Shown: positions 1 to 64,000 of the stretch, piece after piece
How the letters are laid out: each line of letters opens with the position of its first letter
How positions within the stretch are numbered: the stretch's first letter is position 1
Assembly (NCBI GenBank): GCA_021432635.1
Contig: MU270024.1
Coordinates: forward strand, 1-64,000
Reading direction: 5' to 3'
Source: Thozetella sp. PMI_491
Taxonomy: Eukaryota > Ascomycota > Sordariomycetes > Chaetosphaeriales > Chaetosphaeriaceae
Length of the DNA: 64,000 nucleotides
Translations under genes and position numbers: made by a program
The notes under the pieces: model-generated
Told to the model about the DNA's origin: nothing
The model's database searches: none
Seen by the model: only the letters and a program-made list of their open reading frames with translations

Positions 1-90
1 GGGGAAGAGATGATAAATGGCCAAGAACTATAGTACTCTAATTAGTAGCTTCTTCAATCAGTCAAGAGACACGGGGTTCGTACAACAGAT

Positions 91-455
91 TCAGAGTACC
101 TTTTGGGTAGCTTCGAAAAGTTCAAATCGTTCCCGAATCGCAGAATTGGGTACGTAACGAGCCAGGTTCTGCCAAGCCCATGTGGGAATGATGAGCAGGG
201 ACTCAACGCGGGCCCGTGAGTATTGATCAGTGAAGTATATACATTGCCCGTAGAAGCGATCGTACTTCCTAAGTCTTCTCATTTGAGTCTTATCTAGCTT
301 ACACAGGTCTGGGATTGGATGTGGGTCCCACCCCATCTGTGGCCGCCATCCCTCCAGGCGGGTATTGGTAGTCTGGCATGCGCGATATAAGTCGAAATTC
401 TCGATTTCGTCTGAAGACGGTCCCCGAGACGGACAAATGATGTATTTTGATCCTA
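91..455 (-). CDS. Partial unrecognised gene, last exon only
   Basis: An open minus-strand frame runs from a probable acceptor (TAG at 455-453) to a stop at 93-91, about 120 residues. It reads as plausible coding sequence, rich in aromatic and charged residues, with segments such as GWDPHPIPDL, YDRFYGQCIYF and IIPTWAWQNL. No ATG precedes it in frame before a stop, so I take it as the 3' exon of a longer gene whose upstream exons I could not place between 456 and 804. I do not recognise the family. It could also be a relic of a gene that has lost its 5' end. Confidence 0.35.
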
Positions 456-804
456 GCCAAGTTCATCGTGGCTGCTTATTTTTGCTCAGCTGGACAACAA
501 CACCAGATCCTGACTAATACCGGCTGAAATAAGCATCCCGCTTCACGGTGGCCGAACGGAGATGGATGAAAGATCTCTTGGATAGGGCCATGTTAATTCT
601 GTTTGTCGCATTCATAAGCTTACTATCGGGTATTAGTTTGCTTTACAGGGCAGTTACTAATTAGTGAAGTGGAGGCTTTTGCGGTTCGAGGGTTGTACAT
701 TTAAACATTCCAGGATGCCGCTGCCGATTGACTAGGTACTTCTCGCTTTACTCGATCCCTATTCTTTTTTCGACACGACATCAACAACCTTATCCTCATT
801 GACG
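456..804. other. Intergenic, upstream of the SnoaL-like gene
   Basis: No convincing coding exon is seen here. It should contain the promoter of the gene at 805 and any missing 5' exons of the fragment at 91-455. No clear TATA box or repeat is visible. Confidence 0.4.
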
Positions 805-1311
805 ATGTATACTTTTATCAAGAGTGCACATATCTTCCTAGTTCTTGCTGCTTGGGCTCCCGTAGGAACGGCATTGCTCCCAGTCACCGACAGTGCTTTG
901 GGGGTGGTGCAAGAACGGCCATACTGCCCTGCCAGACCCGCATCTCCTGAGTTTCAGCGTGCCGCTCTTACCGAATTTATCAACGAATTCTTTTTCGAAG
1001 AAGGCATGGGAACTACTTCGTTGGAGGATTTTGTGAGCCGTGACTACATCCAGCATAACCCATACATCTTGAGTGGACGCAATGCGACCATCGCTGCTCT
1101 CGGAAGCTACTTTGACGGCGCCAACTTCACCTTCCTACAAATCCTGTTTGACAGCCCCTACGGTGCTGTCCACTACAAAGTCCAGTTTCCCGACTCCCCG
1201 CCAATCGCCTATTTCGATATGTGGCGCTTTAACGGAACTTGCATTGAAGAACACTGGGACGTAATCCAACCATTGCCCACAAACGCGACTAATCCGCTAG
1301 CTCTTTTCTGA
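805..1311 (+). CDS. Secreted SnoaL-like (NTF2-fold) protein
   Basis: Single-exon gene of 168 residues. The ATG at 805 is chosen because it opens a signal peptide (about residues 1-23, hydrophobic core FLVLAAWAPVG). The body has the hallmarks of the SnoaL-like/predicted aldol-condensation-type NTF2 fold: an N-terminal helical part (EFINEFFFEEG), the motif DYIQHNPYI, and a C-terminal strand pair ending FDMWRFNGTCIEEHWDVIQP. Four N-glycosylation sequons (NAT, NFT, NGT, NAT) fit a secreted protein. Family members range from polyketide cyclases to proteins of unknown activity, so no reaction is assigned. The length is slightly above the usual 130-150 residues because of the signal peptide. No obvious partner gene is adjacent. 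Confidence 0.8.
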   Translation: MYTFIKSAHIFLVLAAWAPVGTALLPVTDSALGVVQERPYCPARPASPEFQRAALTEFINEFFFEEGMGTTSLEDFVSRDYIQHNPYILSGRNATIAALGSYFDGANFTFLQILFDSPYGAVHYKVQFPDSPPIAYFDMWRFNGTCIEEHWDVIQPLPTNATNPLALF

Positions 1312-4300
1312 AAGAAAACGGTATGCCAAGTATATTTATCTCATCAAACTTGGCTAGCCTGTGGTCCTTGCTTTATTCGTTGGGAGGAGAAACGATTTGA
1401 CGCATTAGTCGAGCAGTAGGCCTTATCTGAACCACCAATCTAGTACGGTGACAGCCGTTCTTACCGAACTAGAGATATCCTACTGAGATTTTGGCCGGTC
1501 AACTTAGTAGTCTGAATGAATCTGAGACTAATCGATTATCTTCGTACTTTCTAACCACCCTTTGCCGCTATTCATGCGTCCTTGCCGCATGATCGCCCTA
1601 GTTTAAACCCAAGGCATGAGTGAGGCGTCCTGATTGTGGATGCGAATAGCGGTGTACTTACAGACGCAAACTCCTCTTCAAGGTTCTAATTGTTCTTACC
1701 AAAGCATGGCTCTTTATTGTTTGCACAAAGGATGAAAGCTCTTCTTTGGCGAATCTTAAATTTTCAGGTTTAAGTAACAAGCGGGAGTAAGTACACTGGT
1801 AGTTGGCTGGGGGACTTGAGGTGGCTTGTGCTGTGGCAGCTCTTAATTCTTTTAAACAACAGTATCTGCCATCTGACTTAAATTGCAGCTCAGTGCGGGT
1901 CTTGGGATAAGTTGCGTGTCCTATGTCGGTGGAATTAAAGAAAAATTTGTCCGCAACAGAGCTCAAGCTAGGTAAAACTGCTCCTGATCGGCTACTCCGT
2001 AAACAGTACTTAGACCGCAACGAAGATATTTATTGTATATCTAAATAGCGGACTGCGATCATCCATATTGGCCGTCTCCTCCTCAGAATAATTCTCAGAA
2101 ATTTCCTTAGGGATGATGAGGTTAACCGAAAACCCCGAAAGAAGCTGGGCGGCTCGATTTCGAGATCTGGCACGAAGAAACAAGGCTTAAAGAAATGATT
2201 ACACGCGCTAGATATCTGCACTTGTTATTTCCATGATGCGTTTATAACTGTAAATGTTTGGCCACGGAATTTAAAGACACCTGCCCCTGGTGACCGTAAA
2301 AGTTGCCTACTCTGAGATTCATATCCCCGGCTGTGGTATGGTTGGTGTCGACTTACCCAGCTACATGAATACTAGTGAATATATGGTAATATAACGCCCG
2401 AGGGCCAGTCACATTGAACAAGGAAGGGGCTTTCTAAATAATGTGGGACGTAGGGAGGCCACTCTAAAGTCAAATCAGGATGAAGGCCATGAAGTAAACG
2501 TTGCCGCCTGTCGTTCAGTGGCTTAGCACGGGTCGGAATCTATATTAGAATCTGGACCAAAAAGGTGCTTTGATCTCAGCACAGTTTTGACCTGAAATGG
2601 CCTTGTGACACATGGAAACAATTTCACGGGGGGCGAGCCACTTTGTTTGAGAGCGCTAGAAAATCTGCCTTGTCCTGGTCTCTGATGTGAGTTCTCTCGA
2701 GTAATACATTCGCAGAGTCCTCTATTCGTTTATTTTCTCGAGCGATTTCCCGGGAAGTGTCCGGGGCAATAACCTGGCTAGGGGCGAGAGGAAAAGGACG
2801 TTATGTCTTCCGTACTGTACTCTACGAGGTGGCATACACTGGACTGGCGCTAAGCTATTGCCAATACAAGGTATAGTAACATTACAAACTAATTTGAAGC
2901 ATTATCGATTCCCTACGTACCCTTGTATAGCCTCCTGGAAGGAGGAATGCATAAAACTATGTTCACAAGTTCCTCGATATCAGGACTGTATGTCCTGGGC
3001 CCTTAGCCCGTACTCGTACGACACTATCATTGCGCTGCAGTCGAGAGCGTGAAAATCGGGTCGTTCTCTCCTGAACTTAAGAAGAGCGAGCAGCTTAAGC
3101 AAAGAACGCTTGACTGCTTTGCATCGATATCCGCGCGAACGACGGCGAGCTTGGGAAAGCGGCCTGGCAACTGCTTTGGGAGGTACTATATGCTTACCTT
3201 ACTTCTGGAGCCTAGATACCACGGTGCTTTCCGAATTTAGCCACACCGGTCATATGAGCTAGTATGGGACTGGCGGAGGAATAGTTGAAAACGTAGGCTA
3301 GTATATAGCTATATAAGCTAGTTGATAAAAGAGTAGTTGCGATGGTCAGATACTTGCTTAGCCAGCTGCTCTAGAACCAAACTTAGCTTACAGCCAATTA
3401 TATATCCCCGTAGGGTAGTTGGATTGTATGTCATACAAGACAGTACGGAATGGTATATTGTGTCTACAGGTAGTGAGGTAATTGGGTAGCAAAGGGTATC
3501 CTGGCCAACTGTCCTTCCTATTTATGTTAGGTGAGTGACGGTCAAAAGGTCAGCTACCTAATGAGCCGGTTGCTGGGGGGATACCCTATGAGCCATAGTC
3601 GGTTCCAAGCTAAATGACTGACGATATTGAGACACGACGTGAGCTGGAACGATTCCATTGGTGACATTTATAGGTATATCACATTATTCTCTTTTGCTCT
3701 CATCCACAGGCACGCCGTGGGGTCAAGCACATCGGCGTGCACGTGTAGCAGCTTCGTTGGCTGTGCCTGTAGCCCATCTGCAGCACCCGGCACGGGAAGC
3801 TGGGGCAATTAATATTGGAGGATTTATGACTAGATTGAAAAGGAGACGCAAGATATGAAGACGGTCCGACAGGGGTGAAAAAGGGTCAACAGGATGGAAC
3901 GGTGGTTAAAAGGAGGTGTGGACTAGTAGAGGGCTTGATATAAAAAACAATAGCAGCCCCCGTTCTAGACCAAAGCTAGATGTTGATTCGCATGGTCATA
4001 ATCATGCACCCAGGACATCCAGGTTGGCTCATTAATTAAATATCCACACAGGACAGCCTAACAGCTCCACCCGGGATGACTCCCCGTCCGAGGGCTCTCG
4101 GTTCTAGCCGGGGTGGGGTGGAGAGTGGAGAATAGGGGTTGTGCGACTTTTTACATGGGATTTAATAGTGCATCACGTATTATCAATTCTTTGGAGGCCC
4201 TGTCTTGCACGTGGAACTACAGTAGCTGTCGCCTGCATTTGGGAGGCGCCATCTCTTGGATCACGCTGATCCCTGGGGGTGCAGCAGAGCGATCACGAGA

Positions 4301-4799
4301 CTTATGGTAGTCGTTATGTGTCTTGTCCAGATTAGCAAATTTCTCACCCCTGTCCATGGCGTGGCTTATCTCCAAGGCCCCCGCTCCTGAGCCTCAGCTT
4401 ACCATAGTAGCTAGGAATATCGACCAGGGCCCTGTCGGCACTGCCGTGAGGAAGTGGTACCAGTCGTCGAGCACAACAAAATAATCTCCCCAGGTTATTA
4501 ACTGCTTCACTAGGCCTGTGTAATAATTGTCCAAACTGTGACGTGTTTTCGGGAGATGAGCAAGGGAAGCCCCTACAAGTGCCAACAGGGGGGGTGGACG
4601 GGATTTCTCTGTGGCTACGGTATTTGAAGAGGCTTGTATGTCCTCTTCCGCATGTGAAAACGCCCACTCGCGTTCGCCAGTCTCAATTTTTCTTTCTTTC
4701 AAAGCTGACGACTTTCCTAAGCTTGGACCAGTTAGGAGCATAGAAAGGAGGGCCGGCTTCTAACCAAATCTTTTTGAAGTTTCGCCTGCGCATCAGACC
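1312..4799. other. 3.5-kb gene-free stretch
   Basis: Only short, codon-unlike frames occur on both strands. Nothing could be assigned: no repeat, no tRNA and no transposase motif. The last few hundred bases should hold the promoter of the repeat-protein gene at 4800. An open minus-strand frame at 4394-4741 has no recognisable domain and I did not accept it. Confidence 0.5.
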
Positions 4800-6131
4800 A
4801 TGTTATTCACCGTGCATCTCCGAGACAGGCTCCGGTCTATGTCAGACAAGACCTCGTCTAACAACAACAAAGAGAGCCTCAAGACCACAGCGCAAAATGC
4901 CACAAACACAACAACTGCGGACAGCCGCCGAAGCATAACCTTCGACTTTGACAACGAGCTCACTCGTCACCAAGCCTTTCGGATGAACTCAGGCAATGAT
5001 GATATGAGTGCGTCAGGCCAGGGCAAGCCGCCGCCAGCCTACTCGCGCTATCACCGAGACTCGGGAGTGTTCATGAGAAACGATGTCCGCGATTCGTCCA
5101 AGAGACGATCGACCCGTTCGCGAGATGTCTCGCCTATGTCACGGGGCTCTTTTTCGAGCAGCCGACCCCTTTCGGCGCGAATGCCACGTCTGTCCTCCGA
5201 CACAGATGATAGCAAACGCATGAGCCTGGGCTCTGCGATGGAGCAGTGGCGTCTCGAGGATGAAGAGTGGCAGAGCGCAAGAGGAAACGGTGAATCACTC
5301 ACCGTGCTGCTAACCCCGACGCTAACAACCACGTCGACGTTGTCGTCCACATCCGCATCCCAGGAGACACTATCTGCATGGCCTTCGCAGTCACCCTTTG
5401 ACGAGGGCAAGGGCAGGAGTCTTAGCCTTGGTGCGGCCATGGAGCAGTGGCGCCGCGAGGAAGATGAGGATGCAAGACATAACGGCCAGCTCATCTCAAT
5501 GGCATCACCACCCGCAGCTATATCTACGTACACTGCCCCATCCGGAGCCTGGCCGAAGCTGTCCAGGCGGTTGTTAGTATCATCCCCTGCGGGGGACGAG
5601 GGCCCCACTCCGACCCTAGGTCCCGCGATGGATCAGTGGAGGGTGGAAGCTGAAGAAGAGCTGCGGACGAGGAAGACCATGGGTGCAAAAATTCCGGTTC
5701 TGCTGCCGCTGGCGCCCTCCCGCTCCGTGTCGAAGTGGCCGTCGCGGTCGCCATTCAACAAGGAAAGCAGCAGAGATATCAGCATTGTCGCTGCCATGGA
5801 GCAGTGGCGCGTCGAAGCAGAGGATAATAAAGGGGGGGCCCAGCAACATACCGAGACGCCACAGCTGGATCAGAAGTCTGTACAAGCGTCGCCCTTATTC
5901 GGGGAAGACGTGAGTGGGCACAGGCTCGTCACCCTCGGCCCCGCCATGGAACAATGGAGGCTCGAAGAACTAGACCAGTGGAGAAATGATGGTGGGACCG
6001 CTGCAATCACTTTGCCCAAGCGCATCATTCAATCGCCAGCCTCCGGGCTCACGTCAAGGGTAAAACCCGACCGAGCAATGAGCCTAGGGCCAGCAATGGA
6101 GGCATGGCGATTAGAAGAGGTATGCTGGTGA
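4800..6131 (+). CDS. Disordered protein with six AMEQWR repeats
   Basis: Open frame of 443 residues; translation may start at 4800 or at the in-frame ATG at 4839. I do not recognise the family. The N-terminal third is Ser/Thr/Asn/Arg-rich and looks disordered. From residue 141 a 14-residue motif, consensus [MLVI]-[ST]-[LI]-G-x-A-M-E-Q-W-R-x-E-[ED], recurs six times at about 141, 208, 271, 327, 377 and 427, with spacing shrinking from 67 to 50 residues. Copy 3 has MDQW and copy 6 has MEAW. A secondary motif WPSxSPF precedes two of the copies. No signal peptide or membrane segment is seen. A basic residue stands near the Ser of several copies (KRMS, GRSLS), so phosphorylation is possible (inference). 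The frame ends three residues after the sixth copy, where GTATGC could be a splice donor, so the C-terminus is uncertain. It may be a peptide-binding or scaffolding repeat. Confidence 0.7.
   Translation: MLFTVHLRDRLRSMSDKTSSNNNKESLKTTAQNATNTTTADSRRSITFDFDNELTRHQAFRMNSGNDDMSASGQGKPPPAYSRYHRDSGVFMRNDVRDSSKRRSTRSRDVSPMSRGSFSSSRPLSARMPRLSSDTDDSKRMSLGSAMEQWRLEDEEWQSARGNGESLTVLLTPTLTTTSTLSSTSASQETLSAWPSQSPFDEGKGRSLSLGAAMEQWRREEDEDARHNGQLISMASPPAAISTYTAPSGAWPKLSRRLLVSSPAGDEGPTPTLGPAMDQWRVEAEEELRTRKTMGAKIPVLLPLAPSRSVSKWPSRSPFNKESSRDISIVAAMEQWRVEAEDNKGGAQQHTETPQLDQKSVQASPLFGEDVSGHRLVTLGPAMEQWRLEELDQWRNDGGTAAITLPKRIIQSPASGLTSRVKPDRAMSLGPAMEAWRLEEVCW
5218..6119 (+). repeat. Six-copy protein-coding repeat array (AMEQWR)
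   Basis: DNA encoding the six copies of the 14-residue motif in the gene at 4800-6131. Each copy is about 42 nt, separated by 108-160 nt of unrelated Ser/Pro-rich coding sequence. The codons differ between copies (for example ATGGAGCAGTGG versus ATGGAACAATGG), so selection has probably kept the amino acid motif rather than recent DNA duplication. Confidence 0.75.
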
Positions 6132-8176
6132 ACTCTGGCCGGCATAGGAAATGTTTGCTGTATACTGTCTACGCAACGACATTATTAACCACTCTGTGTA
6201 ATATTTAGTAGAAAATCGCCGTGTATTAAAGCAAGATAGGTTCGATAGATGGGAAACACGGTTTAATGTTTACGACGAAGCTCTGCACTAGGAGAGTCCG
6301 GTATAATAACTAATATAAGATCCTGTATAGGCTTTGTGCATCAAGTGGTCGTTGATTCCCACAGCCAGGACGCCAATCCGCTCCGATCCCTAAGTGATAG
6401 CAAACGGCGACGACTCAAACGCGCCCCTAAGGCTCTGAGGTGATGAATACCCGCCTGGGGTTCACACTACTTGGTATATGGACTGGTCAGCCCGACGCCG
6501 AAGTAGTCGATTCATTTGCCGGACAGAGACACGGCCGTCTCAGTGGACCGGGAAATAGGGGAGTTTCAACATAATAGCTTACCACTACGATACATGGAAC
6601 CCAACGTCATGAAGCTCTTGACCTACAGCTGCCTACGCCCATCGGCCGAAGCCATCTCGATCAAGAGCCAAAGTACGTACCTCGTAAGGTGCCTTGCGGG
6701 GTGGGTGCATTCGCGGCGAGATCTAGAACTTGCTATGATAAAAGTGCAACTAAATTTACAGTTTTTGGTGGTTGACATCCTCGAGGAAATCCCTGAATCA
6801 TAGAGGTATATAACATAAGGGACAGCTATAAAGGCAGATGTACATTTACAGTTAGAAATCATGACGGTTCGACACCTGCTTTGATCGGAATGAATAGGAC
6901 TGGCTTGCCTTCTAAAGACGCAGGCATTCCAGTAGTAACCCTTCGTGTTGTAATTATTTGAACGCGGGATAATCGGCAGAAAAAAATCCACGTAACCTTT
7001 CATCAAGTTCCACGTATAATTAGACATGATGAGGTGGAGCATTCTAATGCGAGATGAGAGCAGGTGCAGCTACAACCAAGCTGTGTGGCTTTGTAGATTA
7101 AAGCTTGATGCGGGACAATATCCTGGATACAGTGAGCTCGGAAGTGCAGTTGACCATCTAACCCTTGAGCCTAGGGTATAAGTTTGGTTGCCATGATGTA
7201 GATAACGAAGTAGTGGATCCGGAATTAATAGATTCTTATCTCTATGGGACCCCTAGGAGTGATAAGACGCGCTCACAGGGGCGCGATTCATTCATTCCTC
7301 GTGCCGTAGATAGGAACGTCACGTGTCGGCATCACGAATCCGTGACGTGAGGATGACGGCCCGACGGCAGACTAGCTAGTCACAGCAGTTGACCCTATCG
7401 CACAATCCTAACCGGTCATTACTCGGCAGTTCTAAACTCGAGCAGCAATTAGACGGCAACTATTTACGGAAATAATCCTGGATGAAATTAGAGGGTCGCT
7501 GAGCCAAAACTCGCCTACCAGGTTCTAAGCACCTCAGCAATGACCTAGATTGTGGTCTCGATTTCTATTGCTTGGAGGAGTGTCTGTACCTGGAAGTTAT
7601 AGCGGCGCTGCGCAACGGTCTGGCCTTCTGATACAATATAGTTGCTACCTAGTTTATCTTTCGCTGGGTCCACCGCGTCGGGCCGAGCAGATCGTAGCAC
7701 AATTAGCCGAGATGCATTTGATCGGTCACATACTCCCGATCTTGACGCTTTGATAAGGGGACCCACTCTAACCCCGCGTTCCTCCTGAGCACTGGCGCAA
7801 ACAATCCTTTCCATTGGTCACAGTCTATAGACGAGGTACCGTATAGCATATGCCGCTCTTCATCTAGGGCACATTAGCAACAGGTAGTCGTTGTCGATAG
7901 GCTGTCTCCCCGGTCCGAAGATAGTTGACCTCCTCGCCCCGTCGGGTAGTCTGCACGTGACTACTGCGGTGTACTACACTAATATCTGGTGGATGGTTGT
8001 CAGCTCTGGAGCTTTCCTACTAAGATAACATTATTTCCCGTTGGTACACGACCTTGATAACAAAGGTCGAATATATAAATATTCGCTGGGCGAGCTACTC
8101 GGAAGATGTTTCCCACCTAAGATCTCTTTAGGCATCCAAGACTGGATTCGGTGGACACATCACCTGCATACACACC
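6132..8176. other. 2-kb gene-free stretch
   Basis: No coding region is supported on either strand. An AT-rich TATA-like block lies near the 3' end (8069-8084). The remainder shows nothing I can name. Confidence 0.5.
8069..8084 (+). promoter_or_regulatory. Putative TATA box of the tannase gene
   Basis: The sequence GAATATATAAATATTC includes TATATAAA and is itself an inverted repeat. It lies about 100 nt before the ATG at 8177, a usual distance for a fungal core promoter. Assigned by position only. Confidence 0.45.
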
Positions 8177-9832
8177 ATGATTTCCCCCAAACCACTACCT
8201 GGATCTCTAGCATGGGTTTTGCTTGCCATCGGCCATGTCACCGGCTTTCGTGTTGCAAACGACGGGGCAGAGGTCCTTGAGACGTCGGCATGCTCCGCAT
8301 CAGCTATCGTCATACCCTCATTTACAGGCCTCGAGGTGACCAAAATAGAAGCTACGAAAGTCTTGAATGATTCAGTCACCTTGGACTGGGATGTTCTGTC
8401 CAACACCTTTGCGTCTGGTGTAGTCTCGGGGTTGAATTATTGCAACATCACCGTCACGACAATTCACCCCGGTTATCACAACATACCAATCAAAACTGTT
8501 GTGCTGTTGCCACTGCCTGGTTGGAATGAGCGCATGATGGGCATGGGAGGAAGTGGATTTACGGCGGGGAATATCCCTGGTCGCACGCAGTCACCTCTTA
8601 CCCTGGGCTTTGCAAGTGTATCAACATCAGCTGGTGTATCTGCAAACACAATGGCCAATGCCAGCACGGAAGCCGCTAGCTCAGATACATGGGCTCTGAG
8701 AAGCACTGGTAATGTTGACACAGAAATGCTCTCTATCTTCGGCTACCGAGCCCTCGGAGACGCGGCCGCTATCGGCAAGGCAGTGGTCACGAGTTTCTAC
8801 AAGCAGCCCCCGAAGTTTAAGTACTGGAACGGCTGCTCTACGGGAGGGCGCCAGGCGCACATGCTGGCGCAGAGATATCCTGACGCATACGACGGGCTAT
8901 TAGCTGGCGCACCAGCAATTAACTGGGCACGATTTCTCTCATCTGATATTGTACCAGAGCTCGTATTCATCAAAGAGCGTTATATTCCGCCACCTTGCGA
9001 GATGGCTGCCATCACACATGCTGCAGTGGAAGCATGTGACACGATTGATGGCGTCAAAGACGGCTATGTGATGGACCCGTCTAAATGCAATTTCACGGCT
9101 TATTCGATTCTTGGCAGGACTATTACCTGCACCGACTTGCCGAGTGGATTCGTGAACATCTCACTGGCAGCTGTTAAGGCAGCCGAGGCGGCCTGGGCCG
9201 GTTATCACACTGCGGAAGGCCTTTGGCGTTACTATGGTGTGAGTCGGTCTACAAACCTTACCGGCCCTGCTGGTGTGGTCAACACCAAGTGCGATTCAGC
9301 TGGAAGGTGTTTGGCCGCCCCGTTTAGTATTGGGACGAACTGGGTCAGAAATTTTTTGATGAAGGATCTTGACGCTGATCCTATGAACTTGACCATCGCC
9401 CAGTTTGATAGGCTGTGGCAACTCTCTGTCCAGGAGTGGTCGTCGTTCATGGGGTCAGACGACCCGGATCTGAGCGCATTCAGAAATGTAGGAGGTAAGT
9501 TCTTGGTGTGGCACGGATTGGACGATACGCAAATTCAGCCAGGCGGCTCTGAGGAGTATTTCAATCGTGTTCTGGCCGGTGATGCGAACGCAACGGATTA
9601 CCTAAGATACTTTCAGGCTCCAGGGGTCGGTCACTGCCGCAATGGTTATGGCGCATTTCCCGGCAGATCCCTCGAATCGTTGATGGATTGGGTTGAAAAA
9701 GGAATTGCCCCTGACACTTTGTACGGGAGAACCTGGAAGGGCGAAGAGCGACCAATTTGTCTCTATCCAAAGAAGGTAGTCTACAACGGAGGCAAGAACA
9801 CAAGCGCAATTCATTCATTTGCCTGTGCCTGA
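8177..9832 (+). CDS. Secreted tannase/feruloyl esterase family protein
   Basis: Intronless gene of 551 residues. Residues 1-23 form a signal peptide. The alpha/beta-hydrolase core has the serine motif G-C-S-T-G-G with Ser221, the acid in WHGLDD (Asp449/450) and His486 in GHCRNGYG. Cys220 and Cys487 next to Ser and His form the CS-D-HC disulfide typical of the fungal tannase/feruloyl esterase family. A calcium-binding loop is seen in the lid region (CDTIDGVKDGYVMDP, about 288-301). Several sequons (NIT, NAS, NFT, NIS, NLT, NAT) fit secretion. Family enzymes hydrolyse galloyl or hydroxycinnamoyl esters of plant phenolics outside the cell. Substrate specificity lies in the lid and cannot be read by eye. 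The length is normal for the family. Confidence 0.92.
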   Translation: MISPKPLPGSLAWVLLAIGHVTGFRVANDGAEVLETSACSASAIVIPSFTGLEVTKIEATKVLNDSVTLDWDVLSNTFASGVVSGLNYCNITVTTIHPGYHNIPIKTVVLLPLPGWNERMMGMGGSGFTAGNIPGRTQSPLTLGFASVSTSAGVSANTMANASTEAASSDTWALRSTGNVDTEMLSIFGYRALGDAAAIGKAVVTSFYKQPPKFKYWNGCSTGGRQAHMLAQRYPDAYDGLLAGAPAINWARFLSSDIVPELVFIKERYIPPPCEMAAITHAAVEACDTIDGVKDGYVMDPSKCNFTAYSILGRTITCTDLPSGFVNISLAAVKAAEAAWAGYHTAEGLWRYYGVSRSTNLTGPAGVVNTKCDSAGRCLAAPFSIGTNWVRNFLMKDLDADPMNLTIAQFDRLWQLSVQEWSSFMGSDDPDLSAFRNVGGKFLVWHGLDDTQIQPGGSEEYFNRVLAGDANATDYLRYFQAPGVGHCRNGYGAFPGRSLESLMDWVEKGIAPDTLYGRTWKGEERPICLYPKKVVYNGGKNTSAIHSFACA

Positions 9833-11099
9833 CGGAAATCCTGCCAAGTAAGCGCTATGTAGAGACACAGCAATACAACTCTGCCGACGTGTTAGGGTGA
9901 CAGGCTATATGCCTCCGTGGTCCATACATTACTAGGAACTATCTAATTAGCGTTGTGTATAAGTGCACAATATAGACTTGAATGAAGCTTGTCATAATTT
10001 CACGTAGCTGAATCACATTGCTTAGTGAAATATCAAGTGCCACAGGTGAATGCTGCGGGGGTGACGCTCACTTAGCTGCTAACCCAGGGATGGGCATTGG
10101 AGGGGTTTGATCTCTATTGCAATTTGCGAATCTTTGAATGCAAACCTTCTCACAGAGCCATCTAGGAGAAAGGTATCTCAGCAGGAATTCATGTGTGGTT
10201 GATTTAGTCGGTCGCTTCACTAAGAACATTGTGATGTGGTAACAGGTTATGGTCCGCATTCATGGAGGAGTACTAGTTTATGATCCTTGCTATTGATTCA
10301 GAGCTACCATGCCGGGAGTTGAAGCCAGCTTGGGGCGCACAGGGCTTCTTTTTATATACTAATAATCGTTCTATACTTGCCAAACTTATTACCAGACAAC
10401 TTAGGGGCCATACCGAATCTAATTGAGTGAAGATCTTTTTCTAAACGACCAGCCTGCTCCTACAATGTAGGAAATTGAACACCACCTATCTCGCTTTTTT
10501 TTCTGGGACAAATCGGGGCTGAACGAGTATTGCTGTTACCCGCAGGATTCAAAATAGGAGCTCAAGAAGAAACTCTAATTTAAAGTGGCCGATCTCTTTG
10601 ACCCTATATATAAGCGGAGAGAGGTTCGAGTCTATCAAGGGGATGCGACCGGGGTTTTAGCCTGTCTATACACATCCCAAAGGTCCATAGGATCATTCGT
10701 GAATGATTCATGAGCCGCTAGGCTCTAAACTGCGAATCTAGCGTACTGCACGTCTCCCATAATACGGCATAGAACCTAGCTATCTTAGGAACGCTGAAAA
10801 GCGAAACCCTTGTCCTCATGTGTGATTTGTAATCAAAGCTTGCCAGCTTACTTCCCTATGCTCCACTTTCCCATGCTGAGCGCTGCTGTGCTACTGTCAA
10901 GTTGTCCTCTAGATCGGCCGCACCCTGCTGACCCTAAGCCAAAGAATGTATAACTACGTCCAATTCTCAGGCAGCGGACAGTCGACTTAGCAGCCGTGCT
11001 TGCGTAGAATCGAGTCTGGTTTCGAAGCTTTTCTAATACTTCGACCCCCCTTGTTTCACCTGATTAGCCTGCTTCGTGTGCTAGCGTTTAGGAGAGACC
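9833..11099. other. Intergenic, tannase to GST
   Basis: No gene is supported. A TATATATAAG element at about 10605-10614 lies roughly 490 nt before the GST ATG, which would allow a long 5' UTR or a 5' UTR intron. Nothing else is recognised. Confidence 0.4.
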
Positions 11100-11830
11100 A
11101 TGGCCCCATTCGGCACCTTGTACACGCTCTCGGAGCGCATTCATCACCGAACCCGAAAGGTGACCACATCTTAGTAGCCAAACAGCCTGATGTCTTGCTC
11201 ACAACGAGGCAGATTTTTGGAGCTGCTAGTATCAACAGTTTAGAGCTCACCGTCCCTGAGTACGTCATGGGCGTGACCCATAAGACGCCCGAGTACCTCA
11301 CCAAGTTCCCACTGGGCAAGATCCCCTCGTTCGAGTCGTCGACTGGCCTCAGGCTGATTGAGTCCAATGCAATCGCTTTCTACGTGGCCGAGTCCGGGCC
11401 GAAAAAGGATCAGCTACTCGGTGCGACGCCTGATGAACGCGCGACTATACAGCAGTGGATATTCTTCTCGGAGCTGCAAATAGAGCCGTCGCTATGGAAG
11501 GTAGCCATATGGCGACGTGGTCTCGTACCGTTCGATGCCGAGGCTGAGGCGGAAGGATCATCCACGCTCCCACGGTGGCTCGACCATCTCGAGAGAGGGC
11601 TCCAGGGGAAAAGGTGGCTACTCGGCGACAGCGCCGGGCCAAGCCTCGCCGACCTGACGGTCTCAGCGGTCATCCTATTTGGGTATTTAACGTATATCGA
11701 CGCCGAGATGCGAGCGAAGTATCCCGAGACGCTGCGTTGGTTCGAGCAGGTCAAAGCCGTCCCGGAGCTGAGCGCGCTGTATGAGGGCGAGTACGTGGAC
11801 AAGAGGGAGGAGCCACCGGTGGAGCAGTAG
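11100..11830 (+). CDS. Glutathione S-transferase, EF1B-gamma-like
   Basis: Two exons, 11100-11159 and 11213-11830, joined in phase 0 across a 53-nt intron (donor GTGACC, branch TGCTCAC, acceptor GGCAG); 225 residues. The ATG at 11100 gives the start MAPFGTLYTL that is characteristic of this subfamily. The thioredoxin-like N-terminal domain continues with NSLELTVPE, GVTHKTPEYLTKFPLGKIPSFE and the glutathione-contact segment LIESNAIAFYVAE. The C-terminal all-helical domain follows (LLGDSAGPSLADL, about residues 160-172). Such GSTs conjugate glutathione to electrophiles, and some act as tailoring enzymes in fungal secondary metabolism. A longer open frame upstream of 11100 lacks an ATG and is not used. 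Role here is unassigned. Confidence 0.88.
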
Positions 11831-12294
11831 TACACTAAAAGCGTATTAGTATCTTGTTACCTAGTGACACAGAGACCTAGCCAAGACTGGGCAGATAAGC
11901 ACATCTACTCCAGTAACCTAGGTAAAGCGACTATCAAGGAATAAAATCCTCATGTTCAAAGAAGAGAAAACGTGTATTTTCGTGGGGTACGTAGCCTGAC
12001 AAAACGTACGCGGCTCGTGGTTACCGTGGTCCTCACCGGGCGCAACCAGGGAATGATTGACTCCGCTGACTTCCGTGTCAGCACTGGATCATCCCCCATC
12101 CCTGCGCGATGTACTTGGTTCATCAGCTTTGTTAAGATACTGAGAATAGTTGCTGATGTACGAACAGAATGTAATTACTTGCTTGTGCTAGCTTAGTCAC
12201 AAAGCTTTCGGTTCTTCCTCCTAGATGAGCATTCCCTGGGAAAACAGCTGTAGAAATATTCCAGAATAGATTGAGCAGTTGAATACTACGATAT
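11831..12294. other. Intergenic between convergent genes
   Basis: About 460 nt between the GST stop and the stop of the minus-strand secreted orphan. It should hold both 3' UTRs; no further feature is recognised. Confidence 0.4.
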
Positions 12295-12980
12295 TTAGTG
12301 ACCGTCCGCCCTCAAAAACCCTTGAATCTCGCCTTTCCTTAGTTCATCTCCATCTAACGTACTCTCCCGCCCAAGCAGGAGCCGAGGCTTCCAGACGTCA
12401 ATACCGCTGTCCGTCTTCTCAGCCGAGAAGGCCCAGGTAGTTCTGTTTGCTAGACCCAAATATACGCCATCCTGACGAACGCCAGCGACGAAATGTGCAT
12501 AAGGTTCGGGAATGTGGCCATAACCTCCAGATTTCTTGACCACCAACATTGCGTCGCGATTTGTGTCTGTGTAGATACGCAGTGGCGTGGATTCCGGTCG
12601 CGTGATGATTGCATCCTCATCTGTACACCAAGAGGAATATCCGGCACGGTCCGACTCGTTGAAGAAGACGATCTACCTCATGTTACGGGCTGAGCATAGT
12701 AGATTTTCGTCAATGCGATTCTTACATAAGAAAATGGATTCATCATTCGCTGGTGTACCTCGATGGTGTCCATTTTAATTTGCAAGTTGTCCAGGTACAT
12801 ACCGGTGCCGACAATGCGAAGACTAAGCTGCTGGACCATTCCATTTCCAGTCGAAGCGGACTGGACATAGCCACCGTAAGGAGAGCAGACACCACCGAGA
12901 AATCTAGGTTCCACACTGGTTGCTATGGCCGTATGAATGAAAGACAGAACGAAATATGTCCAGGCGCGAGTTAAAGCCAT
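12295..12980 (-). CDS. Secreted protein of unknown function
   Basis: Two exons on the minus strand, 12980-12726 and 12672-12295, around a 53-nt intron (donor GTAAGA, acceptor AGGTAG); 210 residues. The ATG at 12980 has a good context (AACATGGCT) and opens a signal peptide (MALTRAWTYFVLSFIHTAIA). The mature protein begins near SVEPRFLGGVC and contains few cysteines (three within the first 110 residues: GGVCSPYGG and SSWCTDE regions), plus a beta-rich middle (LSLRIVGTGMYL, DAMLVVKKSGGYGHIP, HFVAGVRQDGVYLGL). No known domain was recognised. The exons join in frame with continuous sensible sequence, so the model is solid although the function is open. A TATA-like element lies about 145 nt upstream. 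Confidence 0.7.
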
Positions 12981-14020
12981 GTTTGAAGATGACGTCCTGG
13001 GGATGGGCAGATGAGAAGGACAAGAGGCAATCAAAAGGCCGACAGATAGTAAGAGCACGTGCCCATGTGCGATTCCTTAGAAGGCGCTCCGAGTAATTCA
13101 GCTCGGTCACAGGCTCTTCCATCATATAAATATAGCCACTCAACTTTTGTCAGGTTTAGGCGACAATGCTAATATAACTCCTTTTAGTGGCCTCGTATTT
13201 TCCGACTGTAGCGCTTTCATAAGCTTATATAAAGGCTATTGCACAAAAAGACCAAGTGCCCCAGCCACTCGCGTGTAATATCCCTCAAAGCTTAATATAA
13301 GCCGTATACTACAGCTGTCCAGCTCCTCCCCTGTTGGGGCCACTTTCAGGCTGCGCCACCCAAATCTTGCAGATTAGCAGACTTTGAGCATCAGGGTAAA
13401 TTGAACTCGGTCTCTCGGTGTACTGCAGCTTCCTAGCCGGACCGGCTCAAATATACTTCAATTAACGCCAAAGAGGGATGAAGCGCGAGAGCATGCGTCT
13501 GAAATTGCGGGGTGGCTGCCCGGTCCTAGAGGAATTACTTGGGCAGCAACAACAACAATTGGTAATATGTGCATTAAGGCTCTAGTAGAGTCATGGGCAA
13601 CTAAGGTAGGTGTCAAAACCTTTTACAGGACGCCCAGCCCTATCCCCACGGGTCTATCTCACAAGGTCAACAGAAAGGGGGCTTATCATTTGGCACGTGA
13701 TCCCCTGAGTCGTTAAAAATTATCACTTCTTTGTTCAGCATAGAAAAAGTGGAGTATTGCTGCCGTAGCTTTGTGCTAAAACATGCTAGTTAGCAGTAAC
13801 GTAGTTATTTGGTTGGGTTGGACTGTGCTGTACGGAGTTTTCCGTACACTAAGTTATAGAGCTTCTCCACATAATCCATATGCTCCGGACAGGATCGGGG
13901 GTTCGGGCCATCTTTATACCGCCGCAACATCTATAAATAGCATAATGCAAGCCCTGCAACAGCAATGTCTTTGTTATCGTGAGCTGTTCTTACCTTGGTT
14001 TGTACTGAATGCACTTAGCA
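12981..14020. other. Divergent intergenic region
   Basis: Shared upstream region of the minus-strand secreted orphan and the plus-strand Zn2Cys6 regulator. A minus-strand TATA-like element (TATTTATATGA) lies at about 13121-13131. No coding exon is supported. Confidence 0.4.
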
Positions 14021-15990
14021 ATGGATGGAGAAGCCCCGGTGCCGGTTTGTCCCGCACCACGCATTCCTGCCGGCGCAGCATGTGCCAATTGTAGACGCCG
14101 AAAATTGAGGTGCTTGCGAAGCCATAGGCAAAAGACCTGTCAAAGGTGGTCTTCTATCCGTGGCATTTCATTTCATTCCCATTGATGTTTTCTAGATGCC
14201 TAAAGGATGGCCACGAGTGCATGTTGGACACCCAGCCTCGGCAGGTCCGAGGTCAAAACTCCAGTCGCGCAAAGGGGGGAGAATTTGTAGTGGGACAAGC
14301 AAGGAGCGCTGCACGTCCCACAGTTGACGTTATCACAACTCTCCTCGAGGGCATTTCGAAGCCCGTGCAGGAGGAAACCCGGCTTTCAATCCAAGGTTTT
14401 CATCGTACCATGCTCGACTCCATCTTCCCCGAGACCGGGGAGAAGCCTTTAGGCCCGTCTCTTGCTGACCCCGGCCTGGAATTCTCCATTCCCACCGGCA
14501 CACACCCTGTCTCCAACCCCAGCCCGCCGCTGGAAGCCATAAAGGCGGAATTCTTTCTCAACCGCTATCGCCTATTGACGCACATTTTTCCATTTGTAAC
14601 TCTCCCAGATTCTACGTCGCTCCCGTCCCTTCTCCACCAGCGTCCGTTCCTGGCCCTCGGGATATTTTCTGTCATGTCAAATGACGAGCCTGACCTGCAG
14701 TGGAGACTAGAACGAGAGTTTCGGAAGGCTTTTAGTAGTGTAGTGATTGTCCGGGGATATAAATCACTAGACATTCTCCAAGGATTACTTGTGCATCTGG
14801 CATGGTCGGTAATGCTCTGCGCTATCAGTGTCATATGCTTACGGTAGCAGGTATCCATTACACATCGACCCGCGAATGAGTCAATTCCGACTACTGCTGC
14901 AAAGCATCGTCACACTGTTGCAAGATCTCCAGCTAGATCAGTCTACTGCGCCTAGTACTCGTGGCTCACAAGAGATTTTGGAAACAAGCGAACTTAAGCG
15001 AGCTCTTCTTGGATGCTACTATCTTTGTACGGCGTGAGTGCGCTGGTGTCCTGTCTCCAAGATCTGTAGCTAAGAGACTTCTCAGCTATGCACTTCCCGG
15101 CCGCCGCCCAAATCTTCTGCAATACAGCCAGTATATGGAGCAGTGCTGCTCACAGTTGCTTGCAAACCCAAGCTCCGCGGCTGACAGCCTCTCCGCTTAT
15201 ATGATACGTCTGCGTCGTATTATGGATGCGGCAGACAACGCCACTGACCCCTCCGAAATTTCGGTCCTTGAATTGCAGCTCCAAAATCTTGTTGACACAA
15301 TATGTTCATGGAATCAACAACATGGTCAGTCTGAATGCTCTGCAGCCGATCGAGGCGCTGATTCTCCTCACAGCTGAGATTTTTCAAATGCACCAGTTCT
15401 ATATTGAAACCAAACTCGCAAATTGCTCCATGCTTCTTTCTCGCGACCTCCAGGAACTATCACAAACCCTGATGTCGTGCGTACGTGCTGCGTCGTTGAT
15501 GTTAGCACACCTAAGCACCGTCGACCCGAACAACTTCAAGGACTACGCAATGATTCAGTGGTCCCAACTCGACCATACCACCTTATTTGTTTTTCAGCTC
15601 ATCTCATTCGCTCTAGCTAATCCTCCAGCAATGGAAGATGCCAGAGAGCTGGTAAATCTCGGGACATACTTCGATGGTCTATACCTACGGATGACGGAAC
15701 TCTCTAGATCATCAGCGAGTGCCAGCAGTCGCCCGGATAGATTCTGCCTCTTAGCATCAATTATGTCAGTCATCCGGGAGAAGTTTGAGAAGATGGCGGC
15801 AAGGCTCACCGCCGCTCAAGCGGGCAATGGAACTCCCTATAATGAGGAGCAGTTCAATGGCAAACGATTCTGCCCGGTTCTTAGCGGAGCCATTAGATGC
15901 ACTGAATATTGGGAGATATTTATGGAATACGATTCTTCGTCGACTGCGGAAACTTTGTGCGTGCAGGACGAAACGAAAATACTGGCATGA
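14021..15990 (+). CDS. Zn2Cys6 fungal transcription factor
   Basis: Five exons: 14021-14145, 14196-14804, 14851-15033, 15086-15324 and 15374-15990; introns 50, 46, 52 and 49 nt; 590 residues. The binuclear zinc cluster is at residues 21-50 with C21, C24, C31, C40, C43 and C50 (CANCRRRKLRC ... CQRCLKDGHEC) and is completed only when intron 1 is removed. The middle region has the conserved segments of fungal zinc-cluster activators: FLNRYRLLTHIFPFV, LLHQRPFLALGIFSVMS, LQGLLVHLAWYP (restored by intron 2 removal) and a Tyr-x-x-Tyr-Met-Glu-Gln-Cys-Cys segment. It is a nuclear DNA-binding regulator, probably acting on CGG-type half sites (family knowledge). Neighbours are the secreted orphan and, downstream on the same strand, the aromatic amino acid decarboxylase, a possible target (inference). 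Weakest point: the last two splice sites. Confidence 0.85.
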
Positions 15991-16924
15991 CTTTAGATGT
16001 TCTCTCCTAACCGTATGTGATGATAATTGATGCTGCCGCACTCATTAAATCCTTTGGGACTCTACCATTAGCATGTTTGACTAAGGTACAGCGAACCCCC
16101 CTGGATCTACGTGTGGCAATATATAGTCCGCAACTGCTAAGGTCTTAGCCAAAGCAAATGTGCTACTTTCAAAACTTTTGTCTAAATGATCACCTTTCCG
16201 CTAGCATCTCTGGTTATTAACTGCACAGATTTATGTCTGTCTTTATAGGGTTATCTACTCGGTTTCCTCCAATGACTCTTAAATGAATAAACCCATATAG
16301 GCACCTGCTGCAGGTTTCTGCGATTACTACTTGCACAGCTCGGCGTGTGGCGCTTTAGGTGGCTTTAGCGGTAGTTGGAAGCTACAACAGTGACACGCGG
16401 GGGGAACAAGATTCGTGTCATATAACAAGAAGCTATCCGTGAATAGCGTGTTGCCCGTGCCGTTGCCATAATGCAATGCAGGAGATCAAGGCACGTGTAA
16501 GGGTGAAGAAGATGTTCGCTGGGATCCGGCGTAGTTGCACAAGAAGGACGGAAGGTCTAAATGGCGTCCAAATAGTTGGAGCGATATCGGAAGCAGACGA
16601 GATTGATTTGCCAGCGAAAAGCTCGCCTTGCCCATGACATGGCTGATTTGTCTGGCTTGACTGGGGCTCAGATCCTTTCTTGTAATGCTTACAAACGTCT
16701 CGCAAACAAAGTGGTCCGCACGGCCACTAGTATAGCAACTTGGCGACTTAATTGGGCGGCGAGCCCCCGGCAATTGTTGCCTTCCGCGCATTAGGCTCGT
16801 GTAAAACTGCCACCCGAGAACTACCCCTTAGACTTTCGTTGTCCACGTAGTATAAGACCCGCCAATTCGACAACTTGGGTTCCTATGCTGTTTGCTCCAT
16901 GTTCAGTTACTAAGGAACTGGACA
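15991..16924. other. Intergenic, regulator to decarboxylase
   Basis: About 930 nt with only short frames. TATAA at about 16851 is a plausible core promoter element for the decarboxylase at 16925. No gene is supported. Confidence 0.4.
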
Positions 16925-18539
16925 ATGGATGCAACCCAATTCCGCGAGGCGGCGCATGCTGCAATTGAGCAGATCATTGACTACTATAGCACCATTCAGG
17001 ACAGGCGAGTCGTCTCCTCCGTCTCCCCCGGCTATCTCCGACTTCTGTTGCCAGATCATGCACCGCAGAACGGGGAATGCTGGGCTGAGATCCAACCCGA
17101 CATCGAGCGCTGCATCATGGACGGACTGACCCACTGGAACCACCCGAACTTCATGGCGTACTTTCCGGCCAATAGCTCCTACGCAGGTATCCTGGGTGAG
17201 CTCTACAGTGCTGCATTTACTGCTCCGGCGTTCAACTGGCTCTGTAGCCCTGCCATCACGGAACTCGAGACGATTGTGATGGACTGGGTATGCAAACTAT
17301 TATCGCTTCCGGAATGCTACCTTAGCTGCGGGGAGGGCGGCGGGGTGATCCAAGGTTCCACCAGTGAGGCGGTCGCGACGGTAATGGTGGCAGCTCGAGA
17401 GAGGATGGTGAGACGTGCAACTAGAGGGCTCTCTGGAGAGGAAGCGGAGAGGAAGGAAGACGAGGTCCGACGGAAGCTCATTGCACTCGCGAGCGACCAG
17501 GCGCATAGCTGCACCCAGAAAGGTGCAATTATTGCAGGCACAAAATTCCGAACGATCACCACCCAAGAAGAGGGGAATTTCTCGCTCAACGGAAGCAATT
17601 TGAAGAAGATGTTGGAAGACTGTTGTAGCAAAGGGTTGCTCCCTTATTACCTAACTGTTAATCTTGGAGCAACTAACACATGTGCTGTGGACAACTTTGA
17701 AGAGATTGCCCAGGTTTTAGAGGGGTGGCCAGAAGTCTGGGTTCATGTGGAAGGCGCGTTTGCCGGAGCCGCCTTGACTTGCCCCGAGTATCAGCACTTG
17801 TCTAAGGACTTTGGCCGCTTTAACAGCTTCGGGTTCAACATGCACAAGTGGCTCTTAACAAACTTCGATGCAAGGTAACGCTCTTCGCGTAACTATTTGG
17901 ACCAATTTCCAGGCTAATTTCTACAGTTGCCTCTTCGTCAAGACTCGCTCGGACCTCACTTCAGCCCTATCAGTCACTCCTTCATACCTCCGCAATGAGT
18001 TCTCCGATTCCGGTCTTGTGACCGACTACCGCGACTGGCAGATCCCTCTAGGCCGTCGCTTCCGTTCTCTCAAAGTGTGGTTCGTCCTACGCTCATACGG
18101 CATCTCCGGACTGCAATCGCACATTCGCGGGCACATCCGGCTCGGAGAGCTCTTTCACTCGCTCGTGGCGTCCCGTCCGGACTTGTTCCGCGTCATTGCC
18201 GGTCCAATTTTTGCTCTGACTGTTTTGGCAGTTGTGCCACGGACGCAAAAGCCCGAAATATCTCCAGAAGACTCCTTGCTTTCTCGGCAGGAGCAACTGG
18301 TTTCCAAACCTGAGATACCGGCGCGAGGGCAGATGATTGAGGACGCTAACGCTTTGACGAAAAATGTCTATGACTTGATCAACAAGAGAGGCGAGATATT
18401 TCTTACTAGCACCGTTGTTGGTGGGACTTACGCGATTAGAGTGGTGAGCGGAAGTCCAAATAGTGCTGAAACGAATATCAGGCGAGCTTTCGATATTCTG
18501 GTAGAGACGACAGAGGAGGTACTTGGTCGGTCTGTATAG
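16925..18539 (+). CDS. PLP-dependent aromatic amino acid decarboxylase
   Basis: Two exons, 16925-17874 and 17927-18539, around a 52-nt intron; 520 residues. The ATG at 16925 (ACAATGG context) gives the usual start MDATQFREAA. The group II decarboxylase fold is clear: HPNFMAYFP (about 73-81), APAFNWLCSPAITELE (101-116), the PLP phosphate region GGGVIQGSTSEA (138-149), the ring-stacking His194 in SDQAHS, and the Schiff-base Lys308 in NMHKWLL. Splicing restores NFDASCLFV immediately after the lysine. Enzymes of this family convert L-Trp, L-Tyr, L-Phe or L-Dopa to amines, either in alkaloid biosynthesis or amino acid catabolism. One oddity: the Asp that normally pairs with the PLP pyridine nitrogen (HVDAAYAG) is Glu276 here (HVEGAFAG). 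The specificity is not readable by eye. Confidence 0.9.
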
Positions 18540-20832
18540 GGTAATTTGTTCTCCACGGCTTCTCTGAAATTGAAAGGTCAAAGATGAGGAATTATACCAT
18601 GCTATAACCACCGTCTAAGTTCTCGTGTCCGATGCTAGTGTTAGGGCGGAGATGGCCTTCAGCGCAAGAGAAAAAGGGATTAGGCACCCGAAATAAAGGC
18701 CATCGTCGCGAGACAAGATGCCCCCGGGACCGAATGGCCGAGGGATTAGTTAAGGTCGAAATGAGAAACAGTCCACCGACTATGTCCCTTAACTAGACAT
18801 CTCTTCTCCGGTGGTCGGCACCACCGGAGCCCTAAAAGGAGCAAAAGTACGCCAGAACACGCCCCCCTGCGAGGATTCGTGTCAAGCCCGATTCGGCGCC
18901 TCACCATGATGAAAGCGCCACACTTGGCAGATGGCCCTTCGAAAGGTTGCTCTCTTAGGACGAGATAGTTGTCGATCCTCGCTTCCCAGCACGATGACAA
19001 CCCTTGGATCAACGGAATACAAATGGAGGCCGCGGCCCTCAGAAAGTTTGGGCTTGCCGTTGATTACCCGTGCCGAGGCTCAAGTCTAAGGACGTGGTTT
19101 CTGAAGTAGCTGTACGCCAACCTACAATCGAGGTAACCTCATTGAGCGATGCGGCTTTTGCCAAATATAAAAGAACGTGGCCGATCCCGTAGGCCACTAT
19201 CCTCGTTTGCCATCTGCTGTGCGAGCTTCATACCCTTGTCTGCGAGTGCTGGCTGGACCGTAGTGCCGTTGCCTCTGAGTGCTCCATACATTGCATCTAT
19301 AAAGCAATCCTTAATCTATACTGCGTAAAGCAGATCGGATACATTTTATGGTTAGCTACGCGGGATCAGTAATGGAGATGATTTCAATAGTCCTATGGTG
19401 CCAGAGGCTTGCCCTAAGTGAATTGGGCCACAGTGTTTCGGAACTGAGCCGACGGAAACAGCATCCATCAAACCACCCTGGTTGTTAATACCTAATGATG
19501 ACACGGCTGGTGGAGAAGGCGGTGGCGGGCAAGCTAGGGGGTACGCCCCACTAGCTCGACGTTTCGTTGATCGGATCATTCCTCCCGCCTGTGGGGAACA
19601 CGCAGATCGGTTTGTTTGCCTCGCCACACTCTGTCTATCGTCGGCAGCTGCGAATCTCGTAGACACCTTATAGCTCTAGATAATCTGAAACCATGGAACT
19701 AGGGGAAAAAGACAACATCAAACTCATAATGTTACCGCGGCTTACTTTCCTGTTACTATAGATAAACCCACTTTTAGGGCTTTGCCTCGTTGTCTCGGAA
19801 ATCCCAGACGACTAAGTTCTATAGGCATAGACCGGGTATTCTTGGCCGTGATCACTCGATTGACTAACTGCTGACCTAACCTTGTATAAGCCCTCACACC
19901 GGAGTCGTTGAGAGATGGAAATCGACGAACCTCACACAACAGCAGAAAAGCAGGCTGGGTTCTTCCAAAGACAAGATGCACCCTGAAAACCCATAGCTGT
20001 GCGTAAACAAACGCGTCTAGAAAGCGGTAATGCAGACCCGACGGCTTTTCCGATCACATGTATTTTTCGAGCTATAGGTTTCCCATCGAAGGAACAGGTA
20101 TGTGAGACGGCCAAGAAAATAGGGGAAATCAAGTCTTGAAAACAATCTTACGACACGCAAAAAAGCGACTAAGCCGGGCCACCGTCACCTGCGCTGCGAA
20201 GAGAATTGCCGGGCCACGGCAGGTCGGCGGATTGTAAGGAGTCCGATGCTCGGATGTGTGCCGAGATTGCATCCATCTCCGCTACCATTTGTCTCGCGTG
20301 ATCCACCAGGCCCCCCCTCCCCCCTCCTCCTCAATTCACTATTCTGCCGCACGTCTGTAATAACCATACTTGGTTGCGCTGCTTGATCTGTGTATTCCTA
20401 TAGGTCTAACGTCCAGAGGACGGCTACGACTCTAGCGGTCGCAACTGTCTGGTATTCACTCAAGTGTATTGAAATTAATATGGTGCAACCTAGTGCCTCG
20501 TCCTCAGGGTTCATGCTCGAGGTAGTCTCTTGAACGGAACCCTGCTGTACAGGGGTGGAAGAGAACACTTCCCCATGCTACCTCCCGAGGTAGAGATAAG
20601 CAAAGCTTGTACCCCGCAAGTCCTCTATACCGGCGAACTCCTCTTCTCCGCGTGATAGCCGCCCACCAAAGCCTCTCCGCGATTAACGACGGGTAGATGA
20701 TAAGGCGCGGATATAAAGATCTCCATTGATCCTGGATTAGCCCGCGTTTGCGTCCACAACGGTTCCAACTTTCAAACGATCGAAGAAATTGGAATAGACA
20801 CTCCTTCGTCTGCTCGCGTACAGCCCAGCAAA
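18540..20832. other. 2.3-kb gene-free stretch
   Basis: No exon with family signatures on either strand. A C/T-rich run at about 20309-20333 (CCCCCCCTCCCCCCTCCTCCTC) is the only low-complexity feature. The open minus-strand frame overlapping 20504-21115 is antisense to the transporter start and has no domain. Confidence 0.45.
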
Positions 20833-22650
20833 ATGGGCTATTTCGGAGACGTGTTTGAGGGCACCACTCGCACCGGTCTGGCGTGCATGTTCCTTGCGTC
20901 GACTGGTGCTCTTTTATTCGTGAGTAGCCCTGAAATGCCCATGCTCGACTGATTCGGAGACGACTGTAGTGCTGACGGATTTGTGCGCCTTCGCCTGGGT
21001 AGGGCATAGATAACGGCTGGTGGTCAACGCTCCTTGGCGCAGATACGTTCCTCAGAGCATACGGTTCTTGCGTCACTGAGGATGGCGTTGAGACGTGCGG
21101 TCTATCTGCAAGCAAACAGTCTGCTGGAAGTTCTGTTCAGTCTGCTGGTATCAGTACGTTAGCTGCATCTATCTTCGTCTTTAAGAACCAGCGTTGGAAG
21201 CTAATCCTGCTGAAGTGGTTGCATGTTTGTTCGCCGTCTACCTAAACGACTACCTTGGACGAAGATATGCCATGGTGATTACAGGGATAGTGTCCATCAT
21301 TGGTGTTACAGTAGAGATGACTAGCGCAGCTGGCGTGACACCCCGATTTGGCCAGTTTGTGGCCGGTAAAGCCATCGCAGCCATAGCCATGGGACTTTGT
21401 GCTAATATTGTACCGATATATCTGTCGGAGACATCGACCGGTAAAGCCAGAGGCGCCGCAGTCAACATGTATCAGAATATTCTTATTGTCGGCGTCTTGA
21501 TCGCATCTGGGACTGTCTATGCCACGTCGACGCGCACAGACTCTTCATCTTACCTAATTCCAATCGGTCTTCAACTCATTCCACCGGCGGTCATGGTTGT
21601 CATTTCACCGTTTCTTCCAGAAAGTCCTCGTTGGCTTGTCTGGAAAGGGTACGTTGTCGAGACATTGGCCTAAGCGTACAGCTTTTGGTTTGTCATGCTG
21701 ATTAACACTTCGCAAATAGGCGTCTGGAAGATGCCAAGGTCGACGCCCAACGGCTATTCGGTACAACTACTAATAACTTCGATGCCGCTTCTTATGTTGA
21801 TGCCATCGAGATTGCGGTTCAAGAGGACCGAATGAATATGGCCAAGTTCCACAGTTGGACCGACTTGCTGCGGGGCCCCGATCTTCGCCGCCTCCTCATT
21901 GCCACCGGTATCCAGTGTCTACAACAGGCCCAAGGTTCCAGCTACGTGAACAACTATATTGTTGCTTTCCTGAAAGATTCAGGTGTCACCAATGTCTTTC
22001 CGGTAATCATGGGCATCAACGTCATGTACTATGTCTTCATTCTTACTGGTCATTTCTTGCCGGACAAGTTCGGACGACGTCCGCTCCTTATGGCTAATGC
22101 TCTACTATGCGGTGTTGTTATGATGATCGTTGCGATTCTAGCTACGACGATAACTCCATCCACTGACGCTTCTTCCAAGGCGGCCATTGCGTTAATCTTG
22201 GTTTGGCAAATCGGATTCGGAATTCAGTCTCCTCTTGTCTGGATTGTCACGGCAGAATCAGCGCCGACTCGTAACCGCGAGAAGGTTCTGGCCGTTGCCG
22301 TCTTCATTGGCTTTGGGGTTTCCCTCATGATTTCTTCCGTTGCCCCATTCATTCAGGATGCAGATTACGGCAATCTCGGGAGTCGAATTGTGAGAGACCA
22401 GCTCTTATTCCGCCCGTCAAGCGTGATTGCCACTAACATGAAGTTGCAGGGCTTTATATGGGCTTCCTTCTCTTTCATCACAGTTATTTGGGTATATATC
22501 TTTGTTCCTGAGATGAAAGGATTCTCTCTCGAACAGCTCGACTTCTTGTTTGCGAAAAACACGCCCACTCAGGCGTTCGGAAAGACCAAATTTGCGGATG
22601 AGATCTTGGCTGATGGACAGGGCCATCTTGAGATCCCTTTGAAGAATTAG
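20833..22650 (+). CDS. MFS sugar transporter
   Basis: Five exons: 20833-20919, 21003-21153, 21192-21648, 21720-22389 and 22450-22650; about 521 residues. The protein has the sugar-porter pattern: GALLFGIDNGWW in TM1, LNDYLGRRYAM (GRR loop), PIYLSETSTGKARG after TM4, FLPESPRWLVWKG before the central loop, and PDKFGRRPLL in the second half. It also has PLVWIVTAESAPTRNREK and the end VPEMKGFSLEQLDFLF. It should import a hexose or related solute across the plasma membrane by proton symport (family knowledge). Intron 2 (38 nt) is very short; an acceptor at 21200 (47 nt) would also keep the frame. Intron 4 (60 nt) is a multiple of three without a stop, so it can be misread as coding, but it interrupts the conserved QDADYGNL-GFIWASFSF region and has a CACTAAC branch point. 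Confidence 0.85.
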
Positions 22651-24320
22651 CCCATTCATCTCTATCAAACACTAACAGAGAATGTAGTTAGCTCTAATTA
22701 AGTTTTGCTATAGTGCGATATACTTGTGTCGAGACTTCACTCTAGATATGCTAGCCTTTACCCCTTCGGCCGGTTTAGAAAACTTGTTGCTAAAAACTCA
22801 TCAACAAGCACATAGGCAGCTTATACATCTCCACTGAGCCGCATTTTAATTCCTCCAACTTCTTTTTGAAAAAGTGAGGACAAGGTAGTTATGCCGTGCA
22901 CGCCTAAGAAGCTTCGCTCCTATCGTCCGGCGAGCTTAGGGAGTAGAGCTTGTTAGATGCAGTTGTGCCGTTACTATTCGTATCTTTTTCTTGGCCGAGC
23001 TCAAGTTGGCTACTTACAGAGGCTCAAAATACCCTCTTTCCTGTTCCAAGTAACTCAATGTCACCATACTACCCATGTTCACTCATGCTTTACCTATAAA
23101 TCTTATAATCGGGCGAGATTGTACCATCTTCCCAAAAGAACACCCTAATATTACATGCAAGGGTCCAGGCAAATGATAATTGACGCTTGCAGTCTTCTGC
23201 ACTATCTGGAGGGTAATGTTCGCCTTTTGAGCTACTCACAAGGTGGTTGAGCGAGAATTACGCTTGTAGATGGTCCTCCACTGCAGTACAACGATCGTAC
23301 CTACTAGGGCACTCATAACTTACAATTCTGTGCACAAAGGCTAGCATGCTTGTTTGAATTTTAGTAAATACTTTAACAAGATCTTGTCGAATAGTGCGTA
23401 TGGGGAAAAGTAATTGGGGCTAAGGTATTCTGTATTACCTGTTTTATCCTCCAAGCCCGTAAGGTCAGCACAATATAGAGCCGAGGAAACACCATTATTC
23501 GAGATAGCATTACTGATAAAACTTATCATATCATATTTAAACTTATCTTGGACAATCGGCTATTGGTCGAATGTCGTTGCCATTGCCGTTTAGGTCAAGT
23601 TGATCCCGTCACATTATGTGGCAACTGCCGAGATTCATGTATTGCGGCAACCAACCGGGAACATTTGGCCATCTCCTCTGCCTGTATTAAGAAAGTCATG
23701 AACACCCAGGTCTTGACCGAAACCTAGTCCAGCACGGCATGTGATAAGATAATTTGGGCTAGAAGCATAGAGTTAAAGGCATACATTACGGTTCGAAAGA
23801 TAGTAGTGGTCATGTTTGCTTACTTTAGTATTGCTGCGGTAGTAATTGAGTTGTAACGTACATTCTTCCCTGCTACGTATTTTCTCATAACAGGTAGGTA
23901 GGCGACATAATTCAAAGATACGGACGCATTGAACCCGATATTCCAGCCCGGTTGCACCCCATTTTATCGAGCTGATGTATCGCCAAGACGCTTAGAGATT
24001 AGAATTCGGAGAGGTGATCATCATGAAGCTGCTTCAAAAAAACCCTTATGGACGGCTTTGTGGGTCTTTGCCCGGAAACCCAAGATAGAACAAACCCCGA
24101 GAAGAATGTGTCCGAAGGAATGGCTTTCAGTCCGTAGTCAGCATAGTCTCAAATAACGGAGTATCGCCTGATGCTTGCCTTAGTAAAGAGAGCAGGTATC
24201 TGTGAGGTAACTATCGCACTGTAGGACTGCTTACATGTTGGATTCCCATATACTGAACCATACTCTTGATAAGCGAGAGGCAAGAGAGGAAAAAAATCAA
24301 CGCAAGCTAGTCTACCCAGA
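22651..24320. other. 1.7-kb intergenic stretch between convergent genes
   Basis: Lies between the stop of the transporter and the stop of a minus-strand regulator. It is moderately AT-rich (for example 23360-23540). No gene, repeat or RNA is recognised. Confidence 0.45.
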
Positions 24321-25856
24321 TTAAGCTATATCTATATAGATAACTTCTTCTCGTGTATGTCCCCTAATGGAATTCTCTACCGGTAACCAGGATGCGGACG
24401 GTGCCATTGGCTCAACGATGACAAAGTCCATTTGGCAGGTTGTCTCTGACACGAAGCTAATGTTGGAGATCTGGACGTTGTAGTTGCTTCCGGTCGCAGC
24501 AACCTGCGACTTGAACGTAAACGCCTGCTGCGCAAGCCTTAGTGCAATCCCGCTGTCCCAAACGCCTTCTCGCCTCCTCTTCGAAGCCAGTAGTTCCAGA
24601 CTCTTATCCCGGAGAGGAGCATAGCTACAGCGATACGCCAGCATGAAGAGCGGTGGAATGATGCCCAGCGAAAGTGAGAATGCATACTGGCTCTCTCCGA
24701 GACCTTGATCTTCGCCTTGAAGGAATGCTTCGGCCAAATCTAGAAGCCTTGCTATATCCACATCGAACCTATCGAAGCAATCCCCGCTAAAAATGTTGTC
24801 GAGAGTAACCTTGATGAGTAATTGGTATATTCTTAACAGCAACACCGCCTGACTTTTCCTGGCATCATCCTCGCTAAGTGAAGCAGTGAGGTGGGCGAAC
24901 CCTTCATTCCATTGACCGAAGCTGTTGCAAATCCCTTCATATCGAGGAACGATATCAGTGGATAAAACACCAGGCAAGGGACCGCCGCACTCCTGGAGGC
25001 TTTCGTAATAGTCGATCACGCAGTGAATTTCATTGTAGATTACTTCTATGTGGTATCGAGCGTCGTCGATAGATTCAAAGTGTTCGGGTAGTAGGACATG
25101 AAAATCCTGCATCGTGTCATATGCTCTCATCTTGCTTGAATCTCCGAGTTCCATAATTTGATTCTGTAGACCAAGAAAGTCTCGTTCAAGAGATACAGCT
25201 AGCTGAGATGGTTGGCTTGAGTCGAGAGCCAAGCGTTGGCGTTGCTCGCCGATGATTCTGACTCCTGATTGAATGTGTTGCAGGGCGGGATAGAAACAGC
25301 CACGGAGGCTCTCTATCGAGTAGAAGATAACGCTGGAAACAAGAACGGCGTAAATGGATGATTCGAAATGGCTGATGAGGGCTATATCCCCCATGGCTTT
25401 GGTGTAGTGGTAGATGGCAGTGGCTTGGTAACGCTCTCGGAGCTCCCCTTGTTGACAGAAGGACTCGTGCATGCTACTCAGTGCTACGAGAGCCGACATG
25501 ACAAAGTCATGTCTGGCAGCGATCTGGAAGATGCCTTCCACCCACAGCGCCGAGTAGAAGGGCGCAGTCAGCTGCAGCGCAGCCCGGCATCAAAAGTAGT
25601 GCAACGATCGTCTCTCGGAGTGGACCAGGTCAGGGTTCTCTGGCAAAGGCCTTGGAACCGTGAAGATGATGAACTTGTTCGCAACCTGGGGCACCTGAGG
25701 CGCATCATAGTGGCAAGGGACGCGCGCCTTTAGGCAACGCTGGCACCACGGCCGGTCCTCATCGCATTTGACGCGACGCGACTTGCAGGTCCGACAACCC
25801 GTAGTCGATCGTGCGCTTTGCACGCGGAGCAGCTTCTCGCGAGGTTCCGGGGCCAT
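24321..25856 (-). pseudogene. Zn2Cys6 transcription factor with in-frame TGA
   Basis: One uninterrupted minus-strand frame of 512 codons, apart from a single TGA at 25592-25590 (codon 89). Upstream of it lie the start MAPEPREKLL and a complete zinc cluster with C21, C24, C31, C38, C41 and C48 (GCRTCKSRRVKCDEDRPWCQRC ... PC), then the highly conserved segment SERRSLHYF. Directly after the stop the same frame resumes with CRAALQLTAPF and some 400 residues typical of fungal zinc-cluster regulators (FVMSALVALSSMHES, YYESLQECGG). Relatives usually have Arg where the stop stands, so CGA to TGA is the simplest cause (inference). An intron is unlikely because it would remove the conserved segment and lacks a good donor. 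Alternatives are stop-codon readthrough or a sequencing error. As it stands it would yield an 88-residue DNA-binding fragment. Confidence 0.75.
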
Positions 25857-26564
25857 TTCGTGTTTCGTCCTTCAAGGAATGAGTGACAAATTTGAGGCAA
25901 CTGCGCACAGTAACCAATAGAACTTGAAGGAGAGACTAGGGCTTGCACTATGTGCAGAACATAGCTCCTTAAATAGTACACGGCCACTGTGTAATTCGTA
26001 GGGCCAAGGTTGTGTTGCGCCCCTGCAGGCCTGAGCCACGGCACGGAAATGGCTACGGTTTCAGTCAGCGCTAATCGTTTCTGGTTAGCGTTCACGAGGT
26101 ATTGAAGGAAAGCCCCACTTTGATAAAGGCCTAGCTGTTAGTAGCTAGCGCTCACGAAGGTTGAAATTGCTACAGTATATCTCAGCGGCAAATATGTCTG
26201 GTCCTGTAGAGGATAACGGAGAAGGGCTACTCACGATTGGACAAGGTGGCCAACCGTAGCGAACAATAAGATGAGAAGGATTCGACAGCACCCTGTTAAG
26301 GGGTGTGTAGATCGTCGAGGAGAAGCAGCCTCCAACACGGCCATGTCTTGGAAGAAATGGCGTGAAAGCTTTGCCCATCGCGCCCAACTATCCAGGTATA
26401 CGCCAAGTACATAAACTAGCCATTCTCGCCTTTGTTCGCAGTTGGAAAATATGGCAGCGCGCTCTTGACATCACCTCCGAGTACACCTAGTCACTTATCC
26501 AGCCACTAGTTATCAGTTCGGTACACATTCTTCCAGCAAAGTTCGATAGGCCGCCGGTTTCGAT
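25857..26564. promoter_or_regulatory. Divergent promoter region, regulator and S10 peptidase
   Basis: Shared upstream region of a minus-strand regulator gene and the plus-strand carboxypeptidase. It holds two imperfect copies of a TAGCGYTCACGAR-type block at about 26085-26098 and 26147-26160. No further motif could be assigned. Confidence 0.4.
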
Positions 26565-28797
26565 ATGTATTTTTCTCTGCCCTCTCTCGCTCTCCTCGCG
26601 GGACTTGCCAGTGCCCAGTTCCCTTCTATGCCTACCGGCTTAACAGTTGTCACCTCCAATGTAGACCACAATGTGACAATTTCATACAAACAAGTAGGAA
26701 TCGCTGAGCTACATAGCGGACGCAGGAGAGCTAACGCAGTGCTATCCAGACTACCCTCTGCGAGACCACTCCAGGTGTGAGGTCATTCTCTGGATATGTA
26801 CACCTTCCACGAAGTTCCCTGTATGACATGGAAGTCGGCTTCGATATCCACACGTACTTCTTATACTTCGAAGCACGGAACGATCCTGAAAATGCTCCCC
26901 TCGGCATCTACTTGGCAGGTGGGCCGGGAGAGAGCTCGGCTTTCGTCGCCATGAATGGCGAAGGTGGACCCTGCTATGTTAACTTGGATGGCAACAGCAC
27001 CACCCTGAATCCGTGGTCTCTTAACAACTATGCCAATATGCTTTACATCGACCAGCCAGTCAGCACTGGATTTTCTTACACATCTCTGATCAATGGCACC
27101 TATAGCGCAATAGAGCAGGTTGTCAAACCACTGGGTGTTAATGTAAATGAGACTCTGTCAAATACACCAATTGGTGGCCGAGGTGTCTACTCAGATCCAA
27201 GCCCTTGGGCGACAACCAATACGACTCTCTCTACCGCACAGGCTCTCTGGCACTTTGCCGAGCACTGGTTGACACAGTAAGTTCATAATTGGAGAATTGG
27301 CTGCAGAGAAGAAATACTGAAAGAAAGTCTGACCGCTAGGTTTCCGGAATACCGATCCAATAATAAAAATATTGGAGTCTGGGGCAATTCTGTATGTTGG
27401 ACCCGCTGCTGCCCCCTTCCTCCTTTTCTTTTCAGCTTTCTTTTTACCAACCCCAATCCTCTTTCAGAGCCTCCGTCCAAAGCTCAAACTAACATTTCCA
27501 CTCAAGGCTGGAGGGATGTGGGCACCGGCTGTAGGCGCACAATTTGATAAGAAAATCAAAGCCTCCGACTTGGGATCTTCTCTGCGCGAATGGACAGTCG
27601 ACAACGTTGGTGTTACGAATGGAATTATTGATTTCGGGAACTCTATGCCGTATTACCTCGAATACGCCCGCAACAATACCTACGGTAGTTTCCTCGACGA
27701 AACAACTTACGGCACATTTAAACAACAATATGCAGCCGAAGGGGGGTGCGCAGATCTTGTCAGCGTCTGCAAGACCTTGGCTGAGCAAGGGGACCCTTTA
27801 GAGAGAGGCACGAACGAGACAGTCAACCGTGTCTGTAATGGTGCTTCCCTCGCCTGCTTGCCTATGTTCAGCGTCTTGTCGGATGTCGCCAAAGTGAGTC
27901 TTATCATCATCGTTGTGGGAGAATAGGCTGACCGAGCGCCCTTAGGTGACTCCATTCGATATTGCGGTGAAGTTCAATGCTAGCTTGGTAGACCTGGGGG
28001 GTGATCCGTGCCCGTATTACTTCCCTGTACACGTTTTTCTCAACCAAGAGTGGACGCAGCAGGCCCTAGGAGTTCCTCTCAACTTTACCTACACCTCGCA
28101 GATTGTGCTGAACGCCTTTTCGTTCACCCCTAATGCCACTGGTACAGGAGGCGGCGTTCGAACTGACAAGGGCAACATCGAGTATCTGCTAGATATGGAG
28201 ATCAAGGTGGCCTTGGTATACGGTGACCGAGACTCCCGATGTCCATGGAATGCGGCCGAAGGACTCGCACTTACTGCCAACTTCACAGGACGGGAGGCAT
28301 TCAGTCGCACGGGGTTTGATTTCATTCAGACAAACAATACCTACCAGGGTGGTGCTGTTCGGCAAACTGACAACCTAAGCTTCTCCCGGGTCTTTCAGTC
28401 TGGCCATGGAGTCAATACGTATCAGCCGGAAACTGTGGAGCGTATATTTTATCGTACCTTCCAAGGTCAGGACGTGGCAACCGGGAAAGAGAATGTCAGC
28501 CGAGGATACCTGACCAAGGGGCCGAGCAGTAGCTTCTACATGGTCAACACAACCCTGCCGGAAACACCAGACACATGTATGGTTCTTGGGTCCTTTCAGG
28601 AACAGTCATTCTTGTCTCTTTTGCAAACTGGGCCAACCAACGGGACGGGAGACGGTAAATCCAAGCCAACCAACGGGACAGAGGATGGCGGTTCCCAGAC
28701 TGATGACCCGAAAAGCAGTGCCTTCGCAGTACAGGCTCCACTAGTACGAGTTTCAGCTGTGGTTCTCTCCCTCACTGGTGCGTTTATGTATCTCTGA
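26565..28797 (+). CDS. Serine carboxypeptidase S10, secreted and GPI-type
   Basis: Five exons: 26565-26693, 26750-27276, 27340-27391, 27507-27893 and 27946-28797; introns 56, 63, 115 and 52 nt; 648 residues. A signal peptide is followed by the S10 core: TLCETTPGVRSFSGYV, GGPGESSAF (oxyanion region), YIDQPVSTGFSY, the nucleophile Ser236 in WGNSAGGMWAP, Asp461 in YGDRDSRCPW and His519 in QSGHGVNTYQP. The codon for Ser236 is the last before intron 3. The C-terminus has a Gly/Thr/Asn-rich linker with a duplicated PTNGTxDG unit, followed by a hydrophobic tail (VVLSLTGAFMYL) typical of GPI-anchored proteins. It should remove C-terminal residues from peptides at the cell surface. The length is above that of soluble members because of the linker and tail. 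Many sequons are present. Confidence 0.9.
28629..28690 (+). repeat. Duplicated linker unit in the carboxypeptidase
   Basis: Two near-identical CCAACCAACGGGAC blocks about 36 nt apart encode PTNGTGDG and PTNGTEDG in the stalk before the GPI signal. Such stalks often vary in length between strains. Confidence 0.6.
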
Positions 28798-29189
28798 TCT
28801 CTGCATTCGCAAACAACCAAGGTAGTTTACTTTACTGGAAAATACTGGAAAATAGCTTCAATCGCGTGACCAGCTGAGCTGGCTGGCTGATTTACTGGCT
28901 GAGGGCGGCCGATGTCGGTGCCAGCGGATTTCTCTGTGGCTAGCACCGCCACTCCCAAATGGGCAACTACCATATGAGGTTAGATACGGTCGAGACCACA
29001 CGGTCGATTTACCAGGCTCGCTATAGGACGTGTAGGAGCAGGCTTGGATGGGAACGGCAATAATAGTATTCTTACATTAAATTCATTGTGGAATTAAGCA
29101 GAAGTGTTCTTAAACTTTGGGGCTCGAAGTCCTTGCTGCTATTAAAGTGCACAACTAAATGGTAAGAGAGAACTGTCCCAATATTTTGC
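28798..29189. other. Intergenic between convergent genes
   Basis: About 390 nt between the stop of the carboxypeptidase and that of the P450. A small direct repeat (ACTGGAAAAT twice, 28837-28856) and GCTGGCTGA-type repeats are visible; nothing else. Confidence 0.4.
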
Positions 29190-31060
29190 TCAAGACGTGG
29201 CCTCTGCGATGGTCATCCACATTGACTTGTGTGTAGTAACGAGATATGAAGCCTCATTCCATGGGCACGTTGGGTCTACGATTTGGAAGTCAAATGCGCG
29301 GAGCAACTATTACATTGACATGGTCAGCTAATACGTACATTGCCTCGCACGCAGGATGTCAGACAGAGTTTAGAGCAACAGAGCGTAATGTTGCCGGATC
29401 AACCTACCTCGAAGAAAATCTTATTCAATTCCATGGTAGCGATGGTCTTGCCGGCGCACATCCATCGCCCAGCACCAAAGGTGATGTCAAGTGCGCGATT
29501 CATCTGGAGCTTCTGGTGTTCAGTACACTCAAGAAAGCGCTCGGGACGAAACAAATGAGCGTCTGGACCAAAGATGGACTTGTTTCGAGTCAGTGCCACA
29601 GTGTTGTGGCCAATTGCAGTGCCACCAGGAACGAACACTCCGTTGATTGTATCTCCTCCAGGTGGTGTGACCTTGTAGTGTCCAGCATTGACAGGGGGTT
29701 TCATTCGGTAACCCTCCCAAATAACGGCTTGTAGATAGGACAGCTTTAGGGCCTCCCTATGCGAGATTGGGTACGAAACTTTGCCTTCTACCGCTTCCTT
29801 GATTTCTTCCTTGAGCCGATTATAGACACGCGGAGTTGTTATGACGTACAGCATCGTTCCACGGATTGTGCAGGCTGCGGTATCAGAACCAGCAAATATC
29901 TGTAGCATAACCTCTGCTTGCAGCTCTGGTCTAGTGAGACCGTTACGGATGAAACCTCCCTGTACCAGAGTTAGCGTCCCAGGCACGAGAATGAAGAGAT
30001 GTTGAGAAACAATAAAAAGAAACCACAATCCATTGCACGTACGACCATATCATTTCGCGGCTCTTCGTCTTCTAATCTTTCCGATATAAGCCGCTGGGTA
30101 ACTCTTAGAGCGTCCATATTAGCCCTTCGTAATTGACGATAGTTTTAATACACACGAAGCAAAGTCCTCGCTCTGGATACTCACGACATAATTTTTCCGA
30201 TGCCTGTTTTATCTGTTGCCTTTGGGCCAAGCAGGTGCATGATTGGTTGGAAGTAAAATATGCGTCGTATCCAAGGGACATCAAATGCTACGCTGTTTAA
30301 TCCTATCACCAGATCAATTTGGCTTATCCAACCTGCATAAAAACCGTGTTTAGCAGTTGCCCAACACAAAAGTCAACAGGAGTTGCTACGAACTTCCCGA
30401 ATCATAGAAAGGGCCATTTTGGTGCGTACCGTATACATCCGTCCCTTCGTCTAAGTAGCCGAATGGCTGCCCGTAGCCAAGACGAGTTATTACATCCAAG
30501 GTAAAATATCGAGAGATCAGAGAAAAGTCAACCGGACGAAAGTTCTCTCCGTTAGAAGTGAATTTCCGTCGAATTAGATGAATCAGCCTACATATCTGAG
30601 AGTCGATGGCAGGCTCCAGGTCAGGGTTCTCGCGCCCATTGTAACCACTCGCAACTTTGGCTTTTATTGCATCGTGCGCCTTCGTACTAATGAGCGACGC
30701 CATGGAGTCCAATTTCCCAAACTTGGCCGCAGTATTCCAGGAGTCCCTCGTGTATTTCGCACGACTCCCCGCTATGGCGCGGAGGGTCTCAGGATCATCT
30801 GTGACTAGGTAGTTGGGGCCATTGCGCACTAGGCGGCCATATTTCTCAAGGCTAAGATACGCTTGTGCATTCTTGCCTCGCAGGGTATTCAGTCCGATCC
30901 AAAGGTACGAGAAGGAGGCTAACCAAGGACCAGGTATGTGGCGGAGACGATACCACGCCAACACCGCGGAAACCAGGTACCAGGTCACCAAGCTCACTAT
31001 TACAGAGCTAACAATTGTCGACCAACTTGTGACGCCTAATCCACTGGCAATGAGATTCAT
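29190..31060 (-). CDS. Cytochrome P450, pisatin demethylase-like
   Basis: Five exons on the minus strand: 31060-30430, 30332-30185, 30103-30043, 29959-29408 and 29306-29190; introns 97, 81, 83 and 101 nt; 502 residues. An N-terminal membrane anchor (about residues 10-30) precedes the Pro-rich hinge RLRHIPGPWLASFS. The I-helix motif AGSDTA is at about 303-308, the K-helix ExxR is E362-GY-R365, RPERF is near 418, and the heme loop FGAGRWMCAGK carries Cys448. The last exon (LLRAFDFQIVDPTCPWNE) matches the C-terminal pattern of the pisatin-demethylase-like fungal P450s, and intron removal gives DVYGWISQIDL and NDMVGGFIRNGL. It is an ER-bound monooxygenase, likely for an aromatic or secondary-metabolite substrate (inference). 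The ATG at 31060 is chosen for the anchor; an upstream in-frame ATG is possible. Confidence 0.9.
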
Positions 31061-33652
31061 AGTGATGAATTCGTCCGCTACGAAATTATAATGTTGAGTA
31101 AGCGGCCGCAAAAGAAGCACGTAGGAAAAGGGGGAGGAGGAAGAGGGTAGAGCAGGAATCATCTGAAGGATTCCGATCATCAGGTTATGTGACCACACCA
31201 GGGATCACTCATCAGAATGCCTTCTTGGCTCTACAACCTCTTTTGGAAATTAACCCCTTTTGAGTATACCTGTAGCGCCGCTCCAATTGCTGCAAGCCGC
31301 AATCCCCGGGCACCGACATAATGCATGCCGCTGTGTCCTGGTTGGTGGCCAGCATTTTCCGCTGTATCTCAGCATTAGCGATAGCCGCGTTGGCCAATGG
31401 AGTACCGGGCTTCTACCGATCTGACTCATAACCATTCATAGTAGAATGCAATGCAATGCGGGTTCAATGGCTGGGAGCATCCTTTACGGCTATGGCGGAT
31501 ACTAAATATCAAAGGAAGCGCGCAAATTATGTTTGATGCGCAAGGTATGAGCCTCGGTGAATAGATTCGCCGAGCCTGAGTTTATTCAATACTGGGCTCC
31601 TCCACGGTTTTAAAGTAAGACAGAGGAGCATATATGGTTTCATCAGCTGTAGATACGAAAATATAAGAGCCTCGCTGCACAGCCCCGTGATCTAATAACA
31701 TACACAGTAGCGTGGCCTAATAGCTTAATAACCGACATTTACAGTGGTGTGGGCTCTTGGCTGATTCGGCATATGATACAATGTCTAAGCCCGAGGTGGA
31801 CCCGGCATCCCATTTCCGTATAAGCCTGCTCGTAATATATGTTAGGCTTTTAAAGGGGTTAATGGTCGGGTTATGGTTCGCTTCTAACACTGTGGTCCTA
31901 TTTTCTTTATCCACAGGACCCTTTAATTATACATCCATAGAAAATGAATAGCAGTGGGTAAGAAGCTGTTTAAGGTCTAAGATAGCTCACACAACAGCTA
32001 CTATCTTATCCTCTTAGGCCTGGCCTATCAAAGAAAGGTTATTGCTGATTAAGTCATCTTATAGGGCCGCGATAACTTTTGCTAGAGCTTCTATACCGTG
32101 GTACGGCCAAATCTATCGCAAGCTCGCAGTGGTGCGGCTGAACCTTACTGCGAACAACAGATCATGGTGGCTTTGGCAACTTTAATAGGTGTTGCACGTG
32201 ACGGAAGCTGATCGTGGCTCGTCAGCCCTGACGAGTTCCGCATATGAAGCTAGGGAGCAGGTCGAGAATGAGGCTCTGCGAGCCCCGAGTGGCTGCATCT
32301 GTCAACGATCAATTGTGATCATTACTGGATTTTCGCTGTGCTTAGGGATTACACTAGACTCAAGCAAAGCTGCATCATAATCTTTTTAAGAAAATGGCTG
32401 GAAGCGGTGGGTGCATGCTCTACTTTTCCTTCAAAGAGAATCTCATGGTAATAGTAGATTTGCCGATCTGGAGAGCTCGCAATAAAGACGATATGCTTGA
32501 CTTTTGGGTGTCGGTCATAAAGGTATTTTGCACCACAAGGTCGCTCCTTTAGTCAATCATTTTCAAGGAGGCGACCGTGATGTGAAGAGGACGCCCTACA
32601 ATAAATGCCACTAGGAGGTTGAAGCGTATTATTAACCAGTCATCCCATAACCGTCACCGTTTCGGGAGCAGCAGACTAGGAATTCAAGAGCTGAGCTATC
32701 TTATAACCATTCCTAAGCTAGGGGATAAAGCAAGGCAATAAAAGTTTTAAGGAAGAAATGACCAACTGGCTGTAGGATATAACGATGCGGCCGGCAAGAT
32801 CATTTGGCTAACCGATGTAATCACGTAAGTATTCGGGTTCGCGATTATCGGTAATTACGCTAAGGTGACCTCTAATGAATGACCACAGATGTCCTTGTCG
32901 AGAGATTGGTCCTGCCCAAATTGCGCGGCACCAAAAGTCCACATTTCCCGATCTTTTATTTCGGACCGTAGTACATCGTGCTTACTAGGCCTAACATCTA
33001 TGTTCCATGTTTGCGCATGATGTTCCCTTTAGGTTGACACGAAGTTCTGCAGAGACCATGCCTGATCCATCCTAGCAGCAATCCTACCCACTCTCCTACG
33101 ATACCACACATATTGGACGGAATTCCGGCAGTGGCATCGAGCTAACTCAGAACAACATGCTAGCGTATCAGCACTTCTACCTAAAGTGGGAGAGTGGCCC
33201 GTAAGTAGATTTCTGAAGAGCCGTTCTAGCCGCCACCGATCTTCTTGCCCTGTTATCAAACTGGAACCCGGGGTCTTAATCCTCCAATGTATCCGTCCCA
33301 AGATAGAAAGAATTGCGCCTTCAAGTGACATGAAGCCGGGTAGCAAGGGGGCCAGTGGAGAAAGTCCCTGCGTTTTGGGACGTTCTTGGCGGTGACCCCT
33401 TGGAATTGCATTCGGAATTCCATCAGCTCTTAAGATGGGCTTGTGGAGAGTCCCATGCAGGGAGAGCGGGACCAGAGAGCCGCCATGCGACTGGTATGTG
33501 TTGCACCGGATGTCCTTGAATGGACCGAAGGGTGGTGACCTAGATAAAGTCAAGGGGTCGGCGCTGCTTAGTGCCTGTAAACTGAATCGCATGAATAAGT
33601 CGGCAATCCTCGTCAAAAGCCTCGCTTCTAAATCTAAATTCAAAGTGCAACA
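31061..33652. other. 2.6-kb divergent intergenic region
   Basis: Separates the P450 from the EthD gene. Several frames are open on both strands (notably minus 33029-33757), but none has domain signatures and the latter runs antisense into the EthD first exon. No repeat or RNA is recognised. Confidence 0.45.
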
Positions 33653-34199
33653 ATGGCCGCTCAGATTAGCAGTGCAGCTCCCACTGGTAAATCCGGCCTT
33701 GTTCGGATTACAATTTTGGTGCGTAAGCGGAACGATGTTTCGCATGAGGAGTTCCATAAATAGTAAGCCATTCTATACGCGGCGCGCATAGGCTGCGACT
33801 CATAGCTAATTAATGCAACGTAACAGCTGGTCTGAGGAGCATCCCAACATTTGGCTCTCGGTTCCAATCGTCCAGGACAAGATTGTCAAGTACTCTCAAT
33901 TCCATGGTAACGAGGCCTTGAAGATTGCGTACGGGTCAGCTATCCCATTTGCCTCGTACGACGGCGCCGCTGAGATGTGGGCTGCCAGCGCAGACGACCT
34001 TGTACAGGCAAGTCCTGAAGTTTGCTTCCTGCATCTTAACATGGCGGTGTTTCTAATTCCCACCGATGAGTAGGTTTTCACGGATGTGGAGTATCTACGC
34101 ATAGTCGTGCCCGATGAGGAAAAGTTTTTAAAGCGAGCGGAGGCGCAAATGGTCATTGGGTGGGAAGAGCTAAAGTGGGTTGATGGCAAGAGGCAGTAA
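33653..34199 (+). CDS. EthD-domain (dimeric alpha/beta barrel) protein
   Basis: Three exons: 33653-33762, 33827-34007 and 34074-34199; 138 residues. Splicing of intron 1 (64 nt) restores EEFHKYWSEEHPNIWL, the conserved His-x-Tyr-Trp/His core of the EthD family. Further conserved blocks are KYSQFHGNEALKIAYG and YDGAAEMWAASADDL, and after intron 2 come VFTDVEYLRIVVPDEEKF and EAQMVIGWEE. Intron 2 (66 nt) starts with GCAAGT and ends with TAG, so it is a GC-AG intron. EthD proteins are small dimeric barrels found as accessory or tailoring proteins in aromatic degradation and fungal secondary metabolism, for example decarboxylase- or dehydratase-like. Start: first ATG of the exon, MAAQISSAAP. It has the same orientation as the DJ-1-like gene 615 nt downstream, and the P450 is divergent. 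Confidence 0.87.
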
Positions 34200-34814
34200 C
34201 CAGTTACTTGATCGTATAATATTAGTAGCTACCGCGGGAATTATTAAATGAGTTACGCTTTTCAAGTGACCAGGGGAAAGCTCTTGAATCCAGTTTACCC
34301 TTCTTAGATAAAACGTGGGCGGAGAATGCGGTTTGGCTGCCATGCAGAGTCAGAGGATAATTGCGGTAGCAATATAAGCCTTTCGCAATGTATGTCAGCG
34401 GTTACAAAGTGTTAAGATTGTGTACCTCCATGTAGCTGCAAGCATACCTTTGAAATACAGCCAGAGCCGACGTGGGCAGAAAATTGTGTCGGAAGTCCTA
34501 TTCAACAGTAGTCTAGTCGGGAATGTGAACAAGAATAGTGTCGGAATCCCGTCGGAGAGGCCCCGTGGTGGGGCCACAAACCCGCCGAGTTCTAGCGCTG
34601 AAACCTCACAGGCTTGACTGGGCGGGTGGATAGTAATAGTAGTAACATTGACCGCGTGCTGCATAACCAGTGGGGCGCATTCGCTTTTGAGAGTGTGTCC
34701 AAGTATATATACGATTTCTCTTCATTGACGGAACGGAGGGTGTGCCCTCTTTCCTACATGACTCTTGTCTTCCTACATGGCTCTTGTCTTCTCCCTATCA
34801 CAATTCATGCTAAA
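34200..34814. other. Intergenic, EthD to DJ-1-like gene
   Basis: About 615 nt without a supported gene. It ends with a tandem 19-nt duplication immediately before the DJ-1-like ATG (annotated separately). Confidence 0.4.
34751..34788 (+). repeat. 19-nt tandem duplication upstream of DJ-1-like gene
   Basis: Two adjacent units, TTCCTACATGACTCTTGTC and TTCCTACATGGCTCTTGTC, differ at one base and end about 26 nt before the ATG at 34815. They lie in the probable 5' UTR. The unit contains an ATG (ACATGAC/ACATGGC), so each copy adds a short upstream start. Confidence 0.8.
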
Positions 34815-35834
34815 ATGGCGGTACCTAAAGTGCTGATATTGATGGCTGATTATGGCCACGACCCTACAGGTGCAGTTTAAAAACTTCCTTCCTGCTTGTT
34901 AAGTGCAAGAGACTCATTTAGAACAGAGACTGCAGTTCCTTATACAGCTTTGTCGAAAGCAGGCTTCGATATACATTTTGCGACTGAAAATGGCAACATC
35001 CCCCGATGTGATAAGCTCATGCTAGAGGGCTTGTGCCAGAAATTATTAGTAATCTAGACGAAGCACCTCATCCCACACGATACGAGCTTACTGAAGGATA
35101 TAGGGAGCGACCCGGGATGTCATTGACCTGTACGCCACTATGGCAGCATCCAAGGAGATACAGAGTCCCCTGGCCTGGACTGCGCCAGAGTTCACCCTGG
35201 ACCCCTACGATCTAGTTCTGCTTCCTGGAGGCCACGATAAGGCTGTGAGGCAGATCATCGACTCTCCTCGAGTGCATGACCTCATGCTAGCGTACTTTCC
35301 CCAGACTAAGAAGCCTGGACGTAAGGTGGTGGCGGCGATATGTCACGGGGTAATGGTGTTATCCGAAACCAAAGATGCCAATGGGCAATCGGTCATCAGC
35401 AACTGTACCACCACTACGCTACCTGCCTTTTTCGAGCGATCTATCTTTTGGACGACTTGGCCTGTGCTTGGCAGTTACTACAAGACATACGGCGCCTGGA
35501 GCGAAAACACTGCCACATCTGTGAGCTAAGCCTAGCACTCTCTTTACACTTAATAAGGTGATGCTGACAGATTATCACAGGTTCAGAATGTGCTAGCAGA
35601 TCCAGCGCAGTTCAAGAGCTCGATATCCAGTGAGCCGTAAGTAATAACTTGCATGTGGAAATTTATCGTTGGAATAAAGAGTGCTGCTTGAGTTATTAGT
35701 CTGACAGTAGAGACAGGTTCGTGGTTGAGGATGAAAGCTACAACTATATCAGTGCCCGCTATCCTCCAGATGCTAAACTGTTTGGTGACAGAATTGTGAA
35801 CCTCGTACACGACGTTCGATCAAGGCCCTCGTAA
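34815..35834 (+). CDS. DJ-1/PfpI family protein
   Basis: Five exons: 34815-34869, 34927-35048, 35104-35520, 35581-35636 and 35717-35834; introns 57, 55, 60 and 80 nt; 255 residues. The start MAVPKVLILMADYGHDPTET is typical, with Glu19 in the DPTET motif that supports the nucleophile. The nucleophile elbow is AAICHGV with Cys139 followed by His140. Other family blocks are VLLPGGHDKAVRQ, PAFFERSIFWTTWPVLGSYYKTYGA and, in the last exons, PFVVEDESYNYISARYPPDA. Members are class I glutamine-amidotransferase-like proteins: glyoxalase III, chaperone or hydrolase-type. This long eukaryotic subgroup is mostly uncharacterised. The frame looks broken when read without splicing, but every break is explained by a canonical intron. 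It is on the same strand as EthD. Confidence 0.88.
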
Positions 35835-36180
35835 CCTTAAATCCAAAGCACATTAAAGTGGAATTTACTATAAACTTAGAGATAGGAATATCCCAGTTTA
35901 TTATATTTAATTATATTAAGAATTATATACACTATTAAACGTTTTATACAAGGTAATTTATCTTCGGCAAGACACAAAAGCAGGGCTACACACGCATATT
36001 AAAAAGTTCCCCCGGAAATCTACACAGCGGAGACCATACCTAATATCTCCAAACATAGCGACAATCTAGTTATGCTCATAGTAAATCGTTAATAAATACA
36101 GCTATTCGAGTTATACAAAGCCTTATCCTAAACCTAATTTTCCTCTCATTTAAAGCTTATTAAGTTTAATCGGCTAGGCC
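35835..36180. other. AT-rich segment
   Basis: Dense in TTATATTTAATTATATTAAG-like sequence, clearly richer in A+T than its surroundings. It fits a 3' UTR followed by RIP-altered or otherwise decayed DNA (inference). No coding potential. Confidence 0.5.
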
Positions 36181-36190
36181 TTGTATTACA

Positions 36191-36385
36191 TGTTGACCTT
36201 GGTAGGGTGCCAGGTCTAGTTTTTACATCCTGGCTGAAGGACCTCTCTTAACTAGGTCCCTGGCCAGTTGGCTTTATCACGTGAGGCAGGGCCTCCTTCT
36301 ACTATGTAAATAAGATTGTAGACAGCATTCTTTTCCTTTCCTTTATCACGGTTGGCATTACTGGTCACGACGATCGTTACCAACA
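36191..36385. mobile_element. Possible solo LTR (TGTTG...CAACA)
   Basis: A 195-nt block begins TGTTGACC and ends TTACCAACA, the termini common for Copia-type LTRs, within otherwise gene-free DNA. The flanking five bases (TTACA and TTCCT) are not a clean target duplication and no second copy occurs in the window. The call rests on the termini only. Confidence 0.25.
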
Positions 36386-38621
36386 TTCCTTAATACTCCT
36401 TAGTTAACCTAACTCAATACACTCATTTACTGTTATTACGGGGCTTCGCCCTATCCCTCGTGCCTTGATCAGAGCTCAAGGAGCTTCTTTTATCCTTACT
36501 TTGTCTGCTTCCCACCGTACCATGAGACTCATGTCGTTTCGGTGGCCCCGCCGAGTGCATAGCGATGCCGGAGGCATTGGTTCCACGCTACGGCTACCAG
36601 ACTAGTAGAGTCTTGTGGTTGCGTGTATGTGTTTTTGCGCGTTGTTTTCAAGGATACCACGCGGTTTCACAGACCACTAAATTCTGCCCTCTTTCACTAC
36701 ACGCTGCGCTAGTGCACTAAAAATAGGCAGTTGCTATTCGCTCTAACTTGTAACCTACAATCTGACACTAACCTTATATATGGTTGGGCGTTGCGAAGGC
36801 GTTCAGGTCAAGCAGAAGCTCCACCTCCACCTCCCAGTCCTTTGGCCCATAGGTAGTACCTAGCAAGTCTTGTCGCTCGTGAAATGGAATTTACTAAAGT
36901 GTTGGGTCACGATCCATCAGATGTTATATAACCATGGCGAGAAGACTAAGAAAGAAGGGTTAGACGCGATGATTAGTCTGACGATCCTAATGCTCGCGCA
37001 ACAAATAAATCAGCAGCCGAGTGGGATAGTCAGTCAAACAAAGCCCCACCTTCACGAGTCCCTCAAAGTGAAATTCTGTAATATAATAGACTCATATATG
37101 TCTCCAACGGCGGTTTTAGCCTATCTTGTGGTGACCACATCTCGATGGCTTCCGTTTAGTTGCGACTTGCGGCAATGGGGGCGGAGGAACAGTCACCAGT
37201 TCCTGGAAGCTTAGTAAGTATTTATTCCCAAGGGATATGACTTTATTGCTAATGATGGATTAGACGATATTATAGGAAATGTAGGTGGCCACCTATGCAG
37301 CGTCAATATCTGTGGCGAATAAGCTCGTAAGAGTTTTTTCTCTTAGAGTTACACTGAGATGTGATAGATAGTGGGTATTTGTTTTCACCGAGAAGGCCAA
37401 TCGGCCGCCGTTAGCCTGACTAGAATACTTTTACCTGGCATACTTTACATAGAGGAAGCATTATACAAATCCCATCGCTTACTCAACAGGTTGCATAAAA
37501 GAGCTCATAATCACAATGGAAGCAAAGATAATGATTGTGGTTGGGGTCTAAAAGTAGGTATTAATTTTATGCCTTACCATAATAGCGAGCATTAATATTC
37601 ATGCTACAAGGCTACTCAAGGGGTCTTTGTAGATCGTGGATCGAGGTAGAAAGAGCGGGGAGGAGAGGAGGCGAGATTGTGAGAGTGAATTTTGTTTAAG
37701 AACTGTAATTTGGCGATTGCCGGGGTAGGGGGTAAAATTGGACGTTGAATCACAGTGTAAAATGTCTTAAAGTCTGGTGGATCGGGGGAGCGAAGCTCGT
37801 GGAATGGACAGCGGTCTTGAGGCAATTTATACTTTATAGGCAAAATCGATCGGTTGTGGGCGTGATTGAGGGTTTTGGCTACAAAAAGTAGAGGGTTGTA
37901 ATGAGCGAGAAAGGAAGATCGCAGCGATATTTTGGATATCATGATCGGGGCAGATTGGAGTGGGGAATGAATCAAATATGGTCTGAGGGCAAAAGAAGTG
38001 TATAGTATTAGCCATAGGCTTGTCCACGTACCCACGAAGGAGAGGGTAGATCAACTACATAGCTTGGATTACGGTTCAAGGCTACATATATGGAATTACA
38101 CAGTTATATAGCTTAAAGGAACAGCCATTATATGCACATAGGCTCTACGGTTATTACTGGCTGTTAGAGGGAATCGCTTTGGCCGGTATCTTCGGCTATC
38201 GCCGCCTTGACAGTTAGAGAAACTAGAAAGTTTCTTTGGAGCGTCGTTGGCTTTTAAAAAACTGCCAATGATAATCATATTATTGTTGGGCGGCCCCATA
38301 TGGCCAGTGGGGTCTGCTTCTGGAGCACCCCTAAAAATTTAATGTCCCACATCCCCATGCGGCTAGGCTCTGTTTTGAGACACTTTGATGGTGGGGGCCT
38401 GCTTCTGAAAATATTTGACAGGTGGCTGGATTTCATCTGCAACGTTTCGTCTAGACGTTCAATAGCTACTAAATAGTGGTGTGCTACCATCAAGTATCGT
38501 ACTCTTTACTTCCCCATAGAATTAGCCTGTTATTCCCATTTCGAAATCCCAATCTTCCAGAAGCTCTTCCATACTCCCAGCCCCCGGCAACGGCTTGATG
38601 TGCCGGTTTGCGGATAGAGCC

Positions 38622-40642
38622 ATGGTCGACATCGGAGCAGCCCACCATACTCGTAAGAAACGGCCGCATACGCGTAGCAAGTTCGGTTGCAGCCTATGCA
38701 AACGGCGCCGAATCCGCTGCGACGAGCAACGGCCATCATGGTACGTGATCCCCTGCCCGCAGCTTACCTTACCGGCGCGACGCTAACCGGGCTGTACCTC
38801 TCTTATAGTAACAACTGTGCTGCTTGGTTGGCCGAATGCGTGTATCCGAGCCGACCGCCTGCCTCACTACAGGCCGGAACGCAAGTCATCTGGCAACTGG
38901 AAAAACCGTTGCGTGGTGCCGCAGTCGATCCGTTCAATTCGATGCCTATTGATATGCCATACAAGTCGCATGCTCTCTTGTACCACTGTAAGTAACGAAG
39001 GTACTAGGCTTATGTTGTTTCTAGAGGCTTCTCACTTATGATCAAAGCAGTTTCTCAAGTACATGACAATCTGAAAAAGCTCTTACCAGCAGACATCAAA
39101 AGCACCCCGTAAGCCAAATAGCTCAGCAGAAAGACAAAATCCAATTGCCGATTATCCCGTTCCTTTACTCGGTTACTTACACATCAGCTCCGCACAGACT
39201 TAATTTCCCTTCCGAGGATGCTTCAATCTTCCGCTGCATGTTATTGACTGCCGCTGCCCATTATGCTGCCAAGTCGGGTGGGCTGCATGATTATGAACAG
39301 ACTTTTCGATTCCACATGGCCCATTGCGTTCGCATGCTTCACAACTGCATTGGGAATGAAATCGGCACCTCGAAAATTTCATTGCTAAGGTGCGCTAGGT
39401 TTGTCACGGCATTATGTGTGATCGAGGTAAAGATGTATTTTTGCTGTTGCGCTCTATGCCTCTCAGCAAGGTCAGCTCACTAACCTACCTACCTCATCAG
39501 GTCCGTATAGGCAATGTAGATGCAGCAACATTTCACCTTAACGGCCTCTTGGCAATGATTCATTTTGCAGAGTCAAGGGCTGCAGAGTCACAGAGGCTGA
39601 ACTCTGCCGCAAGGATTAGCTCTGTTGAGGTCGAATGTCTTGAACGCTTCATGATCGTGTAAGGTACCTTGTTCTCGGAATTGCTGCCGAGTTTACAGTT
39701 TCTGCTTCGATCGTCCGAATTACTTAGCCAATAATGGAGAGCACCTGCTAATACATCCTGAAACATAGAGCAGATGCATTCCGGTCCGGGCTATGGGACT
39801 ATCACCCTGCCCTGGCTACATCGCATCGTCGTTCCTGGCCTCCCCAGATTCATCACACTCTTTATACGGAAGAATGGGACCAACATCTACAGGCTCTAGG
39901 ACTAATGTCCTACCTAATGACGAAATTGCCACACACACTTGGTCCAACCGTGATTGACGTTACAGATCTCCTACCACAAACACGCCAAAGTATTGATGCT
40001 AGTTTGAAGCAGCGGTCACAACCTACAGAAAATTGGAACTACCCAAGCAGCAACTCTATGAAAAGTTTCCATCCCGATATGATATCCGTACCTATCGCTA
40101 ATGGTGCTTCGGCGTTGCTGACTTGGTTCGGCAACATTCTCACACCCTCGCTCACAGAAGACTCGCAAGCAACGACCCATGTTATAACACCGGCATTGCC
40201 ATTCTATCTAGCTTCCGGGATACTCTTTAGACGGATCATGGGCATCAGACCTCCGAACCCGAAAGATGTGACCGAAATTCGAATACAACGGCGAAAGTTC
40301 TTTGTGTTATATCGAGGCCTACAGCAGTCTGCAGCTGACATGAGAGCTGGCCGTCTCAACCATAAGGTGTGGTTCTGGGAGGCTTTCTGTGCGCTGCTTG
40401 GGAGCAAAATATTCGAGCTCCAACTTGGGAAACATACGCCGAATCTCCTGCCCGACTACATGTTTACGGAACTGCAGTGCGGACTCGCTGAGCAAGCCAG
40501 ACTTTGGGCGTCAAGATACAATATAACAACTTGGCAAGGTGCGCGTAACGTTCTGTTGTCGGTTATGTGGCCGCATTCAGTAGAGCACTTTCCTATTGAG
40601 ACTCTTGCTGAGAGCTTATGGGACGAGACGATTCACAGCTAG
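38622..40642 (+). CDS. Zn2Cys6 fungal transcription factor
   Basis: Six exons: 38622-38740, 38809-38987, 39051-39108, 39198-39426, 39501-39658 and 39769-40642; introns 68, 63, 89, 74 and 110 nt; 538 residues. The cluster FGCSLCKRRRIRCDEQRPSC-NNC-C gives C23, C26, C33, C40, C43 and C50. Intron 1 splits the codon of C40. The rest shows zinc-cluster regulator features (MLLTAAAHYAAKSG, CVIEVRIGNVDAATFHLNGLLAMI, LERFMIVADAFRSGLWDYHPAL). An upstream in-frame ATG at 38598 would add eight residues. It is on the same strand as EthD and DJ-1-like, and convergent with the dual-finger regulator 247 nt downstream. It is a plausible pathway-specific regulator of the P450/EthD/DJ-1 set (inference). The acceptors of introns 2 and 3 are the least certain. 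Confidence 0.83.
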
Positions 40643-40889
40643 TCCCAAGGGATAAGTGTAGCCATAGACTCACATGACGTATCCACAAAAGGCCATAGCC
40701 AGCCGATAATTAGGGCCTTGTGGAGAGCCCCGACATAGGTCTTTTCATCTATAGCATAAACCCTCTCCATGTATCGCATGGGCACTATACTAACAGATCA
40801 TGTTATCCGAAACCCTAATATGACGATCGATATATCTTGGTCCCTAGTGAAATGATGGCAATTTGTCAACTCCTCCGTGTATTCTCTTT

Positions 40890-42530
40890 TCATAGTAGTG
40901 CAATAGTTCTAGCTGCTGAAATCTGAGCCTTTGCGCACAGGAGGATGATCTGTCCTAAAGCGCCAGTGGTGGTAAACCAGGCCTGAAGTTTGTCCTCACG
41001 CCCGGTGATCTTGCCATTGACCCATGCAAGGACATCTTTGCCACGGAGCGGCTCACCACAGTATCTCTCCCAGGCCAAATGATGGAAGGCCCATGACTCG
41101 GATGTCGCAGCTTCCCATACGTGGGTCGGGTATGGGAGCGGAACATCCGGAAAGCCTACACACATCGTTGCTAAATATCCCGTACGACGATTGGAGACTA
41201 TATTGAGCGAGTGCAAGGCAAAGAAGTTCCTATAGCTTATACCTAAGAATGTGACATAACGACATAGTAGTAAGTGGGTTACTGACCTGCGAGTGCTTTC
41301 GTGTGTAATCCAATCGCTCCAGTCAGTAGGCTGGACATTTGTCTCGGGTTCAAGACATTGCCTGTCCTGTCGGAAGATGAACTAAAGTACCTGTTAAATA
41401 AAATAGATACGAAAATTTACGGCAATTAAACTAATATACCTGAACAAACGCCGTGGCGATCGTATCTACTAGATCCTCTACATGAGGACTTGTTGTGTAG
41501 ACGTGCATGGCGTAGCACATAACCATGACTTGAAGAGCTGCCAGCCCATCCGCTAGGTTATATTCTTTTCTCTTGGCCGGAAGCATTTGTCAGCTAAGCA
41601 AGATCATATTCAAGCTTCTGAATTCTGGTTATACCTGCGAATATAAGTATTGCACCTCGAAACTAAGTAGTTCAAGTACGTATAACTCAAATTCAGGAGT
41701 GTTCGTTAAGTAAATCTGCAAGAATCCCGATAATTGATTCAAAATACCAGACCGGCAGGCGGGTTGTATGTGTCGGGAGTGAATGAAAGAGAGCCTCTCG
41801 CCTCCTTTTGATAATCCATCGAAGTGATATCGAAAAATTTCGTCGATAAGGACCAAATCTTTGTCAGCTATGATTAGATCCAGGCTGGGCCTGCCTTTCT
41901 CAGTTTGAATAGTGAATTCGATTGAGTCTGGGCAGACATGACGATGTGCGAATGACGGGTACTGTACGCCATGGTCTAGGCTCAGAATCTCTGTTGCCTG
42001 TGAAGTAGGTATAAGCCCTGAGCGATCGATGAACTGAAAGTCGAAATACGGGATCGTGTTTAGCTCGACACACGTTCCACTACTCGACATGTTACTCCCA
42101 GGTCTAGGTAACTGTGGATATGTTATGTCTGGATATATCGTTGAGTGTCTCGTGCTGCTATCCTGCCGAGCATATACCGAATTAGCATAGAGTGCCAAAC
42201 TGGCGACCGCGCTGGATCGAGATGGGATGCATACTGAGCTACATGCTTCCTCTGTAGCGGCTGGGATTCTTCCCGGGTATTGGCAATGTAGTGATTTGAC
42301 TCCACACCTGCTACAACAAGGAAATGCTTCGTCGCAGCGAGTTTTGGCACGCGTGCACTCGGCACAAGCCCTCTTGCGGACTTTCGGTCGCCCTCGGCAT
42401 CTGAGTTGATGTCGTTGTTGTTTGTTCGCTTGCGGTACAGTAAGCCATATTTTTCCTAAAGGCTGTGTTTCTAAGGGATCATACCTGAAGTAAATGTTTT
42501 ATTGCATGAAGAGCACTGGAACTGATCCAT
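40890..42530 (-). CDS. Dual-finger (C2HC + Zn2Cys6) regulator, RegA-like
   Basis: Five exons on the minus strand: 42530-42485, 42428-41635, 41571-41440, 41381-41287 and 41229-40890; introns 56, 63, 58 and 57 nt; 468 residues. Residues 6-26 form a C2H2-type finger of the form C-x2-C-x12-H-x3-C (C6, C9, H22, C26), completed only by splicing intron 1. It is followed after 11 residues by a binuclear cluster C37, C40, C47, C54, C57, C64 (RACAECTRAKTRC ... CSRC ... C). The remainder has the shared C-terminal pattern of this class: WSDWITHESTRR, then GFPDVPLPYPTHVWEA. The combination matches proteins annotated in aspergilli as C6 and C2H2 factors (RegA-like). It is a nuclear regulator, convergent with the Zn2Cys6 gene upstream and divergent from the DUF4267-like gene. 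A second gene of the same class is at 53908. Confidence 0.85.
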
Positions 42531-43638
42531 TATCGTATATGCTTCGAATGAAGAGAACGACATGAACATCATTTATTTGTGCGTACAACCTTTCGCTTTG
42601 AGATTTGAATTACTCTTACTACGGCAAGCTGGCTAGGTAGGATGGCTAGGCAAACGATTGTCTAGGGCTTACTGAGATGGGTCTACTGTGTGGGTGGGGT
42701 GGAACCGCAGGGGTTAAGGAACGGTCGTTACAGAGTAGGAGATAGTTGCCGGCGCGTGGATTGGAACCCAGTTGGATTCGTAGTTCCCAAATGCTACTAG
42801 TGAGATCCTTCCGATCTGTAGTTTCATTTGGCGGTCTAGATTATCTCGGGCCAATCGGAGAATTTACGTCAGATACCCCATTTGATCTAGCTTAAGGCTG
42901 CGATACTGTGGAACCTCGTGTGGAATATAGGGATTGTGCCTGTGTCCAGCCCCCCTGTCTCATCGACAGTGCTCCACCAGATTGTCGGAATTCCGGATTG
43001 TTAATTCCCTTCTCCTTTGACCATCAAAAACCCTTCGTTGTCATAACAATAAAAAGGTACAATTTACGGAAGGCTCATCGCCCATGCAGCAGAATCTAAA
43101 TGTTTGAACCAGCCGATTCTAGGGGTAATTTTACGGGCAGCGAACATGTGCATATACGAAGACACCGGCGGCTGAGAATGGTAGGACATCACCCTGTGAA
43201 CCAAGCCATGAACCCTAGGGCGGTAAACCACTCTTACAAAAGGCTGTGTCAATTTCTCCACTAATATGTAGAGAGCATCCAGGCCGGAAGAAAGCCTTGT
43301 GTAGCGGTGATAAGCTAAGCTTGTGCAAGCGCAGCTAATTCAAGCAGCTGAGTGATGCGCCGCGCACCGCGGTGAGACGTCCTCGGTTAACGTGAAGTAT
43401 ATGACCGTTCGATGAAATTGATGACTAACTGCTTTAAGGATTCTGAGTCCCTCAATGTGTTCTAGGATCCTTTAGTAACTATATATATATAAAAGTCTTA
43501 GGAGTGACTTAATTTTCCAGGTCATCTCTTCGGACGTGTGGAACCTCATCCCTCAAGTCTCTTCCAGAAATACAAACACTTAAGCATATTACTACATTCG
43601 GTTATTTATTCATATCCTCCACATTAGCAGTTCCTGAA
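42531..43638. promoter_or_regulatory. Divergent promoter region of regulator and DUF4267 gene
   Basis: About 1.1 kb shared by the two divergent genes. On the plus strand a (TA)n-type TATA element, TATATATATATAAAAG, lies at about 43480-43495, roughly 145 nt before the ATG at 43639. No coding exon is supported. Confidence 0.5.
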
Positions 43639-44022
43639 ATGGCTAGCTCTTACCTGTCCCACGGTGTTCTCGGAATTGGCACTCTGGCCACGGGACTGGG
43701 TGTCGCGGCTCTGCTCCAACCCGAGAGCCTGCTATCCAACGCCTTTCACTTTTCACTACCTTCCGAGCCTGAAGCGCGGAAATTCACGCGAACACTAGTA
43801 CAAATGATGGGAATACGGCAGCTCGCGGTCGGCTATCTCTGTTTGCTCTTATGGGGGCAGGAAAATTCGACATTGACAGGGTATGCTCTGTTCGGAGGGC
43901 TCGGGATTGTCGTGTTTGATGGATCCGCAAGTAAAGCACAGATTGGAGGTGGCGAGTGGAACCATTGGTGGATGATACCCGTATTTGTCGGAGTTTCGGC
44001 TGGATTGTTGGGCTTCTACTAG
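43639..44022 (+). CDS. DUF4267-like small membrane protein
   Basis: Single exon, 127 residues, ATG at 43639 in context GAAATGGCT. About four hydrophobic segments are visible: LGIGTLATGLGVAALL, QLAVGYLCLLLWG, GYALFGGLGIVVFD and WMIPVFVGVSAGLLGFY. The layout, the loop EARKFTRTLVQMMGIRQLAVG and the GGEWNHWW segment match the fungal DUF4267 family, whose function is largely unknown. Such genes often sit in or beside secondary-metabolite clusters. It probably lies in an internal membrane. It is divergent from the dual-finger regulator, and the decayed hydrolase lies downstream in the opposite orientation. Confidence 0.75.
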   Translation: MASSYLSHGVLGIGTLATGLGVAALLQPESLLSNAFHFSLPSEPEARKFTRTLVQMMGIRQLAVGYLCLLLWGQENSTLTGYALFGGLGIVVFDGSASKAQIGGGEWNHWWMIPVFVGVSAGLLGFY

Positions 44023-44460
44023 TCGGTGTATTGGTGACGACGCCGACCCGAATCGATGCTGCCGAATGGAGAAAGGACACTTTGTAATGCCTGCTGAGCT
44101 GCAAATTTACCTCGCCTCTGCTGAATAATCAGCTATTCAGTAACATCTAATATGTGCTTGGTACATTTTGCTCTAGATCATAACCTCAAGATTACAGTTG
44201 TAATTTTTTATGAGCCTGAACCAAACAAATTTGGCTGTTGGGAGATGATTAGGCACATGTTGACCCGCCTTGACTATCCAAACTGGGACGAAGACAACCC
44301 AAAGGAAGCTGATTCTATAAAACGTTATTAGCTTCAATATTACTACCGTAAGGCATGTGCCGAAAGAAAAATACCCATAATAACAGTTCTTACTAAAGAC
44401 TATAGATAACCATGCCGAATTTCAAACTCCAAAGGTGACCTCGGAAAGATCATCTGTGGT
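44023..44460. other. Intergenic between convergent units
   Basis: About 440 nt between the stop of the DUF4267-like gene and the end of the hydrolase relic. Nothing is recognised beyond probable 3' UTR sequence. Confidence 0.4.
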
Positions 44461-45399
44461 CTAGTTCATCCAGTCCCGGATAACCTCAGCAACTCTCACC
44501 GGGTTTTCGTCACTCAACTAGTGGCTGGTCTTCTCTATAATCTCAGTCTGTAGAGGCTACTGTGAACTTGGACCCCAGCACTACTGAAGCACGGGGGTCT
44601 TGCCCAGGCTCGCTTCGCTACCGATAGCCAATATTCTTGAACTGATACGGGTGCCTTTGAACTCCCCCAAGTCCTCCCAGATTGACCTACCAAGAAACTC
44701 AAGCCCGGCCTCTCGGCCGCCGGGTCCATGCCACTCCTGTACGTAGCGTTTGAATGGTCTGGCCTGATAGCATTGAGACCGCTGTAAGAGGTATGCTAGA
44801 AATACCGGACCAGAAATTGCTCTTCTGTACCTCGGATGAGAAAAGCCGCGGCTTCTGGCCGTACAAAAAGCTCCAGATCCTGAGGGTCAAACAAGGTTTT
44901 GTCTGCCGAGGGCTGTTGTACTACCTCATTCCCATAACCAGGTAGTGCGTACTCCGAGACAACGAGGTTTTAGACCAGCTCTGGATGATCTCTGGTTAAC
45001 AGAACGGCTAGTCCACACCCTTTAGCAACGGAGAAGATTTCTAGACGAGTGACGCTAAAGAATTGGAGAACCATATAAAAGGCTTCGTTAGCGTTCTTAG
45101 AGTTGAGCTTCCCTCTCCCGTTATACACAGACTTACCCATGCCTGGAACGTCAGGAACCAAAACTACAAAGCCCCAGTTGGTCAGCTGGACGGCAATCGA
45201 ATGATACATGAGCTGAAACCATCAGCGACATTCAATAACGGCATTAAATGCTCATTACTGAGTGCTGAGGAACTCCATGAAGAAGAAGAACTGGACGACC
45301 GCTCCCAAAGTATCGAAGACAGATGGTACCAATCTTGGTCGGTACTTGTCGACATGGCCAGTCCTCAAACGAAGGACAGTTTCCGACTTGTGCCGCCAT
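44461..45399 (-). pseudogene. Decayed alpha/beta hydrolase
   Basis: The minus strand still reads as an epoxide-hydrolase/esterase-type alpha/beta hydrolase. Exon 1 (45399-45259) starts MAAQVGNCPSFEDWP and includes the oxyanion motif LLLHGVPQHS. A 46-nt intron (45258-45213) follows, then LMYHSIAVQLTNWGFVVLVPDVPGMGKS. The frame is then broken by TAA at 44972-44970 (after DHPELV) and TAG at 44798-44796. A frameshift follows near 44755, and the shifted frame continues VQEWHGPGGREAGLEFLGRS. Further TAGs follow, at about 44585 and within TSH-stop-LSDENP, where relatives have Trp. The nucleophile position has Lys (SVAKGCG) instead of Asp or Ser. Several independent lesions exclude a simple sequencing error. 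It probably once belonged to the P450/EthD set (inference). Confidence 0.8.
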
Positions 45400-47002
45400 T
45401 TTCCTCACCTCAAAAAGTAGTTGGATATGGAAGACACGATACGCCTTGGCGGAGTTATATCTGTTTTAAAAATTCGACGTAGAATAAAGTGTGTAGTTTA
45501 CTCGCCGACTTGCGGGCAAAGTAAATATAAGGTGGTTCGGGCTCGTAAGAGACTGACTTAGCAAACCATTATGGGCTGCTAGCTAGGGAGTAGAATCAAA
45601 TTGGTAAATTATTCTCGGAACGATTTCAGCCTGTCGGCAGCCAAATCTACTCCTTTACGAATGGGATAGGGATAACTCAGAGGCTCATTGAGCCAGAGAT
45701 GAATTTTCGAACATCATGAGTCACATGAGTCAAGTTCCGTAGCCCCAGTCCTGTCGCACTCTCACTCGGAAGTACCCATCAGCATACTCCTGGATTAGGA
45801 AGAACCAAGACAATCCTTTCTAGACCCAGCGCGTGGTTTCACCTAGCGCTGCTCGTCCGAGTTAATCTGATTTACCACCTACGGAATAGCTCGCTAAATA
45901 AGGCTTCCAGCGATGTCGTCGAACTCTGTCAGTTTTATGAGACTTCATTGCTTTCTACATAATTGTAGCGCAGTTTTGTGCAGTTCAAAAGCACTATACT
46001 CACAGCCGGTACTGCGGGTTTTGAATAGTCTAAGCAATCTTTACTTTACCACGGGATACGATGAAGCGTCCCGTAACATCTTGGTACACCTCGAGCAGGC
46101 AAGTTTCGGACATCCCCGGGAATCTGACGTTGGTTATTTCGCCGATAGTCGAGTTACGGTAGCTTGCTAGGGTAGGATGTTAGTTGCGCGTATTAGAGGA
46201 AATGCGGCTAAGTTGTATTGAAGGGATGTATGGTACTTAATGGTGTCACTGATCCGGCTGAGTTGCGCTGAACCAGAGGGCTCAGCGCCCGACTGGAAAA
46301 CGCTACATAGAACGAACCCTTCTAGTAACTATGAGGGACTATCTGACGCTAATAGCCGGCGCTAAGAACACAGACTAGTGAAAAAGAGAGGGATAAATCG
46401 ACGCTATTTAAATAAGGAAAGGTGGCCTCTTTTCACGTGATAAGCCAGTCAGGGCCAACGAGTAATTTAAGGGCTTTCTACAAGCGGAAGAAAATCTACG
46501 GAGATCATCTACCCTATGTTAGTAGATAAATGCCTCCCCTCCGCGCTTACCCTTCTATGGTATAGCGGGAGGTTTCTTTAGTCTAACATAGTAAATAAAT
46601 TGTTTAATCTAAAATCAGTCCACCTTAGGGGGCTCCATATCAGCCACAAGAACCTAGTAGGTATCGGTATCTAGAAAGCATGCAGGAGCACGGGGTGCCT
46701 CTGAGAAAAAGCATAGGTCCGTATGAGAAAGAGTTTGCGTTATAGCAGCTAGCGCGCGGGGGGGGATGAGGTGAGGGCAAGAACTGGCTTTAGGGTTGGT
46801 ACTTGTGGACCGTAACAAAGAGTGACAAAGAGCTGACGCTGGCAAGACATCAAAGTATAAAACGATTAACTTCCGTTCGTCTACAACTTAATACGGCGAT
46901 GAATGTATTTAAAGGCATCGGTGTCTGATATCACTCTTAGTCAAGGCGCTACCTTTGACCACGCAATTTGAAGCTATAATTTGCTCATCTTGGTTCTTCA
47001 AC
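45400..47002. other. 1.6-kb gene-free stretch
   Basis: No supported coding region. TATAAAAC at about 46855 and GTATTTAAAGG near 46904 lie 100-150 nt before the Cys-rich gene at 47003 and are plausible core promoter elements. Confidence 0.45.
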
Positions 47003-47419
47003 ATGAAGTTCAATCTCCTTGCCCTCGTCCTCTCGGCTCAGGCCGCCGGCACCCTCGCTACCGTATTGGATGCGGCCGCATACTGCGGAGACCTTGGCGT
47101 GATGGAAGCCCCCGATACTTTGCCGAATGGTGTTATGGCCGCAAATATCCGCAAATGCGCTGCGCATCCCGTGGCGATCGAAAGCGTCAAACAGGATGGC
47201 AGCAGGCTGGAGCTTCGATCTTGCGATACTTCAACCCCCTACGGCTGCTCGAAGGGTTATTGCTGGAAGAGGTGCGGCGCTAGCGGGGAGTGGTGCTGGA
47301 CGGCTAGCAACAAAGGTTTTGGCGACTGGTGGACGTGCACAACCTGGGAGCAGTGTCACATGGATCAGGCCTACAGCTGTGGGGAGAATTGCGGTAACGC
47401 ATGTGGCTGCTCTTGCTGA
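47003..47419 (+). CDS. IDI-2-like Cys-rich secreted protein
   Basis: Single exon, 138 residues; the ATG at 47003 opens a signal peptide (MKFNLLALVLSAQAAGTLA). The mature protein starts with the block YCGDLGVM, followed by NIRKCAAHP. The cysteine-rich C-terminal half carries the segment PYGCSKGYCWKRCGASGEWCW and a terminal CGENCGNACGCSC. This order of blocks matches fungal secreted proteins related to IDI-2, a small protein induced during heterokaryon incompatibility in Podospora. About 14 cysteines, mostly in the last 75 residues, suggest a disulfide-rich extracellular fold. The molecular function is unknown; antimicrobial or effector-like roles are only speculative. It stands alone, with no close same-strand partner. 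Confidence 0.72.
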   Translation: MKFNLLALVLSAQAAGTLATVLDAAAYCGDLGVMEAPDTLPNGVMAANIRKCAAHPVAIESVKQDGSRLELRSCDTSTPYGCSKGYCWKRCGASGEWCWTASNKGFGDWWTCTTWEQCHMDQAYSCGENCGNACGCSC

Positions 47420-47719
47420 GGTTCATCTGCGAAACCTGCGGCTGCCTGTTCCTTATTCTACGCAGAACCCAAAATAAACGGTACCCGAGATAATTAAATG
47501 CACTGTTGAAAAGAAGGACACACTGGAGGTACTGGTGGCCCGGAGAGCACTGGCGATGTCCAAATCCTGTGAGCAGCATCGCAGAGGCTTTACGTCAGTA
47601 GGTAGCGAAAAGGAGTAAAGACTATGGATGAGACTACTGCTATGCGCTAACAGGGGAGGTGGGATTTGAGGTGGTTGAGCTGTTTGCCTGGGCTTTTTGA
47701 CTTGAGACACGGTCGAGGG

Positions 47720-47741
47720 AAAAAAAAAAAAAAAAAAAAAA
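47720..47741 (+). repeat. Poly-A run
   Basis: Uninterrupted run of about 22 A. It could be a slippage-prone homopolymer or the tail of an old retroposed transcript; no gene body is recognised next to it. Confidence 0.8.
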
Positions 47742-49817
47742 CAGACGGCAGCAGGCTCAATGTCTTTGATGGTTTCTATGTTTCCTTATGGCGAAAATGA
47801 GAGGTACTAGCACCTACCTAGAGTGCCGCGAATGGACCCTGTAGTGCTGCAAACTCTTCCATGATTTCACTATACCTATTTCTAGCTCATGCGTGTTAGT
47901 CAGAACCAACCCTCAGTCGTGATGTCGCCAATCTGTTCATCAATTTACATTCCGTGTCTAGAAGGATCCTGAAGTTGCTATGTGAGGAGCGCCCGCTGAA
48001 AGATTGTGTCAGCTTCTTTGCACTAGATGTGGCATAATTAGGAGGGCTGCAACAAGACGACGTGTCTAGTGCGGGGGATGACGCCAACAGCGCAAGTGGC
48101 AGCGTTGGCCCACGCGGCAGGGACCAGGACGCTCATGTCGCGTCAGGGCGCCACATCATTCCGCCCGGTGTCTTATGGTAGAACATCTAGCCCGCAGACG
48201 GCCAGTGGAACTAGAATACTGAGAAAGATTAACAATCAGAAGAACTTGCGAGGGGCTTGAGTAGGGTTGAATGCTCAGGGGATCATTTGTCGATCCGGAA
48301 AGACGGTTCAACGTGCCTGGTTAGTGTTCGCTACACGGGAAGAGAAAATTTTACTTCTCTTGCAGTTGAAATCTTGTAGTTGAAGCTAAGGTTACGAAAT
48401 TCTTCAATTAATAAATGGCACGGTTCCTTCAACTGGGCCCTAGAGTATCCCGCCTAATCGTGCAATAGGTGTTAGCCAGGCAACACACGCGTAAAAGCAG
48501 GGAAAACAGTGTCGAATATCCGGACATCGCCGGAAACCACGGCCAAGGCCTCCTCGAGCGGCATCCAAATTCTCCGCGCCGGCTTCCAAATTCTCCGCGC
48601 AGACTCTCCCACCATCGCGCCGCGACCCTGCGCGAGGCCTTGGTGACGAGCGCCAAGTGGCCGAAACGGAGTGGATGTCTTTACCACACCAGTTATCCGT
48701 ACTTCCCGCCACTTTAGCGTACCATTCTGAGCGAGATAATGATAACATGGACGAATAACGTAACAATAGAGCAAACTTGTGCCCCCCCCTGCCCCCCTGT
48801 CGGCAATTGTGAGGCTCGTCCTCTTTTCGCGGCGTTTTGTAGTTTAGAGTTTAGTGGCGCGCATCTGCCGGAACGAGTTCGATCTAGAACATAAATACTT
48901 TGGCTAACGTGAGAGTATTGACTGTTACGGGACAATATTCTGTTGCATTCGGCAGAACACCTCGCCTATCTCTTCCTTAAAACGGTAGCGAGCATAGTGC
49001 CAACAAAGGGGGGTGCACGATTTTCTATGGTACCTTCCATTTTAGGCCATGTAGCAGCCAAGGCTTATAGCGCATACCACACACCTTGGCAACTTACTAT
49101 GTAACCCGGAACGGAACCTGTGAAGGAGTAAACGGACAGAACTTGGGGTACAGGCAGGGCATGCCCATCAGCTGCCAAGAGATAGGGTTACTGTGGTTGA
49201 AAGCTTGGCTGTCCCAGCCAAACTCTAATAGCTGTAGAAATTGAACGCCGAGAACCCTCTTTCCTATTACCCTCACCGTTTCCCGAACACGTGCCTTCTA
49301 CATAAGGCTTGCACCCCGATGTTTCCGCGGCCTATCTTTGCCTTCCTAATACTCTCAGCCTGTCAACGATTATGCCGGCCTGAAGAGAGGGCCGAGCGAG
49401 CACGCGGCGAGTGGTAGTCGCCTAACCATTCGGCGTCGTAGATCTTCGCATTATTGTCCTAGTTCTTTTCCGAGTTCCTGGCCTAGTAAAATGGGGATGC
49501 ATACCACTACCGGCCGCTGACGAAGCACCCATTACACAGGAGTATTGCCGGCAGCTAGAGGATTGCAAGGTTCTCCACAAAGCTAGAACCACATGGTCAC
49601 TGGTGGCTGAAATCCACGTGAGGTTACCTGCTAGTGCCGGCTGCGTGCGACCCGAACCTCGCGGGGCGAAGCCATCAATTGCCCAATCTATAGACCAGAA
49701 ATGGGACGGGCCAGGCCGATTTGCCGAGTTCGAAGATATGGCCGATCCAAGCCAATATTCTAGGCCTGACTTAGCATATGGACCGAGTTGTGCCGGCCTG
49801 GAGTTACCGCGCCTCGT

Positions 49818-49940
49818 CTATCAAAAGCTCCCGTCCAATTGACGGTAGAAAGCTACCGGACTTAGGTGCCAGTTGCCAGAAAGAGGACAAGTGTCTGACT
49901 GAAAAGAGGAAAGATCATCTATCAAAAGCTCCCGTCCAAT
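49818..49940 (+). repeat. 22-nt direct repeat, two copies
   Basis: CTATCAAAAGCTCCCGTCCA(AT) occurs exactly at 49818-49839 and again at 49919-49940, 101 nt apart. It lies 420-540 nt upstream of the protease gene. Confidence 0.8.
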
Positions 49941-50006
49941 CCCTCTCTCCCCACTTCCTCCCTCCCACCAGGTTATGTGCCATCGCATCGCGCAGGGATA
50001 TTCGCA

Positions 50007-50140
50007 GTCTTCAAAGATGCCTTTTGAGGATTGCCTAGCCGATCCTGCTGTAACATCGTGGGGTGGATGTCTTCTGAAGTGCCTTTTGAGGATTACACTG
50101 GCGATATTATTGAAACCTGCGGTAACGTCGCGGGGCGGAT
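50007..50140 (+). repeat. Imperfect tandem duplication in protease promoter
   Basis: Two diverged units of about 62 and 72 nt (50007-50068 and 50069-50140) share GTCTTC, TGCCTTTTGAGGATT, a CTG(C)-GTAACRTCG core and GGGGYGGAT. They lie 220-350 nt before the protease ATG, a usual place for upstream activating sites. Confidence 0.6.
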
Positions 50141-50229
50141 TAGGGGCGGATTGGGAAGGAGAAAGGGCTCTGTTCTGGATAGTGACAACAGGAGCGTGAT
50201 GCAAGTCATGATACTAGAGCTAGGACAAG

Positions 50230-50236
50230 TATAAAT
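50230..50236 (+). promoter_or_regulatory. Putative TATA box of the S1 protease gene
   Basis: TATAAAT lies about 130 nt upstream of the ATG at 50361, within the normal range for fungal promoters. Assigned by sequence and position only. Confidence 0.5.
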
Positions 50237-50360
50237 GAGGACGCACATTCTAATCTAGTCTGGCAGTTCGCTGAAGCATCTTGGACTCATCCTGCTTACT
50301 GTCTGGCTTACACAACCTTAACGCCTTTTTCTCCCACTTGTTGTCTTCAGAACTCTAGAC

Positions 50361-51500
50361 ATGGAGCTCTCCCGCTTCCTCGCCTTCTTGGCAGCCGTCT
50401 TGCCCCTTGCGTACGGTGCTCCCACGCAGACCACAACCAGCCTCCACCCCAAGATCCTGGCCGCCATGAAGCGGGACTTGGGGCTGGACGCCGAGCAGGC
50501 CACTGCTCGTGTCGCCCGGGATCTGTGGGCCACCGATGTCATCGAGCAGCTGCGCAGCTCTGCGGGTGACTCGTTCGCCGGTGCTTGGATCGCCGAGGAC
50601 GGCACTACGCTAAATATCGGCGTCACTGACCCAGCCTTGGCCACCGAGGTGACTGCTGCTGGCGCCACGCCGGCTATCATGGCCAACAGCCTCTCCAAGC
50701 TTGAAGAGGCCAAGCTGGCACTTGACAATCTGGACATCGACCAACTCACCACCCGCGATACGGGCTCGGCCGACTCGGGCGTCGCGGCGTATTACGTCGA
50801 CATTGCCGCCAACAAGCTCGTCCTAGAGGCACTCGCTGGCAGTACGACCCACGCTGAGGCGCTGGCCGCGCAGGTCGGGCTCGTTGCATCCGAGTTCGAG
50901 GTGCGGACAGTTGAGACGATGCCGACCACCTTCGCCACGGTCCTCGGTGGTGATGCCTACATCATCGCGCAAAGGGCTCGGTGCTCCATCGGCTTCTCGG
51001 TGACAACTGGCTTCGTTTCGGCTGGCCACTGTGGCAGCGCAGGTAATTCTGTCACAACCAGCAGCGGTGCTTCGCTTGGAACCTTCTCAGCTTCGGTCTT
51101 CCCAGGCAGCGCCGACATGAGTTACATCCGCACTGTCAGCGGAACCACCCTCTTGGGCTACATCGACGGCTACGGCCAGGGTAACCTGCCCGTGTCGGGC
51201 AGCACCGCGGCCGCCACCGGAGCCAGTATCTGCCGGTCCGGCTCCACCACCGGTGTCCACTGTGGCACAGTCCGCGCCCTGGGTGCGACGGTCAACTACG
51301 CCGAAGGACGTGTCACCGGGCTCACCCAAACCAGTGTGTGCGCCGAGCCTGGTGACTCGGGCGGCTCCTTTTACTCCGGTGCCCAGGCCCAGGGGGTCAC
51401 CTCAGGAGGCTCCGGCGACTGCACCAGCGGCGGCACAACCTACTTCCAGCCTGTCAACGAAATTCTGTCAACCTACGGCCTCACGTTGGTTAAGGCTTGA
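50361..51500 (+). CDS. Secreted alpha-lytic/streptogrisin-type serine protease
   Basis: Intronless, GC-rich gene of 379 residues. A signal peptide (about 1-19) and a prodomain of about 170 residues are followed by the mature protease from about residue 190. The chymotrypsin-like triad is His223 (GFVSAGHCG), Asp252 (PGSADMSYI) and Ser333 (CAEPGDSGGSFY). The block RCSIGFSVTTGFVSAGHCG and the disulfide pattern match bacterial alpha-lytic/streptogrisin proteases and their fungal relatives. The fungal branch is known to be of likely actinobacterial origin by lateral transfer. The lack of introns and the GC-rich codon use, unlike most neighbours, agree with that history. The enzyme is self-processing and acts outside the cell. 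The promoter carries duplicated blocks and a TATA box. Confidence 0.93.
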   Translation: MELSRFLAFLAAVLPLAYGAPTQTTTSLHPKILAAMKRDLGLDAEQATARVARDLWATDVIEQLRSSAGDSFAGAWIAEDGTTLNIGVTDPALATEVTAAGATPAIMANSLSKLEEAKLALDNLDIDQLTTRDTGSADSGVAAYYVDIAANKLVLEALAGSTTHAEALAAQVGLVASEFEVRTVETMPTTFATVLGGDAYIIAQRARCSIGFSVTTGFVSAGHCGSAGNSVTTSSGASLGTFSASVFPGSADMSYIRTVSGTTLLGYIDGYGQGNLPVSGSTAAATGASICRSGSTTGVHCGTVRALGATVNYAEGRVTGLTQTSVCAEPGDSGGSFYSGAQAQGVTSGGSGDCTSGGTTYFQPVNEILSTYGLTLVKA

Positions 51501-53907
51501 TTATACAGATGTCAGGACCGTCTCCACCAGCTGAGCTGAGGTGGATCTTTGAAGTGTTTGGACTTTGCAGAGAGACAACCAGGAACTTGTCAGTGAAGCA
51601 CAACTAGCAGGCCCGAGGCGAGTGAATAGCACTTTCTGTATATACAGAGTAGTTCAACAAGTATTTCAACATGTCGGGCCTCAGGTCCTTAAGTTTCCGA
51701 GCTTTGTCCTCTCAAAAATTTCCCTTCTCTCCTCTCTTCCTTATGCTACTGACAAGAAACCATGCCGTACTATTGATTGCGTTTTCTCGTCAACTGCATT
51801 TGTCCTGACATCTCTACTCCTCATGCGGCACTGAAACCTACCAAAAATTGATTGCAAAGTCATCTGGCCATTCCACCTAATGATTCAGATATGTCCTGCA
51901 TTGGCTTCCCTGTAGATTGCCCGTCGGTGCCTAATCACGTGATTGGGGAATAATACTCTGGTATATTTGACTTTGGCGGAAGAGAACAGAATACTACTCT
52001 CTGCTAAGGATGATATAACACCCCTAAATGTCTATATCTGTAAGTAGCGGCGATAAAATAGTTGAACCGTGCTTATATGCACGGGTATATGGTGCATGCT
52101 CCTGAAGCCATCACTTACTAATATATGCCTATCGATTACTCTTGAAAAGATATCGTTGTCGTTGCGCTCAGATGCGCGATGCTGAAATCGACTGCGTCGT
52201 ACCCTTACGGTACCGCAGTCCTAAATATGTGCGTTGTACTTACCACGTGCGGGCAGAACCATATTTAGATGGAGGCTGTGCTATAACATCCCAGTTTGCA
52301 TCGCACTTAAAAGAGTTTGCACTTCACGGAAAGCCGGCTTCGAGACAGGTATTCCTAAAGAGACCGCTCTGTGCCACATCTAAGTTCAAAGACCCTACCA
52401 AGTGCTATTGACTCGGTACTTAGATAAAAACCACTCAATTCCACGATAAAATCAGTGCCGCCTTTAGACGTCTCACTGCTTACCAGATTCAACTCCCAAG
52501 GCCGGGCTATTTAGGACATTGCTTATAGTCCTTTTTCTTCAACCGGTTGATCGGCTTCCTAGGCCTCTTGGCGTCGCAGCCTAATTCATGCTCGGTATTT
52601 GCGTGTAACATATCTATCTGCACGAAACGGGCCTTGACCACAGTTGCAACAGGAATGAACTAGCTGCCGTCTCCTGGCGGAGGGCTGAGCATGTTTCTTA
52701 CGGAAGGTTTTCAAAGCTTCGTCATCCTTAAGATCTTTGCTTTCGTACCCCCCCTGCCGTGTCATCATAGCTCGCTTCATCATTTTTATGCGGCAATGGA
52801 TGGTAGGTGAGATTGTATTTTGGGCAGGTAATTCTTGGACTGGGTTCGGTTAGACCCGAATTTACCTCACAACTTGGTCTTGGGCATACCCCGACGGTAT
52901 ACTTAGCAGCAATAGCTTTGGTGGAAATCGATAGTTCGCATAGGGGGTAATATTGCCGTAGCATTACGTAACGTCCGCCAGGATGGCTGAGAAATTGTCT
53001 TTAGGGGGACAAACCACAGGTCTGTAGGATCTTTGGCGAGTATTCTAGACCCGAAAAAAAGATGAAATTTACTGACCAGTATTTATAAATTACATGTAGA
53101 GTATATCCCCTCCCAAAAACATCCTCAAAGTTGATACTGTCAGAAACAAGATAGAATGGGTCCCGGCGAAACATTGCATTGACCGTTTCCGAAAAGGCGA
53201 GAAAGAGTGAGAGCAGGAGACCGGCTCCACAAACCAGTTCTTTCAAATTTCTTGAAATTGCTAGTCGCTTAGACCTTCAAGTTAGTAATTGCGCCTTGAT
53301 GAAAAACAGAAACTAGCTCACCGTCTATGCAAAAGCAATATCATAGTACCCTGCTCCTGCCGGTGTATGAGAGGATCCTCGGGGCCGTTTTCATTGATTG
53401 GGACTGCTTCTGAGCATCCTAGGAGGTCATCTCCGATCGAAAGTGATGGAAGGCGCTCGATATTTCCAGACCCTCTTAGGCGCGGCAAAAGTCTGGGGGT
53501 GGCAGTAGTATCGTTGTGGGCGTCAAGTTTTGAACTAAGACACGATTTTCGGGTTTCTAGCACATCCAAAAAAGCACTCAGACAAAGTGTGAGGTGCCAG
53601 CCAGCGTGGCGGATGTAAGACTACAATACAAACTGGGTTTACTACATGAAAGTCTTTTTATTTTGCACGAATGCTCTATAGTTTTTAGAAGCACTCTGCA
53701 TAAGTGTATAAACATAGTACTTCATGTTAGCCCCACCCTTCTTATGCAACCCGGGGTCATCACCCTAGCTGGCCCATTAGTCGTTGATCAAAAAATTAAA
53801 CTGATTTATCATCAATACCTAATTAATAAGCATGCACACCACCAGAATGCAGCCGACGACTGGGCACTAGCGCAATATCCGAAGAATTTTACCAAAACAC
53901 CTCTACT
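51501..53907. other. 2.4-kb gene-free stretch
   Basis: Only short frames without domain signatures occur. A plus-strand frame at 52142-52411 and a minus-strand frame at 53001-53246 were examined and not accepted. No repeat or RNA is recognised. Confidence 0.45.
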
Positions 53908-55769
53908 ATGGATGGGCCACCCGAGGACTCCCATACTTCTATGGCGCTTGAAGGCATGGGGACCGGCTACCCTGGTTCTCACTGCCCATTATGCAACAAA
54001 TACTTTCAACAAGGTGGGATTCAAGTACACTTCCTGCTTTTCTGGAATTGCCAGTGTCCACAGGTGTCCCTCAGTATATATATCTGATCGGTTCCTATAG
54101 AAACCTCCTACATTCGTCACATTGAATACTGTCGACGAAGAGCCGCCCGTGGTGAATCACCCAGGCAGAGTGCTTGCCGTAGGTGTAGTAGAGCCAAAAT
54201 TAAATGTGACTTTAAGTCCCCATGCTCAGCATGCACCGCGAAGAGAGTAATATGCAGCAATAGAAAGGCAATCCATATATCTCCAAGCCGCGATGGAATG
54301 GGCAATGAGGCAACATCAACAGCTGACACTGATTTGGGCTTTCGAATCCAACCAAGCGTTGCGAATGATTCACCACCTGCTGTCCATTCTCCAAGTCCAA
54401 GTCTTCAGCTTCTTGCACCGGAAAGCCTCTACAATTTTAATACCTTACACTCAAACGAGCTCGCTCTCTTTTCCACCAATTTTGATCAGGTCTTGCTCAA
54501 CGATGATGCTGGCATAGATATGAGGAGTGGCATGCTCGGCGCCTTCACACCCAGTGTATTTCCGCTACTCGAAGATCTCAACCGTGGGTCATCGCTACAG
54601 CAGGCGCCTCTGGAACTGGCATCAGCGGCCACAAGTCACCACGCACTAGACTTAGCTCGCCAATCCTTCGTTGCCGTTCCTCGAGATCGCACCGCCAAGT
54701 TGCCCTCTGATGGATGCCGGAGGTTTATAGCCTCCATCCTTCGTACCTACCCCCAAATGATGGCCGGCCCCAGCACACTCCCCCCCTTCATTCACCCATT
54801 GAGCTGCGGATTTGCTGTAGAGCTCAGTGGTAGTAGATCACGTTGGAATAAGAATATAGTCGACATGACGTTGGAATTGCCATCAGCGGAGATTCTCGCA
54901 AACTGCATCAGCATTTCACAGATGTTCGTCGCGTGGACGCCTATGTCGGACAAAATGCTTTGGCGCACATTACAAGCTGAACAGCGACGACTACTAGATG
55001 AAGTAAGTAATGGGCAGCAACTAGATAGTTTTCTTTTCACGGGTTGCTCTTTCTAATGCATTTTCACGCAGCTACCCTTGCTGTCCAAGTCCGAAGTGCT
55101 GGCCGCTACTCAGGCAACGCTACTCTATCTTATCATGGGCGTCATCCATTCGGGCCCAGGCTACCTGGTCGGAGACAAGCCTTCGCTACATATCCTTGCA
55201 GTAAGCAAACTCACCCACAACTGGCCATGCTATACCTCTGATATTCTCCATTACAGGACCTATCCAATCGCTTCGCAGAGGTTTGTCCCGGCCCGTTCAG
55301 CCTGGTGGATATGGAACAGCCTGAGGTTGACTGGAGGGACTGGATACTTGAGGAGAGTAGAAGACGGTAAGGACCCGTATTTTGCGCGCGAGATTAACTT
55401 TTCTTGGCGTTCAAACTCAGTTTGATGACTGACGGCCGCAGTGTCGGTGTGTTGTGCTACCTTTTGGGTGTTGTCGCTGGGAACTCAAAATGCAGAAGCG
55501 TCGACCCACGGGTCCTTCCTTTGCCAAGTCATCGGGACCTGTGGGAAGCTAATAGCCATCGTGAATGGGAAGCGAAATATTTTAGCATCTGGTCTGAACT
55601 TAAAGCCAACCGTGCGGGTCGGCTGTGTACGGTGGGAGATCTCATCGCCGCGCAACAAAATGTGATGCTGCAAGGCGGCGCAGGCGGCGATCTTGCTCGT
55701 CTCGATGCGTGGAATGCTGGTGTGGATGGGCTTGGCATGATGCTTACAGCTGTCACCGCAGCTGTGTAG
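53908..55769 (+). CDS. Dual-finger (C2HC + Zn2Cys6) regulator, RegA-like
   Basis: Five exons: 53908-54013, 54101-55002, 55072-55200, 55257-55366 and 55442-55769; introns 87, 69, 56 and 75 nt; 524 residues. A C-x2-C-x12-H-x3-C finger (C26, C29, H42, C46; HCPLCNKYFQQ-ETSYIRHIEYC) is followed after 14 residues by a binuclear cluster C61, C64, C71, C77, C80, C87 (ACRRCSRAKIKCDFKSPCSAC ... C). The C-terminal region has PLLSKSEVLAATQATLLYLIMG, VDWRDWILEESRRR and LPLPSHRDLWEANSHREWE, shared in pattern with the gene at 40890-42530. Intron 1 cuts the finger at the same codon position and phase as in that gene. It is a nuclear regulator of unknown targets; the nearest downstream gene on the same strand is the enoyl reductase at 56569. 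Confidence 0.87.
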
Positions 55770-56568
55770 CGTAGTCGAGTTGGGGTGTAGAAACGGCTCC
55801 TTTTGGTACTTGAGACATCGTACGATCAGAGACCTTATAGAAGAGCATTTGAGCAGCTCGTTACGGATTGAAGCTATTTTAGTATAGGTATGAACACTAG
55901 AGTGAGCTTCATGACCATCCCCAGGCGCCGTACAAACCTTTTGACACTCCGCCTCAATCTTTGGTCGCTGTGATCTTGTTCAAGCTCTACTGAATTGCGT
56001 CTTTAGCATCTTTTGCCAACAAGCAGGTTAAGGAGGTATAGTCGTTTCATCATAGTTACCGTTACTGTGACTTCTCACCTCGAGTTCGCTTTCGAAGAAA
56101 CTGCTCCTCCACGATCCTATATGTGACCACATTTGGTAGTTTTTGTCGTACTTACCAACTCACTGTGGATCCTTCGGCCAATTGGCCGGACTATCCAAGA
56201 AAGGAATAGTGCTTGGCTGGGGTTTTTATTCAACCACTGCACTAACAGCGCCGATTCTGGGCGTTCTCCCGTCCAGACCTCTCTAAGCAAGCGGCGTACG
56301 GGCAATTCGCCGAGATGGGCTATTGTAAATAGACAACATGACAAATGAGCATCGTGAAAACAAGGTTTGCATTTGTCAGACTGCGGGTGGTTTATCACAA
56401 TGGAAACAGCCTTTCCAGATTGCGAGACAGTGGCATATAAATACACCTGTTGTGACTTAGGTCGGACTTTTACAACAGATCATCACACCGATCCTCAGAC
56501 CTAATCATCAAATAAACCATCAAAACGCTTCTATTCTCTTAAAATCTCAACTTTATAACCCGAGCATC
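55770..56568. other. Intergenic, regulator to enoyl reductase
   Basis: About 800 nt. It ends in an A/C-rich leader (AATCATCAAATAAACCATC...) typical of a fungal 5' UTR. No gene is supported. Confidence 0.4.
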
Positions 56569-57702
56569 ATGTATACTCCGACTGTCAACCGGGCTGCTGT
56601 CCTTGAAGCTCTTGCCACGGATGTCGTTATCAAGGAGCGTGACGTACCAACTCCTGGCCCCGGAGAGTTGCTCATCAAGAACCATGCAATCGCGATCAAT
56701 CCAGTCGATTGGAAAAGACAGGCATGGGGCTACGCCGTCAGCTCCTACCCAGTGGTTCTAGGCAGCGGTAAGTTATTGAGGGAGAGCTATAAGGCGTCAC
56801 TCGATTGGGTCAAATAACAATTTCTCTAATATTACTGTGTAGATATCTCCGGCGTTATTGTCTCGGTTGGCCCTTCTGTGACCGGATTCGCAGAAGGCGA
56901 CAGGATCATCGCCTTTGCACATGCCTTCGTTTCAGGAGATAACAGCCATGGTGCCTACCAGAACTACACCATTGTGAGGGCGATTCAAGTGACGAAACTA
57001 CCCTCGTCGATGGGGTTCGAAGAGGGAGCAGTCCTGCCACTCGCAGCAGCTACCAGCACTATGAGTCTTGTCCACGTTCTTGGCTTGCCCCGTCCGACAC
57101 TAGAAGAGCCGACTTCTTCGAGCAACACTTCGGCCACTATTTTGATTTGGGGCGGCGCCTCGTCTTGTGGGTCTCTAGCGATTCAGCTTGCCCGTCTTGC
57201 CGGGCTCACCATCTTCACTACTGCAAGCAAACAGCACCACGACTACCTTCGCTCCTTGGGAGCAGCTGTTGTTGTTGACTACCACTCGCCCACTGCTGTC
57301 AAAGACCTGGTCACAGCCGCGGAGCAGTCTGGCCGGCCAATCGCGTATGCATTGGATACGGTTGCGTCGGCCGATACCATAGCTGCCACTCTGGATGTGC
57401 TGGAACAGTCCAAGGGCACCGAAGAACCCAAATTTGCATCGCTGCTCCCGGCGCCCGAGGATCTCGTCACTTCCAGCGCTATCAATCCGATCTTTGTACC
57501 GGCCGAGCTGATCCTTACGGACAAGCAGGACCTGTGCGCCTGGCTGTTTAATGATCTCCTTACCAATGGCTTGGAGCGCAAAGCAATTGTGCCAACGCCT
57601 AAGGTGCGAATTGCTGGCTACGGCATCGAGTCATTGCAGCAGGCCATGAACACGCTGAAAGATGGAGTCAGTGGTGAGAAGCTTGTTGTCAAGCTGGAGT
57701 AA
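56569..57702 (+). CDS. ToxD/LovC-like medium-chain enoyl reductase
   Basis: Two exons, 56569-56767 and 56843-57702, around a 75-nt intron (donor GTAAGT, acceptor TGTAG); 352 residues. It has the zinc-free medium-chain dehydrogenase pattern: N-terminal catalytic domain with PGPGELLIKNHAIAINPVDWK, GSDISGVIVSVG at the splice junction and EEGAVLPLAA, then the NADPH-binding turn ILIWGGASSCGSLAIQLARLAG and the C-terminal PTPKVRIAGYGIESLQQAMN. Such proteins are NADPH enoyl reductases or quinone oxidoreductases, and the ToxD/LovC group acts in trans with polyketide synthases. No synthase is present in the window, so the partner is unknown. The L-lactate dehydrogenase follows on the same strand about 900 nt away. 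Confidence 0.9.
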
Positions 57703-58609
57703 TTCGGAATTGTGTTTGTCTCTAAGAGGTTCTGGGCAATTCCGTGTCTGACTAGTGCACCAGCTCTAGTAAAATATCTAGCCAACAATAGTCATTCCTT
57801 CCGCCTTTTCCGCAAATCTGTCACTCAGTTTTTTATTTCCTTTTCTTACTAGCTAGTATCTAAACTATTTTATATTGCCCCATTTGACTCTTATACACTG
57901 TTTCTAGTACCAGCACCTAACGAGCTACAAATTTGCTACATATGGCTCCATAGGAAATATACATGTTTAATAACGCGATTTCAGGCACATATTACACTGC
58001 AATCTTTAGGCTCTTTATATAAATAGGATATCAGTCCCTTATAAGGGTCTATATGTAGCATCAAATGCCTCTTACCCAGCTCCTTTATGACTGGGTGGGG
58101 TTGAGTTGGTCTGCTGATTGAAGGACTTCGAATATTCAGAAGATGATCTGCACACAGCGGGTTCACCACACAGTGGGCCAACTACTCTTGGCTATGGGAA
58201 TTTAGTATAAATTAGGGAAAGAGGCGCATATCCCCTGACAGAACCAAAGTTAAAGAGGAGCAAGGAGTTCCTTTTTCCAGCGCGCCCGGAGGGTCATGAT
58301 AGGTCTCCCTGCAGGATTGAGCCCCCGGCCCTACACAAAACTGGATTTAATTAGTCTGAGTAGGGTTCGCCGGAAGCGGCACTTTGTAGCCCGCCACTGG
58401 GTTCTTTGTGGAATGTTTTTGGGGGGCAGTGTTCATCACATGCACGCCAAGCGCATCGTGAATGGCCAAGTGCGCTAGGGCCAAGACAGAAGTGGTACCA
58501 CGGCCGAGATTACAACCGGATTTGTGAGCTCACCACAACAACTTCACCTAGGATATCTCCGTCAACTCTTTAGCATTCAACATAAGATCAAAATTGAACG
58601 ACAAGTAAA
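57703..58609. other. Intergenic, enoyl reductase to lactate dehydrogenase
   Basis: About 900 nt, AT-rich at 57770-58060. TATAAATTAG at about 58208 is a distant TATA-like element. No gene is supported. Confidence 0.4.
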
Positions 58610-59648
58610 ATGGACTCTCAAGTTTCCATCGTCGATGGCAAGGTGCGCGCTCCCTTCACTCGCCAGGTTGAAGAACCAAGATTGGAAGGCGGAGAACTGC
58701 GCTGACCGAAATACTAATGAACAGCACACCAAAATCGTCATTATCGGCGTTGGCTCCGTCGGGGCGACAGCCGCTTACGCCCTGATCATGAGCCGCCTCG
58801 CTGCCGAGCTCGTGCTGATCGACGTGGACAAGCACAAAGCCGAAGGTGAGGCAATGGATCTTAGCCACGCGGCGTCTTTTTATCAGGTCAAAGTTCGCGT
58901 GGGTGGCTACGAAGACTGCGCCGCTGCGGCCGTCGTCATCCTCACGGCCGGAGTCAAGCAAAAGCCTGGGCAGTCACGCATGGAGCTGCTGCAGATCAAT
59001 AATGCTCTTTTCAAGCACATGATCCCCGAGATCGTAAAGTATGCGCCAAACACCATCCTGATGGTTGCGACAAATCCCGTCGACGTTTTGACGCACTCCG
59101 CATTGCAGCTGTCGGGTTTCCCACCGCAGCGCGTGATCGGGACCGGGACCGTCCTCGACACAGCCCGTTTCCGCTACGAGCTTGGCCAGCTCCTAAAGGT
59201 CAATCCCCGCAACATCCACGCCACCATCATCGGGGAGCATGGTGACACGCAACTTCTCGTATCGTCGCTCGTGACTATCTCCGGCATGAGGTTGCCCGAC
59301 TACTGCAAGCAGGCTGGAATCGAATACGACGAGGCGGCAGTGGCGGAATGCTGCAACAGAACGAAGCGGGCCGCGTACGACATCATCCAACGCAAAGGAG
59401 CAACCAACTACGGCATCGCCAGTGTGTTGGTGACTATAGTGGAGGCAATCCTCAAGAACAGCGACGCCCTGTTGCCCGTTTCCCGCGTTGGGAACTATGC
59501 CGGCGTCGAGGACGTCGCTCTCGGCGCCGTGTGCAAGCTCAACCGCCAAGGCGCGCACCGAGACGCCCCGTTACTGCTGAGCGAGCCTGAACAGGAGGCT
59601 CTGCGCAAGTCTGCCATGAGTGTTAAGGAGGCAATATTGACTTTATAA
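58610..59648 (+). CDS. L-lactate dehydrogenase
   Basis: Two exons, 58610-58642 and 58725-59648, joined in phase 0 over an 82-nt intron (donor GTGCGC, branch TACTAAT, acceptor ACAG); 318 residues. The ATG at 58610 gives MDSQVSIVDGK followed directly by HTKIVIIGVGSVGATAAYA, the NAD-binding turn. Asp of LVLIDVD selects NAD. Catalytic features are the loop Arg96 (GQSRMELL), the substrate Arg159 in LDTARFR, the proton-relay His183 in IIGEHGDT, and VATNPVDVLTH. The length equals that of bacterial-type tetrameric LDH. It should interconvert pyruvate and L-lactate with NADH in the cytosol. L-LDH is not universal in filamentous ascomycetes, so a transferred or lineage-specific copy is possible (inference). 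It sits downstream of the enoyl reductase on the same strand. Confidence 0.92.
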
Positions 59649-59767
59649 ACAAGACCGGTTGAAATGGAATGTATATCGGGAGCGTATCTATGACCGCAAA
59701 AATTCTACACTCAGCGTAACGGAAATAAAACTCGGCTTGTGCACTTCTGATTTTTGAGAATGAGTTG

Positions 59768-60227
59768 TCATACCCTCGGATAGTCAACCATGCCATGTCG
59801 AGCTTGGAAAAAGTCGCTTTTAGGTAGCAGACGCCGTTCTTCTCGAGGAACTTGGCAAGAGGCTTGACGAAGCCGGTGCATTCGCAGAACTAATTCGAGC
59901 GTGCTTAGCAATATATTTCCACTCCCGCCCGTAGCTCTGATTGCAGCCTTGACGTAACCGTCATTGATGGCCTTGGCAATCTTCTCCGCAGTATCAATAA
60001 TGGCGATACATTTCAGGATCTTGCAGGACGCGGCATCTAGGTTGAATACCATGACTCATATTGGAACAAATTGATACCCTGAAGAGACATTAGTGTCTGC
60101 TGTGTCAGCGCAGACTTACACTCGGCTTCGTTGATGGCCCGCGAGCTAATGTCCTGGAGTATGGTGCTCGGGGCAGCCAGAGTCGATCTAAAGACTGAGA
60201 GAAAGAGAACGGGAAGAGAAATTGCAT
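59768..60227 (-). pseudogene. Decayed small secreted Cys protein
   Basis: Minus-strand remnant. A frame with a secretion-like segment LPVLFLSVFRSTLAAPS lacks its own ATG, while the only nearby ATG (60227) reads MQFLFPF one base out of frame. A good donor (GTAAGT, 60119) follows AINEAE. After an 83-nt intron the frame continues YAASCKILKCIAIIDTAEKIAKAINDGYVKAA and ATGGSGN. A second frame, one base shifted, then carries CECTGFVKPLAKFLEKNGVC. Together these look like one small Cys-containing secreted protein split by two frameshifts. Alternatively an unrecognised splice pattern exists. The family is not recognised with confidence. Confidence 0.45.
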
Positions 60228-60273
60228 CTTGAAGTTTGAGTGGAAATATGAATGCGGTCTTTGTAGACTGCAA

Positions 60274-60778
60274 GATTAGCTCGGTGCTGGCTTGGTCTCC
60301 TAAATAATAGGCTGAGCAAGAGACATCAACGGCCGGTCAGGGGTATTTTATACTAGTTCGGCACCTCTTGGAAGAAAGACAGGACGCTATAGAATCGTCA
60401 CTCTCGGTGCTGATACCTAAGAACGTGTCTATTGTTGCCCGCCACCGGCTCCGATAGATTGCTCTTAAGTTGCCCCGTGTTCGGCCAGAGAAAAGCTCTC
60501 CATGAAACCATTGGAGAGCCTAGACGAGGGCTGAACGCGATCATCCGGGTGAACAGAACCCCAGAGTTAATATCTGTGGACCCGTGCATCAAGTGGGATG
60601 AGGGGGGTGTATGTCGAAGTGACGCTGTTCGACTAACCAAGATTGGCTTGGCCCCCCATGTAGACGTCTCTAGTTGTATTTTAGTATTTTAGTTAGGGGA
60701 ACGGACCAATCCCATTCTTCATAATGAGGGCTAGGCTTCTAGTGCCAAAATAGCTGACTCAGTTAATCAGAAGCTACA
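60274..60778. other. Intergenic, no gene seen
   Basis: About 500 nt between the small secreted relic and the ankyrin-like remnant. Frames are open on both strands around 60400-60690 but have no domain signature, so nothing is annotated. Confidence 0.4.
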
Positions 60779-61102
60779 CTAGCGTACGTAGCCATTCGAC
60801 GTTGGGATGTGTGAAATAGCCGGGTGAGTCGAGTTGGAGCATGCTGATTCCGGATTCTTCCCATCTTGATGGACTATTGCACTACGTCTGGCAAAGTTTA
60901 ACAACAACAAACCATTGTACAGCGTCAAATGGCTCGATGTAGCACCCATTGGAAGTAAAAGTCGTTCCACGACCTCAGAATCTGATCCTACAATCTGTCC
61001 GTTGTCTGCCGTATGCAAGGAACTTCCAAAGCATAAGAGTGTAGATTGAAGATCTGGAGTTTTTATAAACATATGATACTGATTTGGTTTCCGTTTATAC
61101 AT
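60779..61102 (-). pseudogene. Possible ankyrin-repeat remnant
   Basis: Open minus-strand frame of about 107 residues containing SEVVERLLLPMGATSSHLTL, which resembles the second helix and turn of an ankyrin repeat (xxVVxxLLxxGAx). It lies downstream and on the same strand as the N-terminal-domain relic at 61288-62230, in the order expected for a single ankyrin protein. One degenerate unit is weak evidence. Confidence 0.25.
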
Positions 61103-61287
61103 CTATCTTCACCTAAAGAGGCAGATTTATAGCGTATATGACCAGGAGTCTTTGGTATGGGCTGTAGTGGAAATTGGTAGCTGCAGCTACTGGTAAGTTA
61201 CCCAAAGCTGATCAGTGTAGATTGATTATGTAAAGAAAGCTGGCTGCATTACCCTGCGGTGGAATGTTATTGACGACAGGTACAAGA

Positions 61288-62230
61288 TCAAGCCAAGATA
61301 AGCCAGCGTTCTGTACCAATTCGCATAATCAAATGTAAAATAGCAAAGGCTAGTAGAGCTTGCCTCTCCATAGTGGCGTCATTCGTATTGGGAATGATCG
61401 CTTGCAGGTGCCTTTTCAATTGTGCCGACGCGAGTGGAGTCCGCGTAAAAGATGGTCCAAGGCCCTGTAGGTAGTCAGACTTCGATTTTCTTTCTATCAG
61501 GTTGGCCGAGCAGCGTTCATATGAAAGATCGGGCCACGTAGGGAGCGGTAGATCATCGTATCTGACCATAGTACCCTGGCCCTCCGATGACCGAGCTTGA
61601 CTAAGATTGGATGAGAGACAATAGGAAGGTTCTCTTGGATTGTGAATTTCCTGCACTGTATACTGCTGTCGTGTTTGATCTTGTGTAACGTACTCTCGTA
61701 GAAGAGCTACGGTTTCGCGGCTTTATATGTTGCACTTCCTTAAGCTGCTCAATAAAGATTGGTCAAAATTAGCGCAAAATTTGCCGATGGATCTGAAGTC
61801 ATAACAAACCTATGAAGAGCTATGACTAATATGCTCAAAGGAAGAATCTGAGCTTCTAGTTCTTTGCGATATTTGTCCACCTCGGCCCAGGTTTTTAGGA
61901 CCCACTTAGCCGTGGCCAATGTACCTCGATGCCATCCTTTCGATGCCCTTTGCCTGAGTCTCTGAGCATGGCTTGATACCCTGGTTTTAATATTCTCTAC
62001 ATCAACTAGAATATGGTGAACCTGCGCTGCTGTTGCTTGCGTGTGCTTGGCATATCGCTCGTTGGGTCAGAGGCACCGCAGCTGCTCCAACGCTAGCGCG
62101 GTGCCTTCGATTTGCTGTATTACCACCTGGTAGTGTGCCGCTGCTCCATGCTGGTCCTTAAGAGTCGTTGTGACGGCTTTGAAGGTGCTTCCTGTGGCAA
62201 CAAGGTCGCCGGGGTTAGCATTGGGCTGTT
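61288..62230 (-). pseudogene. Fungal N-terminal (HeLo-like/STAND-type) domain protein, interrupted
   Basis: Minus-strand coding relic. The first exon reads GDLVATGSTFKAVTTTLKDQ, then GAAAHYQVVIQQIEGTALALEQLRCL. A TGA follows at 62069-62067, and the same frame resumes PNERYAKHTQATAAQVHHIL and then KWVLKTWAEVDKYRKELEAQ and ILPLSILVIALH. A GTTTGT-CATATAAAG intron (61809-61721, 89 nt) joins it in phase to SRETVALLREYVTQ and a further 130 residues ending at 61288. The helical pattern (a GDxxAxxxxxxxxxxxL start, a lysine-rich middle and an LxxQxLPLxILxxAxH end) is that of the fungal N-terminal domain found before NACHT or ankyrin modules. Relatives would have a sense codon at the TGA, and CGA to TGA is likely. 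The 5' end is not resolved; an acceptor-like GCTAACAG lies just upstream. Confidence 0.5.
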
Positions 62231-62748
62231 AGCTCCAAGTCGCGCTGCAGGCTTTGAAAGCAAAGGAGTACGCACCGAAGCTGAGACCGATTGGAGAAGC
62301 AATTGTCGCAGCTCAAATTTACCATTAATCGTGGCTGAGCCATTCAAGAGCGAGATATACCGTAAAATTAGGGCAAAACAGCATACTGGTGCCTTTGTCT
62401 CTGGAGGATTAGTTTGTGGGCAGATATTGGCCACATCTATTTCTACGGTGTCGACTTGACTAGGTGATTTCCCTCTGTTGTCTCTGCATGCTGACCCACC
62501 GGCCCATGCCTCTCGCCGGCTAGCTTAAAAAAGCAAGCGCTAGTAATTGTGCTCGCCTCCGCCGCCCACGCCACCCAATGGAAGCTGCAGCTTGAGGATG
62601 TCATCTGCCGGCATAACTATGTGCCGGCTCCTCCGAATGGCCACATCTGCAGGACATCGTCCACGTGTACATTTCCCAGGCAGCTCTGACTCCCGATCCT
62701 AATCATCCGCCAACTCGAACATATCGTTAAATTCGCTGCAGAAACGCC
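62231..62748. other. Divergent intergenic region
   Basis: Lies between the interrupted N-terminal-domain relic and the TM/coiled-coil gene. Missing 5' exons of the relic could be here. No motif is assigned. Confidence 0.35.
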
Positions 62749-63222
62749 ATGTCCAGCTCTCTTTTCGACCAGAGCTCGGTCGTCACACTCGGATTAGCCT
62801 TAGCTGTCGGCAGCGTCATCGCCGCTCTATCGTGGAATCATCTCCAAGCAAGCTCTCAAAATTCCGCAGCAACCGCGCGAACAACCAGGACGTCGTGGCC
62901 CGCTGAACTGTGGGAACTACCTACTCGGGAAGAGTTAGACGAACTTGACAGAAGCATGCCTAGCCTGGAGGAGCTGCAAGCCCAGCTCGCCGAGATGGAG
63001 GCAAATACGCCCGAGGCTCGGGAGAAGGAGACTATTCACAGAGCAATGGCGCTCGCCCAGGAGAACGAGGCAACCAGTGCGGCAGTACTAGCCTATTTGC
63101 ACGAGAACCGCGAACGTCTCACCCATTTGCGGGCGTCGTTGGAGCAAGAATCAAGACGGCTCCACCAAGTTCGCGGCCAGCGTCAAGTGGGTTATGGGGA
63201 GGGGAAGGGGGCGAATGTATAA
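62749..63222 (+). CDS. Single-pass membrane protein with coiled coil
   Basis: Single exon, 157 residues, ATG at 62749 (GCCATGTCC). Residues about 11-28 (VVTLGLALAVGSVIAALS) form one hydrophobic segment without a clear cleavage site, so it is probably a signal anchor. Residues 52-145 are highly charged and helical (LPTREELDELDRSMPSLEEL, EMEANTPEAREKETIHRAMA, RERLTHLRASLEQESRRLHQ) and very likely form a coiled coil. The tail is Gly/basic. No family is recognised. A mitochondrial or ER membrane location is possible. It is divergent from the HeLo-like relic. Confidence 0.6.
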   Translation: MSSSLFDQSSVVTLGLALAVGSVIAALSWNHLQASSQNSAATARTTRTSWPAELWELPTREELDELDRSMPSLEELQAQLAEMEANTPEAREKETIHRAMALAQENEATSAAVLAYLHENRERLTHLRASLEQESRRLHQVRGQRQVGYGEGKGANV

Positions 63223-63508
63223 CGCTGTGATTATCAGAAAGGTTGTTATTAATTGCTTACAGCTACCTAGGTAGGGGTACTGATTGAAGGTGCTGATCCT
63301 AGATTGCTCTAGTAGCATCCGCCGGTTTGAAAGACAAAACAATCACTTAAAACTGGTCACGATAAGCATTACACGCAATAGATACAGTATTTCTCATAAT
63401 TAAAAGTACATGTGTTCAAAGTTTCTTGTACGACGAGAAGCGGCTTGATCAAAGGTTGTCTCACCCAGCCAGGCCTCCTTTACCTTCCTATCGGTAGGCT
63501 TCGAGGGC
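63223..63508. other. Short intergenic between convergent units
   Basis: About 290 nt, AT-rich near 63355-63410; nothing is recognised. Confidence 0.35.
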
Positions 63509-64000
63509 TCAGTAGGGCCGCTGTCCGACGCTGCGATAAAGCTAATATAGTCTCAAGAATGTAGCGCACGTTTACCTGGACTTACATGTTTCCAACGGGG
63601 GCATAGTGCGCAACAACATAAGGGCCACCGTTGGCGTCGTGGGCAGCAGCCAACCCAACTCGCTTAGTGCCGGACCAGACTATTTGAGCTGAAAGTGAAA
63701 GAATTAATATCCGATAAAAGCTCGCATTTGATTAAATTCACTGACCCTAGCTGCCAAAGTCACCGTTGGGAATAATCTCGTTGTAGTAATTCCTCCCTTC
63801 GGTCACGAAGGCCTCCCGAGTAGAAGATCGTTAGGGGTGATATTAGACCTCCAACAAAGGTTCTCGCCCGCTCTGCTATGAACTAGATGGCCACCGGGGG
63901 TCTTGGCCAGTTCCTGGGCATAGGCCTCGGCGGAAAGATGGAGCGCATCGTCCCAAACAAGCGTAGCCACGCCAACCGCTGAGCGAGCAGAGTTGTGGGC
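63509..64000 (-). pseudogene. CAP/PR-1 domain secreted protein, broken and truncated
   Basis: The minus strand enters from the window edge with a CAP (SCP/PR-1) domain: AHNSARSAVGVATLVWDDAL, AEAYAQELAKTPGGH and GENLCWRSN. The frame then shifts near 63815 and resumes as EAFVTEGRNYYNEIIPNGDFGS, followed by TAG at 63749-63747, where relatives have Tyr (FGSYGHYTQ). After a 57-nt intron (63745-63689) comes QIVWSGTKRVGLAAAH, then YVVAHYAPVGN. A second intron (63585-63531) leads to the end VGQRPY and stop at 63511-63509. The gene starts outside the window. One frameshift and one nonsense codon argue for a pseudogene, unless the region near 63815 hides a very short intron. CAP proteins are secreted and bind sterols or metal ions (family knowledge). 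Confidence 0.6.

What the first reader, a model, noticed from the sequence alone, without database searches (positions are those of the whole stretch)
4800..6131. Six-copy AMEQWR repeat protein of unknown family
A 14-residue motif, [ML]-[ST]-L-G-x-A-M-E-Q-W-R-x-E-E, is repeated six times in a disordered Ser/Pro-rich protein. Spacing contracts regularly (67, 63, 56, 50, 50 residues) and synonymous codons differ between copies. The invariant Trp-Arg core in short helices separated by linkers is what a multivalent binding scaffold or an effector with short linear motifs would look like. I know no named family with this motif.
Basis: partly seen in the sequence, partly recalled or inferred. Interest (0 to 1): 0.75.

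Follow-up and report, generated by a model that had tools for sequence, protein, structure and literature searches.

The report
Fungal disordered protein, six helical motifs
A fungal gene encodes a mostly unstructured protein with six copies of a short, probably helical motif; a smaller sister gene has two copies, so the motif looks like a real docking element, but its binding partner is unknown.

Summary
An uninterrupted ORF (4800-6131 +, 443 aa) carries six motif copies at spacings 67/63/56/50/50. One other member was detected in the 72.3-Mb fungal assembly: a 231-aa paralogue (C46:516774-517466) with the same layout and two copies.

(1) The motif is better written [RK]xx[ST][LI]GxAM[ED]QWRxE; K/R stands at -3 of the Ser/Thr in 7 of 8 copies, as in basophilic-kinase sites.
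(2) AlphaFold2 puts a helix on each of the six copies, one or two residues after that Ser/Thr; most of the rest is low-confidence coil.
(3) Both share PPAYSRxHRDSGV, with a WW-ligand PPxY.
(4) That island and the repeats are constrained (pN/pS 0.19-0.28); linkers less so (0.58-0.70).
(5) Linkers 1-3 resemble the paralogue's linker: growth by internal duplication, or loss in the paralogue.

No Pfam, NCBIfam, PHROGs or PDB family fits. The spacing is that of a ubiquitin-interacting motif, but its Ser is Trp in 8 of 8. PAM2 fails too.

Best reading: phospho-tunable multivalent adaptor, possibly docking an Rsp5-type ligase. Conservation in other species could not be tested.

The parts
4800..6131 (+). 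ORF, 443 aa disordered six-repeat protein (ATG 4800 is the first in-frame ATG after the upstream stop)
   Evidence: start compatible with the paralogue's N-terminus
4803..4844 (+). predicted N-terminal helix, residues 2-15
   Evidence: pLDDT below 50, weak
4929..4967 (+). conserved island 1, RSITFDFDNELTR (paralogue RNVTFDLNNERTR); 9 of 18 residues 41-58 identical, pN/pS 0.47; predicted helix 50-62
5031..5069 (+). conserved island 2, PPAYSRYHRDSGV, with a PPxY (WW-domain ligand) motif; 12 of 14 residues 77-90 identical in the paralogue, pN/pS 0.19
5214..5261 (+). motif copy 1 (KRMSLGSAMEQWRLED)
   Evidence: helix 143-161
5379..5399 (+). linker motif WPSQSPF before copy 2
   Evidence: paralogue WPVEFPSPRSPF before its copy 2
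5415..5462 (+). motif copy 2 (RSLSLGAAMEQWRREE)
   Evidence: helix 210-230
5604..5651 (+). motif copy 3 (PTPTLGPAMDQWRVEA); the only copy without a basic residue at -3
   Evidence: helix 274-291
5736..5756 (+). linker motif WPSRSPF before copy 4
5772..5819 (+). motif copy 4 (RDISIVAAMEQWRVEA)
   Evidence: helix 329-342 (low confidence)
5922..5969 (+). motif copy 5 (RLVTLGPAMEQWRLEE)
   Evidence: helix 380-396
6072..6119 (+). motif copy 6 (RAMSLGPAMEAWRLEE), at the C-terminus
   Evidence: helix 430-442 (low confidence)
6120..6208 (+). possible intron (GTATGC...TAG) that would end the protein at ...RLEE before a TAG at 6209; speculative, changes only the last three residues
   Evidence: sequence inspection; no transcript

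Best explanation
A two-gene family of intracellular, intrinsically disordered adaptor proteins of a filamentous fungus. Each repeat is a short linear motif that folds, or is held ready, as a short helix offering A-M-x-x-W-R to one partner protein. Six copies on flexible linkers would give avidity or gather several partner molecules; the paralogue does the same with two. The Ser/Thr just before each helix is preceded by a basic residue at -3, so a basophilic kinase (PKA/AGC type) could switch or tune the copies together. The shared PPAY island probably docks a WW-domain protein, most likely an Rsp5/Nedd4-type ubiquitin ligase. Shown here: the repeats, the paralogue, the lower rate of change in repeats and PPAY island, the predicted helices. 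Inferred: binding, phosphorylation, WW docking, location in the cell.
For: Six copies plus two in a paralogue with the same order of elements. pN/pS 0.20 in the repeat core (28 pairs pooled), 0.19 in the PPAY island, 0.28 and 0.24 in the aligned repeat stretches, against 0.58-0.70 in three linker stretches. AlphaFold2 helices at 143-161, 210-230, 274-291, 329-342, 380-396, 430-442, each starting 2-3 residues before the A of AM; 333 of 443 residues have pLDDT below 50 and pTM is 0.16. K or R at -3 of the Ser/Thr in 7 of 8 copies (R in 6, K in 1). PPxY once in each protein at the same aligned place. Literature: fungal alpha-arrestins bind Rsp5 through PPxY and are regulated by phosphorylation and 14-3-3 (PMC8050425, passages).
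Against: No partner, expression or phosphorylation data. One PPxY is a weak signal on its own (254 of 20,000 shuffles have one). The helices are not more amphipathic than shuffles of themselves: the hydrophobic moment exceeds the shuffle mean in only 1 of 8 copies (0.27 against 0.26), so a simple hydrophobic-face model is not supported. The helix model is from a single sequence with modest confidence: 10-residue block means 59-75 over copies 1, 2, 3 and 5, but 38-50 over copies 4 and 6. Island 1 (pN/pS 0.47) is only weakly constrained. pS is near saturation, so ratios are rough, and the alignment behind the two-gene figures pairs the paralogue's repeats with copies 1 and 2, which the linkers question. 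Copy 3 lacks the basic residue.
Confidence: 0.42

Rival explanations
1. The repeats are divergent ubiquitin-interacting motifs (UIM) or UIM-like helices for ubiquitin or Atg8-type proteins, with the PPxY recruiting Rsp5: a ubiquitin-pathway scaffold.
For: The conserved positions match the UIM spacing phi-x-x-A-phi-x-x-(S)-x-x-acid: L/I, A, M and E fit in 8 of 8 copies (consensus from passages of PMC8273247). Strict L at the first position holds in 7 of 8. The same passages say that UIMs can be disordered when free.
Against: The UIM Ser is Trp in 8 of 8 copies; none has an acidic run before the core (one Asp in copy 4 is the only acid at the three positions checked), most have K/R there. No UIM row in Pfam at E up to 10 for the window protein (HMMER filters can hide weak matches).
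Confidence: 0.1
2. The repeats are PAM2w-like motifs that bind MLLE domains of poly(A)-binding or Rrm4-type proteins.
For: L at 0 (7 of 8), P at +2 (4 of 8) and W at +7 (8 of 8) fall where the Trp variant PAM2w has them (PMC7356810, passages).
Against: The PAM2 consensus LNxxAxEFxP has N at +1 and A at +4; here these are G or V, and M, in 8 of 8 copies, and the Pro after the aromatic is absent. 0 matches to a PAM2/PAM2w pattern recalled from memory in either protein. Fungal PAM2L variants (PMC9249222, passages) have FxxP and acidic stretches, also absent.
Confidence: 0.04
3. A secreted or host-targeted effector with repeats.
For: Repeat number differs between paralogues (six against two), as in repeat-containing effectors (recalled).
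Against: No obvious signal peptide by eye in either protein; the motif is conserved rather than diversifying between the two genes.
Confidence: 0.07
4. A structural or self-assembling protein: the helices bind one another (coiled coil or condensate) rather than a separate partner.
For: Repeated helix-forming elements with a Trp and a charged tail on disordered linkers.
Against: No higher fold predicted for the single chain (pTM 0.16); no amphipathic excess. Oligomers were not modelled.
Confidence: 0.15

Closest known systems
Paralogue at G000:C46:516774-517466 (L004:3775-4467)
   Same: Same order: island TFD[FL][DN]NExTR, PPAYSRxHRDSGV, repeats RxxSLGxAM[ED]xWRxEE with a WP..SPF motif before the last; 36% identity over the best 215-column stretch, E 3e-25 for the single comparison
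   Different: 231 aa, two repeats in place of six; lies 0.2 kb from a convergent NRPS gene
Ubiquitin-interacting motif (Pfam PF02809)
   Same: phi-x-x-A-phi-x-x-?-x-x-acid spacing in a short helix
   Different: Trp in place of the UIM Ser; mostly basic in place of acidic upstream; no Pfam row
PAM2w motif of LARP4/LARP4B
   Same: Leu, sometimes Pro, and Trp at the same spacing; short motif in a disordered chain
   Different: No Asn at +1 and no Ala at +4; predicted helical
Fungal alpha-arrestins (ARTs), PPxY adaptors of Rsp5
   Same: PPxY; many candidate phosphosites
   Different: No arrestin domain (Pfam); one PPxY only; has repeats of another kind
KNL1/Spc105 MELT-repeat scaffolds (recalled, as a working analogy)
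   Same: Many copies of a phosphorylatable short motif on a disordered chain
   Different: No MELT motif; no sequence relation known

Membership tests
Ubiquitin-interacting motif | phi-x-x-Ala-phi core with an acidic residue at +10 from the first phi | tested here: met
   8 of 8 copies with phi = L/I and M
Ubiquitin-interacting motif | Ser three residues after the second phi | tested here: not met
   Trp in 8 of 8 copies
Ubiquitin-interacting motif | acidic run N-terminal to the core | tested here: not met
   0 of 8 copies have a run; K/R at -4 of the first phi in 7 of 8
Ubiquitin-interacting motif | match to the Pfam model | tested here: not met
   no UIM row at E up to 10 for the window protein; HMMER filters may hide weak matches
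PAM2 / PAM2w | L-N-x-x-A-x-x-F/W core | tested here: not met
   G or V at +1 and M at +4 in 8 of 8 copies; 0 pattern matches (pattern recalled)
Alpha-arrestin (ART) adaptor | arrestin domain | tested here: not met
   Pfam scan of the window protein and of the paralogue
Alpha-arrestin (ART) adaptor | PPxY motifs, usually several | tested here: inconclusive
   one PPxY in each protein, at the same aligned place
Multivalent short-linear-motif scaffold (a working type, not a homology family) | repeated constrained motif on faster-changing disordered linkers | tested here: met
Multivalent short-linear-motif scaffold (a working type, not a homology family) | each motif binds the same partner | not testable with these tools
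   needs binding experiments
Secreted repeat effector | secretion signal | tested here: inconclusive
   none obvious by eye in the sequences; no predictor run

The most novel reading that the evidence does not exclude
A new class of helical short linear motif, [RK]xx[ST]LGxAM[ED]QWRxE, with UIM-like geometry but Trp at the Ser position. It would read ubiquitin, an Atg8-type protein or an unknown hub, be switched by phosphorylation at the helix start at several sites at once, and sit on a chain that also docks an Rsp5-type ligase.
Probability: 0.12. Interest if true: 0.65.

Novelty: new variant of a known kind. Interest (0 to 1): 0.4.

Why it matters
If the motif is a docking element, a pair of paralogues with two and six copies is a natural experiment on motif copy number (avidity), and it comes with a precise, searchable motif, predicted contact residues and a predicted phosphoswitch. 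It also shows how an uncharacterised fungal protein without any domain hit can be broken into testable elements from one genome.

Tried and rejected
Family searches gave only rows under the curated cut-offs or chance-like: DUF5703_N E 0.017 and Ribosomal_L11_N E 0.063; phrog_10986 E 0.0068 over 13 residues and phrog_33536 E 0.35; NCBIfam none at E up to 1 for both proteins; the paralogue none in Pfam at E 0.001 or PHROGs at E 1. Ribosomal L11 also tops the PDB list at E 0.51; it rests on the stretch around copy 3 (TLGPAMDQ against PVGPALGQ) and was rejected. The repeat profile found nothing in PDB at E up to 10.

Relatives outside this genome: viral contigs gave 7 and genome contigs 20 pattern matches, none confirmed by tblastn. 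By their descriptions neither collection is one of fungi, so this says nothing on fungal conservation.

More members in the genome: the DNA pattern for AM[DE]xWR gave 44 places (29 forward, 15 reverse; control, the pattern read backwards, 8). Eight are the two genes. I read the frame at the 36 others: none has the [ST]-[LI]-G flank (one, C65:44390, reads AMEQWR but without it), and a profile scan of the window and all loci held found only the eight copies above score 12. A copy interrupted by an intron or changed within the core would be missed. Two weak tblastn rows: C21:398500-398769 (E 0.026, two stops) was read in six frames and shows no motif; C23 (E 1.38) was covered only by the profile scan.

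Amphipathic helix: tested, not above shuffles. Known linear motifs: of 29 patterns written from memory, only K/R-x-x-S/T (7 of 8) and the relaxed UIM core with Trp (7 of 8) match in register in most copies. The first conserved island is the next-best site of the repeat profile in both proteins (-6.8, -3.2), but this is within the shuffle range (mean of maxima -2.7), so a seventh degenerate copy is not claimed.

Shared neighbourhood: ORFs of at least 100 aa from about 48 kb around the paralogue matched the window at E 1e-3 only at the gene itself; a blastn of the flanks gave one 24-base match 5' of the gene (E 0.002), to a place inside the NRPS ORF, taken as chance.

Species: 5.8S rRNA and the universal ITS3 primer site were not found in the assembly, so the species was not identified.

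Literature: 'AMEQWR' in 0 papers. Six related strings gave 1 paper, by its title a clinical study, not read and taken as a chance hit. PPxY motif/Rsp5/filamentous fung/intrinsically disordered/repeat together: 0. Searches were read as listings, apart from PMC8273247; only PMC8050425, and only PMC7356810 and PMC9249222, were opened, all four for passages only.

Full report
What is there. The + strand ORF 4800-6131 codes for 443 aa, with the first in-frame ATG at 4800 after an upstream stop. The six copies have the A of AM at residues 146, 213, 276, 332, 382 and 432, spacings 67, 63, 56, 50, 50. Four of six read AMEQWR exactly. Codons differ between copies and TRF finds no DNA tandem repeat at score 30 or more in 4500-6400, so the array is old or held by constraint on the protein. 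Chance is excluded: 12 of 20,000 shuffles hold one AM[DE]xWR, and leave-one-out profile scores (25.6-44.7) exceed the best of 500 shuffles (12.3). GC3 is like that of neighbouring genes (0.64; four others 0.54-0.68).

The genome. The window is the start of contig 10 of a 72.3-Mb, 157-contig assembly. Window genes (tannase/feruloyl esterase, GST, sugar transporter, P450, fungal Zn2Cys6 regulators) point to a filamentous fungus. The species could not be named: no 5.8S or ITS3 site was found.

A paralogue. A six-frame protein search finds one other member, C46:516774-517466, 231 aa, read without intron, 36% identical. It has the same order of elements and two repeats. A genome-wide DNA pattern for AM[DE]xWR gave 44 places: 8 in the two genes, 36 elsewhere; all 36 were read in frame and none has the flanks. 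The family therefore has two detected genes here; a member with a split or changed core could be missed. No shared neighbours were found. The paralogue ends 0.2 kb from a convergent NRPS gene with condensation, AMP-binding, carrier and reductase domains.

What is conserved. The two proteins share (i) S-R-x-[IV]-T-F-D-[FL]-[DN]-N-E-x-T-R, (ii) P-P-A-Y-S-R-x-H-R-D-S-G-V, and (iii) the repeats, with W-P then S-P-F before window copies 2 and 4 and before the paralogue's second copy. Over aligned codons pN/pS is 0.19 for residues 77-90, 0.28 for 139-155 and 0.24 for 195-221, against 0.70 for 59-76, 0.61 for 96-138, 0.58 for 156-194 and 0.64 for 1-40; element (i), residues 41-58, is in between at 0.47. 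Over the 12-codon repeat core, 28 pairs pooled, it is 0.20. Synonymous change is near saturation and the alignment pairs the paralogue's repeats with copies 1 and 2, so only the contrast between regions should be used.

A better motif. Seven of eight copies have K or R three residues before the Ser/Thr (R in 6, K in 1; copy 3 has none). The motif is [RK]-x-x-[ST]-[LI]-[GV]-x-A-M-[ED]-[QAR]-W-R-x-E. A basic residue at -3 is the hallmark of basophilic-kinase sites (established knowledge). The proteins hold many more such sites (20 and 8 K/R-x-x-S/T in all), so the pattern alone is weak; what is notable is its fixed register. No phosphorylation is shown.

Structure. AlphaFold2 on the single sequence gives eight helices: 2-15, 50-62, and one on each of the six repeats (143-161, 210-230, 274-291, 329-342, 380-396, 430-442). 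Each repeat helix starts 2-3 residues before the A of AM, so one or two residues after the Ser/Thr, which would be at or near the helix cap. 333 of 443 residues are below pLDDT 50; pTM is 0.16. Confidence is uneven: 10-residue block means are 59-75 over copies 1, 2, 3 and 5 but 38-50 over copies 4 and 6. The helices are not more amphipathic than shuffles of themselves.

History of the array. Post-motif linkers were compared by local alignment with 500 shuffles each. Linker 3 against the paralogue's linker has z 9.6, linker 1 against 3 z 8.4, linker 1 against 2 z 5.4, linker 2 against the paralogue's z 5.3, linker 1 against the paralogue's z 3.3, linker 5 against the paralogue's C-terminal tail z 5.4. 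Linker 2 against 3 (z -0.2) and linkers 4 and 5 against 1, 2 and 3 (z 1.3 or less) show nothing. The six-copy array thus probably grew by internal duplication from an ancestor with at least two copies, or the paralogue lost copies; the direction is not settled. The regular contraction of spacing stays unexplained.

Function. Best reading: a disordered multivalent adaptor. The contrast of constrained motif and freer linker, the repeated helix and the copy-number difference fit this working type. PPxY in both proteins suggests a WW-domain partner; fungal Rsp5 adaptors use PPxY and are regulated by phosphorylation and 14-3-3 (PMC8050425, passages). One PPxY by itself is weak evidence (254 of 20,000 shuffles have one), but its place in a 13-residue island with 12 identities between two otherwise diverged proteins makes it stronger.

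Known motifs. UIM: phi-x-x-A-phi and the acid fit in 8 of 8 copies, the Ser is Trp in 8 of 8, and the upstream acidic run is absent: not a UIM by its definition, though it could work like one. PAM2/PAM2w: the N and A positions fail in 8 of 8. Of 29 motif patterns recalled from memory, only K/R-x-x-S/T and the relaxed UIM core recur in register in most copies. No library family fits.

Limits. Expression is unknown. A possible intron 6120-6208 would change only the last three residues. No paper in the held library contains AMEQWR; that covers the text of openly licensed papers, not sequence databases.

Noticed in passing
window 58479-59645 (+): ORF with lactate/malate dehydrogenase domains; of the 60 PDB sequences shown (159 matched), nearly all are named L-lactate dehydrogenase. 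Organisms are not in the listing; by recall the top ones are bacterial. Possibly a fungal LDH of bacterial type.
   Followed up: partly
window 50322-51497 (+): Trypsin-like protease ORF with an alpha-lytic protease prodomain (Pfam), a mostly bacterial arrangement (recalled).
   Followed up: no
L004:4674-8501 and L056:2-2749 (-): NRPS gene (condensation, AMP-binding, carrier, terminal NAD-binding reductase) convergent with the paralogue, its stop about 0.2 kb away.
   Followed up: partly
window 8132-9829 (+): Tannase/feruloyl esterase ORF, 2 kb downstream of the repeat gene.
   Followed up: no
window 4929-4967 and L004 protein residues 33-45: The first conserved island has the same RxxT-then-helix format as the repeats and is the next-best profile site in both proteins, but within shuffle range.
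   Followed up: partly
window 5051-5632 (-): A 193-codon stop-to-stop frame on the opposite strand of the repeat gene, taken as a shadow of the coding frame.
   Followed up: no
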